Positions 1 to 64,000 of a stretch of DNA of 64,000 nt are shown here, piece after piece (position 1 is the first letter of the stretch; each line of letters opens with the position of its first letter). This DNA is from Deltaproteobacteria bacterium (GTDB taxonomy: Bacteria; Myxococcota_A; Polyangia; DRWM01; JAAZOP01), in contig JACRCX010000084.1 of assembly GCA_016218815.1 (NCBI GenBank), positions 1 to 64,000 on the forward strand, read 5' to 3'. Below the pieces are notes generated by a model. The model saw only the letters and a program-made list of their open reading frames with translations. It was not told the DNA's origin and did not search any database. Both the position numbers and the translations under genes were made by a program.

Positions 1-71
1 CAGACCCAAAGGACGCGGTCGCGGATCTTCAGCCGTCGCCGGGGTCGAGCCGGTCGCAGGGCGACGTCGCG

Positions 72-659
72 TTGGTGGCGGAGGGCGACGTTCTCGGCGA
101 CCAAGTTCCTCGCCCGCGTGATCGCCAACCAGACCGCTCGCGCCGCGTCCCAGATGATGCCGAACACGGGCCGGCTCCCTACCACGGCCCCGGCCGGAAA
201 GGCGCACGATTCTGCGACGGACGACGTTTCTGGCAGGGACAGGACCTGGAGGGCAGCTTCCTCTACAAGTCGATCCACGCCTACCTTCTGGTCGGCCTGG
301 CCGCGGAAAACGTGCCGGCCGGGGCGCTGCCCGAGCTGTCCTTGAACAAGTGGGAAGCGCTCTGGCCGCTCGAGGAGAATCCCGCGGCGTTGGCGCGGGT
401 CGGAGCGTGGGCGGCGGCCGAGCGGGTTCCGGTCGCGACCGTGGCGGAGATTGCGGCGCTGGTCGCGCCGTACGTGGCGCGCGGCGGGAGTCTGGACGAC
501 CTGCTGGCCGGATCCGCCCGGCGGCCTCCCGATACGCCCTACCGGCGCATCCGGCGCCTTCTGGGCGTGGTCCGGTCACTCCTCGCCGAGCGGCCCGTGT
601 CGCCCGCCGCGCGCCCGCGCCTGCTGGCCGCGCTGGACGGGTGTCTGGCCGCGCCGTGA
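72..659 (+). CDS. Unrecognised protein, probably 5'-truncated or frameshifted
   Basis: I do not recognise the family. From about position 235 to the stop, this frame has strongly G/C-rich third codon positions and reads as a helical, Ala/Leu-rich protein containing the stretch SFLYKSIHAYLLVGLAAEN and, a little further on, NKWEALWPL. Upstream of about 230 the coding-like third-position bias lies in a different frame (positions 1-225, frame 1). The true gene may therefore start to the left of the window and carry a frameshift near 225-240, or the upstream part may simply be non-coding. The GTG at 72 is only the first start in this frame and has no clear ribosome-binding site. The gene is followed by about 170 bases without a gene. 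Confidence 0.35.
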   Translation: MVAEGDVLGDQVPRPRDRQPDRSRRVPDDAEHGPAPYHGPGRKGARFCDGRRFWQGQDLEGSFLYKSIHAYLLVGLAAENVPAGALPELSLNKWEALWPLEENPAALARVGAWAAAERVPVATVAEIAALVAPYVARGGSLDDLLAGSARRPPDTPYRRIRRLLGVVRSLLAERPVSPAARPRLLAALDGCLAAP

Positions 660-735
660 GGTGGAGCACCTCGACTACGGCGGCGGGCCTTGAGTGCGTC
701 GGCGCACGACGCGTCCCGTGACCCGTTCCGCAGTA

Positions 736-765
736 CTGACGAGATGCCTGCCGGTCGGGTACAGT
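736..765 (+). promoter_or_regulatory. Candidate sigma70-type promoter for the 834 gene
   Basis: CTGACG (736-741) and TACAGT (760-765) are separated by 18 bases. The -35 box keeps the TGAC core and the -10 box keeps TA and the final T. The expected start of transcription is near 772, leaving a leader of about 60 bases to the ATG at 834, which has a GAGGAG ribosome-binding site. Seen in sequence only. Confidence 0.3.
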
Positions 766-833
766 GGCGCAGGAGCCGACCTCGAGCCGTGCGGGGTGCG
801 CGGCCGGGTTGCGGGCGTCGAGGAGGAGCGACG

Positions 834-1499
834 ATGAAGGAAGTTACGGTCCTGGTGGTACTGTTGTCGTTGGCCGGCGCGGCGGGCGCGCAGCCGTCGC
901 CGACCCCCCTGGCCGTGGCGGCCGCCGCGGGACAGCAGGAGAGCGGGTTCGCGCTCGAGCTGAACCTCGGCAGCCGTCTGCTCAACCTCTCCGGACTGGG
1001 GACGACGGCGTCGATCGGGATGATGCAGGGCGGCCTCTTCGCCGGGTACAAGACCGACCGCGTCATCTTCGGGCTGGGGTTCGACATCGCCCGCATCTCC
1101 GAATCGACCAGCCCGGACGGCGGCGGCGACACGTCCGACGAATCGACCGCGTTCTTCTTCGTCCCGGGCGTGCGGGTCGCGATCGTGCGCAGTGCCGACC
1201 AGAGGGTCGAGCTGTTCGGCCAGTTCGACCTCGGGCTGGGAACGGTGATCACCGACGAGAGCCCGAGCCCTCCGCCGCCGCAGCCGGACGTCACGCGGTT
1301 CCGGCTGAACTACAACCTCGGACCGGGCGTGCGCTTCTGGGCCCACCCGCAGTTCGCGCTCGGCGCGCTGGTCGGCGTGCACGGCGACTTCGCGTACGAC
1401 AAGATCGAGACCACCGTCGGGGGTACGACCACCTCGACGACCAACACGACGACCGTCACATCGATCTTCGCCGCGCTGCAGTTGATGGGCGTGTTCTGA
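834..1499 (+). CDS. Secreted outer-membrane beta-barrel-like protein
   Basis: This 221-residue protein starts at an ATG preceded by a GAGGAG site 6-8 bases upstream. Residues 1-20 form a signal peptide (Lys followed by a Val/Leu-rich core ending AGA-Q). The rest alternates short amphipathic strands such as ALELNLGSRLLNL, VIFGLGFDIARI, VELFGQFDLGLGTV and QFALGALVGVHGDF with polar, Pro/Ser/Thr-rich loops, and ends in a hydrophobic Phe (LQLMGVF). A C-terminal Phe and strand pattern are typical of OMP_b-brl or OmpW-size barrels inserted by the Bam machinery. No specific substrate can be deduced. It stands alone between two genes on the same strand. Confidence 0.65.
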   Translation: MKEVTVLVVLLSLAGAAGAQPSPTPLAVAAAAGQQESGFALELNLGSRLLNLSGLGTTASIGMMQGGLFAGYKTDRVIFGLGFDIARISESTSPDGGGDTSDESTAFFFVPGVRVAIVRSADQRVELFGQFDLGLGTVITDESPSPPPPQPDVTRFRLNYNLGPGVRFWAHPQFALGALVGVHGDFAYDKIETTVGGTTTSTTNTTTVTSIFAALQLMGVF

Positions 1500-1592
1500 T
1501 CGCGCACGATGGGGCAGCTATGGAGCGGGAACAGCGAAGCCGTGATTCGCGACGCGACCGGGTGACCGCCCGCCCGCTCCACCGCTGCGCCC

Positions 1593-1621
1593 TTGCTCGC
1601 ATCCCCCGCGTCGCGTATCTT
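1593..1621 (+). promoter_or_regulatory. Candidate sigma70-type promoter for the 1675 gene
   Basis: TTGCTC (1593-1598) and TATCTT (1616-1621) are spaced by exactly 17 bases, matching the TTG-N17-TA pattern seen before several genes in this window. The predicted leader is about 47 bases and includes the ribosome-binding site AAGGGAGG before the ATG at 1675. Confidence 0.4.
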
Positions 1622-1674
1622 TGCTCCGTCGGGAGGAGTCACAGACCCCGTCGGTACGTCCAAGGGAGGCTCGG

Positions 1675-2352
1675 ATGCGCGCCGTCGCCATGGATCGCCC
1701 CGATCGACGAACCATACGGCCCTGGATCTCGTGCGCCATCGCCCTCGCGCTGCCGGCCGCACTCTTCGCGCTGACGACGGGCGGTCGGGCCCTGGCCGAT
1801 GTCGTGCCGCCTCCGCCCGATGACTGCCCGGCGGGGACGCGTCCCGACTCCGGCCACGGGTGCCAATACTGCGAGCCGAACATGTGCGCGGACGACGTGC
1901 ATTGCGGCTCCGGCCTGCACTGCGGACCTGCACCGTTGTGCATGGAGACGGTGAGCTGTTGCTCCGGCTGGGGCGCGTGCGACTACCCCGAGTCGGCGCC
2001 CGCCTCCTGCGTCGCCGGGAGCTGCGCGACCGGAATCTGCAGAACCCTGAACGTCTGTCTGCCGGGCGCCGCGGATGCAGACGCCGATGCCGATGCCGAC
2101 GCCGACGCCGACGCCGACGCCGATGCCGATGCCGATGCCGATGCCGATGCCGACGCCGATGCCGATGCCGATGCCGATGCCGATGCCGACGCCGATGCGG
2201 TCGGCGACGCGGGTGAGCCCACGGTCGTAATCGGGTCCCCCGGGTGCGGCTGCTCCACGACGAACGGCGTCCACGTCCTGTGGCTCGTGGCATCCGCGCT
2301 CGTGGCCATCACCGCCCTGGCTCTCGACCGCCGGCAGCGCCGCCGGCAGTGA
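1675..2352 (+). CDS. Cys-rich surface protein with (Asp-Ala)n linker and MYXO-CTERM-like tail
   Basis: The protein has 225 residues and its start is chosen for the AAGGGAGG site 7-13 bases upstream. It has an N-terminal membrane/signal segment (about residues 18-42, ending before ADV). A compact region with about 17 cysteines follows (residues 48-128), then a linker of about 21 Asp-Ala dipeptides (residues 133-175). The C-terminus is GCGCS, a single hydrophobic segment (VLWLVASALVAITALAL) and an Arg cluster. That order (Gly-Cys motif, transmembrane helix, basic tail) is the MYXO-CTERM layout, processed in Myxococcota by a myxosortase to leave a lipid-linked Cys. It is therefore probably anchored at the cell surface, with the repeat acting as a stalk. 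The next gene starts 4 bases downstream. Confidence 0.7.
   Translation: MRAVAMDRPDRRTIRPWISCAIALALPAALFALTTGGRALADVVPPPPDDCPAGTRPDSGHGCQYCEPNMCADDVHCGSGLHCGPAPLCMETVSCCSGWGACDYPESAPASCVAGSCATGICRTLNVCLPGAADADADADADADADADADADADADADADADADADADADADADAVGDAGEPTVVIGSPGCGCSTTNGVHVLWLVASALVAITALALDRRQRRRQ
2071..2199 (+). repeat. Hexamer repeat coding for (Asp-Ala)n
   Basis: Tandem units GAYGCC run in frame for about 43 codons, with Ala almost always GCC and Asp alternating GAT and GAC. Because the unit is six bases long, gain or loss by slippage changes linker length without shifting the frame. Confidence 0.9.
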
Positions 2353-2356
2353 ACTC

Positions 2357-3541
2357 GTGCGCGAGGCTTCGCTGGCGGGGAGCGGGACCGTCGAGCCGGC
2401 CGGCTTGGCTCGCGACCCTCTCGCTGCGGTGCGCCGCCGCCTCGCCGCGCCCGGCTACGCCACGCCTGCCCTGCTCGGTCTCGCGCACTTCGCTGTCGAC
2501 GCTTCGTCCAGCCTCGTCCTGGCGACCCTCGTGGCGTGGATGCTCCCGGAGCAGCGCGTCTTCTGGTTCGTGGTCTACAACACCCTCGCGTTCGCCCTTC
2601 AGTTCGCGATCGGCCCCGTGACGGATCGCCTCCAAGGCCCACGCGCGACGCTGTCGTCGGGCCTGGCGCTCGCCGCGGCCGCGCTGCTCGTTCCGCGCCA
2701 CACCGTGTGGCTGCCCCTGGTCCTCACGGGCCTCGGGAACGCGATGTTCCACGTGGGCGCGGGCACGATCGCGATGTGTGCCACACGCTGGCGGGCGGGC
2801 GGCCCCGGCCTCTTCATCGCTCCGGGCGCCGTCGGACTCGCCCTCGGGGGTTGGCTGGGACTTCGGGCGCCCCAGGAGGCGGCGTGGGCAATCCTCGGCG
2901 GGCTCGCCCTCTTCGCCTGCCTCGTCCCGCTCTTGCCCAGGGGAGAAACGGTGGTCCGTACGGACGAGTCCAGGCCGATCCGCCCGGCGCACGCCGCGGC
3001 GGTCCTGGCCCTCCTGCTCGTCTCCATCGCCGTTCGCTCGCTCCTCGGGCTGCGCGTCGCGGGCCAGTTCCGGACGCACATCGACTGGGTGGTCCCGCTT
3101 GCCGTCGCGGCGTTCGCGGGAAAGGCGATGGGGGGGATCCTGGGCGACCTCCTCGGATGGATCCGCGTCTCCGTGCCGGCCTTGGCCCTCTCCACGGGGC
3201 TCCTCGTGGTCGCCGAGCAAAGCGTCCTGCTGGCCGGACTGTGCGTCGTCCTGTTCCAGGTCGTGACCGGAATCACCCTCGCCGCGCTGTTCCGTCTGTT
3301 CCCCGACCGGCCCGCGACGTCGTTCGGCCTCTCTTGCCTCGCCCTCTTCGCCGGAGCCCTTCCCGTTCTCCTCCGCGTCGATCTCCCGCCGCTCGGCGGC
3401 CTCCCGATCCACGCGTGGCTCGGCGCCGTCTCCGTGGCCACCGTCTGGGGCGCCCTGTCGCTGCTCGAGAAGAAGGCCGCGCCGGCGACGGCACTCGTCG
3501 GCTTCGGCGGCTCGCCGGCCGGGACGGGCGATCGCCGATGA
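2357..3541 (+). CDS. MFS-like permease
   Basis: The product has 394 residues and 10-12 hydrophobic segments spread along it, with an N-terminal cytoplasmic stretch of about 30 residues. Between segments lie short basic loops such as TDRLQGPRA, in the position of the conserved loop 2-3 motif of the major facilitator superfamily. A longer polar loop around residues 195-205 (GETVVRTDESRP) divides the two halves. The start is GTG, 4 bases after the previous stop, with no strong ribosome-binding site, so translational coupling is likely. Its stop overlaps the next start (ATGA at 3538-3541). The neighbour is a chorismatase-like enzyme, so export of a small aromatic or isoprenoid-quinone-related compound is possible but not shown. 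Confidence 0.65.
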   Translation: MREASLAGSGTVEPAGLARDPLAAVRRRLAAPGYATPALLGLAHFAVDASSSLVLATLVAWMLPEQRVFWFVVYNTLAFALQFAIGPVTDRLQGPRATLSSGLALAAAALLVPRHTVWLPLVLTGLGNAMFHVGAGTIAMCATRWRAGGPGLFIAPGAVGLALGGWLGLRAPQEAAWAILGGLALFACLVPLLPRGETVVRTDESRPIRPAHAAAVLALLLVSIAVRSLLGLRVAGQFRTHIDWVVPLAVAAFAGKAMGGILGDLLGWIRVSVPALALSTGLLVVAEQSVLLAGLCVVLFQVVTGITLAALFRLFPDRPATSFGLSCLALFAGALPVLLRVDLPPLGGLPIHAWLGAVSVATVWGALSLLEKKAAPATALVGFGGSPAGTGDRR

Positions 3542-4701
3542 AGACCCGGCTCGCCCTCGCTCCGCTCCCCGGCGTGCTCCACCTCGCCGTTGTGCGAGAG
3601 CGCGCCTTCCTCGTGCTGGCGTTCGAGGGCCCCTGCCCGCCGGCGGATGCGGCCGCGGCCGGCTACGCGCGGATCGCCCGCGAGCTGCGCCGGCGGCGTC
3701 TCGCCGTCGTCCACGAGCGCGTCTTCGGCAGCCTGTCGTGCGAGAACGACGTGCGCGCCGCCAGGGCCGACGCGCTCGCGACGGCGGACGTCGAGGCCGC
3801 GGGGCCGGTGACCTACGTGGAGGGCCGCCCCCCGTGGGGCGAGGGTCTCGCCGGCGCGATCGTGGCGGCGGTCGACCCGGCCCGGCTCGACGCGGCTCCG
3901 CGGATGATCGTCGACCGTGGCGCGCCGCGCGGCAGGGTCTGGCGCGCCGACGGCGCCCTCTTCGTCACGCTGCAATCCCTGCCCGGCCCGGACGGGGACG
4001 ACGCGGCTACTCCGCCCCTGCAGGCGCGCCGCGCAATCGCGGAAGCGGATCGCCTGCTGCGGACCGAGGGAACCGACTTCCGGGCGGTGGTCCGGACGTG
4101 GTTCTACCTGCGCGGGATCCTCGAGTGGTACCCCGAATTCAACCGCGAGCGCACGGCGGCGTACCGGCGCCTCGGCGTACCGGGCGCCCGCGACGCGGCC
4201 GGGAGACCCCCGGCCAGCACGGGCATCGGAGCCGCGACGCGCGGCGCGGCCTGCGCCATGGACCTGCTCGCCGTCGCCCCCGATCCGGGAGGCCCCGTGC
4301 ACGTGGAGCCGCTCGTCAGCCCGGTCCAGCCCGACGCCGTCCGCTATGGCTCGCTGTTCTCGCGCGGCGCGGTCGTGCGCGCCGGCGCGACGACCCTGGT
4401 GGAGCTTTCCGGCACCGCGGCCGTCGGGAGTACCGGCGCCACCGTGCACGCGGGCGATGTGCGCGGGCAGACTTCGCACGCGCTCGCAGCCTTCGCCGGG
4501 CTGCTCGCCGCCTCCGGAGGACGACCGACCGACCTTTGCGCGGCAACGGCGTTCGTCCGGCGGGCCGAGGATGCCGGCACGTTCCGCGAGCTGGCCGCAC
4601 GGCGGGGACTCGACGGGCTCCCCGCGCTGTGCGTCGTCGGCGACATCTGCCGGGAGGATCTGCTGTTCGAGATCGACGGGGAGGCCCTGCTTGGCGAATG
4701 A
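3538..4701 (+). CDS. Chorismatase / RidA-like enzyme (FkbO/Hyg5-like)
   Basis: This 387-residue protein overlaps the permease stop by four bases. Two parts can be seen: an N-terminal half with little recognisable sequence and a C-terminal half resembling RidA/YjgF folds. The diagnostic stretch (about residues 180-230) reads RTWFYLRGILEW, FNRERTAAYRRLG and later PASTGIGA. These blocks recur in the FkbO/Hyg5/XanB2 chorismatase family, which splits chorismate into pyruvate and dihydroxycyclohexadienoate or hydroxybenzoate. The product type cannot be told from sequence here. Lying between a permease and a lipoprotein, it may make a precursor for a polyketide or pigment, yet no such synthase is in the window. 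A plain RidA-like enamine deaminase is the alternative. Confidence 0.65.
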   Translation: MKTRLALAPLPGVLHLAVVRERAFLVLAFEGPCPPADAAAAGYARIARELRRRRLAVVHERVFGSLSCENDVRAARADALATADVEAAGPVTYVEGRPPWGEGLAGAIVAAVDPARLDAAPRMIVDRGAPRGRVWRADGALFVTLQSLPGPDGDDAATPPLQARRAIAEADRLLRTEGTDFRAVVRTWFYLRGILEWYPEFNRERTAAYRRLGVPGARDAAGRPPASTGIGAATRGAACAMDLLAVAPDPGGPVHVEPLVSPVQPDAVRYGSLFSRGAVVRAGATTLVELSGTAAVGSTGATVHAGDVRGQTSHALAAFAGLLAASGGRPTDLCAATAFVRRAEDAGTFRELAARRGLDGLPALCVVGDICREDLLFEIDGEALLGE

Positions 4702-5296
4702 GCTCGGGTTCGTGCAATCGCTCGTCGCCCGGGCGTGCCTTCTCTGGCTCGCCGCCGTTCCCGCCCTGGGCTGCGACGCGGCCGGGGCCGGGCGGCGCGC
4801 GCCCGGGGGGCCGGACGACGGCGTGCGCCGGGGGGATGCGCGGGAGGATCCCCCCCGCGCCGGCCGAGTCCGCGAGCTGCTGGCCGGCACCGAAGCGGGG
4901 CGGCGGCTGCTGGAACGCACCGGGCCGCCCCCGTCGATCCGTTTCGTCGCTGCGCCGGACCCGGTGCTTCTGGCCGACGGCACCATCCTGCTCGACCCGT
5001 ACGCGACCGACGCCGAGAACGCGGCTCGGCTGGGCCACCTCCTCCGGCACGCCGTGGACGGCGCCATCCTGCCTCCCGGTCCGGATGCGGCGGCGACCGC
5101 GGAACCCTGGACCGACCATCGGCTCGAGCTGGAGGCCCCGGCCATCCTCCTCGAGATCGAGCTGCGCGTCGCGCTGGGGGTCGACCATCCGCGACGGTCG
5201 TACCCGTTCGAGTCGGAGATCCGGGCGGCTCCTCCGGCCGATCGCCTCCGCCTCCTTCGCTCGTGGCTCGAGCGGATGATGCCGTCGACCCGGTAG
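4691..5296 (+). CDS. Predicted lipoprotein
   Basis: The TTG at 4691 overlaps the end of the chorismatase gene and has a GGGGAGG site 6 bases upstream, giving 201 residues. A GTG at 4712 is the alternative start. The N-terminus has a hydrophobic core followed by the lipobox ALGC, so the mature protein should be lipid-anchored. After a Gly/Pro/Arg-rich linker comes a folded region of about 140 residues (LLAGTEAGRRLLERTG, then LLDPYATDAENAARLGHLL with HAVDG). I do not recognise this domain. It closes the three-gene overlapping unit and its stop lies one base from the end of the convergent norR-like gene. Confidence 0.6.
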   Translation: MANELGFVQSLVARACLLWLAAVPALGCDAAGAGRRAPGGPDDGVRRGDAREDPPRAGRVRELLAGTEAGRRLLERTGPPPSIRFVAAPDPVLLADGTILLDPYATDAENAARLGHLLRHAVDGAILPPGPDAAATAEPWTDHRLELEAPAILLEIELRVALGVDHPRRSYPFESEIRAAPPADRLRLLRSWLERMMPSTR

Positions 5297-5297
5297 T

Positions 5298-6614
5298 TCA
5301 GGCCCTTCGCCCGGAACGGACGAGGCCGAGGCGCCGGGCGAGGTGGTAGAGGTTCCCGCGATCCATGCCCAGCACCCGGGCCGCCGCCGCAAGGTTGCCG
5401 CCCTGCTCCCCCAGAACACGCTGGAGCAGCTCCCGCTGCTGCTCCCGCACGAAGCCGCGCATCGTCTGCCCCGCGGGCGGGCGGGCCGGCGCGCGCGGCG
5501 CCGCCGGCGGCACCGGAACGCCGTCGGTCACCAGCTCGGGCCGCAGCGGCGCCGCCGAAACGATGACCGGATCCCCGCGCCGCAAGCCCGCCGAAGTCCG
5601 CAGCACGACCCGCGAGACGACGTTCTCCAGCTCCCGGACGTTGCCGGGCCACGCGTACGCCTCCAGCGCATCCAGGGCGTCGGCGGCCAACCGCACCGGC
5701 CCCAGGCCGAGGCGCCGGCGGGCCAGGTCGCAGAAGCAGCCGGCCAGGAGCGCGATGTCCCCGGGACGCTCGCGCAAGGGCGGCACCACGAGCGGATAGA
5801 CGTTGAGTCGGTGGTACAGGTCGGCGCGAAAGCGACCCGCCCGGACCTCCCCGGCGAGATCCCGGTTCGTCGCCGCCAAGAGGCGAACGTTTACCGAGAC
5901 CGCACGGTCGGCACCGACTCGCTGGATCTCGCCCTCCTGGATGGCGCGCAGCAGCTTCGGCTGCACCGCCAACGGCAGCTCCCCGATCTCGTCGAGGAAC
6001 AGCGTCCCGTCGTCCGCGACCTCGAACTTGCCCGGACGATCGCCGCTGGCACCGGTGAAGGCGCCCCGCACGTGGCCGAACAACTCCGACTCCGCCAGCG
6101 TCTCGGGCAGCGCCGCGCAGTTGACGTAGATCAACGGCTGGTCCCGTCGGGCCGAAGCGGCCTGCACCGCGCGCGCGACCAGCTCCTTGCCCACACCGGT
6201 CTCTCCCAGGATCAGCACCGCGAGGTCCGACCGCGCCACCAGCTCGATCTCCCGCCGCAGGTGCGTCGCCGCGGCGCTGGTCCCGATGATCTGGCTGCCC
6301 TGCGTCGCCAACGCGTCGCGCACAAGGTCCCGCGCCGCCAACCCCTGACGCTCGGCGGTCCGCGCAAGCACCTCGATCAGCGAGGTGGTCCGCATCTCCG
6401 CCGCCGCCAGGGCACCCGCCGCGGTCACCAGCCGCAGGTCGAGCCCGTCGAACGCCCGGGACTCCAACGCGTCGGCCGTCAACGCCCCGACCAGCTCCCC
6501 GTGCACCCGTAACCCACAACCGAGACAGGCATGGACCCGCTGCGTCGCCCCGGGATCGTTCAACAGCAGTCCGTCGAACGGGTCCGGCAACGCCGTGTCC
6601 GGCGGGAACAACAC
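5298..6614 (-). pseudogene. norR: NorR-like sigma54 nitric-oxide response regulator, 5'-truncated
   Basis: The frame is close to NorR along its length but begins inside the GAF sensor domain. The first recognisable residues are FPPDTALPDPFDGLL, which in intact NorR lie roughly 80 residues or more from the start. Then come HAC (haem/NO-sensing GAF end), the AAA+ ATPase with Walker A GETGVGKE, the sigma54-contact motif GAFTGA, Walker B LFLDEIGEL, and a Fis-type HTH ending at 5301. NorR binds NO through GAF iron and activates NO-detoxifying genes with sigma54-RNA polymerase. Without the first half of GAF it should not sense NO normally. The only starts (GTG at 6614 and the TTG that follows it) lack a good ribosome-binding site. 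An assembly deletion is an alternative to real decay. Confidence 0.85.
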
Positions 6615-6632
6615 CCCGCCGCCAGAGCGACG

Positions 6633-7127
6633 GAACCTGCGAAGACGAGCTGGGCCGGGGGGACGGCGAGCGAGCTCATCGACCACATCCTCGAGCGGTA
6701 TCACGGGCCGCTGCGTCGCGAGCTGCCGCCGTTGGTCGCGTTGGCGCGGAAGGTCGAGCAGGTGCACGCCGCCAAGCCGAGTCGTCCGATCGGTCTGGCC
6801 GAGCATCTGGAACGGGTCCATGCGGCGGTCGAGAACCACCTGGACAAGGAGGAGAACATCCTCTTCCCGCTCCTGCGCTCCGGGGCCGGGGCCGGGGTGC
6901 TGATGCCGATCCAGGTGATGATGCAGGAGCACGAGGATCACGGAGAGAACCTGCGACGGACCCGGGCCCTCACGCGCGACCTGGTCGCGCCGGAGGAAGC
7001 CTGTCCGAGCTGGCGCGAGCTGTACCGCCGCCTCGCGCGCCTCGAGGCTGATCTCTTCGAGCACATCCACCTGGAGAACTACGTGCTCTTCCCGCGCGCG
7101 GCGGAGGGGAAGGTCGGTCTGCGCTGA
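6633..7127 (+). pseudogene. YtfE/Ric-like di-iron hemerythrin protein, 5'-truncated
   Basis: The frame matches the C-terminal hemerythrin-like domain of Ric/YtfE/ScdA, which repairs nitrosylated or oxidised iron-sulphur clusters. Di-iron ligands are visible as ELIDHILERYH, then EHLERVHAAVENHLDKEE with ENILFPLL, MMQEHEDHGENL, ACPSWRELY and FEHIHLENYVLFPR. The usual N-terminal ScdA_N domain (about 60-70 residues) with its Cys-Cys motif is missing. No ATG, GTG or TTG with a ribosome-binding site lies at the homology boundary. The first possible start in frame (6531) sits inside sequence that is antisense to norR. The truncation point coincides with that of norR, so one deletion (biological or in assembly) appears to have removed both 5' ends and the shared promoter region. 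Confidence 0.85.
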
Positions 7128-7160
7128 TCGCGGTGGTCGCGATCGGGTGTACGGGACGTC

Positions 7161-7328
7161 GTGGAAAGGGCGGAAGGCTCGGCCGACGAAGCGCACTCGA
7201 GCCACACCGGGCACCTGTCCTGGATCTTCGCCGGGGTGATGGGGCTCGTGGTCGTCGGCGAGTCCGGCTGGATCGCGTGGCGGCGCCGGCGGCGCGACTT
7301 GCATCCCGGCGCGGTTCGTCCATCATGA
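7161..7328 (+). CDS. Small single-span membrane protein
   Basis: A GTG-started frame of 55 residues lies 33 bases after the Ric-like stop. It has a charged N-terminus with several His (EAHSSHTGHLS), one hydrophobic span (WIFAGVMGLVVVGESGWIAW) and a basic tail WRRRRRDL, suggesting one transmembrane helix with the C-terminus inside. There is no clear ribosome-binding site, which lowers confidence. The position and codon bias favour a real small gene, possibly co-transcribed with the Ric-like gene. Function unknown. Confidence 0.45.
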   Translation: MERAEGSADEAHSSHTGHLSWIFAGVMGLVVVGESGWIAWRRRRRDLHPGAVRPS

Positions 7329-7391
7329 CGAGCCGAGATGGCACCCATCGACATCCGGCAATCTTCGCGCGATCCGGACAGGGGGTGACGG

Positions 7392-7739
7392 TTGGGCCTT
7401 CCTCCACTGTCCCAGGATCCCGACGCCGCGGGCGGCGACTGCGTCGCCTGCGGGCGCTGCTGCCACCACGGTCCGCGGACCGTCCACCTCACCGAATCCG
7501 ATGAGGAGCGGATGGGCGAGGTGCTGCTGCGGCGGTGGACCGAAGTGCACGAGCGGTCCGGCTTTCGCTTCCTGCTCAACACGGGCACGCGCTGCGCGTG
7601 CCTCGACACGTCGGTGCCGGGACGTTTCCCGTGCCTCGTCTACGAGCGCCGTCCCGACGACTGCCGGGTCTTCCGCGCGGCTTCGGACGGCTGTCGCGAG
7701 GCCCGGCGCCTCGGTCGCCTCGGCTCGCCTCTCGGGTAG
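7392..7739 (+). CDS. YkgJ-family cysteine cluster protein
   Basis: The 115-residue product carries the pattern CVACGRCCHHGP near the N-terminus, then CACLD, then PCLVYERRPDDCRVF. This is the arrangement of the CxxCxxCC...C family (YkgJ/UPF0153), thought to bind zinc or an iron-sulphur cluster. The TTG start is chosen for the AGGGGGT site about 7 bases upstream; no ATG fits. The protein is cytoplasmic with no signal. It stands after the NO/iron-repair pair, which may be more than chance for a metal-site protein, though no operon link is shown (63 bases from the small membrane gene). Confidence 0.75.
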   Translation: MGLPPLSQDPDAAGGDCVACGRCCHHGPRTVHLTESDEERMGEVLLRRWTEVHERSGFRFLLNTGTRCACLDTSVPGRFPCLVYERRPDDCRVFRAASDGCREARRLGRLGSPLG

Positions 7740-7887
7740 CCGACCCCGCCCTCCCCCTACGATCTTGCCCGCGCTTGTAGTAGGACCGTGGGTTTGAAGG
7801 GATCTTCCCCGCGCCCGTCCAAGACCGGCGCGAAACATCACCGGTTCCCGGCCCCGGGGGGCTCGCGCCGGGAGAGGAGAGACCAAG

Positions 7888-9699
7888 ATGACTCACGCAA
7901 CCCGGACGAATGCCTGCCTCCTCGCCGCAGCCTTCGCGCTCCTCGCCGCACCCGCTGCCCTCGCCCAGGCCGTGCCCATCGGCCCGCCGCCTCCCGTCGT
8001 CATCGGACAGCCGGGGCCCCCACCCCCGGTCATCGTCGGAACGCCCATCTCCGAGGTGCACACGCGTCCGGTGATCGAGCGCATCGAGCCGGCGTCGGGC
8101 CAGCCCGGCATGACCGTCACCATCGTCGGACGCAATTTCGAGGCCGGCGACCAGGTCTTCTTCGGCGGCGCTTCCCTCCCCGTCCAGTCCGTCGTCCCCA
8201 CGCGCATCAGCGTGATCATTCCCGAGGGCGCCCGCTCCGGCAGGTTCACCGTCCAGGGCCCGGGCGGCTCCGCCGAATCCTCCCAGACCTTCAACGTCGT
8301 CCAGCCCCCGCCCCCGCCGACCGTCACCGGCTTCGCCCCCGTCGCCGGCGAACCGGGAACCGACATTGCCATCGAGGGCACCGGGTTCTCCCTGCGCATC
8401 TACGAGGATCGCGTCAGCATGAACGGATTGGTCCTCCCCGTGCGCTCGGCATCCACCACTCGCCTCACCGTGACCATCCCCGAGGGAGCGGCCGACGGCA
8501 CGTTCGTGGTCGATGTCGCGGGCGCCGGCGCCGCCCAGAGCGCCGCGATCTTCGATGTCCTCGCTCCCTTGCGCGTCGATCGCCTCGAACCCCCCGTCGG
8601 CCCCGTCGGGACCCAGGTCCGGATCCTCGGCTCGGGCTTCAATCCCACCATCGACGGCAACACCGTCAAGCTCGGCGACAAGCGCTGCACCGTTCGTGCC
8701 GCTTCCCCCACCGAACTCGTCGTCGAGGTGCCCTCCCGCGCCCAGACCGGCGCGTTCCTGGTCAACGTCGTCGGCCGCGCCGAGATCGCGACTTCCGAGT
8801 TCCGCGTCGTCTACGCGCCCACGCTCCGGTCCTTCTCGCCCAAGGCCGGCTTCCCCGGCACCGAGGTCGTCATCAAGGGCGAGAACTTCGGCACCTCCAT
8901 CGGCCTCGTCCAGGCATCGATCAGCGGCGTCTCCCTCCCCGTTGCCGCCGTCTCGAACTCCGAACTGCGCGTGCGCATCCCCGACAATGCCGGCACCGGC
9001 ATCATCCAGGTCACCGTCGCCGACGCCGGCTCGGTCGCCACCTCCGAGGTCTTCGACGTCTGGGTCGCTCCCGCGGTCACCTCGTTCACGCCGTCGCGCG
9101 CCACGCCGGGCTCCACCGTCACCGTGACCGGCCGTGGCTTCCTCACCGGCCGCAACCAGACCACGGTCGCCGTCAACGGCGTCTCGGCCACCGTCCAGTC
9201 CGTCGCCGAGAACCAGATTGTCGTTACCGTCCCCAACAGCGCCACCACCGGCCGCATCGTCGTCAACGTCCGCGGCCGCGGCGAAGCCTCGTCCGCCGCC
9301 GACCTCACCATCGTCCAGCCTCCGAGCATCACGTCCGTCTCTCCCCGTTCCGCCCCGCCCGGCGAAGCCCTCACCATCACCGGCCAGAACTTCGGCACGG
9401 TCGTCGCCGACGTGACCGTCACCTATGTCGATGACCCCGCGACCGGCGCCGCCCAGAACCTCTCGGTCCTCTCGCTCTCCTCGACCCAGATCATCGTTCC
9501 CGGCCCCACCGGCTCGCGGTCGGGCCAGCTTCGTGTCAACGTGCGCAACGTCGGCGAAACGAGCACCTCCTACCAGCCCGCCCGCACCGCCGCTCCCGTC
9601 GCCGTCCCCGTCGCCGTCCCCGTCGTCGTCCCTCCCATCGCCGTCCCCGTTCCCGTCCCCGCTCCCATCGGTCCTCCGCCTCCGACCATCATCCGCTGA
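7888..9699 (+). CDS. Secreted protein of six IPT/TIG domains
   Basis: The protein has 603 residues and starts at an ATG behind a GAGAGGAGAG purine-rich site. A signal peptide (residues 1-27, ending ALA-Q) is followed by a Pro-rich linker. Six IPT/TIG immunoglobulin-like repeats of 80-90 residues follow. Each opens with a phrase such as IERIEPASGQPGMTVTIVG, VTGFAPVAGEPGTDIAIEG, VDRLEPPVGPVGTQVRILG or ITSVSPRSAPPGEALTITG, and includes the G-NF motif. The C-terminus is a Pro/Val tail (alternating VAVPV and PIAVPVPV). No membrane anchor is seen, so it is either released or held by another protein. Such domains occur in adhesins and carbohydrate-binding surface proteins. The leader contains a TCCCGGC/GCCGGGA stem (7846-7873) just before the ribosome-binding site. 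Confidence 0.8.
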   Translation: MTHATRTNACLLAAAFALLAAPAALAQAVPIGPPPPVVIGQPGPPPPVIVGTPISEVHTRPVIERIEPASGQPGMTVTIVGRNFEAGDQVFFGGASLPVQSVVPTRISVIIPEGARSGRFTVQGPGGSAESSQTFNVVQPPPPPTVTGFAPVAGEPGTDIAIEGTGFSLRIYEDRVSMNGLVLPVRSASTTRLTVTIPEGAADGTFVVDVAGAGAAQSAAIFDVLAPLRVDRLEPPVGPVGTQVRILGSGFNPTIDGNTVKLGDKRCTVRAASPTELVVEVPSRAQTGAFLVNVVGRAEIATSEFRVVYAPTLRSFSPKAGFPGTEVVIKGENFGTSIGLVQASISGVSLPVAAVSNSELRVRIPDNAGTGIIQVTVADAGSVATSEVFDVWVAPAVTSFTPSRATPGSTVTVTGRGFLTGRNQTTVAVNGVSATVQSVAENQIVVTVPNSATTGRIVVNVRGRGEASSAADLTIVQPPSITSVSPRSAPPGEALTITGQNFGTVVADVTVTYVDDPATGAAQNLSVLSLSSTQIIVPGPTGSRSGQLRVNVRNVGETSTSYQPARTAAPVAVPVAVPVVVPPIAVPVPVPAPIGPPPPTIIR

Positions 9700-9711
9700 C
9701 CCGCCACTTTC

Positions 9712-9810
9712 CTGTTCCCGGTTCTCTCTTCCCTGTTCCGTGTTCCGTGTCCCTAGTTCCTTGTTCCTTGTTCCCATTCCCCATTCCCCATTCCCCATTC
9801 CCATTCCTTG
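9712..9810. repeat. Low-complexity TTCCC/ATTCCCC intergenic repeat
   Basis: Imperfect 7-8 base units (variants of GTTCCTT, then CATTCCC three to four times) begin just after the 7888-9699 gene and run to the next promoter. One strand is almost purely pyrimidine (C/T). No gene is present. Confidence 0.8.
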
Positions 9811-9836
9811 CCCCCACCCCATCCCCGTGCTACCCC
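9808..9836 (+). promoter_or_regulatory. Candidate promoter for the 9902 lipoprotein
   Basis: TTGCCC (9808-9813) and TACCCC (9831-9836) are spaced by 17 bases, with a TG one base before the -10 box (extended form). It fits the TTG-N17-TA spacing seen elsewhere in the window, but the -10 box is poor. Confidence 0.3.
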
Positions 9837-9901
9837 AATACGCTCGTCACCGCTCGGCGCGGCCCCTCGCCCGCCGCAGCGCGCCCGAAGGAGGTTCGCC
9901 C

Positions 9902-11035
9902 ATGTCGAGATCGATCATCCCCTCCCTCTCCGCCGTCCTCCTCCTCGCCGCGGTTCTCCCCGCCTGCGGGGGTGGCGGCGACGGCTACGACCGCAACGCC
10001 CCCTGGGGCGCCATCTCCATGACCACGCGATGGGAAACCGACCTCATCCGCCTCGACGGCACTCACGGCATCTTCACCGGCTCCCTCGACCAGCAGACCA
10101 TCGGCGGCACGACCTTCACGCGCTATCTCCTGGAAAGCGATCGCAACGACGCGGACATCCTCTTCGCGCCCTTCCCGCTCGAAGCCGATGACGGCGTCGT
10201 CACGTTCGGCGGCATCCACAACTCCGACGGCGTCCTGATCGAGCCGGTGGGACCGTTGACCATCGACATCCTCCCCGACGTCGGCGTCCCGACCGCGCTC
10301 ACCGGCACGCTGAACATCATGACGCCGCCCATGACCGCGCCCGTTACCGTCACGCTCGACGCCACGTACACCCTGGTCTCCACCGACGCCTCCGCCACAA
10401 GCTCCATGGGCCTCGTCCACGGCTGCCGCCACTACTCCGCCATCGGCTCCGTGAGCGGCACCGGACTTCCCGCCGCGCTCGGCGGCGTCTCCCTCAACGT
10501 CCAGATCTGGTACCACCCCAGCCTGGGTTTCGTCCGCTACGAGCTCCCCGAGCTCGGCCTGGGCGGCGATCTCCGCGGCACCTGGGACCTCGATGACGCC
10601 GCCGGCGAGTTCGCCACGATTCGCAAGGCCGGTATCATCGATGCCTCGAACCCCACGTTTACCCTCGACACCTACGACCTTCACGGCGCGTTCGACGCCG
10701 ACAAGAACTCGCATGCCAAGATGCTCCTCGAGCTGCGCTGGGTCGACGAGGACCGCGCGCGAACCGGCCCGGAGCCCGGCTATCCGGCGGTCAACATCGA
10801 GTTCGGAACCGTCATCGGCTACTTCCCGGCCACGATGGTCGAATCCCCGGTGAGCATCTTCCACCCCGAGGAGAACGGCCAGGGCTACAAGTACTGGATC
10901 GGCTTCGTCGACGAGGCCGCGCGCAACGAGCCCGGCTCCGACGGCATCGCCTACCACGTCTCCGTCGGTGCCGATACCGACATCACCCCTCCGCTGCGCG
11001 CCACCGCCCGCATCTACTATCGCCGCCTCCCTTGA
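9902..11035 (+). CDS. Predicted lipoprotein of unknown function
   Basis: The protein has 377 residues and starts at an ATG behind GAAGGAGG. The signal peptide ends in the lipobox LPAC followed by Gly-rich GGGGDGY, so the mature protein is lipid-anchored. The remainder looks like an all-beta extracellular fold. Recognisable stretches include TYTLVSTDASAT, a single HGCRHY that could pair with no other Cys, and VSLNVQIWYHPSLGFVRYEL, whose wording (W-HP-GFVRYEL) recalls lipoprotein-carrier-like or DUF3108-like beta proteins, though I cannot assign a family. The C-terminus is IYYRRLP. It is transcribed with the following secreted-protein genes in the same direction, but a terminator-like hairpin lies between. 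Confidence 0.65.
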   Translation: MSRSIIPSLSAVLLLAAVLPACGGGGDGYDRNAPWGAISMTTRWETDLIRLDGTHGIFTGSLDQQTIGGTTFTRYLLESDRNDADILFAPFPLEADDGVVTFGGIHNSDGVLIEPVGPLTIDILPDVGVPTALTGTLNIMTPPMTAPVTVTLDATYTLVSTDASATSSMGLVHGCRHYSAIGSVSGTGLPAALGGVSLNVQIWYHPSLGFVRYELPELGLGGDLRGTWDLDDAAGEFATIRKAGIIDASNPTFTLDTYDLHGAFDADKNSHAKMLLELRWVDEDRARTGPEPGYPAVNIEFGTVIGYFPATMVESPVSIFHPEENGQGYKYWIGFVDEAARNEPGSDGIAYHVSVGADTDITPPLRATARIYYRRLP

Positions 11036-11081
11036 GTGCCTCCCGCGTCGTCGTGCGCGTCGATCCTCCCCCGTATCCGAA

Positions 11082-11123
11082 CCGCGGGCTTCAGCCCGCG
11101 GCTTGACGCTCGCGTCTTTTTCC
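11082..11123 (+). terminator. Perfect hairpin with trailing T run
   Basis: CCGCGGGC (11082-11089), loop TTCA, GCCCGCGG (11094-11101) form a perfect 8-base-pair stem 46 bases after the lipoprotein stop. A T5 run follows at about 11117-11122. The gap between stem and T run makes it an imperfect intrinsic terminator. A REP-like palindrome is the alternative. Confidence 0.5.
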
Positions 11124-11139
11124 TCCACAACGATCTCCC

Positions 11140-12765
11140 ATGAGGGGATACATCGCTTCGTCCGGGTGGTTGCCGTTCCTCTCCGTCGTCGTCGCCTGCG
11201 CGCCGCCAGACGATGAAACGTCCGACGCTGCCGTCGACTTGTCCGTTGAAGCGGACGCCGATGCGTTCGCGGAGGCGGAAGCCGACGCAGACGCAGACGC
11301 AGATGCAGATGCAGACGCAGACGCAGATGCAGACGCAGATGCAGACGCGGACGCGGACGCGATGCCTGACGTTCCCCCCACCTGCGGCTTCGGCTATGAG
11401 ACGGAGTTCCACTCCTGGACGCCGCCGGCGGGCACGAAGTCCGCGGCCGCGGCAAGGCTCCCCGCGGCGACACCCGCCGCCGCCCGACCCTCCGGACTCC
11501 CGCGCGACGAAGCACCCTTCGTCCGCTTCGAGCCGCCTCCCTCGAACATCGCGGACATTGCCCACGTCGAGCCGCTTCCGCCCAGCCTGGAGCGGATTGC
11601 TCGCCCGAATCCGTGGGCCGGACCCTGGTTCGACATCGTCATGCCCGGCTACGCCGACACGATGCCCCTCTTCGGCCGGGCGCAAGCCTGGTCCGAGCCG
11701 ACGCGCTGCTACGAGACCCCCGTCGGCGTGCGCCTCCTGTCCGAGGACGAGGCGTGGGACCTCTATCGCCGGATCGCCGAGGCCACCACCGGCGTCCCCT
11801 TCGATGCCTCTCCCGGCGTCCGCTCCGTCGTCGGCTTGCGCGGCGCCTATCCGGGCACCTTCGCCTGGCACGGCAACGCCCCGAACCATTTCAACGACAC
11901 CCTCGTGCTGCTCTGGGTCGACCCGGACGGCACGCGCCACGTCCGCGAGTTCCCGGTCAACACCGACACCGGCGCGGTCGACTTCGGCGTCGACAGCTCG
12001 TCCTCGCTCCGCGCGAATCGCCGCTACCACTACGTCAATGGATGGCACCGCACCTACAACGCGCTGCACATCGACGAGGACGGCTACCGCGTCCGCGACG
12101 ACACCAACAACAACGGACACTGGGACAGCGACCGCAACGGCTGGCTCCCGCCCCTGGGCGAGGCCGATTACGACCGGGCCGGTGGCGGCCACAACATCCA
12201 CATGGGCTCCGTCGACGGGCCCCTGGGCACCGCGCTCGTCGATGTCTGGTCCGCGGGCTGCCAGGTCATCCCCGGCATGGCCAACTGGACCGAGTTCATC
12301 AACAACGCCTGGACCGTCGAGGGCGATCCCGCAAATTACTTCCTGATCGATGCGCGCGACATCCCGCCCGAGGTCTGGACCGGACCGTGCACGCCCGACG
12401 GCACCCGCGCTTGCCCCTTCCCCGTCCCCGGGTTCCCCTTCGCGGCCCCCGGCGACACCTCGACGGCGCCGAGCGACGAGTTCGATCTCTACAACTGCTC
12501 CACCGCCGACGAGTCCGGGCCCGAGGTCTTCTACGTCTTCACCACCGACGTCTCCGGCACGCTCTCCGTCTCCATCGATGCGACCGACCCCGTCGACCCC
12601 GACGTCCACCTGCTCGAGGGCGCCGACGCGAACGCCTGCCTCGCCCGCGCCCACATCTCGTTCGAGTACTCGCTCACCCCCGGCCGCTACTTCATCGTCG
12701 TCGATACTTTCGTCGACGGCGTCCCGCTCTCCGGCCCCTACACCCTCCACGTCGACCTGCGATGA
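11140..12765 (+). CDS. Lipoprotein with (Asp-Ala)n stalk, L,D-transpeptidase-like signature and PPC domain
   Basis: The product has 541 residues. The N-terminus is a short signal peptide ending VVACAPP (lipobox VAC), followed by acidic residues and a stalk of Asp-Ala dipeptides (residues 47-74). The central region contains HNIHMGS (about residue 352) and SAGCQVIPG (about 371). That His...Ser-x-Gly-Cys pair and spacing recall the YkuD-type L,D-transpeptidase catalytic motif, so peptidoglycan cross-link chemistry is possible, but the rest of the fold is not clearly YkuD. The last 110 residues resemble a PPC (bacterial pre-peptidase C-terminal) beta-sandwich ([16 protein letters not shown], ending [10 protein letters not shown]). 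Its stop overlaps the next start by four bases (ATGA), so the two are co-translated. Confidence 0.6.
11278..11361 (+). repeat. Second hexamer repeat coding for (Asp-Ala)n
   Basis: Tandem GAYGCA units run in frame and change to GCG at the end. The Ala codon is GCA here but GCC in the repeat at 2071-2199, so the two arrays expanded independently rather than being copied from each other. Confidence 0.9.
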
Positions 12766-13712
12766 GAATTCCGGCAGCCACCTTGCTGGTCGCACTCGCT
12801 GTCGGCCCTGCCGCCTGCGGGGACGAGCGAGGTTCTCCCGGCGCTCCCGATACGGACGCCTCGACTGACTCGCCGGAGGACGGGTTCGCGGACCTCGCGC
12901 CCGAAGAGGATGCCGCCCCCGACTCCGCGGATGTCGCACCCGACGCCGACGTCGCCGATGGCTCGGACGTGCTCGACGCCGAGGACGGAACGTCACCCGG
13001 TGCCTGGCGCCCCGCCCCCGGCACCTCCTGGCAGTGGCAGCTCACCGACCTGCCCATCGATTGCACCTTCGACGTCGTCATGTACGACATCGACCTCTTC
13101 GACGTCCCCCAGGACACGATCGACGCGCTCCACGCGGAGGGCCGGATCGTCGTTTGCTACTTCAGCGCCGGAAGCTGGGAGGACTGGCGTGCCGACGCCG
13201 CGGACTTCCCCTCGGCCACGCTCGGCAACGACCTCGACGGCTGGCCGGGCGAACGCTGGCTCGACACCCGCGACGCGACCGTCCGCGGCATCATGGCCGA
13301 CCGCCTCGACCTCGCCGCGGCCAAGGACTGCGACGGCGTCGAGCCCGACAACGTCGACGGCTACGCCAACAACCCGGGCTTCCCCCTCACTCCCGCCACG
13401 CAGCTCGACTACAACCGCTTCCTCGCCACCGAGGCGCACGCGCGAGGCCTCAGCGTCGGCCTCAAGAACGATCTCGACCAGATTCCTGACCTGCTCCCCG
13501 ACTTCGACTGGGCGCTCGACGAGGAGTGCTTCCGGTGGGACGAGTGCGACCTGCTGCTGCCCTTCATCGATGCCGGCAAGGCCGTCTTCCAGGTCGAATA
13601 CGGCGACGCCGCCCTCGCCGACACCATCTGCCCGCAGGCCAACACCCTCGGTTTCGACACCCTCATCAAGAACCTCGACCTCGACGCCTGGCGCATCCCC
13701 TGCCGCCCCTGA
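12762..13712 (+). CDS. GH114-like glycoside hydrolase lipoprotein
   Basis: This 316-residue protein starts inside the previous stop (ATGA). The signal peptide ends PAACGDE (lipobox AAC). An acidic Asp/Ala/Pro linker of about 55 residues follows. The C-terminal 230 residues match the TM1410/GH114 (endo-alpha-1,4-polygalactosaminidase-like) TIM barrel: [51 protein letters not shown] with the conserved acidic pair, and [16 protein letters not shown]. Family members act on galactosamine-containing polysaccharides, often in exopolysaccharide clusters. It is coupled to the L,D-transpeptidase-like lipoprotein, suggesting joint action on cell-envelope or matrix polymer. Substrate is inferred from family only. 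Confidence 0.75.
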
Positions 13713-13785
13713 CGCCCTCCCCCGCCCTTCGTCCCGTCCGCTCGTCCGCTCGCCCTCCCGCGCCCGCTCGACCGCTCGCCCCCCA
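13713..13785. repeat. CCGCTCG-type intergenic repeat, copy 1
   Basis: C-rich sequence of GTCCGCTC, CCGCTCG and GCTCGCC units begins directly at the stop of the GH114-like gene. The same block (GTCCGCTCGTCCGCTCGCC) begins directly after the GH130 stop at 17113, so the two copies bracket the GT4-GH130 pair in the same orientation. Confidence 0.8.
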
Positions 13786-13790
13786 CTTTG

Positions 13791-13799
13791 TGTTACAAT
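13791..13799 (+). promoter_or_regulatory. Extended -10 promoter element for the GT4-GH130 pair
   Basis: TGTTACAAT matches the extended -10 form TGnTAnAAT. No -35 box is seen upstream, which extended -10 promoters do not need. The predicted leader to the ATG at 13887 is about 80 bases. Confidence 0.45.
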
Positions 13800-13886
13800 G
13801 CGCCCGGCGGTGCTTGGAACCTTGCCGCCGTTCTCCCCCGTCGTACCCGCGGCTCGCGCCCGGGAGAAAGGACACGGCAGGCCGTG

Positions 13887-16142
13887 ATGTCACGCGTTCC
13901 GGTGTTGCCAAGGCGGTTGGCGTTCGTGGGCAGCTCCCTGCCCCGACAGTGTGGGATCGCCACGTTCACGGCCGATCTGGCCGAGGCGCTCGGCGCACTC
14001 TACAAGCAGGTGGAGTTCTTCGCCGTCGCGATGACCGACCCGCACAACGCCTACGTCTACCCGCCGGCCGTGCGCTTCGAGATCGCCGAGAACGACCTCG
14101 CGGCCTACCACCGCGCGGCGGACTTCCTGAACATCAACGGCGTGGATCTGGTGAGCCTGCAGCACGAGTTCGGCCTCTTCGGCGGGCCCGCCGGAAGCCA
14201 CGTCCTGGCCCTGCTGCGCGACCTGCGCATGCCGGCCGTCACGACCCTGCACACGGTGCTGCGCGAGCCCGACCCGAACCAGCGGCGCGTGATGGACGAG
14301 CTGGCGGCGTTGAGCAGCCGCGTCGTCGTCATGAGCCGGCGCGGCGTGGAGCTGCTCCAGGACGTCTACGGCGTCCCGCCGGAGAAGATCGATCTCATCC
14401 ATCACGGCATTCCCGACGTGCCGTTCGTGGACCCCAATTTCTACAAGGACAAGTTCGCCGTCGAAGGACGGCCCGTCCTGCTGACCTTCGGCCTGCTCTC
14501 GCCCAACAAGGGGATCGAGTTCGCGATCGAGGCACTGCCCGAAGTGCTCGCCGCCTGGCCCGACACCGTCTACCTCGTCGTGGGCGCCACGCACCCGCAC
14601 CTGCGCCGCCGCGAGGGGGAAGCCTATCGCTTGTCGCTCTCGCGGCTGGCGAGGGAGAGAGGGGTCGAAGACCACCTGATCTTCCACGACCGCTTCGTGA
14701 GCAAGGAGGAGCTGATCGAGTTCCTCGGCGCCGCCGACGTCTACCTCACCCCCTACCTCAGCGAGGCCCAGATCACGTCGGGCACCCTGGCCTACGCCGC
14801 GGGCATGGGCAAGGCCGTGGTCTCCACCCCGTACTGGCACGCCCAGGAGCTGCTGGCGGAGGATCGGGGCGTGCTCGTGCCGTTCTCCGACGGCCATGCC
14901 ATCGCCACGGCGGCGATCGAGCTGCTGGGCAATGACGCGCGACGCCACGCGATGCGCAAGCGGGCCTACCTGATGGGTCGCGCCATGATCTGGCCCAGGG
15001 TCGCCCAGGCCTACATGGAAAGCTTCACCCAGTCGGGCGCGGCGCAGCACCCCGCCGCCGCGGGACGCCCCCACGCCCGCCGCTCCGAGGTCCTCCCGCC
15101 GTTGAACCTCTCGCACCTCCTGCGGATGACCGACGACACCGGGCTCTTCCAGCATGCCATCTTCGATGTTCCCGACCGCACGCACGGCTACACCACCGAC
15201 GACAACGCCCGGGCCCTCCTCCTGGCCATGCTGCTCGAGGCCGCCGGCGACGACACCTTGATCCAGGCGGGCCATGCCGGACGCTACCTCTCCTTCCTCG
15301 CCCACGCGCTCGACCACGACACCGGACGCTTCCGCAATTTCCTCTCCTTCAGCCGGCAGTGGCTCGAGGCGGTCGGCTCGGAAGACAGCCATGGCCGCGC
15401 CCTGTGGGCCCTGGGCACGGTCGTCGGACGCACCGGCAACGAAGGCCTCCGCGGCATGAGCAGCCGCCTCTTCGGCGTCTCGCTCCGCCGCCTCGTGGAG
15501 TTCAAGTCCCCCCGCGCCTGGGCCTTCGGCCTGCTCGCCATCCACGAGTACCTGCGCCGGCTCTCGGGCGATCTCGAGGTGCGCGACACCAGGATCGCCC
15601 TGGCCGAACGCCTGCTGGCGCTGCATCGGCGCGTCGCCACCGCGACTTGGCCGTGGTTCGAGGAATCGCTCAGCTACTGCAACGCCTGCCTGCCGCACGC
15701 GCTGCTGTTGTGCGCCCAATGGATGGACCGCGGCGACATGCGCGACGTCGCCCTTCGCTCGCTCGAGTGGCTCGCCCGCATCCAGGTCTCGCCCGACGGC
15801 TGCTTCGCTCCGGTCGGCTCCAACGGCTTCTACACCCGCGGCAAGGAAATGGCCCGCTTCGACCAGCAGCCCGTCGAGGCCCATGCCATGCTCTCCGCCG
15901 CGCTCGAGGCCCACGGCATGACCGGCGACGAGCGCTGGCGGACCATCGCCGAGAGCGCCTTCGACTGGTTCCTCGGCCGCAACGACCTGCGCGCACCCGT
16001 CTACGATCCGGCCACCGGCGGCTGCCGCGACGGACTTCACCCCGATCGCGTCAACCGCAACCAGGGCGGCGAATCCACCCTCGCGTTCCTGCTGTCGCTC
16101 GTCGAAATGCAGCTCGCTCAGAGCCCCATCCGGGAGAAATGA
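13887..16142 (+). CDS. GT4 glycosyltransferase fused to (alpha/alpha)6-barrel domain
   Basis: The protein has 751 residues with two domains. Residues 1-390 are a GT-B glycosyltransferase of the GT4 type: N-terminal GIATFTADLAEAL, LQHEFGLFGG, and a C-terminal half with VLLTFGLLSPNKGIEFAIEA, HDRFVSKEEL and TPYLSEAQITSGTLAYA. Residues about 410-750 resemble an (alpha/alpha)6 toroid (HGYTTDDNARALLLAML, EDSHGRALWALG, WFEESLSYCNACLPHALL, FDQQPVEAHAMLSA), a fold used by glucoamylase-like and epimerase enzymes. The ATG at 13887 is preferred, with a GTG three bases earlier as the alternative; GAGAAAGGA lies upstream. It is cytoplasmic with no signal. Overlap with the GH130 gene indicates a joint role in making or recycling a mannose-containing glycan. 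Confidence 0.8.
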   Translation: MSRVPVLPRRLAFVGSSLPRQCGIATFTADLAEALGALYKQVEFFAVAMTDPHNAYVYPPAVRFEIAENDLAAYHRAADFLNINGVDLVSLQHEFGLFGGPAGSHVLALLRDLRMPAVTTLHTVLREPDPNQRRVMDELAALSSRVVVMSRRGVELLQDVYGVPPEKIDLIHHGIPDVPFVDPNFYKDKFAVEGRPVLLTFGLLSPNKGIEFAIEALPEVLAAWPDTVYLVVGATHPHLRRREGEAYRLSLSRLARERGVEDHLIFHDRFVSKEELIEFLGAADVYLTPYLSEAQITSGTLAYAAGMGKAVVSTPYWHAQELLAEDRGVLVPFSDGHAIATAAIELLGNDARRHAMRKRAYLMGRAMIWPRVAQAYMESFTQSGAAQHPAAAGRPHARRSEVLPPLNLSHLLRMTDDTGLFQHAIFDVPDRTHGYTTDDNARALLLAMLLEAAGDDTLIQAGHAGRYLSFLAHALDHDTGRFRNFLSFSRQWLEAVGSEDSHGRALWALGTVVGRTGNEGLRGMSSRLFGVSLRRLVEFKSPRAWAFGLLAIHEYLRRLSGDLEVRDTRIALAERLLALHRRVATATWPWFEESLSYCNACLPHALLLCAQWMDRGDMRDVALRSLEWLARIQVSPDGCFAPVGSNGFYTRGKEMARFDQQPVEAHAMLSAALEAHGMTGDERWRTIAESAFDWFLGRNDLRAPVYDPATGGCRDGLHPDRVNRNQGGESTLAFLLSLVEMQLAQSPIREK

Positions 16143-17113
16143 GTCAGATCACCATGTCCGTCCAGGATCAGCTCCTCGTCCGCCACCCCGCCAACCCCAT
16201 CCTCACCCGCGAGGCCTGGCCCTACCCCGTGAACACCGTGTTCAACCCCGGGGCCGTCCGCCTCGCCGACGGCTCGACGCTCCTGCTCTGCCGCGTCGAG
16301 GACCTCCGCGGCCACTCGCACCTCTGCGCCGCCCGCTCGGAGAACGGCGTCGACGGCTGGCGCATCGACCCGAACCCGACCCTCGCACCCGCGGTCGACA
16401 CGCACCCGGAGGAGGTCTGGGGCCTCGAGGATCCGCGCATCACCTACGTCGAGGAGCTGCACAAGTACGTGGTCGCCTACACCGCCTACTCCCGCGGCGG
16501 CCCCGGCGTGTCGCTCGCCCTGACCGACGACTTCCGGACCTTCGAGCGCATCGGCTCGGTGATGTCGCCCGAGGACAAGGATGCGGCCCTCTTCCCCCGC
16601 CGGCTGGGCGATTACTGGGCCTTGCTGCACCGCCCGGTCGGATCCATCGGCGCCCACATCTGGCTCTCCTTCTCCCCCGATCTCCGCCACTGGGGCAGCC
16701 ATCGCCTCGTGCTCCCCGCCCGCCACGGCGCCTGGTGGGACGCCAACAAGATCGGGCTGTGCACGCCGCCGATCGAGACGGAGCGCGGGTGGCTCCTGCT
16801 GTACCACGGCGTCCGCCAGAACGCGTCCGGCTGTCTGTACCGCCTCGGCCTGGCGCTGATGGACCGGGACACGCCCGAACGCTGCCTCCTGCGCGGAGAC
16901 TCGTGGATCTTCGGTCCGCAGGCCCCCTACGAGCAGCAGGGTGACGTCAAGAACGTCGTCTTCCCCTGCGGCTTCACGCTCGACCAGGACGGCGACACGC
17001 TCAACTTCTACTACGGCGGAGCCGACACCTGCATTGCCCTCGCCCAAGGCAGCATCCGCTGCATGCTGGCCTGGCTCGACCGCAACGGCAGCCCCTCCGA
17101 CCACCGGGACTGA
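16139..17113 (+). CDS. GH130 beta-mannoside phosphorylase family protein
   Basis: This 324-residue protein overlaps the previous stop (ATGA); an internal ATG lies six codons further in. The five-bladed propeller pattern of GH130 is clear: NPILTREAWPY, VFNPGAVRLADGSTLLLCRVED, EEVWGLEDPRITYVEE, YTAYSRGGPGVSLA, KDAALFPRR, WWDANKIGLCTPPIETERGWLLLYHGV. The Asp in GLEDPRIT is at the position of the family's catalytic acid. GH130 enzymes phosphorolyse beta-mannosides to mannose-1-phosphate. Paired with a GT4-toroid fusion it probably helps assemble or turn over an intracellular or lipid-linked mannan; linkage specificity cannot be read. Confidence 0.85.
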   Translation: MSQITMSVQDQLLVRHPANPILTREAWPYPVNTVFNPGAVRLADGSTLLLCRVEDLRGHSHLCAARSENGVDGWRIDPNPTLAPAVDTHPEEVWGLEDPRITYVEELHKYVVAYTAYSRGGPGVSLALTDDFRTFERIGSVMSPEDKDAALFPRRLGDYWALLHRPVGSIGAHIWLSFSPDLRHWGSHRLVLPARHGAWWDANKIGLCTPPIETERGWLLLYHGVRQNASGCLYRLGLALMDRDTPERCLLRGDSWIFGPQAPYEQQGDVKNVVFPCGFTLDQDGDTLNFYYGGADTCIALAQGSIRCMLAWLDRNGSPSDHRD

Positions 17114-23792: not shown

Positions 23793-25681
23793 CGCGCGCG
23801 TTGACCTCCGTCCAGGCTCTCGGCGCCTTCCGCGACTCCCTCGTCGCCCGCCGCGATCCCCAGAAACCCGCCGTCTCCGTCTGCGCCGGCACCGGCTGCG
23901 TCGCCTGCGGCGCGCTCAAGCTGGGCGACGCCTTGCGCCAGGAAGTGGACCAGCGCGGCCTCGGGGACAAGCTCGAGGTCCGCATCAACGGCTGCCACGG
24001 CTTCTGCGAGCGCGGGCCGCTCGTCGTCTGCCACCCGCAGGGCTACTTCTACCAGCGCGTCCAGCCCGCCGACGTCGCCGACATCATCGAACAGACCGTC
24101 CTGGCCGGGAAACCGATCGAGCGGCTCCAGTACGTCGATCCGGTCGCCGGCACGCGCGCGGTCAGGCAGGAGGACGTCGGCTTCTACAAGCACCAGCTCC
24201 GCTGGCTGCTCGAGTACAACGGCCGGATCGACCCGACCTCCATCGAGGACTACATCGCCGTCGGCGGCTACCGCGCCCTGGCCGGCGTCCTGGGCGGCAT
24301 GCGCCCCGAGGACGTCATCGCGCTCGTCCGCCAGAGCGGTCTGCGCGGGCGCGGCGGCGGCGGCTACCCCGCCGGCGTCAAGTGGGCCCAGTGCCGCAAC
24401 GCCCCGGCGGCCGACGGCGTGCGCTACATCATCGGCAACGGCGACGAGGGCGACCCCGGCGCCTTCATGGACCGCTCGCTGATGGAAGGCAATCCGCACC
24501 TCATCCTCGAGGGCATGATCATCGGCGCCTACGCCATCGGCTCCCCGGGGAACCCCGTCGGCTACATCTACGTGCGCAACGAGTACCCCCTCGCCGTCGA
24601 GCGCCTGACCCTCGCCTTCCAGCAGGCCCGCGAGCTCGGCCTGCTGGGCCGGAACATCCTCGGCACGGGCTTCGACTTCGACATCCGCCTCAACCGCGGC
24701 GGCGGCGCCTTCGTCTGCGGCGAGTCCACCGCGCTCATGGCCTCCATCGAAGGCTTCGCCGGACAGCCGCGCGCCAAGTACGTCCACACCGTCGAGCGCG
24801 GCCTGGACAACAAGCCGACCAACTTGAACAACGTCGAAACCTGGGCCAACGTGCCGCTGATCGTCGAGAAGGGTGCCGCCGCCTATGCCGCCGTCGGCAC
24901 CGGCGACGTCTCCAAGGACCCCTGGGGCGGCTCGACCGGCACCAAGATCTTCGCCCTCGTCGGCAAGGTCAACAACACCGGCCTCGTCGAGGTCCCGATG
25001 GGCCGCACGCTGCGCCAGATCATCTTCGACATCGGCGGCGGCATCCGCGACGGACGGAAGTTCAAGGCCGTCCAGACCGGCGGGCCCTCCGGCGGCTGCC
25101 TCCCCGAGTCCAGCCTCGACATGCCCGTCGACTTCGATCACCTCGCCGCCGCCGGCTCCATGATGGGCTCCGGCGGCATGATCGTCATGGACGACGGCAC
25201 CTGCATGGTCGACGTCGCCCGCTACTTCGTCGACTTCCTCGTCGAGGAGTCCTGCGGCAAGTGCGTCCCCTGCCGCGAGGGCTTGATCCAGATGAGCCAC
25301 CTCCTGCACGCCGTGGTCGAGGGCCGCGCCACCGAGGCGACGCTGACGCAGCTCGAATCCCTGAGCGAGGTCGTGCGCGACGCCAGCCTCTGCGCGCTCG
25401 GTCAGACTGCCCCCAACCCCGTCCTCTCCACGCTCCTGCACTTCAAGGACGAGTATCTGGCCCACATCCGCGAAAAGCGTTGCCCGGCCGCGGTCTGCCA
25501 GGCCCTGCTCACCTTCACCATCAACGAAAAGTGCACCGGCTGCATGGTCTGCTTCAAGGAATGCCCGGCGAAAGCCATCACCGGCGAGAAGAAGAAGCTC
25601 CACGTCATCGACCCGGCGAAGTGCACTCATTGCGGCGTCTGTCGCGCGGTCTGCAAGCTCGACGCCGTGGACGTCCGCTAG
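23789..25681 (+). CDS. NuoF/HydB-like flavin subunit with extra [2Fe-2S] and two [4Fe-4S] clusters
   Basis: The 630-residue protein has the full HydB/HndC layout. Residues about 28-75 are a thioredoxin-like [2Fe-2S] domain (CAGTGCVACGALK, INGCHGFCERGPLV). The NuoF core binds FMN and NAD(H) (GLRGRGGGGYPAGVKW, near residue 185; NGDEGDPGAFMDR). SLBB and helical regions carry the C-terminal [4Fe-4S] motif ESCGKCVPCREG (about 487-498). Two more [4Fe-4S] motifs, CTGCMVCFKECP (about 582) and CTHCGVCRAVCK (about 612), close the chain. This domain set is characteristic of electron-bifurcating diaphorases (HydABC, Hnd, Nfn-like Bfu family) and differs from NuoF of complex I, which lacks the N- and C-terminal additions. 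No hydrogenase is encoded near by. Confidence 0.88.
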   Translation: MTRALTSVQALGAFRDSLVARRDPQKPAVSVCAGTGCVACGALKLGDALRQEVDQRGLGDKLEVRINGCHGFCERGPLVVCHPQGYFYQRVQPADVADIIEQTVLAGKPIERLQYVDPVAGTRAVRQEDVGFYKHQLRWLLEYNGRIDPTSIEDYIAVGGYRALAGVLGGMRPEDVIALVRQSGLRGRGGGGYPAGVKWAQCRNAPAADGVRYIIGNGDEGDPGAFMDRSLMEGNPHLILEGMIIGAYAIGSPGNPVGYIYVRNEYPLAVERLTLAFQQARELGLLGRNILGTGFDFDIRLNRGGGAFVCGESTALMASIEGFAGQPRAKYVHTVERGLDNKPTNLNNVETWANVPLIVEKGAAAYAAVGTGDVSKDPWGGSTGTKIFALVGKVNNTGLVEVPMGRTLRQIIFDIGGGIRDGRKFKAVQTGGPSGGCLPESSLDMPVDFDHLAAAGSMMGSGGMIVMDDGTCMVDVARYFVDFLVEESCGKCVPCREGLIQMSHLLHAVVEGRATEATLTQLESLSEVVRDASLCALGQTAPNPVLSTLLHFKDEYLAHIREKRCPAAVCQALLTFTINEKCTGCMVCFKECPAKAITGEKKKLHVIDPAKCTHCGVCRAVCKLDAVDVR

Positions 25682-25692
25682 AGGAGCCAGGG

Positions 25693-26448
25693 ATGATCGT
25701 CGTTATCAACGGCCGCGACCTCCACGCCCGACCCGGCGACAGCCTGCTGGATCTCGCCCGCCGTACGGGCATCGACATTCCCACCCTCTGCCACCACGAG
25801 GGACTCGAGGAATGGGGCGGCTGCCGCCTCTGCCTCGTCGAGGTCGGCAGGCCGGGCGGTCATGGCGCCGCCCGCGTCGTTCCCGCCTGCCTTTTCCCCG
25901 CCCGCGACGGCCTGCGCGTCGATACCGATACCCCGCGCATCCACCGCCTCCGCGCCGGCGTCCTGGACCTCCTGCTCGCCCGCTGCCCGGAGTCCGACAC
26001 GATCCAGGAGCTGGCCCTGCAGTACGGCGTCCGCCGCACGTCCTTCGTCGAGCGCAAGAACCCCGACAAGTGCATCCTGTGCAACGTCTGCGTCCGCGCC
26101 TGCGCCGCCGTGGGGGCCAACGCCATCGGCACCGCCGGCCGCGGCGTCCTGGGCGAGATCGCCCTTCCCTTCCACGACGACCCCGCCGCCTGCGTCGGCT
26201 GCGGCGCCTGCGCCCTCTCCTGTCCCACCGGTGCGATCGAGATGGTCGACACCGGATTCACGCGCCGCATCTGGCAGCGCGACTTCGAGCGCGTGCGCTG
26301 CTCCGCCTGCGGCCGCCCGACGCTTACTCGCGACCACGCCGCGCACCTCGCCGGTCGCACCGGCCTGTCCGCCGAATCGTTCCAGGTCTGCGACCGCTGC
26401 CACCGCGAGCAGGCCGGCGCCCGGTTCCTCGACCTGCTGGGGAAGTAG
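25693..26448 (+). CDS. NuoG/HydA-N-like iron-sulphur subunit without catalytic domain
   Basis: This 251-residue protein begins with a plant-type [2Fe-2S] ferredoxin domain (MIVVINGRDLHARPGDSLLD, Cys at CHHEG and GGCRLC). Then come a His/Cys NuoG-like region (RCPESD), and two [4Fe-4S] motifs CILCNVCVRACAAVG (about 128) and CVGCGACALSCPTG (about 167). Two further Cys pairs (CSACGRP, CDRCHRE) near the C-terminus could bind another metal. It equals the N-terminal part of HydA or HoxU/HymB-type subunits and stops where a hydrogenase or dehydrogenase domain would begin. It probably wires the flavin subunit to the 2-oxoacid oxidoreductase. The ribosome-binding site is GAGGAGCCAGGG. Confidence 0.85.
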   Translation: MIVVINGRDLHARPGDSLLDLARRTGIDIPTLCHHEGLEEWGGCRLCLVEVGRPGGHGAARVVPACLFPARDGLRVDTDTPRIHRLRAGVLDLLLARCPESDTIQELALQYGVRRTSFVERKNPDKCILCNVCVRACAAVGANAIGTAGRGVLGEIALPFHDDPAACVGCGACALSCPTGAIEMVDTGFTRRIWQRDFERVRCSACGRPTLTRDHAAHLAGRTGLSAESFQVCDRCHREQAGARFLDLLGK

Positions 26449-26498
26449 GATGCACGATGAACGGCCTTGACCATCGTATCGGCCGCCTCGCCACGTCG

Positions 26499-26540
26499 CT
26501 CTTTGCGGCCTTTGCGGTCCTTTGCGCTCTTTGCGCGAAC
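26499..26540. repeat. GCAAAG phased repeat, copy 1 (reverse orientation)
   Basis: Four TTTGCG units spaced 9-10 bases sit between two genes of the redox operon. Relative to the copy at 27440-27483 it is inverted, so the pair encloses the next two genes. Confidence 0.85.
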
Positions 26541-26578
26541 CTTCGGAAACCGGTGGCCGAAGGGAGGTTCTTCGCACC

Positions 26579-26986
26579 ATGAACAAGCGCCTTCAGGTCA
26601 CGCCCGCCCGCTGCATCGGCTGCCGCACCTGCGAGATCGCCTGCGCCTTCTCGCACCCCGCGGGCGGCGGGCCGGGACCGACCCGCATTCGCGCCTACCC
26701 GGTCAAGCCGCCCGAGCGCGGTGTCCCCGTCGTTTGCCTCCAGTGCGACTCCGCCGCCTGCGTCCGCGTCTGTCCCACCCAGGCCCTCGTCCGCGACGAC
26801 CGCACCGGCGCCATCCTCGTCGCCGAGGATCGCTGCATCCTCTGCCGCGCCTGCGTCTGGGCCTGCCCCTGGGGCAACGTCGGCTACGACGAAGGCCGCA
26901 AGGTCATCCACAAGTGCGATCTCTGCGCGGGCGATCCCCAGTGCGCCCGCTACTGCCCCTCGCGGGCGCTCGAAACGTTCGAATAG
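26579..26986 (+). CDS. Four-cluster ferredoxin-like subunit (HycB/DmsB-like)
   Basis: The protein has 135 residues and four Cys motifs: CIGCRTCEIACAF, CLQCDSAACVRVCP, CILCRACVWACPWG and CDLCAGDPQCARYCP. That is the four [4Fe-4S] arrangement of molybdopterin or tungstopterin enzyme beta subunits and of HycB-like electron carriers. A catalytic partner such as aldehyde:ferredoxin oxidoreductase is absent here, so it probably serves the Vor-diaphorase complex or a distant enzyme. The ribosome-binding site GGGAGG is present, 130 bases after the previous stop, with the phased repeat in between. Confidence 0.8.
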   Translation: MNKRLQVTPARCIGCRTCEIACAFSHPAGGGPGPTRIRAYPVKPPERGVPVVCLQCDSAACVRVCPTQALVRDDRTGAILVAEDRCILCRACVWACPWGNVGYDEGRKVIHKCDLCAGDPQCARYCPSRALETFE

Positions 26987-27007
26987 CCGGAACGGGAGGT
27001 TCTTGCC

Positions 27008-27421
27008 ATGAAACGGCACTACTACTGCCCCTCGTGCAACGCGACGCTCAACCCGAACGTCAAGGTCATCCTCACCGCGGTCAAGGATCGCAGCCACGGC
27101 CTGATCCTGCTCAGTCCCCAGCCCGGCAACTACGAGGTCATCGCCGCCGAGGAGCTCAACTTGCGCTCCGGCGACCTCCTCGAGCTGCGCTGCCCTGCCT
27201 GCGGCAAGAGCCTCGCCTCCCGCGTCAACGACAACCTCGCCGAGATCGGCTTCCGTCTCAGCAACGGCCTCGACGGCCGCGCCGCCTTCTCGCGCCGGGT
27301 CGGCGAGCACGCCACCTTCTTCATCACCTCCGAAGAAGTCCGCTCCTACGGCGAAAACGCCGACACCTACAGCACCCTCAACTTCTTCGGCGCCGGCGAG
27401 GTCGAATCGCGCGATCCGTAG
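27008..27421 (+). CDS. Zinc-ribbon-like protein at the end of the redox operon
   Basis: The product has 137 residues with two Cys pairs, CPSC (residues 8-11) and CPAC (about residue 63), of the type that ligands one zinc in a ribbon. The first half has a beta pattern (VKVILTAVKDRSHGLILLS) and the second a conserved-looking EHATFFITSEEVRSYGENA. I cannot name the family. It follows the four-cluster ferredoxin by 21 bases with a GGGAGG site, so it is co-transcribed and may be an accessory or assembly factor. No DNA-binding motif is seen. Confidence 0.6.
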   Translation: MKRHYYCPSCNATLNPNVKVILTAVKDRSHGLILLSPQPGNYEVIAAEELNLRSGDLLELRCPACGKSLASRVNDNLAEIGFRLSNGLDGRAAFSRRVGEHATFFITSEEVRSYGENADTYSTLNFFGAGEVESRDP

Positions 27422-27439
27422 AGCTCCGGGCGATCCGAA

Positions 27440-27483
27440 TTTCGCGCAAAGGACGCAAAGGACCGCAAAGGGCGCAAAGAGGA
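27440..27483. repeat. GCAAAG phased repeat, copy 2
   Basis: TTTCGCGCAAAG followed by three more GCAAAG units at spacing of 9, 10 and 9 bases, in the gap between convergent genes. It is nearly identical to the copy at 28646-28690 and in the same orientation. Confidence 0.85.
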
Positions 27484-27492
27484 CCGGAAGGG

Positions 27493-28578
27493 CTACCGCC
27501 CCGGCAAGCGCACGCTCGCGCAACAACCCTCCACGCAGCGCGGTTCCTCCGAGCCGAACTGCGGCAGGCAGTCGTAGTTGCCCACGCCGCCGGTGTATCC
27601 GTCGCAGTCGAGCGCCTGGTAGGCGTCGCCACGGTCCTTGTGCACGGCGGCGCAGTCCAGATTGCTGCAGTTCACGTGGAACGAAACGCAATCCGCGTCC
27701 GCCTCGCACACCCGATCGGCGCCGACGACCGCGAGATGCCAACGGTCGGTCGCGTCGATCGCAGGGCAGGTCCCCGACGCGCCCGGGACGCGCGCGGCTT
27801 CTTCGGCCACCGCTTCCACCGGCTCCAGCCGGCGGTTGGAAACGGTCCGGCCGTCGCCCCGGTCCAGCACCTCGACGTAGCAGCCGCCGCTCTCCCAGCC
27901 GAAGACCGCAAGCCATCGTGCGTCGAGCACCTTCATCTCCACCTTGTTCAGGTACTCCGAGTGGCCGATCGGTCCGATCCCTTGCAGGCGCGTGCCCCAG
28001 CGGACCGTCCCGCTCGCGGCGTCGTACGCCGTCACCTGGCAGCCTGTCGCGATGTCGGAGAAGCGCGTGACGTACAGCACCCCGCCGTCGAGCGCCAACG
28101 ACGCGTCCTCGACGAACGCGTCGGTTTCCTCCAGGTTCCACGGCTCGGCGCCTTCCGCTTCGCAAGCGGTGCGCGCCGTATGTTCCTCGTCGTCGTACGT
28201 GAACGAACAGCTCTCCCCCCCGGCGCGAACCGTGATCGGCCCCTGGTAGAACGTGTGCCCGAAGCTCGGGTCCTCCCCCTGCCACTCCCACGCCACCTCG
28301 GGCGGCGTCACCGGCGCCACATCGTCCGGCGCGGTCGCCCCCCCACCGTCCACTCCGCCCGACGCGGGGCCGGCCGTCAGCCCGCCCGCTGCCTGCGACC
28401 CGCCGCCGGACGCGGCGCCCGAGCCGCATCCCGCGGCGAAGGCCGCGGTGACGGCCACGGCGAGGACCGCCCGGATGCCGACCCTCTGCGCTCGCAACTC
28501 GTCAGGCCCTGTGCGGAGGGCCCCGGCCATCGCCTCGAGAGCAACGCCGTGCGCGTGAAGACCTCCTTCGTTCGTCAT
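27493..28578 (-). CDS. Lipoprotein with PQQ/beta-propeller-like repeats
   Basis: The protein has 361 residues. The start at 28578 has a GAGGTG site, yet the hydrophobic signal and lipobox (VTAAFAAGC) come only at about residues 37-51. An internal start (for example the Met at residue 16) may be used. After a Gly/Ala-rich linker a region with VLYVTRFSDIATGCQVTAYD then SGTVRWGTRL resembles PQQ-like propeller blades, including the usual YDAASGTVRW wording. The C-terminal 90 residues have eight to ten Cys (CEADADCVSFHVNCSNLDC, ending EGCCASVRLPGR), a likely disulphide-rich module. Function unknown; it is exported. A TAGAAT -10-like box lies at 28604-28609 on the minus strand. Confidence 0.6.
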   Translation of the reverse strand: MTNEGGLHAHGVALEAMAGALRTGPDELRAQRVGIRAVLAVAVTAAFAAGCGSGAASGGGSQAAGGLTAGPASGGVDGGGATAPDDVAPVTPPEVAWEWQGEDPSFGHTFYQGPITVRAGGESCSFTYDDEEHTARTACEAEGAEPWNLEETDAFVEDASLALDGGVLYVTRFSDIATGCQVTAYDAASGTVRWGTRLQGIGPIGHSEYLNKVEMKVLDARWLAVFGWESGGCYVEVLDRGDGRTVSNRRLEPVEAVAEEAARVPGASGTCPAIDATDRWHLAVVGADRVCEADADCVSFHVNCSNLDCAAVHKDRGDAYQALDCDGYTGGVGNYDCLPQFGSEEPRCVEGCCASVRLPGR

Positions 28579-28645
28579 GCGGCACCTCGCTTCTGCGAAG
28601 GCCATTCTACGCGCAATCGGCGCTCTGCGATCCCCGGCGCCCGGA

Positions 28646-28690
28646 TTTCGCGCAAAGGACGCAAAGGACCGCAAAGGACGCAAAGGGGGA
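28646..28690. repeat. GCAAAG phased repeat, copy 3
   Basis: Same consensus as copy 2 (TTTCGCGCAAAG, then GCAAAG units 9, 10 and 9 bases on), upstream of the lipoprotein. Copies 2 and 3 are direct repeats 1.2 kb apart that enclose that gene. Confidence 0.85.
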
Positions 28691-28747
28691 GAAGATCGGG
28701 CAAGGCGTGGAACAACGCGGCGCCGGTGAGCCGGTGGAATGCCGGCG

Positions 28748-29341
28748 TCACCGGACCGTAATCGGGATGTCCAGGATGTTCGCGTCGGGGCATTCGTCCG
28801 GGAGCATGGCGGCGCGCGCGGTGACGGTCACCATCGTGCCGGAAGGCATGTCCGCCGGGACGGAGAGGCGCGCGTGGTACTCCTCCGCGGAGCACGCAGC
28901 CATCCCGTAACGCCAGTCGTCCGAGCCGACCGTCACGCGTGGGTCGTCCGCGAGGAATGTCACCCCCGGGTACCACATGAAATCGAGCCCCGCGGTCTCG
29001 CGCAGGACGACCCGGATGTCGGCGCCCTCCCCCGGCGAAACCCGCCCGTCGCCCCCGTCATCGCTCACCACGGGCGCCTCCAACTCCAGCCTCTGGAGGT
29101 CCTCGCAAGTGCCCCAGCCGGATGTCGTCCCGGCATCCAGGGGCGCGCAGATTCCGTCCCCGTCGTCGGCTTCTGCCTCAAGCGGCGGATCCGTGTCCGC
29201 GACATCATCGCCGTCCGCGGGATCCGTCGCGTCTCCCTCCGTGGCAAGCTCCTCCGCCTCCCTCGGGACATCATCCTCGTCGCCGGCCAGGTGCAGGCCG
29301 CCGACGCACGCTGTCGTCGTAAGGGCCAGAACCGCGGTCAT
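28748..29341 (-). CDS. Small predicted lipoprotein with acidic linker
   Basis: The frame gives 197 residues from the ATG at 29341; an ATG 28 codons earlier (29425) is also possible. The signal peptide ends LTTTACVGG (lipobox TAC), followed by an acidic Asp/Glu linker of about 50 residues and a beta-rich C-terminal domain. Stretches in that domain include LELEAPVVSDDGGDGRVSPG, with a possible calcium-binding DDGGDGRVSPGE loop, and RVTVGSDDWRYGMA. The region looks like the single Ig-like domain found in cohesin/anchor or choice-of-anchor proteins, but I cannot assign it. It lies in the same direction as the neighbouring lipoprotein genes. Confidence 0.55.
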   Translation of the reverse strand: MTAVLALTTTACVGGLHLAGDEDDVPREAEELATEGDATDPADGDDVADTDPPLEAEADDGDGICAPLDAGTTSGWGTCEDLQRLELEAPVVSDDGGDGRVSPGEGADIRVVLRETAGLDFMWYPGVTFLADDPRVTVGSDDWRYGMAACSAEEYHARLSVPADMPSGTMVTVTARAAMLPDECPDANILDIPITVR

Positions 29342-29574
29342 CGTCGCTGCCGACCATGATCCTCCTCGCCGCGCATGAGCCGTCGTTTCTCGCACCCGCT
29401 CGCCAGTCCTCCCTCGGGTCACCATGCTCTCGCGCTCCACTTCTGCCGTTGCGTCGTCATCTGCCCCGGCCGACGCAATGTGGGTTCGCGGAGGCTCCCG
29501 CGCAACTGTCCTTTCCGGCGCTCCCGTGGCTCGGCGGTGCACGGTTGATCGCGAGACCGCGGATTGCCGGCCCG

Positions 29575-31443
29575 CTATGGGACCGGGGCCGGCGGCGGCG
29601 CCAGGTGGAACCTGTACCGCCCGTGTTCGTCCATGGTCGGGTCGCCTGGAACAACGCGTCCGTCCGGCGGGGCCGGGGGCGGCTGAACCGGTCGGATGTG
29701 CTGCCGTGGACAACGCAGGCCTTCCGCGGGAGTGCAAGGTTGTCCGACCGCATCGGGCGCTGCCGCCGCCGGCGATTCCGGCGTCGGCGCCGTCCGCGTG
29801 GAGGCGGCCAGCCGCTCGATGTCCGGTCCCAGATCGGGCACCGCCAGATGCCGCGCGTCCAATCCAGGCGGCGCGTACACCTCGTCCGTGGGCGGATAAC
29901 GCTCCGGCTCCAATTCCTGCAGGGCCGCGACGCATCGATCGGCGTACTCCGTCCACAACTGCTCCCGGACCGCCGTCTCCACGCAGTACCCGTACGCCTC
30001 GACGGCATTCCGAACGGGCCACGGGGACGTCTCCGAGAACGTCTCGGCGCCCTTGGCCCGGCATGCGATGGGGAGTTGCCACTCTTCGGGGATGGAGGGT
30101 TGCGGACAAGGCCCGCAGTCGCAGTCGTGACGCGGAAATCGTGCGGCGATGTCGTCCTCCCACGTCGAACAATCGACAAGCATCTCCTCGGGAACCGCCT
30201 CCAGAACCGCCCCGGCGACGCGGCTCAACGCAAGGTACATGTCCCCCAGCCGGTTCGCGGCAGCGATCTCCCACTGCGGCACATCAAGGTAGAGGATCCG
30301 CGAAAGGCACCCGGCGTTCACCTCGTCGATCTTCGCACGCAGCGCAGCCAGGCGGGGAATGAGCCGTTCCTGCTCCCATCGTAGGAGTCGCGCCCGATCC
30401 CGGCAGTGCCTCGCCGCAATACCGTCATCGACGACGTCCGCGCACGCGTCTTCCGGCAGATTCCACTCATCCGGATCGAATCCCGGCGACGGCGTTGCCT
30501 CTTCCAAGACTCCGAACTCGGCGATCAGCCGCTCCCCCAGATAGAACCAGGCCTGGCCGAGGGCCTCCGCAACCTTGTTGCCGCGGATGGCGCGCTGTAG
30601 CTCGGCGTCGGCGCCTTCGATCTCGAGGTCGAGCGCCTCCAAGAGTGCGTTCCAGGTGTTCTCGCGGCGCAAGGCACGGATCTGGGAGTCGCTCATGGCC
30701 TCGTTCTCGCCCTCGCCAAGGGCGTTCGTGTAGGCGGGCAACGGGATCAAGTCGGTCGCACGCTCGGCATACTCGTACGCCGCTTCGCGTTCCCGGTCGC
30801 ATTTCCTTCGCTCACGCCGGCTGGCTTCCTCCTCGCACTCGGACATCCGCCAGTACGCCTCCGCCACGAGCATCACGGCGCGCACCTCGGAGTCCTTCTC
30901 CCCGCGCTTCGCCCAGTCCGATAGGTAGCGGTCGTAGTGCTCGGCTACTCCCGCCCAGTCGCGATCCGCGTAACTGATCTCCCCGACCTTGAAGAACGCC
31001 GCCGCGGCAAGCCGGCGATACCTCGGGTCTGCGCCGAAATGCTGCGCCAGAAAGTCGGTGTCGTCCTCCGCTTGCTCCCTTTGCCCCAGCGCAATTCGAA
31101 CCTGGATGGCGAGCGCCAGCCCCTTCAATGCCCGCTCGTCGATGCCCCCTCCCTCCGACTCGCGAGCCTGTCCGATGATCGCCCTGGCGAATCCCTCGTA
31201 CGCGACGGCCGCTTCCTCGAGCTGCGCCCGCTGCTCGAATCCCTGCGCCTCCTCCCACAGCTCGTCCACCACCTCCGGTGGTTCCTCCCCTTCCCCGTTT
31301 CCCGCCTCCTGCGCGGCCGCCGTCCCCCGACCCAGAGTCGTCACCCATCCCGCCGCCCCCAAGACCGCAAGTCCCGCCACGAACCCTCGAACGCTCCGAC
31401 GGGCGCCGCCGCGACGCCCCAGCTGCCCTCCGTCACTTCCCAT
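29575..31443 (-). CDS. Secreted TPR-like helical repeat protein
   Basis: The product has 622 residues. It starts at the ATG 31443, followed by an Arg-rich n-region, a hydrophobic core (FVAGLAVLGAAGWVTTLG) and cleavage at AAA-QEA. The mature part is helical and rich in pairs such as LEEAAVAYEGFARAIIG, AFFKVGEISYADRDWAGVAE and EHYDRYLSDWAKRG. These read as tetratricopeptide repeats of the tol-pal/YbgF or lipoprotein-assembly type. The last 80 residues are Pro-rich and disordered (PAPPDGRVVPGD). Cys pairs around residues 455-470 (HDCDCGPCPQP) may form disulphides. A role as a periplasmic scaffold is inference. No known partner is adjacent. Confidence 0.6.
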   Translation of the reverse strand: MGSDGGQLGRRGGARRSVRGFVAGLAVLGAAGWVTTLGRGTAAAQEAGNGEGEEPPEVVDELWEEAQGFEQRAQLEEAAVAYEGFARAIIGQARESEGGGIDERALKGLALAIQVRIALGQREQAEDDTDFLAQHFGADPRYRRLAAAAFFKVGEISYADRDWAGVAEHYDRYLSDWAKRGEKDSEVRAVMLVAEAYWRMSECEEEASRRERRKCDREREAAYEYAERATDLIPLPAYTNALGEGENEAMSDSQIRALRRENTWNALLEALDLEIEGADAELQRAIRGNKVAEALGQAWFYLGERLIAEFGVLEEATPSPGFDPDEWNLPEDACADVVDDGIAARHCRDRARLLRWEQERLIPRLAALRAKIDEVNAGCLSRILYLDVPQWEIAAANRLGDMYLALSRVAGAVLEAVPEEMLVDCSTWEDDIAARFPRHDCDCGPCPQPSIPEEWQLPIACRAKGAETFSETSPWPVRNAVEAYGYCVETAVREQLWTEYADRCVAALQELEPERYPPTDEVYAPPGLDARHLAVPDLGPDIERLAASTRTAPTPESPAAAAPDAVGQPCTPAEGLRCPRQHIRPVQPPPAPPDGRVVPGDPTMDEHGRYRFHLAPPPAPVP

Positions 31444-31527
31444 GCACCGCCCCTTCCCGCGAACGGCCCTTCGTGACCCGCGGGAGCTCGTTGTTCCCCA
31501 CTCCCCGCTCGCCTCCTCCTTCCCTTC

Positions 31528-31615
31528 CATCGGTGTCCATCGGTGTTCATCGGTGGTTCCTTCTTCCCCGCCCGCCGGCCGCGGTCCCCATCGGTGTTCA
31601 TCGGTGCCCATCTGT
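31528..31615. repeat. 10-base CATCGGTGTY repeat
   Basis: Two clusters of CATCGGTG units with a period of 10 bases (three units near 31530-31555, three near 31588-31615) lie between divergent genes 31443 and 31661. No coding sequence is visible there. Confidence 0.8.
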
Positions 31616-31660
31616 GGTTTCCTCTTCCCCCAACCGCAGATGCTGAGGACGCGCCTCCAC

Positions 31661-32389
31661 ATGATCATCCGACGCCGCCGAACGACCGCCATCGCCGCGG
31701 CGGCATTCCTCACCGCGACATCCGCCTGCGTGACCCCCATGATGCACCCCATCCGCGTCCCCGACGGATTCGTCGCCGAGGCCGCCCTCTCGCCCATCAT
31801 CTTCACCGGACGCCACGGCGGCTGCGACAACGAGACCGGCTGCACCGACTCGCGCACCGGCGAGCCCGACGCCGGCATCAACATCCACCTCACCGGCGGC
31901 TACGGCACCGTGCTTGCCGACACCTTCGGCATCATGGGCGGCATCTACATGCCCGCCCAGGACACGTTGAAGGCCGCGGTGGGCGCCGGGCTCTACTCGT
32001 TCCTCGCCGCCTGGGGCTGGTTCACCGTGCAGTGCCCGTGGGCCGTCCTCGGCGTCGGCCCCGAATTCGGCGTCAGCGGCTGGGCCCTCGCCGTCGGCGG
32101 CTCCGTCCGCCCCTTCGGCGACGATCTCTCATGGAGCCCCGAGCTGGGCGTCTACGGCCGCGTCGGTCGTCCCTGGGAGCTACACCCGAAGGAGTTCAAC
32201 GGCCAGGTCCCCGGCTGGGACGTCGGCGTCCGCCTCCAGGTCGAGTTCCTCTTCCTCCAGTACGCCTACTACCGCCACACCTCCGGCGTCATGGACTTCA
32301 CCATCTGGGAAACCTCCGTCTACACCGACACCATGCACTTCATCACCCTCGGCATCACCCTCACCCCCGATACCCTCGAGCAGGACTGA
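31661..32389 (+). CDS. Lipoprotein/outer-membrane barrel-like protein
   Basis: The ATG at 31661 follows GAGGA at about 12 bases; an ATG seven codons earlier lacks any site. The 242-residue product has a basic n-region (IIRRRRTTA), a core and lipobox TSACVTP. The mature part has a barrel-like alternation (GVGAGLYSFLAAWGWFTV is partly hydrophobic, then AVGGSVRPFGDDLSWSPEL, VGVRLQVEFLFLQYAYYRH). It ends with ITLGITLTPDTLEQD. It is probably a lipid-anchored or small outer-membrane protein. Function unknown. Confidence 0.55.
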   Translation: MIIRRRRTTAIAAAAFLTATSACVTPMMHPIRVPDGFVAEAALSPIIFTGRHGGCDNETGCTDSRTGEPDAGINIHLTGGYGTVLADTFGIMGGIYMPAQDTLKAAVGAGLYSFLAAWGWFTVQCPWAVLGVGPEFGVSGWALAVGGSVRPFGDDLSWSPELGVYGRVGRPWELHPKEFNGQVPGWDVGVRLQVEFLFLQYAYYRHTSGVMDFTIWETSVYTDTMHFITLGITLTPDTLEQD

Positions 32390-32398
32390 TCGCGCCCC

Positions 32399-32468
32399 CC
32401 GCTCGACCGCGCGGCCGCTCGACCGCTCGACCGCTCGCTTCCCCCCGCTTCCCCCCGCTTCCCCCCGA
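32399..32468. repeat. CCGCTCG/CTTCCCCC repeat, copy 3
   Basis: CCGCTCGACCGC and CCGCTCGACCGCTCG units pass into three CTTCCCCCCG units directly after the previous gene's stop. Same unit family as at 13713-13785 and 17114-17357. Confidence 0.85.
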
Positions 32469-32532
32469 AACATCCGCCCCGCACCGGGCACAGGTCCACA
32501 CGAGAACCGGGGGAAACGAAGTGAGGGCTCCC

Positions 32533-34590
32533 ATGACCGCTCATCGGGACAAGACCCGTCTGCCTTCGAATCCACCCGCCGCGATCGCTTCCCTGCTTGC
32601 GCCGTCGCTGTTGCTCCTCGTTGCCCCGCCCGCCGCCGCCCAGGAAACCGGTACGCCATCCAACACCGGAGCGCTCGACCTCCGTCTCTTCCGCCCCGCC
32701 GTCGACTCCAAGGGCCTCTTCGCCGTCAATGCCAGCGAGGTCCTCCCCCACCTGGACGTCAGCGTCGCGCTCGTCCTCGACTACGGCTACGGCATCTTCC
32801 CCGTCACCGGCTCCACCTGGCGCGACGCGGACGCCGACGGCGCGCTCGACCCCGGCGAGCTGCACGATACCGACGCGAACCTCGTCAGCCATGAAATCGC
32901 CGCGAACGTCGGCTTCAACATCGGCCTCTTCAACTTCATGGCCGTCGGCTTCTCGCTGCCCGTCGTCATCCTCTCCGGCCCCGCCGTCTGGGGCGTCGGC
33001 GGCTGGGAAGGCTGGCCGGGGCGCGGCTCGGACGGCACGCACGCGGCGACCCCGTCCTTCTCCGCCGAACACGTCGGCGACCTCGAAGTCCACGCGAAGG
33101 TCCGCTTCCTGCGGGTCGATCGCTACCCCGTCGGCCTGGCCGGCATCGTCCAGTTCTTCACCCCCACGGGCCAGATCGATCACGCTCTCGGCTCCGATCC
33201 CGGCATGGGCCTGGGCCTGACCGCCGTGCTCGACTGGGCCCCCACCGACTGGGTCCTCGGCGCACTGAACCTCGGCGCCCGCTTCTTCTTCGGCAACCAA
33301 CCAGGCTACGAGCCGCTGGCGCTCACCGACGCCGCCGGCCGCGACTTCGAATACGGCCACCTGTTCACGTTCGGCGTCGGTGCGAACTTCCGCCTCGTCC
33401 CCGACCGCCTCGACGCCGTCGTCGAGTTCTACGGCAACTCGGTCTTCTCCCGCTTCTTCGACCTGCGCCACACGCCGATGGAGGCCGTCGCCGGTCTCAA
33501 GATCTTCATCGAGCGCAACAGCTACCTGTACATCGGCGCCGGCACGGGAGCGTTCGGCGAGGGCTTCTCCGCCGCCGACGCGAGGGTCTTCGGCGCGTGG
33601 ATCTTCGAGCCCACGATCGGCGATCGCGACCGCGACGGGATCAAGGACGACATCGATCAATGCCCGGACGACCCGGAAGACGGCGACGACTTCGAGGATC
33701 TCGACGGCTGCCCCGACCTCGACAACGACCGCGACGGGCTGCTCGACGTGTCGGACGGCTGCCCGTTGATTCCCGAGGACCTCGACGGCGACGCCGACGG
33801 CGACGGCTGTCCGGAGGAAGTGCTGGGCGACCGCGACGGCGACACCATCGCCGACGACAATGACTCGTGCCCCGACGACCCCGAGGATCTCGACGGCTTC
33901 CAGGACGTCGAGGGCTGCCCCGACCCCGACAACGACCTCGATGGGGTCCGCGACATCGTCGACGACTGCCCCCTCGAACCCGAGGACCCGGACGGCTTCC
34001 AGGACGCTGAAGGCTGCCCGGACATCGACAACGACATCGACCGCATCCTCGATGTCGACGACGACTGCCCCAACGAGCCCGAGATCTACAACGGCCTCGA
34101 CGACGCCGATGGCTGCCCCGACGACAGCGTGGTCGTCCCGACCGGCGGTGCCCTGCTCGTCCTCAAGCCGATCCAGTTCGAGACCGACAGCGCGGTGTTC
34201 CTGCCCGACGCGTTCGACCTCCTCGATCAGGTCGCGGCCTCGATCCAGGGCCACCCGGAGATCCTGCTGCTCGAGGTCCAGGGACACGCGGACGAGCGCA
34301 ATTCCGACGAATACAACCTCGAGCTGACGCGCGATCGCGCCAACGCCGTCGTGGAGTACCTCGTCGGGCGGCAGGTCGACGCCGACCGCCTCTTGGCCGC
34401 CGGCTACGGCGAGCGCTGCCCGATCGCTCCCGGTCACACCGCCGCCGCGTGGGACAGGAACCGCCGCGTCGAGTTCAAGATCCTCCGCACCACTTCCGGC
34501 GTCCCCGACGCCGAGCGCGTCTGCCCCGCCGCCCGCGAGCTGGCTCCTCCCATCCCGGACATGCCGAACGACCGGTCCTACGGCCGATGA
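32533..34590 (+). CDS. OmpA-family outer-membrane protein with TSP3-like calcium repeats
   Basis: The protein has 685 residues. A signal peptide (cleavage near PPAAA-QET) leads to a beta-barrel of about 320 residues (VALVLDYGYGIFPVTGS, VGFNIGLFNFMAVGFSLPV, WVLGALNLGARFFFG). Four to five Asp-rich DxDxDG repeats of thrombospondin type 3 type follow (DRDRDGIKDDIDQCPDDPED, DLDGFQDVEGCPD and so on). A C-terminal OmpA peptidoglycan-binding domain (ILLLEVQGHADERNSDEYN, TRDRANAVVEYLVG, GYGERCPIA, RNRRVEFKIL) closes the chain. The barrel sits in the outer membrane, the calcium-binding repeats form a rigid periplasmic stalk, and the last domain grips the cell wall. It is probably a structural anchor. 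Confidence 0.88.
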   Translation: MTAHRDKTRLPSNPPAAIASLLAPSLLLLVAPPAAAQETGTPSNTGALDLRLFRPAVDSKGLFAVNASEVLPHLDVSVALVLDYGYGIFPVTGSTWRDADADGALDPGELHDTDANLVSHEIAANVGFNIGLFNFMAVGFSLPVVILSGPAVWGVGGWEGWPGRGSDGTHAATPSFSAEHVGDLEVHAKVRFLRVDRYPVGLAGIVQFFTPTGQIDHALGSDPGMGLGLTAVLDWAPTDWVLGALNLGARFFFGNQPGYEPLALTDAAGRDFEYGHLFTFGVGANFRLVPDRLDAVVEFYGNSVFSRFFDLRHTPMEAVAGLKIFIERNSYLYIGAGTGAFGEGFSAADARVFGAWIFEPTIGDRDRDGIKDDIDQCPDDPEDGDDFEDLDGCPDLDNDRDGLLDVSDGCPLIPEDLDGDADGDGCPEEVLGDRDGDTIADDNDSCPDDPEDLDGFQDVEGCPDPDNDLDGVRDIVDDCPLEPEDPDGFQDAEGCPDIDNDIDRILDVDDDCPNEPEIYNGLDDADGCPDDSVVVPTGGALLVLKPIQFETDSAVFLPDAFDLLDQVAASIQGHPEILLLEVQGHADERNSDEYNLELTRDRANAVVEYLVGRQVDADRLLAAGYGERCPIAPGHTAAAWDRNRRVEFKILRTTSGVPDAERVCPAARELAPPIPDMPNDRSYGR

Positions 34591-34630
34591 CGTCGCGTCG
34601 CCGTTCTCCGGGCGCGACCGCCATGACCGG

Positions 34631-34680
34631 CTCTCCACCTCTCCGGTCGCACTCTCCACCTCTCCTCGTCCGGATCCGAG
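34631..34680. repeat. CTCTCCACC repeat, copy 1
   Basis: CTCTCCACCTCTCC, GTCGCA, CTCTCCACCTCTCC and TCGTCCGGATCCG occur in the gap between convergent genes. The same order recurs twice at 61750-61860. It is followed by a short ACGTAGAACGTAGAACG run. Confidence 0.8.
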
Positions 34681-34727
34681 AACGAAAGACGTAGAACGTA
34701 GAACGCAGGACGCCGCCGCCAGGCGCG

Positions 34728-37118
34728 CTACTGCCCGAGCTGCCGGTTGACCGCGTCCAGCGCGCTCTGCGCCGCCGCGTTGTTCGGATTGCGCTCCAGC
34801 AGTTTCTCGAATTGAGCCTTCGCATCCCCCAGCCGCCCCAGCCGGACGTACGCCGCGCCCAGGTCCATGTTCCCCTGGTTGCGGTAGATCGGCTCCAGCC
34901 AGCGCACCGCCTCCTCGAAGTTCCCTTCCTGGAACGCCACCCGCCCCAACCCGATCTTCGCCCGGTTGTTGTTCGACTGGAGCTGCAACGCTTCCTCGTA
35001 GGCCGCCCGCGCCCCGCTGAGGTCGCGCGCCCCCAGCGCCTGGTCCCCCTGGGTCACCAGCTCGTTGGCGCGTGCCGCGTTGTCCGCCCCCCCGCCGCCC
35101 GCCTCCGGTCGCGGGGGCTGCGCCGTATCCTGCTCCGCCGGGCGAGACACGTCCCGCTCCGGCGGCCGGCCGGCGTCCTGCGTCACCGGACGCGAGACGT
35201 CGCGCGACGGCGGGGTACCGGCATCCGCGACGGTGCCTCCCGCGTCCCGTTCCGGCTCCTCCGCCGCCTCGACCGCGGGCGCTCCCGCGTCCTGCTCCGG
35301 CTCCTCCGCCACCTCGACCGCCGCCGTTTCCGCGTCCCGCGGCGCGGCTTCCGCGCCCGCGTCTCCCACCGCGGTGACCTCCATCGGTCCGGCCGCACTC
35401 ACCCGCGGGGACTCCGGCTCGCCGACGGTCGCGACCGTCTCGCAGGCCGGCGGCTTCGGACAGGACGGCACCTTGCCACGGAACAGGAACATCGCACAGA
35501 AGAACGCGATCACCGCCACCGCGAGCCCGCCGCCCAGCCCGTAGCCCAGCCCACGCTTGTAGGCCGCTGTCGCATCCGTCGCGGCCGCGGCCGGAGCCGA
35601 TGACCCTGCCCGCTTGGCCGCGCGCATCGGCGGCGGGATTGCGGCCTCTTCGATGATGTCCGCGTCGATCGGCATCGTGGCCGAGGACGGCTGGATCGCC
35701 TCTTCCTGCGGCGGCTTGCGAAGCCCCGCCAGGACGATCTCTCCTGATCCGCCTTCCGGCACCTGCTTCGCCGCCGGTACGGCCGCCGGAGCCGGCTTGG
35801 CCGCCGTGCGCTTCGCCTCGAGGGGCATCACCGCCGCCGCGGCCGCAGGCGCCTTCGGCACCACCGCCGCGACGGGCCGCTTCTCGTCCTCGAGCATGTC
35901 CACGGCGCCGACGTCGATCGTCGTGGTCTTCTCCGGCTGCCCCGCCGCGGCCGTCAGCTCTCCGAGCATCGCGGGGGCGATCTCGACCGTGGACTGCTTG
36001 CCGTCGTCGACCGGCACCTCGATGTCCACCGGCGCCTCCGGCGCCGCAGGCCCCGGAAGTCCCGGAACGTCGACCGCACCCGTTCCTCCGGTGGTCGCCG
36101 AACGCGGCTTGAGCGCGATGCGCCCGATCGCCGCGCTCCGCTCGGGCGCCTTCGGCACGACCGTCGGCACCGGAAGCTCGATCGACAACCTCCCGGACGC
36201 CGCGTCCCCCTGCAGCTCCTTGAGCCGGTCCGCCATCTGCGCCATGCCCAGCGGCCGGTGGATCGGCTTCTTCTCCAGCGTCTGGCGGATGAACGTCCAC
36301 AGCTCGAGCGGCACCGGCGACTCGGGACGGGCCGGGATCGGCGGCACCGGCGACTCCAGGATCTGCTTGACGACCGCGTCGGCTTCGCCGGTCCACGGCG
36401 GCCCGCCCGCGAGCATCCGGTACAAGAGCAGTCCGGCCGAGAACATGTCCGACTTGAAGGAGACGATCTTCCCTTCGATCTGCTCCGGCGACAGGGTGCC
36501 CGGCTGGCCGTACACCGGCCGGTTGCCGATCTTGCGCCGCGGACCGATGCCGAAGTCGACCAGCCGGATCGATTCCCCCTCGCCCGACTCGGCCGGCACG
36601 ACGAACACGTTCGAGGCGCGGAGCTGGAGATGCAACAGCCCGACCTTGTGCGCCTCGGCCAGGGCCGCGCAGATGCGCAAGCCGAGGTCCAGCGTCCGCA
36701 CGACGCCCTGCGGCCCCTCCTCGCGCAGCACGTCCTCCAGCCGTCGGCCCTCCACCCAGTCGCGCACCACCAGGATCCGATCCTTGTGCGTCTCGACCGC
36801 TCGGATGCGCACCACGTAGCGGTGGTCGAACTCCTTCTGCTTCAGCAGATGGCGCCGCACGACGTCCGACAGCCGCTTGTCCTTGGCCATGTCCTCGGAC
36901 AAGAGCCGGATGATCGTCCGCGCCCCTCCAGCTTCCTCCTGCCCTTCGTAGACCTCCCCGCTCTGCCCGACACCCAGCGCGGCGACGACCTTGAAGCCGC
37001 CCGCCAGCGTCTCCCCGGGCGCCAGGGTAGGGGTGAACTCGGTGGTCGGGTTGCCGTCGACGGTGCAGGCGGCAACCCCGTCTTCGCTGAGGCGGCCGCA
37101 CGTCGGACACAGACGCAT
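34728..37118 (-). CDS. Pseudokinase with transmembrane segment and C-terminal TPR region
   Basis: The protein has 796 residues in five parts. An N-terminal zinc-ribbon (CPTCG, then a lone Cys at residue 18) precedes a kinase-fold domain at residues 40-300: glycine loop GVGQSGEVYEG, and DFG as LVDFGIG (188-190). The catalytic HRD loop reads HLQLRASN (163-170), so the Asp is replaced by Gln, and the VAIK lysine position is Arg. It is therefore probably an inactive pseudokinase that binds but does not transfer phosphate. A long Pro/Ala/Lys linker, a transmembrane helix (about 527-548) and an Asp/Ala-rich periplasmic stretch lead to TPR-like helices at the C-terminus (FQEGNFEEAVRWLEPIY). It is co-transcribed with the next gene upstream, 18 bases away. 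Confidence 0.8.
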   Translation of the reverse strand: MRLCPTCGRLSEDGVAACTVDGNPTTEFTPTLAPGETLAGGFKVVAALGVGQSGEVYEGQEEAGGARTIIRLLSEDMAKDKRLSDVVRRHLLKQKEFDHRYVVRIRAVETHKDRILVVRDWVEGRRLEDVLREEGPQGVVRTLDLGLRICAALAEAHKVGLLHLQLRASNVFVVPAESGEGESIRLVDFGIGPRRKIGNRPVYGQPGTLSPEQIEGKIVSFKSDMFSAGLLLYRMLAGGPPWTGEADAVVKQILESPVPPIPARPESPVPLELWTFIRQTLEKKPIHRPLGMAQMADRLKELQGDAASGRLSIELPVPTVVPKAPERSAAIGRIALKPRSATTGGTGAVDVPGLPGPAAPEAPVDIEVPVDDGKQSTVEIAPAMLGELTAAAGQPEKTTTIDVGAVDMLEDEKRPVAAVVPKAPAAAAAVMPLEAKRTAAKPAPAAVPAAKQVPEGGSGEIVLAGLRKPPQEEAIQPSSATMPIDADIIEEAAIPPPMRAAKRAGSSAPAAAATDATAAYKRGLGYGLGGGLAVAVIAFFCAMFLFRGKVPSCPKPPACETVATVGEPESPRVSAAGPMEVTAVGDAGAEAAPRDAETAAVEVAEEPEQDAGAPAVEAAEEPERDAGGTVADAGTPPSRDVSRPVTQDAGRPPERDVSRPAEQDTAQPPRPEAGGGGADNAARANELVTQGDQALGARDLSGARAAYEEALQLQSNNNRAKIGLGRVAFQEGNFEEAVRWLEPIYRNQGNMDLGAAYVRLGRLGDAKAQFEKLLERNPNNAAAQSALDAVNRQLGQ

Positions 37119-37136
37119 GGAACCTCCCGCGCTCGA

Positions 37137-38051
37137 CTACAGGTCGAAAACCCCGCGGACGACGAGCCCACCGAAACCCGGGAGAATCGCGATCGCCGGT
37201 TCCCCGCCCCCGGGCGCCTCCTCCCCGGTCCCGTCCGCGGCCGGCGGCGCCTCGTCGTCCGACAAAGCGAAGTAGAGCCCGACTCCGACCGCACCCAGGC
37301 CCGCGATTCCCACCGCCAACAGCGAATATCCAATCGCATCCGTGTCGTAGATGTCCGGACACGCCTCGACGGGCCCGCTGGCGCAGGTGATGTCGCCATC
37401 CATCACGATCAACGGAATGCCCGCGCCGATGGCGCCGAGCGACGCCGCGCCACCCGCCCACACCCACCACGGGATGTCGCCGGCGGAAAACGTCGATGCG
37501 GGCTCCTCCGGCTCGGTTGGCTCCACGGGCTCCACAGGCTCCACAGGCTCCACAGGCTCCACCGCCGCATTGGCCGCCGCCACCAGCTCCGGTGTCGGAC
37601 CGCCCACCCCCACCGCCAACTCCCGCCACTTGTCGATCATCTCCCCCTCGGTGCAGAAGTCGCAGCTCGCCTCCTGGTCCGTCACCACCGTCCCGTCCGC
37701 CGCCACCAGCACCAGGCGCAAGGCATACCCCATCGCGGACGCGTCGATGCGCTCGCCCACCGCGGCCTGCGCCAGGCACGCCTCGGCAGTCCCCGACAGG
37801 CGCGACGCATCGGTCGCTCCCCCCGCAATGCTCCCTGCGCACCCCGCCGCCGTCTCGTCCGGGACGACCGCCCAGCCGCCTTCGTCCAGCGCGGCGGCCA
37901 CGCGAGCGCGCACGTCCGACAGGACCTGCTCCACGTTCCCCTGGAGATTGTGCTGCGGCTCCAGCACCACGATCGAGGGCTCGGCCGCCCCGGCAGGACG
38001 GCCCGCCAGGATCGTTCCCGAAACCAATGCAATCCAGGCAGCCTTGTTCAT
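37137..38051 (-). CDS. Secreted protein with Val-Glu-Pro repeats and two membrane spans
   Basis: This 304-residue protein has a signal peptide (AWIALVSGTILAGRPAGA, cleavage near AGAA-E) and a globular part with two Cys in DFC and a lone upstream pair (SCDFC). A short repeat VEPVEPVEPVEPTEPEEP follows. Two hydrophobic segments (IPWWVWAGGAASLGAIGAGI and LLAVGIAGLGAVGVGLYFAL) flank a Cys-containing loop. The C-terminus is exposed (GGLVVRGVFDL). The opening phrase EPSIVVLEPQHN resembles periplasmic proteins that sit beside TPR/kinase genes in Myxococcota. It shares an operon with the pseudokinase, whose ribosome-binding region lies in the 18-base gap. Role unknown, perhaps a partner for the kinase-fold protein. 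Confidence 0.6.
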   Translation of the reverse strand: MNKAAWIALVSGTILAGRPAGAAEPSIVVLEPQHNLQGNVEQVLSDVRARVAAALDEGGWAVVPDETAAGCAGSIAGGATDASRLSGTAEACLAQAAVGERIDASAMGYALRLVLVAADGTVVTDQEASCDFCTEGEMIDKWRELAVGVGGPTPELVAAANAAVEPVEPVEPVEPVEPTEPEEPASTFSAGDIPWWVWAGGAASLGAIGAGIPLIVMDGDITCASGPVEACPDIYDTDAIGYSLLAVGIAGLGAVGVGLYFALSDDEAPPAADGTGEEAPGGGEPAIAILPGFGGLVVRGVFDL

Positions 38052-38108
38052 CGGCGACTCCCGAACCCTTCGCGTCTCCACGACTGGGGTGCGCGCCGGT
38101 TCAGAGCG

Positions 38109-38137
38109 AGTCTATGCCCCCGCCCGGAGGCCGTCAA
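38109..38137 (-). promoter_or_regulatory. Promoter of the Val-Glu-Pro protein / pseudokinase operon
   Basis: On the minus strand TTGACG (38137-38132) and TAGACT (38114-38109) are 17 bases apart, a clear sigma70-type promoter. It predicts a leader of about 50 bases to the ATG at 38051. The remaining gap to gyrB holds no gene. Confidence 0.6.
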
Positions 38138-38232
38138 TCTGAGCATCCGTTCCCGGCAAGGGACCGCCGGCACGGCCCCACCGCCGTCCGACCGCGACCA
38201 ACGGGAGCGGACTCGGCACATCCACGGCCCCA

Positions 38233-41914
<3,682 letters not shown>

Positions 41915-42221
41915 GATCGGCTCTCCCGTGCCATCCGTCCCTGCGGACCTCGGCCGCTCGACTCATACCGTAAGGTAGAGGAAATAGCTAGTGCATAGCA
42001 TCTCGTCTTCTGTGCGGCGATCGGACGTGGAACACTTGGCCAAGCCCCCGAAGATACGCAGGATCGTCGCCGGGAAACCAGGGGAAGGCAGGAAGGATAA
42101 CCTGTGGAGTCCTTGGGACCGACTCCCCACGACGTGGAGAACTCCGCACCCTCTCCAAGGGTACCATGATCATCTCCCCCCACGTTGTCCCCACGGAGGA
42201 TCGGCATCAAGACGCACGGCT
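41915..42221. other. dnaA-dnaN spacer with imperfect DnaA-box-like words
   Basis: The spacer holds no gene. Several nine-base words match the DnaA box TTATCCACA in 7 of 9 positions: TTGTCCCCA (42185-42193, forward) and TTCTCCACG (reverse of 42133-42141), with a GGATAA word at 42095-42100. In Bacillus-like chromosomes oriC can lie in this spacer, but the boxes are weak here, so origin function is inferred mainly from gene order. Confidence 0.35.
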
Positions 42222-42285
42222 CAGGGCAAGCCCCTTCGGCAACCTCAGGGTAAACCCCTTCGACTGGCTCAGGGCAAGCCAAGCT
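42222..42285. repeat. CTCAGGGCAAGCC repeat at the end of dnaA
   Basis: CTCAGGGYAARCC occurs three times with a period of about 24 bases (near 42222, 42246 and 42270). The last unit supplies the stop codon and final residues of dnaA (minus strand). Similar CGACT-CTC(A/G)GGGCA words occur at 51465-51483, so it is a dispersed element. Confidence 0.75.
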
Positions 42286-43636
42286 GCTTGCGAAGGCTCG
42301 CGACGATGTTGCGGGTGGGAGGATCCCGTTCGAGCAATTCGACGATATGACGACAGGCGGCCATGACGGTCGTGTGGTCACGACCACCAAAACGCTCGGC
42401 AATCGCCGGGAACGGCTGGCGCAAACCTTCGCGCGCCAGGTACATCGCGATGTGGCGCGGCAAAGTCACCGAACGCCGCCGGCTGGGCCCCCGCAGGTCG
42501 GCCAGGTGGACGCCGAAGAGATTGCACACCGCGCGCTGCAGCTCGTCGACCGTGCAGGCCACCGGCGCCGCCGGCAACAGGATCGCCAGCACCTCCTGGG
42601 CCAGTCCGACGTCGATCGGACGCGCCATGATTTCCGCCTGCGCCGCCAGACGACCCAGCACACCCTCCAGCTCGCGCACACTCCCGCTGACCCGCGAGGC
42701 CACGAGTTGCGCGACCTCGTCCGGCAGATCGATGCCCTCGTCCTCCGCCTTGCGCCGGAGGATTGCCACCCGCGTTTCGTACTCGGGCGGCTGGATGTCC
42801 ACGATCAGGCCCCAGAGGAACCGCGTCCGGAGACGTTCCTCGATGTCCGGGATCTCCCGCGGCCACTGGTCGCTGGTCATCACGATCGGCACCCGGCGAT
42901 CGTACAGCGCGTTGAAGATGTGGAAGAAACGCTCTTGCGTGCCGTCCTTGCGCCGCAGCACGTGAACGTCGTCCAGGAGCAACAGGTCGCATTCGTCCCG
43001 GTACTTGCGATCGAACGCTTCTACCGAGCCGCCCCGGACCGCGTGCACGAACTCCTCGACGAACCGCTGCGTCGGCAGGTACGCGATGCGCGTCGCCGGC
43101 CGCTTGAGCATGACCGCGTGCGCGATCGCCGACAGGAGATGCGTCTTGCCCAGACCCGACGGTGCGTAGATGTACAACGGGTGCGTCGCCTCGCCCAGGC
43201 GTGCGGCGATCGCGCGCGCCGCCTCCGCCGCGAGCTGGTTCGACGGGCCGGTCACGAAACGATCGAACGTGTAACGCGGATGGACCGCCTGCGGCGCCGC
43301 ACTGTCCCGTGCACGCACGACCGGCACCGGCGGCACCGCCGGTGCCGCAAGCTTCTCCACCGGCGCGGTGACCTCCAGCGCGATGTCCACCGGCGTCCCG
43401 ACCTGCGCCCCCAGCAAGGCCTGCAGGCGCACGAGATACCGATCCCGGATCCACTCGCGACAGAACTCGTTCAGCACTGCCACACGGGCGATCCCGTCGG
43501 TGATGCTCACCAGCCGTGCCTGCCGCAGCCACAAATCGAGGTTCCCGCCGTCCGAGGCCGCTTCCACCGCCCGAACGGTCTCACCCCAGATGGCATTCTC
43601 GTTCGTCGTCACGACCTCCACACCCGGCACGACCAT
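42269..43636 (-). CDS. dnaA: Chromosomal replication initiator DnaA
   Basis: The product has 455 residues. N-terminal helices (domain I-II) precede the AAA+ core with RYTFDRFVTGPSNQLA, Walker A APSGLGKTHLL, Walker B LLLLDDVHVL and sensor regions. The C-terminal domain IV carries the DNA-contact signature FGGRDHTTVMAACRHI. The start at 43636 (MVVPGVEV) is the first Met in the coding-like stretch. Minor divergence (Ala-Pro-Ser in Walker A in place of the usual Gly-rich loop) is still compatible with ATP binding. It leads the dnaA-dnaN-gyrB set and its last codons lie in a dispersed repeat. Confidence 0.97.
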   Translation of the reverse strand: MVVPGVEVVTTNENAIWGETVRAVEAASDGGNLDLWLRQARLVSITDGIARVAVLNEFCREWIRDRYLVRLQALLGAQVGTPVDIALEVTAPVEKLAAPAVPPVPVVRARDSAAPQAVHPRYTFDRFVTGPSNQLAAEAARAIAARLGEATHPLYIYAPSGLGKTHLLSAIAHAVMLKRPATRIAYLPTQRFVEEFVHAVRGGSVEAFDRKYRDECDLLLLDDVHVLRRKDGTQERFFHIFNALYDRRVPIVMTSDQWPREIPDIEERLRTRFLWGLIVDIQPPEYETRVAILRRKAEDEGIDLPDEVAQLVASRVSGSVRELEGVLGRLAAQAEIMARPIDVGLAQEVLAILLPAAPVACTVDELQRAVCNLFGVHLADLRGPSRRRSVTLPRHIAMYLAREGLRQPFPAIAERFGGRDHTTVMAACRHIVELLERDPPTRNIVASLRKQLGLP

Positions 43637-43716
43637 GATCGTGGCCCGACCTCCGCACCCCCCGATCCCCAGTCCTTCGATGGCTTGGCCGCGGTCGCTT
43701 CCGCGACGGCAGTCGC

Positions 43717-43745
43717 AACCTACGGGCATGAACGATCGGTTTCAA
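43717..43745 (-). promoter_or_regulatory. Candidate dnaA promoter
   Basis: On the minus strand TTGAAA (43745-43740) and TAGGTT (43722-43717) are 17 bases apart. Transcription would start near 43710, leaving a leader of about 74 bases to the dnaA ATG. Confidence 0.5.
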
Positions 43746-43839
43746 GCGTTGAACGGTCGCGGACGCTCCAACCCACGGAAACGCCGCCGATCCGGCGCGC
43801 GCGTGGGGATGGACGGGCGAGGCCTCCAAGCGGGCGAAC

Positions 43840-43885
43840 GGATGTTCAGATTATCCAACAGGTGGAAACAAATGACGAAACCTGG
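43840..43885. other. AT-richer segment with DnaA-box-like words; candidate oriC part
   Basis: TTATCCAAC (43851-43859) matches the DnaA box in 7 of 9 positions, and GTTTCCACC (reverse of 43861-43869) matches the TTTTCCACA variant in 7 of 9. They lie back to back in a stretch of clearly lower GC than its surroundings, 100 bases upstream of the dnaA promoter. The 590-base gap between dnaA and the next gene (43637-44227) has no supported gene. This is a plausible unwinding/initiator site, not proof. Confidence 0.4.
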
Positions 43886-44156
43886 ACCGGCGGGCCGCCG
43901 TCGCACGGAACGCCGTCCCATGCGGGGCCGCATGTTGGCGAATCGGACGGACCAGAATTGATGCGCCTCCCCGCTCCGCACATCGACGGGAATCCGATGA
44001 CTGCGTGCTCCGCGCCACGCGTGACGCGCGGGTGGCGATGGCATGGCGCTCCGGAAGAACCCCCGTGCACCGGAATGCGATGGCGCCGAGGGTCGACCAT
44101 CAGGATGCTCCTCACCCCGCGGCGCGGACGATGCGAATCGGCCAAAGGCCGAAAAC

Positions 44157-44184
44157 TGGACACGGCGCCACGGGCCGGTACACT
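44157..44184 (+). promoter_or_regulatory. Candidate promoter for the 44228 barrel gene
   Basis: TGGACA (44157-44162) and TACACT (44179-44184) are 16 bases apart; the -35 box matches five of six bases. It predicts a leader of about 36 bases with a GGGAGGA ribosome-binding site ahead of the ATG at 44228. Confidence 0.45.
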
Positions 44185-44227
44185 CGGACCCGTGCGTGCC
44201 CCAAAGCGGCACGGGAGGATCAAGGCG

Positions 44228-45124
44228 ATGAGGCGTGGCGGCGTTGGTTGGAAGATCGTCCCCGTGATCGCAGTCCTGTCCGGCTACCCTGCGGCAAGCG
44301 AAGCGCAGGCCGCTCTGGTGCAGTCCGTCGGCGAGTCGACGACGCCCAGCTCGCTCGGCATGGCCGACGCCCAGGTCGCCAGCGGCATCGCCACGTCCGC
44401 CATGTTCATCAACCCGGCCGGGATCGCCATGGGCCAGGTCTTCCACACCGAAGGCTGGTGGGGCTACTCCGTCAACCTCGATCGCCACGTCGCCGGCGTC
44501 GCCGCCACCGACTCCACCACCCCGGTCGCCGGCGGCCTCGGGTTCACCTACACCTATACCGGCATCGAAGCCGAGCATAACAACTTCTACGACCTGCGCA
44601 CCGGCATCGCCATGCTCTTCGCCGACATGCTCGCCGTCGGTCTCAACCTGAAGTACATGCGCGTCGACTACGGCGAGGGCGTCGAGACCCCCGACGGCTC
44701 GCTCAACGACTTCTCCATGGACGCCGGCGCCCTCTTCACCTACGACCGCTTCTTCCTCGGCGTCGCCGGCACCAACCTCACCAACCTCGATCATCCCATG
44801 GCCCCCCTCGCCCTCATCGTCGGCGGCGGCCTCCGCCTGGGACCCACCCGCTTCGAGTTCGATGCCACCCTCGACTGGTCGACCTACGACGAGGTCGCGC
44901 CGATGGGCCAGAAGTACGCCGTGGGCGGCGAGATCCTCATCGCCGACGCCTACGTCATCCGTGCCGGCTACCGCTACGAGGACATCCCCGACGTCCACGG
45001 GATCGCCGCCGGCGTCGGCTACGTCAGCTCCGCCGTCGCCCTCGACTTCGGCTTCCAGCAGGATCTCAGCGGCCAGCGCAGCGACTCCCGCCTCGGCCTC
45101 TCCTTCCGCTACTTCGTCAACTGA
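44228..45124 (+). CDS. PorV/FadL-type outer-membrane beta-barrel protein
   Basis: The protein has 298 residues. The signal peptide (about residues 1-26) ends at SEAQA. The early mature region SLGMADAQVASGIATSA then MFINPAGIAMG is the signature opening of the PorV/UPF0164 and FadL-like barrels, in which NPAG marks the first strand. The rest alternates strands (GLGFTYTYTGIEAEHNNFYD, VIRAGYRYEDIP, LDFGFQQDLSGQ) and ends with the barrel-type C-terminus LGLSFRYFVN. Functions in the family vary (lipid uptake, shuttle for secreted proteins), so none is assigned. It is convergent with the protease-TonB gene, with 19 bases between the stops. Confidence 0.8.
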   Translation: MRRGGVGWKIVPVIAVLSGYPAASEAQAALVQSVGESTTPSSLGMADAQVASGIATSAMFINPAGIAMGQVFHTEGWWGYSVNLDRHVAGVAATDSTTPVAGGLGFTYTYTGIEAEHNNFYDLRTGIAMLFADMLAVGLNLKYMRVDYGEGVETPDGSLNDFSMDAGALFTYDRFFLGVAGTNLTNLDHPMAPLALIVGGGLRLGPTRFEFDATLDWSTYDEVAPMGQKYAVGGEILIADAYVIRAGYRYEDIPDVHGIAAGVGYVSSAVALDFGFQQDLSGQRSDSRLGLSFRYFVN

Positions 45125-45143
45125 TCCCGCGCGCACCCCGCCC

Positions 45144-48137
45144 TCACTCCAGCGAGAACCGCACCGGCAACTCGAATCGGCACCCCCCCACCGGAAACGG
45201 CGCCGCACCGCGCACCGCCTCCAATGCCGCCTCGTCCAGCAGCGCGGCCCCGGACGACGACGCCACCCGCGCCTCCGCCACCGTCCCGTCCTCCGCGACC
45301 GCGAACGACACCTCGACCGTGCCCGAAACCCCCCGCCGTCGCGCCAGCGGAGGATAGCGTTTCCGCGCGTCGACCGCGGCCCTGACCTCCTCGCTCGCCT
45401 CCCGGCAGGGATCGGGATTCGCCGCCGGTCCCGCAGCGGCCGCAACTCCCGCCCCGGCTCCAGGATCGGCCCCGGGATCGCCGAACGAAGGAGCGTCTCC
45501 GGGAGGCCCGTGCCCATCCCCCACTTCCGAACCGCGCCCTTCAGGGCGCGGCTCCGACGCGGTCCCTGCCGCGGGCTGCAGCACGCTGCGCGGATCGGAA
45601 ACCCCGACCTGCGCGGGGGCGGGCTGCGAACCGACGACCGCCTCCCGCGCGCCCGCCTCCACCGGGACCACCGCGGCCCCCGCGAGCGCCGCACGCCGAG
45701 CCTCGCGTGCCGGCGGCCGGTGCGGCTCCGCGGCGAGGTCCGGCTCCGCCGGAACGGACGGCGGCACCGCAAGCTCCAGGTGCGGCGCCGGCTCCTCGGG
45801 TCGCGACGCCGCCGGCGCCGGCACCGGCTCCTCGGGCGCCAGCAGGCTCACCGCAACGCGCGTGTCGCGCCACGCGGGCGGCGAGCCCGGCAACAGCAGC
45901 ACCAGCGGCGCGACGAGCAGTGCGTGCACCGCCAACGATGCCGCGACGAACGGCCACCGGCGCGTACGATCCTCCGCACGCCGCCCCACGACGACCGTCC
46001 CACGGCACAGCACGCACGCCAGGACGAAGAGCAGGCCAAACGCGGCAGTACCCGTGCCGCGGCACGGCGCGATCGAGCACCCGCCCGGCTGCCGCGCCAC
46101 CGCGCACACGCTCGCCGTCTCCGGCCGCGCGACGCCGGCTGCCCGGGCCGTGAGCGTCGCGCATTGTCCGGGCGCCAGCGTCGACGTGTCGACGACGAAC
46201 GTGCTCACCTCGCCGCTCGCCGATGAAGCGACCCGCAGCGGGAGCCCCGCCTCCAGCGATGCAGCCGCCGCCGAACCGGGCACCCCGCCGTCGAGCCGCA
46301 CCGCGGCCGCCGCCTCGATCGTCGAGCTCCCGCCCGCCTCCGTCTCCCGCCGGGCCACCGACAGCACCAGCCGCGCACCCGACTCCGACGCCGGGGGTTC
46401 CGGTGCCGCCAGGATGCCCGCCGCGTCCAGGATCCCGAACCCGGACTGTGCCTCCCACGCGCCATCCGCTCGCGCCGCCGCCCGCAGCCGATCCCGGATC
46501 GCCCGCGGATGAAGCCACCGCTCCCGCTCCATCAACAAGGCGACCGCGCCGGCGACGTGCGGCGCTGCCAGCGAAGTCCCCCGCCCCGCCGCCCAGGTGG
46601 TGTCGACCGCGGTGGCTTCCTGCCCGCCCGGACCGAGCGGCAGCCCGGCCGCGGACGACTGCGCCGCCACGATCCATTCGCCCGGAGCCAGTAGATCGGG
46701 CTTCAGTCGCCCGTCCGCGGTCGGACCGCGCGCCGAGAAGCTCGACGTCGCACCGGGTATCGCCGACGGATCCTCCACGAGCGCCCCCAGGCGGTTCGTC
46801 CAGGACGCCCGGACCGTGACCGAGCCCACCGCCAGTGCTCCGCGCGCGGTCGCCGGAATCGACAGCGTCACGTCCTCCCGCACCGCGCCCTCCAGCCGGA
46901 ACGGGAAGAAGGTCGTCGTCGCCTCCGCGGAAAGCCACGCCTCCACGACGGCCGGACCGTGCACCCGCAGCTCGTAGCGCCCCGGCGGGATGGAGCCGTC
47001 GTCGCCGCCCGTCCACGCCGCCACGGCCTCGGAGGCGACGTCCCCCTCTCCCTCCCCCAACTCCAGCCGGAGCGCCGCACCACCGCCCAGGGGCGTTTCC
47101 GACGAGGGCTCGGCCGGGTCGACCCGCACGATCGAACCGTCCGGGAGGACCACCTCCAGTGCGAGCGCGCTCCCCGCCGAGGACCAGAGGTCCACGATGG
47201 CCACCGCCGCCGCGCCCTCCGCGGGTCCGCCGTTGGACGGCACCACGAGCGTCGTCGCGGAACTCCCCGCCCCGCGCGGATCCAGCCTGGCGTGCACGGC
47301 CGACCGGCCGGCGTTGCCCGCCGCGACGACCACGGCGCGCCCCCCCGGCCCGTCCCACGCCAGCTCATCGATCACCCCCTCCAGCCAGCTCGTTCCGTCG
47401 TGCGCTCCAAGCTGGCCGCCCAACGACAGGTTCGCGACACACGGCCGCCCGGCCAACTCCGCAGCCGCGAACACGAAGCGCAGCGCGTCCGCGACGTCCA
47501 CCTCGTCATACCGCCCGCCCGGCACGCGGTCCGCCCGGACCACGATCAGCTCCGCCCCCGGCGCGAGGCCCACGAAGGGCTCGGCGCTCCCCGCCGCAAT
47601 CGATGCCACCCTCGTCCCGTGCCCGCTCTCGTCCGGCGACGGCCGCGGCGCCGACGGATCGCGCACCGCCGCCGCCAGCTCGTCCCCCGTGAACAGCGCA
47701 TACCCCAGATCGTCGAGCGGCCCGCCGGTGCCGCGGCTCGGTTGCGTCATGTCCAGGTACCATGCGATCCGCGGCCGCCCCGCCGCGTCCAGGAACGCAC
47801 GGTGCGCGAAATCGACCCCCGAGTCGATCACCGCGACGTACACGCCCCGCCCCGTCCAACCCTCCTCGCGCGCGACGTCCGCGCCCACGAACGGCCCGGA
47901 ACGGTCCAGCGCCGCACCCAGCACTCGCGACCGATCGACCCGCACCAGCCCCCTCTCCCGGAAACGCACCTCGTGGCCCAGGAACGGCGCCGCCGCGGCC
48001 GCCGAAATCGACGCAACATCGTCCGCCCAGACCGCGAAAGGAGAACGCACGTCGACCTCGGCCCGCGCCGGGACCGCCGAAACCAGAAGCAGCAGCGGGC
48101 CGAGGAAACGTCGCACGGCCTGATGGTGCACCGGCAT
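45144..48137 (-). CDS. Subtilisin-like protease - TonB fusion
   Basis: One frame of 997 residues joins two proteins. Residues 1-26 are a signal peptide. Residues 95-560 are an S8 subtilase with the triad Asp105 (AVIDSGVDF), His173 (SGHGTRVAS) and Ser at about 521 (GRGTSLAAPHVAG). At about 685-710 comes a MYXO-CTERM-like segment (GGCSIAPCRG, then LLFVLACVLC and basic residues). After a short basic loop (RRAEDRTRR) a second hydrophobic segment, as in TonB N-termini (WPFVAASLAVHALLVAPLV), leads to a Pro/Glu-rich linker. A TonB C-terminal domain (RKRYPPLARRRGVSGTVEVS) ends at the stop. With that topology both the protease and the TonB domain lie in the periplasm. The start is the ATG 48137 (a GTG at 48131 is possible); the ribosome-binding site is weak. 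Confidence 0.85.
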   Translation of the reverse strand: MPVHHQAVRRFLGPLLLLVSAVPARAEVDVRSPFAVWADDVASISAAAAAPFLGHEVRFRERGLVRVDRSRVLGAALDRSGPFVGADVAREEGWTGRGVYVAVIDSGVDFAHRAFLDAAGRPRIAWYLDMTQPSRGTGGPLDDLGYALFTGDELAAAVRDPSAPRPSPDESGHGTRVASIAAGSAEPFVGLAPGAELIVVRADRVPGGRYDEVDVADALRFVFAAAELAGRPCVANLSLGGQLGAHDGTSWLEGVIDELAWDGPGGRAVVVAAGNAGRSAVHARLDPRGAGSSATTLVVPSNGGPAEGAAAVAIVDLWSSAGSALALEVVLPDGSIVRVDPAEPSSETPLGGGAALRLELGEGEGDVASEAVAAWTGGDDGSIPPGRYELRVHGPAVVEAWLSAEATTTFFPFRLEGAVREDVTLSIPATARGALAVGSVTVRASWTNRLGALVEDPSAIPGATSSFSARGPTADGRLKPDLLAPGEWIVAAQSSAAGLPLGPGGQEATAVDTTWAAGRGTSLAAPHVAGAVALLMERERWLHPRAIRDRLRAAARADGAWEAQSGFGILDAAGILAAPEPPASESGARLVLSVARRETEAGGSSTIEAAAAVRLDGGVPGSAAAASLEAGLPLRVASSASGEVSTFVVDTSTLAPGQCATLTARAAGVARPETASVCAVARQPGGCSIAPCRGTGTAAFGLLFVLACVLCRGTVVVGRRAEDRTRRWPFVAASLAVHALLVAPLVLLLPGSPPAWRDTRVAVSLLAPEEPVPAPAASRPEEPAPHLELAVPPSVPAEPDLAAEPHRPPAREARRAALAGAAVVPVEAGAREAVVGSQPAPAQVGVSDPRSVLQPAAGTASEPRPEGRGSEVGDGHGPPGDAPSFGDPGADPGAGAGVAAAAGPAANPDPCREASEEVRAAVDARKRYPPLARRRGVSGTVEVSFAVAEDGTVAEARVASSSGAALLDEAALEAVRGAAPFPVGGCRFELPVRFSLE

Positions 48138-48173
48138 TGACCCGCAGGGCAACCGCGGGGCATGGTGAGGGCG

Positions 48174-49223
48174 ATGGCGGACCAGGCTCGCACGGAAGAA
48201 CCGACCCCGAGACGGCTGCGGGAGGCGCGGCGCAAGGGTCAGGTCGCCCGCTCCCGCGATCTCACCGCCGCGGTCTCCCTTTGGCTCGTCCTGGGCGCCC
48301 TCGCGCTGGCCGTCGCCCCCGCCGTTCCGCTCCTCGTGCAGGCCACCCGGCACGTCCTGGCCGGAGCGGGCTTCGCCCACGACACCGGCCGCGAGGCCTG
48401 GGTCGTCGCCTGGGCCGGACTCGCGCTCCGCCTCGCCGCCCCCGTGCTCCTCGCGGCCGCCCTGGCCGCCCTCGCGGCCGGCGTCGTCCAGGTCGGAGGA
48501 CTCTTCGCGCTCGAGGCCGTGCGCCCGAAGCTGGACCGGCTGGATCCGGCCGCGGGAGCCCGGCGCGTCCTCGGCGCGCGGGGCTGGTTCGAGGCGCTGA
48601 AGTCCGTCGTGAAGTTCGTCGTGGTTGTCGCCGCCTCCACGCTGGCGTCCTGGTCTTCCCTGGCCGACGTCGTCCGGGCCGCCCGCACCGGGGGTGCCGT
48701 CCTTGCCGGCGCCGTCGTGGGAGCCCTGCTGCACCTGGGCCTGGTCGCCGCCGGCCTCCTCCTCCTCCTCGGCGCGCTCGATCTCCTGGTCCAGCGCCGC
48801 CGCCTGCGCAAGGACCTGCGCATGACCCGCGAGGAAGTGAAGCGCGAGCACAAGGAGGAGGAAGGGGAGCCCGCACTCAAGGCCGAGCGGATGCGACTGC
48901 ATCGCGAGGTGCTGGCGCATCGCATGGTCATGGACGTCCCGCGTGCGACGTGCGTCATCGTCAACCCGACCCACCTTGCCGTGGCCCTGCGCTACGACGG
49001 CGAGGACGAGGACGGGGCGCCGATCGTCCTGGCCAAGGGCGAGGGAGACGTTGCCCGGCGCATCGTGGCCGCCGCCCGGGCCGCCGGCGTCCCCGTGCTC
49101 CGCAATGCCCCCGTCGCACGCACGCTCCTGGCTTGCGAGCTGGGCGCCGCGATCCCGGAGCGGCTCTACGAAGCCGTGGCCGAGGTCCTGCGCATCGTGC
49201 TCGACGAAGAGCCGGCCGGGTAA
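48174..49223 (+). CDS. FlhB/SctU-family type III export switch protein, orphan
   Basis: The product has 349 residues from the ATG 48174; an ATG four codons earlier (48162) is possible. The opening EEPTPRRLREARRKGQVARS is the FlhB/SctU N-terminal signature. Four hydrophobic segments lie in residues 35-215. The C-terminal cytoplasmic domain has the autocleavage motif NPTH in VIVNPTHLAVALRY, where Asn-Pro cleavage switches export specificity. Both flagellar FlhB and injectisome SctU fit. No other flagellar or type III secretion gene is in the window, and the protein stands between the protease-TonB gene (divergent) and priA. It is divergent from the 48137 start by only 36 bases. Confidence 0.88.
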   Translation: MADQARTEEPTPRRLREARRKGQVARSRDLTAAVSLWLVLGALALAVAPAVPLLVQATRHVLAGAGFAHDTGREAWVVAWAGLALRLAAPVLLAAALAALAAGVVQVGGLFALEAVRPKLDRLDPAAGARRVLGARGWFEALKSVVKFVVVVAASTLASWSSLADVVRAARTGGAVLAGAVVGALLHLGLVAAGLLLLLGALDLLVQRRRLRKDLRMTREEVKREHKEEEGEPALKAERMRLHREVLAHRMVMDVPRATCVIVNPTHLAVALRYDGEDEDGAPIVLAKGEGDVARRIVAAARAAGVPVLRNAPVARTLLACELGAAIPERLYEAVAEVLRIVLDEEPAG

Positions 49224-49234
49224 GGGAGGAAGGG

Positions 49235-51424
49235 GTGCGGATCGAGGTCGTCCTGCCGCTGGCCCTCCCCGGGACGCTCACCTACCACGTGCCGCCCGAG
49301 CTGGTCCCGCGGCTGCGTCTGGGCGCCCGCGTCGTTGTGCCCCTCTCGACGCGACGCGCCACCGGCTACGTCGCAGCCCTCGACGTCCCTCCGCCGCAGG
49401 GCGAAGTCGTTCTGCGCGACGTCCTGGCCGTGCCCGAAGACGCCACCGGCCTTCCCGAGGATCTCCTGCAGCTCGTCCTGGAAGCCGCCCGCTACTACTG
49501 CGCGCCCCCTGGCGAAGCGCTGCGCGCCGCGCTGCCCCGCTTCGCCGAGACGCCGACCCGCCGCGTGCGCGTCGTCCGCGCCGTCCCGGAAAAGACCCCC
49601 GACGGTCGGCTCGGCCCGCGGCAGCGACGCCTGCTCGTCGCCCTCGCCGAGGTCGGCGAGCTGGCGCTGGACGAGGCCCGACGCTTGCACGGCGCCACCG
49701 CGGCCTCGATCCGCGCCCTGGCGGACAAGGGTTGGGTCGAGCTGGGGGAGCGGGACGCGGTCGATCCCTTCGCCTCCTCCGGCCCGGCGTGCGCCGACCT
49801 CGCCCCGGACCCGAACCCGGCCCAGCGGCGCGCCATCGACGCCGTGCTGGGTGCCGTTCGCGCCGGCCGCTACCGCGGCTTCCTGCTCCACGGCGTCACC
49901 GCCAGCGGCAAGACCGAAGTCTATCTGCGCTGCGCCGCGGAAACGATCGCGCTCGGACGCTCGTGCCTCGTGCTCGTCCCCGAAATCGCCCTCACGCCGC
50001 AGCTCGTCGGCCGCTTCCGCGCGCGCCTGGGCGGGGCCGTCGCGCTCGTGCACAGCGCCGTCGGCGAGGCCGAGCGACGCCGTGCCTGGTCCGCCATGCT
50101 CGAGGGCCGCGTCCGCGTCGCCGTCGGCGCCCGCTCCGCCCTCTTCGCCCCGCTCTCCGGCCTCGGCCTCGTCGTCGTCGACGAGGAGCACGACGCGTCG
50201 TACAAGCAGGCCGATCGCTTCCGCTATCATGCCCGCGACCTCGCCATGCTCCGCGCCCACCACGCCGGCGCCGCCGTCGTCCTCGGTTCCGCCACCCCCT
50301 CCCTCGAGTCGTGGAGCAACGTCCACGACACCAAGCTCGAGCTGCTCCGGCTGCCCGACCGCGCCACGCCGCTGCCCCTGCCTGCGGTTCGCGTGTGCGA
50401 CCTGCGACTGCGGGGCGCCCGTCACCCACGCCACACCTTCCTCTCGCGCGAGCTGGTGGAGGAGCTGGAAGGCACCCTGGCACGCCGCGAACAGGCGATC
50501 CTCTTCCTGAACCGCCGCGGCTTCGCCCCGACCGCGATCTGCTCCTCCTGCGGCACCTTCGTCGCATGCCCCTCCTGCGGCGTCGCCCTCGCCTACCACC
50601 GCGCGCGGGATGCCCTGCTCTGCCACTACTGCAACTTCGAGCGACAGGTTCCGGAGCGCTGCGAGTCCTGCCGCGAGGGCGAGCTGGACCTGCGCGGACT
50701 GGGCACCGAACGCATCGTTGCCGCTGTCGGCGACCTCTTCCCGGCCGCCCGCGTCGGACGCCTCGATTCCGACGTTGCTGCCGGCCCCTCCGTCGAGCGC
50801 GTCCTGGATCGCCTCCGCCGCCGCGAGATCGACATCCTGGTCGGCACCCAGATGGTCACCAAGGGACACGACTTTCCCGCGGTCACGTTCGTCGGCGTGG
50901 TGCGCGCCGACATGGGCCTGCAGGTCGTCGACTTCCGCGCGGCCGAACGCACCTTCCAGCTCCTGACGCAGGTCGCCGGCCGCGCCGGCCGCGGCACGAC
51001 CCCCGGCCTCGTCCTCTTCCAGACCTTCCTCCCCGATCACTACGCCATCGCCGCTGCCGCCCGGCAGGACTACGAAGGTTTCGTCCGCCAGGAGCTGCCG
51101 TTCCGCCGCGAGCTGGGCTACCCGCCTTTCGGACGGCTCGTGCTGCTCCGCGGCGAAGGACGTGATGCCGGCGTCCTGGATGCCGCCATGGACGCCCTCG
51201 CCGCCGAGCTGTCGCCACTGGCCGCTGCCGCGCACGCCTCGCTGCTCGGCCCTTCTCCGGCTCCCCTGGCCCGCCTCCGCGGATTCCACCGCCGGCACCT
51301 CCTCGTCAAGGCCCCGACGCGCAAGGCCATCCGCGCCGTCGCGGTCCGCGCGACAGCCTGGGCCGCGCACGCCGGCCGGAAGATCCGACTCATCATCGAT
51401 ATCGACCCGCTCCACCTCGCCTGA
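49235..51424 (+). CDS. priA: Primosomal replication restart helicase PriA
   Basis: The product has 729 residues from a GTG 11 bases after the SctU stop, with GGGAGGAAGG upstream. The SF2 helicase motifs are clear: Walker A GVTASGKTEVYL, Walker B VVVDEEHDASYKQ, SATPS, FLNRRGFAPTAIC, and GRAGRG in the last motif. The zinc-binding region between helicase lobes has the usual Cys series CSSCGTFVACPSCG, CHYC, CESC. The N-terminus has the DNA-binding 3'BD fold. PriA reloads the replisome at collapsed forks. Its proximity to dnaA agrees with an origin-proximal location. It is probably translationally linked to the SctU gene. Confidence 0.95.
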   Translation: MRIEVVLPLALPGTLTYHVPPELVPRLRLGARVVVPLSTRRATGYVAALDVPPPQGEVVLRDVLAVPEDATGLPEDLLQLVLEAARYYCAPPGEALRAALPRFAETPTRRVRVVRAVPEKTPDGRLGPRQRRLLVALAEVGELALDEARRLHGATAASIRALADKGWVELGERDAVDPFASSGPACADLAPDPNPAQRRAIDAVLGAVRAGRYRGFLLHGVTASGKTEVYLRCAAETIALGRSCLVLVPEIALTPQLVGRFRARLGGAVALVHSAVGEAERRRAWSAMLEGRVRVAVGARSALFAPLSGLGLVVVDEEHDASYKQADRFRYHARDLAMLRAHHAGAAVVLGSATPSLESWSNVHDTKLELLRLPDRATPLPLPAVRVCDLRLRGARHPRHTFLSRELVEELEGTLARREQAILFLNRRGFAPTAICSSCGTFVACPSCGVALAYHRARDALLCHYCNFERQVPERCESCREGELDLRGLGTERIVAAVGDLFPAARVGRLDSDVAAGPSVERVLDRLRRREIDILVGTQMVTKGHDFPAVTFVGVVRADMGLQVVDFRAAERTFQLLTQVAGRAGRGTTPGLVLFQTFLPDHYAIAAAARQDYEGFVRQELPFRRELGYPPFGRLVLLRGEGRDAGVLDAAMDALAAELSPLAAAAHASLLGPSPAPLARLRGFHRRHLLVKAPTRKAIRAVAVRATAWAAHAGRKIRLIIDIDPLHLA

Positions 51425-51440
51425 CGAGTTTCCCCCACAA

Positions 51441-51485
51441 GCGTGGTCGTGGTCGTGGTCCCCTCGACTTCGCTCGGGGCAGGCG
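51441..51485. repeat. GGTCGTGGTCGTGG and CGACTTCGCTCGGGGCAGGC element
   Basis: A short run of GTGGTC units is followed by CCTCGACTTCGCTCGGGGC, related to the CTCAGGGCAAGCC repeat at the dnaA end. It lies between priA and the next gene; no coding sequence is visible. Confidence 0.5.
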
Positions 51486-51499
51486 CACCGGTTCTCGTG

Positions 51500-51505
51500 T
51501 ACAAT
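51500..51505 (+). promoter_or_regulatory. -10 box just before the 51513 gene (leaderless)
   Basis: TACAAT (51500-51505) lies 7 bases before the ATG 51513. The expected start of transcription (about 51512) falls right at the ATG and there is no Shine-Dalgarno sequence, as at 19881/19890. No -35 box is visible. Confidence 0.4.
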
Positions 51506-51512
51506 GCGCGCC

Positions 51513-53924
51513 ATGCCGTCGTCGCTCCTGGCGTGGTCCGTCGTGGCCCTGCTCGCTCGCACCGTCGAACCCGGCGCCTCGCTCGATTCCGCGGCCAAGC
51601 TCCGCCAGGCCGACACGGTGGATGTCGAACCCGTCGCAGGGGGCGACGCGATGTCGTTCGAAGACGAGCCGCCCGGGGAGGAACCTGGGCCGGGCGGCGA
51701 GGCGATGACCTTCGAAACCGGCGGGACCGCCGTGCCCATGGTGCGGGCGGTCGAAGCGCCGAGGCCCGCGAACGAGTCGCTTTCCGTCCCCGAGCCGCTC
51801 GAGGTGCGGGTGACCGCACGCCGGGTCGTGGCCGAGCAGATCCGCATCGTGCCGATCGAGATCCGCGCCCCGACGCAGGTCCGGACGCTGCGTGGCGTGA
51901 CGACGCTGGGCGAGATGCACGGGCCGGACCGGGTCGAGCCGGGTCTGTTCGAGGCGGACGTCCGACTCCCGGCCCTCCACGGCCCCGCGGTGATCCTGGC
52001 GCTCTTCGAAGGCGAGGGTTGCGCGGGCTACGTCCGCATCACGGTCTGGAAGGCCGCCAACCTGGAGGTCGAAACCGAGCCCGGCGCACAGGTGCAGGTC
52101 GAGATTGCCGGCCAGACCTTCGGACCCGTCCGGGCGCAGGGACGGACGGCCACGGTCCCGGTCGAGATTCCGCCCGGAGCCGAGAAGGCTCGCGTGGTCG
52201 CGCGCGACGCCGCCGGCAACGAGAGCACCCAGAACATAGACCTCCCCCACCAGCGCTACCCCCTGGCCCTCGTCGTGCCGCCGGCCGCATCCATCCTCGC
52301 CGACGACACGCAGGTATTACCCATCCTCGCCGCCGTCACGGAGACCGATGGCGGCCTCCCCGCGGAGTGGAGCGTCTCCGTGGAGTCCGGCGCGCTCGGC
52401 GAGCCCGCGGACATCGCCACGGGCCTGCGGATCTACCCCTGGCGGCCCTCCCGCGCGCTGGGCGAGCAGGGGATCGTCGTGACCCAGGAGGACGGCGAGA
52501 CCCGGACCCCGGTCGAAATGACCGCCGGCCCGCCCGTGGGAGTCGAAATCCAGGCCGAACCGGACATCCTTCCCGCCGACGGCCTGTCCACGAGTACCAT
52601 CTACGCCGGCGTCTCCGACGGGCTCGGGCACTACCTGGAATCCGGCACCATCGAGGTCGACATCGCCGGCGGCATCATCCTGCAGGCGCCACAGCAGACC
52701 GGCCCCGTCGTCCTGGCCAGCGTCGTCGCGGATCGCATGCTGCCGGGCGGGGAACCGCCCGCCGCGATCGTCGTCTCCGCCCGCGCCGGCGGCTACGAGG
52801 GCGTCGTCGCGATCCGGCAATTCGATCCCGACGCGCGCGGCCTGCGCCTCACCCCCGCGGCCACACGCCTCGCCGCCGACGGCGAGAGCCGCACCGAGGT
52901 CCGCGTCGAGCTGCTCGACGGATTGGGGGATCCCCTCCCCGTCACCGATCAGGCCGACGTGTCCGTGATCGGTGGCAGCGCGCCTTCCACCATCGGCCTC
53001 GTCGACGGCGTCGCCACCGTGCCGCTCGTCGCGGGAACCGCTTCCGGCATGGCCACCGTGCGCGTCGCCCTCGCCGGCGCCGTCGCCATCGCGACCGTCG
53101 CCCTCGATCCCGGCCCGGCCGACCACCTGCGACTCGACATCTCGCCCGATCCCGGGCGCGGCGCCAACGTCTGGAGTGTGCGCGCCCGTCTCGAAGATCG
53201 GTTCGGCAACGGCGTTCCCGGCGAGGATACGCCGGCCTTCCAGGCCTCGACCACCCGCGGCTCGCTCGGCCCCTTCGCCGATGTCGAAGCGGCCGACGTC
53301 GCCGAGGTCGGATGGAGGGAAGCCGCGCTGACCCTCGCCCCCGACGAGTCGCGGGCCGCGGAAGTGACCGTCGCGGCCGGGGAGTGGTCGGCGAGTGCGT
53401 GGACCACGTCGAACGCCGAACTCGGACTCTACCTCGCCCTCGGCAGCGGCTACCTCCACAACCTCGGCAGCGCCGGCGTCGTCCCCGTCCGCCTCGGCCT
53501 CGGCTGGAACGGCGCCTTCGGCCTCCGCGGATTCCTGCTCGGCCTCGAGCTGGAATACCGGGGACTGCGCACCGAGACCACGCCCGAGCGCAATGTGACC
53601 TATGGTGCCGCAGGCGACATGCTCGCGACGTGCGCGGTCCTGGGCTACCGGTGGGCTGCGACGTCCTGGCTCGCGATTCTCGGGCAGGTCGCCCTCGGCA
53701 TGCAGGTCGGATGGTTCCGTGTGGACCGCCCCGGCGCGGAACCCGACGAGAGCTCGGACGGCGTCGTCGCCTTCGCCGTCGGCGTCCGCCTCGGCGTCGG
53801 CTTCGCCGTCGGTCCCGGCCTCATCTTGCTCGATCTCTCCTACGACGACGCCCGCTACGACGACATCGTTTACGGCAACGTCGGCGGACTGGGCGCCCTG
53901 CTGGGCTACCGCCTCGAGTTGTGA
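51513..53924 (+). CDS. Invasin-like Ig-domain protein with C-terminal beta-barrel
   Basis: The protein has 803 residues. A short hydrophobic N-terminus (SSLLAWSVVALLART) is a possible signal peptide, although it is weak. An acidic linker precedes several Ig-like/invasin-type beta domains (EVRVTARRVVAEQIRIVPIE, VEIAGQTFGPVRAQG, LTPAATRLAADGESRTEVRV, GVPGEDTPAFQASTTRGSLG) of roughly 90-100 residues. The last 170 residues alternate strands (LGLYLALGSGYLHNLGS, FLLGLELEYRG, VGVRLGVGFAVGP) and end in LLGYRLEL, a barrel-type C-terminus. It may be an outer-membrane protein that exposes Ig domains, like intimin but with reversed order, or a periplasmic Ig chain. Function unknown. Convergent with the next gene, 10 bases apart. 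Confidence 0.65.
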   Translation: MPSSLLAWSVVALLARTVEPGASLDSAAKLRQADTVDVEPVAGGDAMSFEDEPPGEEPGPGGEAMTFETGGTAVPMVRAVEAPRPANESLSVPEPLEVRVTARRVVAEQIRIVPIEIRAPTQVRTLRGVTTLGEMHGPDRVEPGLFEADVRLPALHGPAVILALFEGEGCAGYVRITVWKAANLEVETEPGAQVQVEIAGQTFGPVRAQGRTATVPVEIPPGAEKARVVARDAAGNESTQNIDLPHQRYPLALVVPPAASILADDTQVLPILAAVTETDGGLPAEWSVSVESGALGEPADIATGLRIYPWRPSRALGEQGIVVTQEDGETRTPVEMTAGPPVGVEIQAEPDILPADGLSTSTIYAGVSDGLGHYLESGTIEVDIAGGIILQAPQQTGPVVLASVVADRMLPGGEPPAAIVVSARAGGYEGVVAIRQFDPDARGLRLTPAATRLAADGESRTEVRVELLDGLGDPLPVTDQADVSVIGGSAPSTIGLVDGVATVPLVAGTASGMATVRVALAGAVAIATVALDPGPADHLRLDISPDPGRGANVWSVRARLEDRFGNGVPGEDTPAFQASTTRGSLGPFADVEAADVAEVGWREAALTLAPDESRAAEVTVAAGEWSASAWTTSNAELGLYLALGSGYLHNLGSAGVVPVRLGLGWNGAFGLRGFLLGLELEYRGLRTETTPERNVTYGAAGDMLATCAVLGYRWAATSWLAILGQVALGMQVGWFRVDRPGAEPDESSDGVVAFAVGVRLGVGFAVGPGLILLDLSYDDARYDDIVYGNVGGLGALLGYRLEL

Positions 53925-53934
53925 CCGCCGCGCG

Positions 53935-54600
53935 TCAATAACACCGACCGTCGTCGCATTCGGCCAGCGCGGCCTCGAGGTCCACGTGGTGCCCCGGTCG
54001 GAGCTTGAGACCGGCCAGCGTGTACGAGTGCGAGGTGTCGCCGGAGCGATCGATCGCGTCCAGCCGCACGTCGTACGCCGCCGTCTGCAGCTCGCCGATG
54101 ACCGTCTCTCCCACGTCGCAGGCCACGTCCCGCCGCACGACCTCGGTGTCGTCCGCGAAGAGGTGGATCGTGACCGTGTCGACATCGTAGGCCGAACAGA
54201 GGCGGCCGCTCTCGAAGTACCAGGCCAGCGCGATTTCTCCCGAACGCGGGGCCAGACGGCCGACGATCAGCGGCGACGCAACGTCCTCGCGCACCTCCAC
54301 GCCGTTCACCGTCGCTTCGTAGGCCGGGATGTCGCCCTCGTCATAGCCGACCAGATGCACGCGGTACGTGCCGACGGGAACGTCGAGGAACCTGGTGAAG
54401 CCTGCCTCGCAAGGCTCGTCCCGGCGTTCGACGACGCCGTACGAGCTTTCCAGCTCGGTCACGACGTGTCGAAGGGAGGCACCGGTGCAGGTACCGGTCA
54501 GCCCCACGCCCCAGCGAACGGTCAAGTCGCCGGTTTCGGCCGGGCCGCAAGCGGGGAGGAGAGCGGCGCACGCGACGAAGGGGGCGAGACGAATGAGCAT
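53935..54600 (-). CDS. Predicted lipoprotein
   Basis: This 221-residue protein starts at an ATG with AAAGGAG nine bases upstream. The signal peptide ends with lipobox LPACGPAE. Two beta-rich parts follow, with four to six Cys (GTCTG, EPCEAG, RLCSAYD, VACDVG) and the phrase VPVGTYRVHLVGYDEGDIP, which suggests a beta-sandwich of the type in fimbrial or surface lipoproteins. I do not recognise the family. It has its own promoter (54665-54693), adjacent to the parS site. Confidence 0.6.
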   Translation of the reverse strand: MLIRLAPFVACAALLPACGPAETGDLTVRWGVGLTGTCTGASLRHVVTELESSYGVVERRDEPCEAGFTRFLDVPVGTYRVHLVGYDEGDIPAYEATVNGVEVREDVASPLIVGRLAPRSGEIALAWYFESGRLCSAYDVDTVTIHLFADDTEVVRRDVACDVGETVIGELQTAAYDVRLDAIDRSGDTSHSYTLAGLKLRPGHHVDLEAALAECDDGRCY

Positions 54601-54664
54601 GTCCGAGACTCCTTTCTGCCGTCCTGACCCTCGACCGCGAGAGTCGCAACGGTTCCATGGCTCC

Positions 54665-54693
54665 ATCCTACCATCAACCACCTTAGACCACAA
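54665..54693 (-). promoter_or_regulatory. Promoter of the 53935-54600 lipoprotein
   Basis: On the minus strand TTGTGG (54693-54688) and TAGGAT (54670-54665) are 17 bases apart. The predicted leader is about 58 bases. The parS palindrome lies 13 bases upstream of the -35 box, so ParB bound there could affect this promoter. Confidence 0.5.
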
Positions 54694-54706
54694 ATAACCA
54701 CACAAG

Positions 54707-54722
54707 CGTTTCACGTGAAACG
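54707..54722. other. parS centromere-like site
   Basis: The 14-base core GTTTCACGTGAAAC (54708-54721) is perfectly palindromic and identical to the core of the bacterial parS consensus (TGTTTCACGTGAAACA) that ParB binds. The outer bases are C and G in place of T and A. It lies in an intergenic gap about 11 kb from dnaA, where chromosomal parS sites cluster. ParA/ParB genes are not in the window. Confidence 0.85.
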
Positions 54723-54740
54723 ACCTCTAGGCTTGATGTT

Positions 54741-54785
54741 CCCCCTTTGCGTCCTTTGCGGCTCTTTGCGCCCTTTGCGCGAAAT
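54741..54785. repeat. GCAAAG phased repeat, copy 4 (reverse orientation)
   Basis: Four TTTGCG units spaced 9-10 bases apart, ending TTTGCGCGAAATT. The reverse complement matches the 27440-27483 and 28646-28690 copies over the whole 42-45 bases. It lies in the gap before the J-domain gene, 20 bases from parS. Confidence 0.85.
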
Positions 54786-54810
54786 TCCTCGCGGAGAACG
54801 CAACCGCCCT

Positions 54811-55731
54811 TCACTCGAAGACGCGCAGCAACGACCGGCGCGGAGCGAAAGAGTATCCGTCGGCGAGTCGAGCCATCGCGGCGAGCGTTCGTTCGTCCCG
54901 CCGATCGGGGAGGATGAGGATCGGATGGAGCAGAAGATCGCCTCGCCCGCCGTCCGCCGGCGGTCGGCGCCGGAGTCCCCGTCCCCGCAGGCGCAGGACC
55001 GCTCGCCCGTCCACCCCCGGCGGTACCGTCACCACAACCGCACCCGCCGGCGTCGGTACCTCGATCCCTCCCCCCGCCCACGCCTCCCCGATGGTCAGCG
55101 GGAGCTCCACATGCACGTCGTCACCCTCGATCCTCACCCCTTCTTGCGCCCGCACCGCCAGTCGCACCAGGAGATCTCCCCTGGACCGTCCACCTTCTCT
55201 GGCTCCCTCTCCGGCCAGTCGTAGGACGTCCCCGTCCCGGCTGCCCGCCGGAACCCGGACCTGAACCAGCTTCTCAACGGTCCGACTTCCTCGCTTGCGG
55301 CACGCCTGGCAGCTCCCTCCCCCTCCTCGTTCGCCGCCGCATTCCGGACAAGCCACTCGCAAACGGAGCTCGTGCACCCCGCCCCGGGCCGCTTCGCCCA
55401 GGCTCACGTCGAAGGGCGCGATCACATCCCGCCCCCCTCCAGACACCCCTTTCCGCCGCCCCTCCCGCCGGACGGCCCGCCCCGACTCCGTTCCCGGCGG
55501 CTTCTCGCCAACCGCCCGTTCCCCCGCTCCCCCGAACGAGGCCGTCACGGCGGCCACTGCCTCCACGAGCCGCTTGAATCGCTCCTCCGCCGCCGGATCC
55601 CCGGGGCGCAGGTCGGGATGCAGCTCCCGCGCCCGCCGCCGGAACGCTCGTCGCACCTCCTCCATCCCCGCCCCGGCAGGAATCCCCAGAAGCTCCCGCG
55701 CCCGCCGCAGCGGGTCCTTCCTACGCTCCAT
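54811..55731 (-). CDS. J-domain protein with one-zinc central region (DnaJ/CbpA hybrid)
   Basis: The 306-residue protein has an N-terminal J-domain (LLGIPAGAGMEEVRRAFRRR, with the HPD motif in ELHPDLRPGD) that stimulates a Hsp70. The Gly/Phe region is short and Arg/Gly-rich. The middle region has only two CxxC motifs (CPECGG and CQACRKRG) where DnaJ has four, so one zinc at most. The C-terminal substrate-binding domains follow (VRVPAGSRDGDVLRLAGEG, VELPLTIGEAWAGGGIEVPT, VTVPPGVDGRAVLRLRGRG). It is cytoplasmic. There is no dnaK near by. It is transcribed toward the parS site and lipoprotein gene. Confidence 0.85.
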   Translation of the reverse strand: MERRKDPLRRARELLGIPAGAGMEEVRRAFRRRARELHPDLRPGDPAAEERFKRLVEAVAAVTASFGGAGERAVGEKPPGTESGRAVRREGRRKGVSGGGRDVIAPFDVSLGEAARGGVHELRLRVACPECGGERGGGGSCQACRKRGSRTVEKLVQVRVPAGSRDGDVLRLAGEGAREGGRSRGDLLVRLAVRAQEGVRIEGDDVHVELPLTIGEAWAGGGIEVPTPAGAVVVTVPPGVDGRAVLRLRGRGLRRRPPADGGRGDLLLHPILILPDRRDERTLAAMARLADGYSFAPRRSLLRVFE

Positions 55732-55863
55732 CCGCTCCCTCCGCCAACCGAGGTCGGACCGGACCCGCTACCGACAACCAGGAACGCCCACGCTCCCCGG
55801 CGCTCCCCGTCCGGACCAATACCCAACGACCAAGAACCAACAACCACCAACCGTTCACTCTGT

Positions 55864-55892
55864 TTGACTCGCCCGCCCCCTCGTAGTACCAG
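55864..55892 (+). promoter_or_regulatory. Candidate promoter for the cdsA set
   Basis: TTGACT (55864-55869) and TACCAG (55887-55892) are 17 bases apart. The -35 box matches five of six bases. The gap 55732-56014 also has a low-complexity ACCAA/AACCAAC stretch at 55813-55850 but no gene. Confidence 0.4.
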
Positions 55893-56014
55893 GATCCCAC
55901 GCCCCGGCGCCGTCGACGGCCAGCATCGCCCGTCGCGGGACTCGGTGCAAGGAGCGGGATGACAGACGGCGGTCCGATTCGACTCCGCCTCGACCGTCCA
56001 CGGAAGGGACCACC

Positions 56015-56947
56015 ATGAACACCGACGGACCGGCCAGCGCCTCCAGACCGGCGTCCGCCGTCGGACCCACAGCCCCCGCCACGCTGATCCCGAAGAAGGA
56101 CCGCTCGGGCCTCGGATGGCGATTCATCTCCGCCGGCGTCCTCATCCCCATGGTCGTGTCCACCGTGTTCTGGCTCCCCCCCTGGACCCTCCTCGCCTTC
56201 TGCGGCACCGCCTGCATCGCCGCAGGCTGGGAAGCCGTCGCCGTCCTCGCCCCCTGCCCCGCCGTCGTCGACCCCTTCGAACGCTTCTTCGCCACGACCC
56301 TGACCGTCCTGGTCGGTACCGGCGCCGCCCTCTTCGCCAAATACCTCCCTCCCGCCGTCGCCGGCGTCTTTCCCGCCGTCTTCCTCCTCTGCATGGCGCT
56401 GCTCGTCTTCCGCCCCCGCGAAATCACGACCTTCTCGCACCGCGCCGCCGCCCTCGTCTTCGTCCCTCTCTATGTCGGTCTGGGCCTGGCCGTCTACCCG
56501 ACCCTTCGACTCCTCTTCGTCCACGGCGACCGATGGGTCTTCGCCATCATGGCCCTGACCTTCCTCGGCGATACCTTCGCGTACTTCGCCGGCCGGTTCC
56601 TGGGCCGCCACAAGCTCCACCCCCGCCTTAGCCCGAAGAAGACCTGGGAAGGATCCATGGGCGGCCTCCTCGGCAGCGCAACCGTTCTGGTCACCGCCCG
56701 CCTATGGTATCTTCCCGAACTGGAATGGATGGACGTCGCCCTCCTGGCGCTCCTGGCCGGCGCCATCGGCCAGACCGGCGACCTGTTCGAGTCGGCCCTC
56801 AAACGAAGCGTCGGCGTCAAGGACTCGGGAACGATCCTCCCCGGACACGGAGGTCTGCTCGATCGCATCGATGCCCTCTTGCCAACCGGCTTGTTCGTCC
56901 TGGGCTGGGGCCTCGCCCGCGGCCTCTTCATCCCCCTCGGAAGGTGA
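56015..56947 (+). CDS. cdsA: Phosphatidate cytidylyltransferase
   Basis: The protein has 310 residues with about eight hydrophobic segments. The signature near the C-terminus reads KDSGTILPGHGGLLDRIDAL, matching the CDP-DAG synthase motif with both Asp. LSPKKTWEGSMGG is a conserved region that precedes it, and FLGDTFAYFAGRFLGRHKL holds the catalytic Asp. CdsA makes CDP-diacylglycerol from phosphatidate and CTP for phospholipid synthesis in the inner membrane. The N-terminal 35 residues are a polar extension. The next gene starts three bases after its stop, so they are translated together. Neighbours such as BamA-like agree with the usual cdsA-envelope gene order. Confidence 0.92.
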   Translation: MNTDGPASASRPASAVGPTAPATLIPKKDRSGLGWRFISAGVLIPMVVSTVFWLPPWTLLAFCGTACIAAGWEAVAVLAPCPAVVDPFERFFATTLTVLVGTGAALFAKYLPPAVAGVFPAVFLLCMALLVFRPREITTFSHRAAALVFVPLYVGLGLAVYPTLRLLFVHGDRWVFAIMALTFLGDTFAYFAGRFLGRHKLHPRLSPKKTWEGSMGGLLGSATVLVTARLWYLPELEWMDVALLALLAGAIGQTGDLFESALKRSVGVKDSGTILPGHGGLLDRIDALLPTGLFVLGWGLARGLFIPLGR

Positions 56948-56949
56948 GC

Positions 56950-58635
56950 GTGCGCGCCTCACCCCGCCTCCCCCTGTTCCTCCTCGCCGTGACGGTTCTC
57001 CTCCCGGCTTCCGCTCTCGCCCAACTCCCCCAGCCCGCGCCCGAAGAGCCGTCCGCCGCATCGGTGTCACCGGCCCCCGCCGGCCCCGAAGGGCCCGAAG
57101 GAACCACGACCGAAACGGCTCCTTCGGACGTTCCCCTCTCCTCCCCGCCCGAGCCGGGCTCGGAGCTCGGTCCGGAGGAGTTCGAGGGAACCGTGACGGA
57201 GGTCGCACCGCCGACCACGACGGCGTCCTCCGAAAGCCCCGCCGCGCCGCCTGACGAATCCCTGATCGAAGGCGCGCCCGACGAAGCCCATGTCGTCCGC
57301 TACTACCTCGAGGAGTTCGAGGTCCTCGGCAACGACCGGACCCTCGCCGAGACCATCACCCGCGGCATGCTGCTGCAGCCAGGCGAAACCTTCCGTGCGG
57401 ACGACGAGCGCATCGATGAGAGCAAGGTCGCGCTCCTGGCGACCGGGTTCTTCGAGGAAGTCCGATTCTCTCTCCGGCGCGGCAGCCGTCGCGGCTGGGT
57501 CGTCTTCCAGATCCACGTCCGCGAACGCTGGACCCTGGTCGTCGAGAACCTCGCCTTCGGCTATACCACGATCACGCCGTTCGGCGGCCTCGGCGTCACC
57601 GAGCTGAACCTTTTCGGCACCGGCAGTCAGCTCTCCGCCGCGTTCGTCGTCGGCGACGAGCAGCAGGCCTACCGCCTCCGCTTCCTCGACCCCAGTTTCC
57701 TCGGCTCCGACTGGTCCCTTCTTGTCGCCGCCCACGTCAGCGACGCCCAGGACTACCTCGGCTTCAACGGCGTCAATTCCGTCCGCGCCGACGGGACCGT
57801 GGAGACCGGGCACGCGACCATCGACTACTGGCGTGTCGGCGGCGTCCTGGGCACCGGGGTGCGGCTGTCCGAGCGGATGCGGTTGGATCTCGGGTACCGT
57901 TTCGAATGGATCGATGCTGACCTCCCCGTTGCCGCATCCTACCAGCGCGGCAAGCCGCCTGACTCGGTCAGCGCACCGATCCCCCTCGACCTCCTGCCCG
58001 GCCAGTCCCTCGTCTCCGGCTTCCAGGCCAGCTTCGCGTACGACAATCGGGACGACCCCTTCCTGCCGACCAGCGGCATGCGCCTGCGCGCGGGCGTCGA
58101 CTTCGCCCACGGCGTCTTCGGCTCCGACTACTCGTTCGCCAAGTTCACCGTCGATTGGGCCATGCACTTCCAGCTCCCGTGGGACCACGTCGTGACCCTC
58201 GCCGTCTTCGCCGGCGCCATCGTCGGCAACGCACCCCTCTTCGACCAGTTCTTCGTCGGCGACCTCTCCGATCTCATCCCCGGCCGGGTCCTCGACCTCA
58301 ACTTCCACGCCTATTCCGCCCACAACATCCTCGGCACCGCGATCCGCGAGATGCAGTACGAGGACCTGGCGGCCAAGATCGCCGTCGAGTACTCCTGGCC
58401 CCTGTACCGCAGCCGCTCCGGCTTTCTCTACGGCCTCGATGTCTTCGCGTCGATCGGTTTCTTCTCCCTGGCCTCCGCGACCGACGTCGAGCTCCAGATC
58501 CCCGGCTACTCCGGCGCCGAGGTCTTCCCGATCGATCTCACCGGCGACGTCGGCTTCCGGTTCGACACGATGATAGGGCTATTTCGCCTGTCATTCTCGA
58601 ATATTATGGGGCTGATCCCCCAGCAGGTGGACTAG
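56950..58635 (+). CDS. BamA/TamA-type Omp85 protein
   Basis: The 561-residue protein has a GTG start behind GGAAGG (five bases), overlapping no gene but just after cdsA. A signal peptide (cleavage at ALA-Q) and a Pro/Glu-rich linker of about 80 residues lead to a single POTRA-like domain (YYLEEFEVLGNDRTLAETIT, DESKVALLATGFFEEVRFSL). The C-terminal 350 residues form the Omp85 barrel, with the GxFYxDxRDDPFLPTSGMR-like motif present as ASFAYDNRDDPFLPTSG. A variant end is QVD with no final Phe. It has fewer POTRA domains than BamA (five), so it is TamA-like or a specialised insertase. It would act in the outer membrane. Confidence 0.85.
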   Translation: MRASPRLPLFLLAVTVLLPASALAQLPQPAPEEPSAASVSPAPAGPEGPEGTTTETAPSDVPLSSPPEPGSELGPEEFEGTVTEVAPPTTTASSESPAAPPDESLIEGAPDEAHVVRYYLEEFEVLGNDRTLAETITRGMLLQPGETFRADDERIDESKVALLATGFFEEVRFSLRRGSRRGWVVFQIHVRERWTLVVENLAFGYTTITPFGGLGVTELNLFGTGSQLSAAFVVGDEQQAYRLRFLDPSFLGSDWSLLVAAHVSDAQDYLGFNGVNSVRADGTVETGHATIDYWRVGGVLGTGVRLSERMRLDLGYRFEWIDADLPVAASYQRGKPPDSVSAPIPLDLLPGQSLVSGFQASFAYDNRDDPFLPTSGMRLRAGVDFAHGVFGSDYSFAKFTVDWAMHFQLPWDHVVTLAVFAGAIVGNAPLFDQFFVGDLSDLIPGRVLDLNFHAYSAHNILGTAIREMQYEDLAAKIAVEYSWPLYRSRSGFLYGLDVFASIGFFSLASATDVELQIPGYSGAEVFPIDLTGDVGFRFDTMIGLFRLSFSNIMGLIPQQVD

Positions 58636-58638
58636 GCG

Positions 58639-59295
58639 TTGCACGACCACCTGCCACCCGCCCGCGCTCGCCATTGTCCCCCAAGCGCCGCGATCCCCGT
58701 CCTCCTCCTTGCTGCCGTCGGACTCGCCTGGGCATCCGGGGCCGCCGCCGAGGACGTGCGCACGGTCCGCACGTCCCGCACCGGCGACATCCTGACCGTC
58801 TCGTTCTCGGTCTCCGATCTGCTCGACGACAGCGCGCAGGAGGAGTTGGAGAGTGGGCTGCCGACGCGCATCGCGCTCAGCATCGCGCTGCATGCCGAAA
58901 ACGCGTCGGAAGGACTGCGAGCTTCCATTCGCACGTGCGAGGTGACCTACGACCTGTGGGACGAGGTGTTCCACGTCCACATCGAGGACGAGCGTCAGTC
59001 GAAATGGTACGACGCAACGAGTCGCAACGACGCGGTGCGGCTGTGCACGGTGGTACGCGACACGAAGCTGGATGTCGCCGACCTGCCGGCGGGCCCCTAT
59101 GTGATCTCGGTCGTTGCCGAGCTCAACCCCGTCTCCACGGCGATGCTCGAAGGACTGCGAGCCTGGCTGCGGGTGCCGGCGACGACCGGAGAAGGGCAGA
59201 GCTTCTTCGGGTCGTTCGTCGCGATCTTCATCAACCGGCGGATGGGCGAGGCGGACCGGACGATCCGCTTCCGCTCCAGCCCGTTCGACCTGTGA
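58639..59295 (+). CDS. Secreted protein, possible DUF4390-like
   Basis: The protein has 218 residues, starting at TTG 58639, three bases after the Omp85 stop, with AGGTGG about nine bases upstream. A signal peptide (IPVLLLAAVGLAWASGAAA-E) is followed by a beta-rich region (VRTVRTSRTGDILTVSFSVS, ALSIALHAENASEG). This resembles the DUF4390 family, whose genes sit directly before NtrY-type histidine kinases, exactly as here. The two Cys (RTCEV and RLCTVV) could form a disulphide in the periplasm. It may sense envelope signals for the kinase that follows 10 bases later. I infer the family from position more than from sequence. Confidence 0.6.
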   Translation: MHDHLPPARARHCPPSAAIPVLLLAAVGLAWASGAAAEDVRTVRTSRTGDILTVSFSVSDLLDDSAQEELESGLPTRIALSIALHAENASEGLRASIRTCEVTYDLWDEVFHVHIEDERQSKWYDATSRNDAVRLCTVVRDTKLDVADLPAGPYVISVVAELNPVSTAMLEGLRAWLRVPATTGEGQSFFGSFVAIFINRRMGEADRTIRFRSSPFDL

Positions 59296-59305
59296 GGGCG
59301 CGAAC

Positions 59306-61087
59306 GTGGAGCCCCGAGCTTCCCGGCGGGTTCGCGTTCCCTGGTTCGAGGCGAAGATCGTCGGTCTGCTGCTGCTCGTTCTGGGCGCCACGTGGTTCGC
59401 CGCGGTCTACTTCTTCGGCGCCGGCATCTCGTCGAGCTTCGGTCTGATCCTCCAGCCGTCGATCGCCGACGGCCTGAGGACGGCGAAGGCGAGGACGCAC
59501 GATCACATCGAGGCGTTGCGGGAGCAGCTCAAGTGGCGGACGGAGCGCATGGCCTCCGAGCTGCGGCGGCTGGGCCTCGAGGCCCGGATGTCGGAGCGCA
59601 TCCGCCCGGTGCTCGAACGGCTGGCAGCGGAGGACGCGGCGGCGTTCAGCGGGGAAGGGGAGGGGGACGGCGATCAACCGGGCGAGCGGGAGGACGAGCG
59701 CTCGGCGGACGAAGGTTCGACGCCGCGGCTCATCGACGTTTCGGCCGTGGACGTGACCGGGCAGCGGGTCCACGTGCGCGCGGCGGGAGATTTCCCCGAG
59801 TCGCGCTGGCGATGGAAGACGTTCCGTCCGCGCGAGCCGGCGGACGACGCGGCGCGGCGCGCGGTGATCGATGCCGCCCTGGAGGGGCCGTCGATCTGCG
59901 TCGTCGGCGGCTGCCAGACACTCGCGGATCGCCTGCGCGGCGGCGTCGAGGTCCTGCGTGTGCTGGACCGCGTGGCCGAGCGCGACCTGGCGTCCCTGGA
60001 TGCCGCCGGGCTGGAGGCGGTCTTCGCCACCCCCTGGGCCCTGTTCCACGGCCTGCAGTCGTTGGGCGAAGTACTGGACACCTACAAGATGTTGCGCATG
60101 GGCCGCGAGCAGATCCGCCGCAGCTACGTGCGCGTCTACATGATCATCCTCGGCGTCGCGGCCACGGTCACGCTGATCGTCGCCGTCCTGTTCGCACGGC
60201 GTGTCACCCGCCGCGTCGCCGCCATCGCCCGCGCCACGCGACAGGTCGCCACCGGCGATCTCGGCGTGCAGATTGCCGCCTCCGGGCACGACGAGCTGGC
60301 CGAGCTGGCGCGCTCGTTCAACGAAATGGTCTCCGACCTGCGCGAGTCCCGCGACCGCATCGCCTACCTCTCCCGCGTCTCCGCCTGGCAGGGCATCGCC
60401 CGGCGCCTGGCCCACGAGATCAAGAACCCCCTCACCCCCATCCAGCTCGCCATCCAGGAGGTTTCGGAGAAGTACGACGGGAGCGACGAACGCTACGCCA
60501 GCCTCGTGGCCACCGCCCGCGAGGTCATCGAGGAGGAAGTCGCGACGCTCCGCCGGCTGACGGCCGAGTTCTCTGCCTTCGCCCGCCTGCCGCAGGTCGA
60601 GCCATCGCCCACCGATCTGGGCGAGTTCCTCGACGAATGCCAGGCGGCATTTGGCGCCGAGGCCGCGGAGCGCGGCGTGAAGCTGGTCTGGCGCAAACCG
60701 ACCGAGCCGCTGCGCGTCTTGATCGACCGGCAAATGATGCGCCGCGTCATGGACAACCTCGTGCGCAACGCGGTCGAGGCGCTGGCGGGCGTCGAGCAGT
60801 CCGACAAGACGGTGGAGATCGAAGGCGGACCGGCGCGCGAGACCGATCGCGCCTCCATCGTCGTGCGCGACAACGGTCCCGGCATCCCCGCCGATGTCCG
60901 GGAGCACATCTTCGAGCCCTACTTCACGACCAAGCCGACCGGCACCGGTCTCGGCCTGGCCATCGTCAAGAAGATCGTCCTGGAGCACAGCGGCGAGATC
61001 GTCGTGGAATCCGGGGAGAAGGGCGCCGAGTTCCGCCTGGCCCTGCCCCTGGCCGGCGGTGATGCCGCCCGCCCCTCGGAGGTTTGA
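59306..61087 (+). CDS. NtrY-like sensor histidine kinase
   Basis: The product has 593 residues from GTG 59306. An N-terminal transmembrane segment (FEAKIVGLLLLVLGATWFAA) precedes an extracytoplasmic region of about 240 residues. A second transmembrane segment (MIILGVAATVTLIVAVLFAR), a HAMP domain (RVTRRVAAIARATRQVATGD) and a HisKA domain with phospho-acceptor His in ARRLAHEIKNPLTPIQLA follow. The HATPase has N box DNLVRNAVEA, G1 VRDNGPGIP and G2 GTGLGLAIVKK. The HEIKNPLTPIQLA wording is that of NtrY. There is no response regulator in the window. Overlap with neighbours (DUF4390-like before, thioredoxin after) marks an envelope-sensing operon. Confidence 0.88.
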   Translation: MEPRASRRVRVPWFEAKIVGLLLLVLGATWFAAVYFFGAGISSSFGLILQPSIADGLRTAKARTHDHIEALREQLKWRTERMASELRRLGLEARMSERIRPVLERLAAEDAAAFSGEGEGDGDQPGEREDERSADEGSTPRLIDVSAVDVTGQRVHVRAAGDFPESRWRWKTFRPREPADDAARRAVIDAALEGPSICVVGGCQTLADRLRGGVEVLRVLDRVAERDLASLDAAGLEAVFATPWALFHGLQSLGEVLDTYKMLRMGREQIRRSYVRVYMIILGVAATVTLIVAVLFARRVTRRVAAIARATRQVATGDLGVQIAASGHDELAELARSFNEMVSDLRESRDRIAYLSRVSAWQGIARRLAHEIKNPLTPIQLAIQEVSEKYDGSDERYASLVATAREVIEEEVATLRRLTAEFSAFARLPQVEPSPTDLGEFLDECQAAFGAEAAERGVKLVWRKPTEPLRVLIDRQMMRRVMDNLVRNAVEALAGVEQSDKTVEIEGGPARETDRASIVVRDNGPGIPADVREHIFEPYFTTKPTGTGLGLAIVKKIVLEHSGEIVVESGEKGAEFRLALPLAGGDAARPSEV

Positions 61088-61088
61088 C

Positions 61089-61598
61089 GTGCCCGCCTGG
61101 TGGCCCCGCCTGAGGAACTTCGTCCTGGTCGCCGCGGCCCTCCTGCTCGTCGTCGTCTTCGGCCCCCGCATGTGCCGCAAGGACCTGCTCGAGCGGGGCT
61201 CGCCCGCCCCCGCCTTCTCGCTCACGCTGCTCCTGGAACACGGCCGCCTCACGCTGGGGGACCTGCGCGGCAAGCCCGCCGTGCTCTTCTTCTGGGCCGT
61301 GTGGTGCCCCTACTGCAAGAAGATGCTGCCGGGGCTCGAGGCGCTGGCGCGCGAGCGCCCCGGGGCCCGGTTCATCGCGATCCACTCCGACGGCCAGGTC
61401 GACCCCGCCGACGTCGAGCGCTCGGCGCGGCGGTTCCCCGACCTCACCCACACCCTGGACGGCGAGCGGATCCTGGGCTCCTACCGCGTGGACACCTTCC
61501 CCTCGACCTACGTCATCGACGCCCAAGGGAAGATCTGCGCCGGATTCGTCGGCAACACCTCCAGCGAGGCCGTCGCCCGGGCGCTCGACGACTGCTGA
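61089..61598 (+). CDS. TlpA/ResA-like membrane-anchored thioredoxin
   Basis: This 169-residue protein has an N-terminal membrane anchor (LRNFVLVAAALLLVVVFGP) and a thioredoxin-fold domain with the CXXC active site WCPYC and cis-Pro loop (DTFPSTYVID). The start is GTG one base after the kinase stop region, with GGAGG six bases upstream. Cys in FGPRMCRKD and KICAG may be accessory. TlpA/ResA/CcmG proteins reduce apocytochrome c haem-binding Cys or periplasmic partners. The ccmAB genes at 62.7-64 kb on the other strand agree with a cytochrome c maturation role, though a stress role linked to the kinase is equally possible. Confidence 0.85.
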   Translation: MPAWWPRLRNFVLVAAALLLVVVFGPRMCRKDLLERGSPAPAFSLTLLLEHGRLTLGDLRGKPAVLFFWAVWCPYCKKMLPGLEALARERPGARFIAIHSDGQVDPADVERSARRFPDLTHTLDGERILGSYRVDTFPSTYVIDAQGKICAGFVGNTSSEAVARALDDC

Positions 61599-61649
61599 TC
61601 TGCGCTCGCGCGGTCCGCAATCACGCGTCGGCCGTTTCCGGCCCGGGCA

Positions 61650-61860
61650 TGGGGAGGTGGCGAGGTCGGACGGAGAGGTGGGGAGGCGGCTGGATGGCGA
61701 TGCCCTGGCGCGGCGTCCCGCCGCGCCAGGGACATGCCGCACCCGACGCTCTCCACCTCCCCAGTCGGCCTCTCCACCTCTCCTCGCCCGGATCCGGCCG
61801 CACCCGACGCTCTCCACCTCTCCAGTCGCCCTCTCCCTCTCTCCTCGCCCGGATCCGGCA
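61650..61860. repeat. CTCTCCACC repeat, copies 2 and 3, with an inverted partner
   Basis: Two direct copies of the CTCTCCACC...CTCCTCGCCCGGATCCG block (61750-61799 and 61812-61860) match the one at 34631-34680. A reverse-oriented relative (GAGGTGGCGAGGTCGGACGG, 61653-61672, then GAGAGGTGGGGAGG) precedes them, so the gap can fold into a long stem. No gene lies in 61599-61888. Confidence 0.8.
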
Positions 61861-61888
61861 CGCAAGGAACAGGTGCCGCGCGACAACG

Positions 61889-62692
61889 TCACCGCGCGCG
61901 CATCAGTCGCAGCATCGCCTCGTGGATGCGCCCGTTGCTCGCCAGGATCTCCCGGCCCGACGCGTCGGCCTCGACGCCGGAATGATCCGTGACGCGCCCG
62001 CCCGCCTCCCGCACGAGGAGAATCCCCGCCGCCACGTCCCAGGTGTGCAGCGACCGCTCGAAGTGTGCGTCGTACGTCCCGTCGGCCGTGAGCGCCAGAT
62101 CGATGGCCGCAGAGCCGCAGCGACGCGCGCCGTGCGTGCGCCGCAGCACCCCGCCCAGCGGGCGCAGGAACGGTCCCGGCGCGACGTGGCTCGCCGCGGG
62201 CCAGCCCGTCCCGATCAGCGCCCGATCGAGCGACGCGACCGCCGACACGCGGATCGGCCGGCCGTTGCGCGTCGCCCCCAGCCCCCGCGCGGCCGCGAAC
62301 GACCACCCCAGCGCCGGCGCCTCGATCGCCCCCACCACGGGACCCACCTCGTCCAGCAGCGCCACCGAGACGCAGAAGAACGGATGCCCGTGCAGGAAGT
62401 TCACCGTGCCGTCCAGCGGATCGACCGCCCACAAGAGCCGTCCGCCGCCCGTCCGTCGCGCTCCCCCGCGCAGCCCGCCCTCCTCGCCCAAGAACCGGTC
62501 TTGCGGGAATCGTCCCAGCAGGAACCGCCGCAGGAACGCCTCGCTCCGCCGGTCCGCCTCCGTGACCACGTCGAGCAGCCCCTTGACCCGGGCGCGGATG
62601 CCGCGACGGAAGCGCGCGAGCACGAGCCGGCCGGCCGCGCGGGACGCCGCGACCGCCGCGGCCAGCCGACGATCCAGCTCACCTTCCCGCAC
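61889..62692 (-). CDS. Inositol monophosphatase family phosphatase
   Basis: The protein has 267 residues, starting at ATG 62692. Metal-binding motif A is seen in ERF-type wording GEEGG (Glu pair) and LLWAVDPLDGTVNFLHGHPF (DPLDGT), motif B in HTWDVAAGILLVREAGG. These are the magnesium-binding residues of the IMPase fold, shared by SuhB, CysQ and archaeal FBPase/IMPase. Substrate (inositol phosphate, PAP or fructose bisphosphate) cannot be decided. It begins 5 bases after the ccmB stop, so it is probably co-transcribed with ccmA-ccmB. Confidence 0.85.
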   Translation of the reverse strand: MREGELDRRLAAAVAASRAAGRLVLARFRRGIRARVKGLLDVVTEADRRSEAFLRRFLLGRFPQDRFLGEEGGLRGGARRTGGGRLLWAVDPLDGTVNFLHGHPFFCVSVALLDEVGPVVGAIEAPALGWSFAAARGLGATRNGRPIRVSAVASLDRALIGTGWPAASHVAPGPFLRPLGGVLRRTHGARRCGSAAIDLALTADGTYDAHFERSLHTWDVAAGILLVREAGGRVTDHSGVEADASGREILASNGRIHEAMLRLMRAR

Positions 62693-62696
62693 GGCC

Positions 62697-63383
62697 TCAC
62701 TCCTCGACCACGTGCCCGAAAAGCCACAACGCTCCCATGCCCAGGGCCAGGTCGAAGGCGAGCAGGAGCATCATCCACCCGGACACCTCGGCCCAGCCCC
62801 CGCCGAGCAGCGCCGCACGGGAAATCTCGACCACCCCCAGGAACAGCGGAATCAGCAGGGGGTAGATCGCGACGCCGACCAGCAGGTCGGCCGAGGGACC
62901 GCCTACGACCATCGCACCGAACAGCGAGCCGACGACGGCGATCCCCAACGTTGCCAGGACCGCCGCGGGCAGGATCCAGGCGGCCGGCGGCGAGACCGGG
63001 ACGCGGAAGAAGAGGATCGCGGGAGCCGCCAGTACCACCTCGACGGCAAACAACGTCGTCGCCAGGCTGGCCGTCTTGCCCGCCAGGATCGCCGCGCGCG
63101 GAACCGGCGCCAGCAACATGCCGTCGAGCGCGGCGTCGTCGCGCTCCCGGGTCCAGGAGCGCACCACGGCGAGGTTGGCCGAGAGGCCGACGGCGATCCA
63201 GAACGCGGCCGGCCCCGCCGCGGCCGCCTCCGCCCCCGATTCGGCCAGCGCGAACGCGGAGACGACGAGCACCAGCGCCGCGAAAAGCAGCGCCGTGATC
63301 GTCGCCTCGCCCGTCCGCCGCTCGATGCGCAGATCGACGCCGAAGACGAGCCATGCCGTGCGCAGGAATCCCGGCGGATTCAT
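62697..63383 (-). CDS. ccmB: Haem exporter permease CcmB
   Basis: The 228-residue protein has six hydrophobic segments and the CcmB opening FLRTAWLVFGVDLRIERRTG (residues 6-25). A loop with RERDDAALDGMLLAPVPR, in the position of the conserved CcmB second cytoplasmic loop, follows. CcmB and the ATPase CcmA form the haem-handling ABC transporter used in cytochrome c maturation (system I). Its start overlaps the end of ccmA (ATGA). The following SuhB-like gene is 4 bases away. No ccmC, ccmF or ccmE is in the window. Confidence 0.85.
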   Translation of the reverse strand: MNPPGFLRTAWLVFGVDLRIERRTGEATITALLFAALVLVVSAFALAESGAEAAAAGPAAFWIAVGLSANLAVVRSWTRERDDAALDGMLLAPVPRAAILAGKTASLATTLFAVEVVLAAPAILFFRVPVSPPAAWILPAAVLATLGIAVVGSLFGAMVVGGPSADLLVGVAIYPLLIPLFLGVVEISRAALLGGGWAEVSGWMMLLLAFDLALGMGALWLFGHVVEE

Positions 63384-64000
63384 GCGCCGGCCTCCGGCCC
63401 GGTGTCCGAGACGACCCTCCCCGCCTCGATGCGCACCGTCCGGTCCGCCAGCCGCACGAAGAGCTGGGGGTCGTGCGTGGCGACGACCAGCGTCGCGCCC
63501 CGCGCCTTCTGTTCGCCCAGGAGATCCTGGAGGACCGCCACGGCGTCGGGATCCAGCCCCGTGGTCGGCTCGTCCAGCAGCACCAGCGCGGGGTCGCCGA
63601 CGAACGTGCGGGCCAGCGCCACGCGCTGCGTCTGACCGCGAGAGTAGGTTCGCACCGCGCGGCCCTGGAAGGACCGGACCCGCAGCCGCTCGGCCCACCC
63701 CTCGACCGCCTCCGCCGGCGCGCCGCGCAGCGCCGCCGCCAGCTCGATCGCCTCGCGCCCGGTAAGATCGGCATGGAGTTGGGTACGGTGGGCAAGGAAG
63801 GCCAGCCGCGACCGCAACGCGCAGCCGGCATCGATGGCCGTGCGGCCGCCGTACAGCACATGTCCCGCGGTCGGGCGCAGGAGCGAGGCCAGGATGCGCA
63901 ACAGGGTCGACTTGCCCGCCCCGTTGGGACCGACCAGGAGCACGAACTGGCCGGGCTCGAGTCGCAGGCGGATGCCCGCCAGCGCCCGCACGGCGCCGAA
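63380..64000 (-). CDS. ccmA: Haem exporter ATPase CcmA, incomplete at window edge
   Basis: The coding frame runs to the right-hand end of the window, so the N-terminus lies outside. Visible are Walker A GPNGAGKSTLLR, the Q-loop region (LAFLAHRTQLHADLTGREAI), the ABC signature YSRGQTQRVALAR, Walker B ALVLLDEPTTGLD, and the H-loop (VVATHDPQL). That signature (YSRGQ with Gln) fits CcmA more than average ABC ATPases. It hydrolyses ATP to drive release of haem-charged CcmE. It overlaps ccmB by four bases. Confidence 0.85.
   Translation of the reverse strand, partial: FGAVRALAGIRLRLEPGQFVLLVGPNGAGKSTLLRILASLLRPTAGHVLYGGRTAIDAGCALRSRLAFLAHRTQLHADLTGREAIELAAALRGAPAEAVEGWAERLRVRSFQGRAVRTYSRGQTQRVALARTFVGDPALVLLDEPTTGLDPDAVAVLQDLLGEQKARGATLVVATHDPQLFVRLADRTVRIEAGRVVSDTGPEAGA

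What the first reader, a model, noticed from the sequence alone, without database searches (positions are those of the whole stretch)
45144..48137. Subtilisin-like protease joined to TonB in a single reading frame
One frame holds a complete S8 protease with triad, a MYXO-CTERM-like membrane segment, a basic loop, a second TonB-type membrane segment, a Pro-rich linker and a TonB C-terminal domain. The two helices would let both end domains face the periplasm. This would place a protease and an energy-transducing arm on one chain. Both pieces are also compatible with two genes fused by loss of a stop.
Basis: partly seen in the sequence, partly recalled or inferred. Interest (0 to 1): 0.8.

Follow-up and report, generated by a model that had tools for sequence, protein, structure and literature searches.

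The report
Protease and TonB in one precursor
A myxobacteria-like bacterium makes a surface-type protease and the energy-transducing protein TonB from one uninterrupted gene, and this turns out to be one of several genes in its relatives in which exported proteins are strung together at a membrane sorting tag where they could be cut apart.

Summary
In detail: window 45144-48137 (minus strand) is one 997-codon frame with a complete subtilisin-type (S8, CspB-like) protease, two membrane helices around a basic loop, a Pro/Ala-rich linker and a TonB C-terminal domain. It is not an assembly error: two same-genus genomes at only ~52% protein identity carry the same in-frame fusion; in the third and closest (78%) a dispersed repeat sits exactly at the junction and the halves are separate genes. 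Standalone orthologues elsewhere in the class stop at the first helix, in a MYXO-CTERM-type tail (Gly-Cys, helix, Arg). So the fusion is a MYXO-CTERM protease plus a TonB gene. Looking wider, about 10% of the MYXO-CTERM tags I checked (12 of 120, six genomes) are internal, and each of these 12 runs in frame into another protein with an export signal; one ORF has three units. The likeliest reading is a tandem secretory precursor resolved at the tag by myxosortase, not a permanent protease-TonB machine. Weak point: the fusion's own tag is degenerate and scores below the MYXO-CTERM model. One published precedent (MXAN_5598) exists. New variant of a known kind.

The parts
45144..48137 (-). single ORF, S8 protease - two-helix hairpin - TonB, 997 aa
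   Evidence: same single frame in G002 and G003
48060..48137 (-). putative Sec signal peptide MPVHHQAVRRFLGPLLLLVSAVPARA (start may be GTG at codon 3)
   Evidence: read from sequence; aligned N-termini in relatives; no signal-peptide predictor was available
46398..47870 (-). S8 catalytic domain with an inserted beta domain (~46908-47279), closest fold CspB/CspA/CspC
   Evidence: Pfam PF00082; Foldseek 4i0w/9pr9 E ~1e-28; phmmer
46086..46382 (-). C-terminal beta domain of the protease
   Evidence: predicted strands 589-680
45984..46082 (-). MYXO-CTERM-derived segment: GC box (46062-46082) then helix 1 (45987-46043)
   Evidence: aligned to the C-terminal tails of standalone orthologues, Cys conserved; but below TIGR03901 and in shuffle range with a local HMM
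45948..45986 (-). basic cytoplasmic loop GRRAEDRTRRWPF; the GTG just before it (45987-45989, codon 717) is the nearest possible internal start upstream of helix 2
45891..45947 (-). helix 2, TonB-type anchor with SxxxH motif (SLAVH, 45924-45938)
   Evidence: SxxxH in all four genus members and in two of four standalone TonBs checked
45423..45887 (-). Pro/Ala-rich periplasmic linker (19% Pro, 23% Ala), poorly conserved
   Evidence: pN/pS 0.66 against G001
45147..45416 (-). TonB C-terminal domain
   Evidence: PF03544 1.1e-17, TIGR01352 4.1e-19; pLDDT mostly 80-96

Best explanation
A tandem secretory precursor. Shown: one frame encodes a CspB-like S8 protease whose C-terminal MYXO-CTERM-type tail runs, without a stop, into a complete TonB. 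Inferred: the chain is exported by Sec; helix 1 and the TonB anchor (helix 2) form a hairpin with the basic loop in the cytoplasm; both end domains lie in the periplasm. A myxosortase then cuts next to the conserved Cys (after lipidation, as proposed for TraA). That frees the protease for the surface and leaves TonB in the inner membrane to be driven by ExbB/ExbD encoded elsewhere in the genome. The covalent joint would be a way of making two exported proteins from one message, not the functional unit. The same layout (MYXO-CTERM, Arg patch, next export signal) recurs in other ORFs of this lineage.
For: One frame in three species of the genus at ~52% identity, with purifying selection on the protease and TonB domains. 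Standalone orthologues (~720 aa) end at the same point, with Gly/Ala-Cys, helix, Arg; four of their tails score 16-22 bits with a HMM built from this genome's MYXO-CTERM tags. MYXO-CTERM tags are abundant in the genus (33-68 per genome, none in 14 control genomes) and myxosortase is encoded (NF040914 over cut-off). In G001 the halves are separate and both conserved, so linkage is dispensable. Twelve of 120 tags checked are internal and each runs into a unit with a Sec or lipoprotein signal. In G002 no ATG/GTG/TTG lies between the Cys box and helix 2. Precedent: MXAN_5598 internal MYXO-CTERM (PMC11980579). ExbB homologues elsewhere in the genome.
Against: The fusion's own tag fails TIGR03901 and is no better than shuffles with the local HMM; it lacks the usual GCGC and dense Arg run, so cleavage may have been lost. 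No proteomic or biochemical data. Helix 1 is weak in G002 and G003. Signal peptide judged by eye.
Confidence: 0.5

Rival explanations
1. A stable chimera: the protease stays tethered by the two-helix hairpin beside the TonB arm. TonB, driven by ExbB/ExbD, either brings the protease to outer-membrane transporters or powers its passage through one, as Oar and its Ton system do for the subtilisin-like protease PopC in Myxococcus.
For: The TonB-dependent transporter Oar and the Ton system are required for PopC secretion (PMC6434023), a functional link between a subtilisin-like protease and TonB. The internal tag is degenerate. The fusion is kept over ~50% protein divergence in three species.
Against: Split in the closest relative with both halves conserved. 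The Cys box is conserved where a mere tether would not need it. PopC has no signal peptide and is not fused to TonB. No TonB-dependent receptor or ExbB among the flanking genes scanned.
Confidence: 0.25
2. Near-neutral fusion by loss of a stop codon: the joint has no function of its own. Because the protease tail ends in the cytoplasm and TonB starts there, the fused chain is tolerated and both halves work, cleaved or not.
For: Junction and linker evolve fastest (pN/pS 0.65-0.66 against G001); a repeat copy at the joint marks a split in G001; most tags stop right after the Arg patch.
Against: Fusion retained in three diverged species; recurrence of the same layout with different partners.
Confidence: 0.17
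3. Two products by internal initiation: TonB is mainly made from an in-frame start near helix 1 (GTG 717 in this genome, TTG in G003).
For: Such codons exist in G000 and G003.
Against: None in G002 between Cys box and helix 2. The long product would still be made because there is no stop.
Confidence: 0.06
4. Assembly or sequencing artefact (lost stop or frameshift).
For: The genomes concerned are draft assemblies (G001 is titled MAG); G001 has the halves in different frames.
Against: Independent genomes at 52% identity show the same frame; nothing odd at the junction in the window. Reads were not available.
Confidence: 0.02

Closest known systems
MXAN_5598 of Myxococcus xanthus (PMC11980579)
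   Same: internal MYXO-CTERM joining an exported N-terminal protein to a second exported protein in one ORF; proposed there to be processed at the tag
   Different: adhesin plus OmpA-type outer-membrane barrel, described as an atypical case; here a protease plus TonB, and the layout recurs in several ORFs and genera
MYXO-CTERM proteins sorted by myxosortase (TraA/MrtX)
   Same: Cys box, helix and basic patch at the end of the protease part; myxosortase in the genome
   Different: tag internal and degenerate, below the TIGR03901 cut-off
TonB energy transducers (PF03544)
   Same: SxxxH anchor helix, Pro-rich linker, C-terminal domain
   Different: preceded by a whole exported protease and an extra helix
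Csp-type S8 proteases (CspB, 4i0w)
   Same: fold and inserted beta domain, intact catalytic residues
   Different: exported enzyme with a C-terminal beta domain and sorting tail; clostridial Csp proteins act in spore germination
PopC-Oar-Ton secretion in M. xanthus (PMC6434023)
   Same: subtilisin-like protease functionally linked to TonB
   Different: separate proteins; PopC has no signal peptide

Membership tests
MYXO-CTERM sorting tag (TIGR03901) | invariant Cys in a short signature motif | tested here: met
   Gly/Ala-Cys aligned in all 13 family members compared, including the four genus members
MYXO-CTERM sorting tag (TIGR03901) | transmembrane helix followed by Arg-rich cytoplasmic patch | tested here: met
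   helix 697-718 predicted, KD 2.34, loop GRRAEDRTRR; helix weaker in G002/G003
MYXO-CTERM sorting tag (TIGR03901) | score over the curated cut-off of 20 bits | tested here: not met
   no match for G000-G003 junctions, orthologue L005 15 bits; local HMM in shuffle range
MYXO-CTERM sorting tag (TIGR03901) | at the extreme C-terminus | tested here: not met
   about 280 aa of TonB follow; met in standalone orthologues
MYXO-CTERM sorting tag (TIGR03901) | cleavage by myxosortase | not testable with these tools
   enzyme present (NF040914 126 bits, cut-off 100), cleavage not shown
TonB (PF03544) | TonB C-terminal domain over cut-off | tested here: met
   64.7 bits, cut-off 24.6
TonB (PF03544) | anchor helix with SxxxH contact motif and Pro-rich linker | tested here: met
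   SLAVH/SVALH/SVAVH in four species; 19% Pro linker. Role of the motif is from general knowledge of E. coli TonB
TonB (PF03544) | N-terminal position of the anchor (cytoplasmic start) | tested here: not met
   preceded by 730 residues in one frame; met in G001
TonB (PF03544) | ExbB/ExbD partner available in the genome | tested here: met
   PF01618 (MotA/ExbB) five matches in G000, one about 1.2 kb from another TonB on C122; ExbD not searched; none found beside the fusion
S8 peptidase, Csp-like | Asp/His/Ser triad and oxyanion Asn | tested here: met
   D105, H173, N275, S522 conserved in four species
S8 peptidase, Csp-like | proteolytic activity | not testable with these tools
   needs an assay

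The most novel reading that the evidence does not exclude
Myxococcota-type bacteria use true secretory polyproteins: several exported proteins are translated as one chain, each joint being a MYXO-CTERM helix whose Arg patch doubles as the n-region of the next signal peptide or anchor, and myxosortase plus signal peptidase release the units in fixed ratio. The S8-TonB gene, the three-unit ORF in G001 and the OmpA fusions in G020 are members.
Probability: 0.4. Interest if true: 0.78.

Novelty: new variant of a known kind. Interest (0 to 1): 0.6.

Why it matters
Bacteria are not known for making several exported proteins as one chain cut at a sorting tag. One case has been noted in Myxococcus as atypical; here the layout recurs, with different partners, at about one tag in ten in the genomes sampled. 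If processing is confirmed, myxosortase would be a polyprotein-resolving enzyme as well as a sorting enzyme, and annotating fusions such as protease-TonB as bifunctional enzymes would be wrong. If instead the chain stays whole, it would be a protease physically coupled to the Ton motor, with bearing on TonB-dependent protease secretion.

Tried and rejected
Assembly artefact: rejected (same frame in diverged genomes). Dependence on a neighbouring Ton cluster: neighbours tested include FlhB, PriA, DnaA, DnaN, GyrB, so no support. Proof that the fusion's own tag is a model-grade MYXO-CTERM: tried with NCBIfam, a local HMM and profile-profile comparison; individual junctions failed, only the family alignment matched, over 10 columns at the GC box (71% probability). 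CPBP protein G000:C81 as the myxosortase: rejected in favour of G000:C127. Class- and order-wide searches with the whole protein failed technically, so spread beyond the 59 genomes is unknown. G001:C31:10421 as a further internal tag: doubtful, repeat-rich tail. G020 L174 (65 aa read-through without export signal): not counted. The genome-contig scan returned only the G001 contig. No paper on a subtilisin-TonB fusion was found.

Full report
What is there. The minus-strand frame 45144-48137 encodes 997 residues without a stop. Pfam finds Peptidase_S8 (6.7e-39) and TonB_C (1.1e-17). D105, H173, N275 and S522 form an intact catalytic set. An AlphaFold model gives a confident S8 domain, a beta domain to about 680, two helices at 697-718 and 729-748, a disordered linker and a confident TonB domain. 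The protease fold is closest to the clostridial Csp proteases, CspB included.

Is it an error? No. Of the 59 genomes searched (G000 included), the three other members of the genus all carry the locus. G002 and G003, about 52% identical, have one frame covering query residues 12-997. In G001 (78%; its contig is JACRCZ010000080.1, titled 'MAG: Deltaproteobacteria bacterium', groundwater) the protease ends at ..RRGGVRAGGGSHR* and TonB lies in another frame, starting inside a copy of the repeat CACAGATGAACACAGATGAACACAGAT. That repeat occurs 32 times in G001, 19 times in G000 and not in G002 or G003. So the simplest history is fusion in the ancestor of the genus and a later split in G001. The frames in G001 are also offset beside an 8-G tract, so a homopolymer-length error or slippage there cannot be excluded. 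Both halves remain under purifying selection against G000 (pN/pS 0.28 for the S8 part, 0.23 for TonB_C, 0.17 for the TonB anchor), while the junction and linker are loose (0.65, 0.66).

Where it came from. In other families of the class the same protease is about 720 aa long and stops after a tail of Gly/Ala-Cys, helix, Arg, which is the tripartite plan of MYXO-CTERM (PMC11980579). The fusion's first helix aligns with that tail, and the Cys is kept in all members compared. The TonB part has its own SxxxH anchor helix and linker and resembles standalone TonBs with frames of 255-287 codons. So this is a MYXO-CTERM protease gene run into a TonB gene.

The sorting background. The genus has 33-68 MYXO-CTERM matches per genome and 14 control genomes have none. 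A CPBP protein in G000 (C127) and one in G002 (C598) pass the Mrt_core myxosortase model. The fusion's own tag, however, does not pass TIGR03901 and with a HMM of this genome's tags scores within the range of shuffles; four orthologous tails in other families score 16-22 bits. It is therefore MYXO-CTERM-derived and degenerate; whether it is still cut is open.

The wider pattern. I read the sequence downstream of 120 MYXO-CTERM matches in six genomes. Most stop within 0-24 codons. Twelve run on in frame into another protein with an export signal: G000 2/37, G001 4/29, G003 2/14, G020 4/30, G014 0/5, G046 0/5 (for example RRRFRSAAPLAALACVLAASSAQG-A, or RRRRRASLWSPLVAVAVGLLAAGC). Two further read-throughs, one in G001 and one in G020, lack a clear export signal and are not counted. 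One G001 ORF of 1815 codons holds three units, each ending in a MYXO-CTERM-type tail, with beta-helix and GH123-N-like domains (the latter tested in the G000 counterpart, which holds two units). The C8/C77 joint is also shared by G000 and G001. Three of the four in G020 lead into OmpA-domain proteins, like MXAN_5598 of M. xanthus, which the myxosortase authors noted as atypical and proposed to be processed at the tag. In G014 and G022 the same protease family is fused through its tail to a lipobox and a YkuD transpeptidase, a second partner for the same tail.

Mechanism. Shown: one frame, conserved in three species; domain content; homology of the joint to a C-terminal sorting tail; presence of myxosortase and ExbB homologues; recurrence of the layout. 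Inferred: Sec export, hairpin topology, Cys modification, myxosortase cleavage, separate work of the two products. The alternative that the chain stays whole gains some interest from PopC, a subtilisin-like protease whose secretion in M. xanthus needs a TonB-dependent transporter and the Ton system (PMC6434023), but the split gene in G001 argues that linkage is not needed.

Limits. Larger class-wide searches failed technically. The 120 tags are those listed and fetched, not a full census. Signal peptides were judged by eye. No reads or proteomics were available. The G handles bear no organism names.

Noticed in passing
L128 (G001:C79:3500-14500), minus strand, ORF ending at 2310: 1815-codon ORF with three exported units, each ending in a MYXO-CTERM-type tail; the G000 counterpart L127 has two units.
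   Followed up: partly
L009:1411-4146 (+) and L010:472-3207 (-): Same S8 family fused through its sorting tail to a lipobox and a YkuD L,D-transpeptidase in two species of another family.
   Followed up: partly
L198, L202, L203 (G020): Internal MYXO-CTERM followed by signal peptide and OmpA-domain protein, as in MXAN_5598 and the TraA-TraB layout.
   Followed up: partly
L002:3650-3690 (G001): A dispersed repeat at the protease/TonB joint supplies the ATG of the separate TonB gene; an 8-G tract lies just upstream.
   Followed up: yes
L126 (G000:C8) and L134 (G001:C77): The joint of this precursor contains repeat-like ALSERSESKG residues between the Arg patch and the next lipoprotein signal.
   Followed up: no
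window 44327-45121 (+): Convergent gene next to the fusion, present in the same place in at least G001 and G002; exported beta-rich protein by eye, no Pfam match.
   Followed up: partly
window 38236-51421: The locus lies in the replication-gene region: GyrB, DnaN, DnaA on one side, FlhB/YscU-type protein and PriA on the other.
   Followed up: yes
window 11140-12765 (+): Exported-looking protein with a long Asp-Ala (DADADA) run; similar runs precede MYXO-CTERM tags in L127/L128.
   Followed up: no
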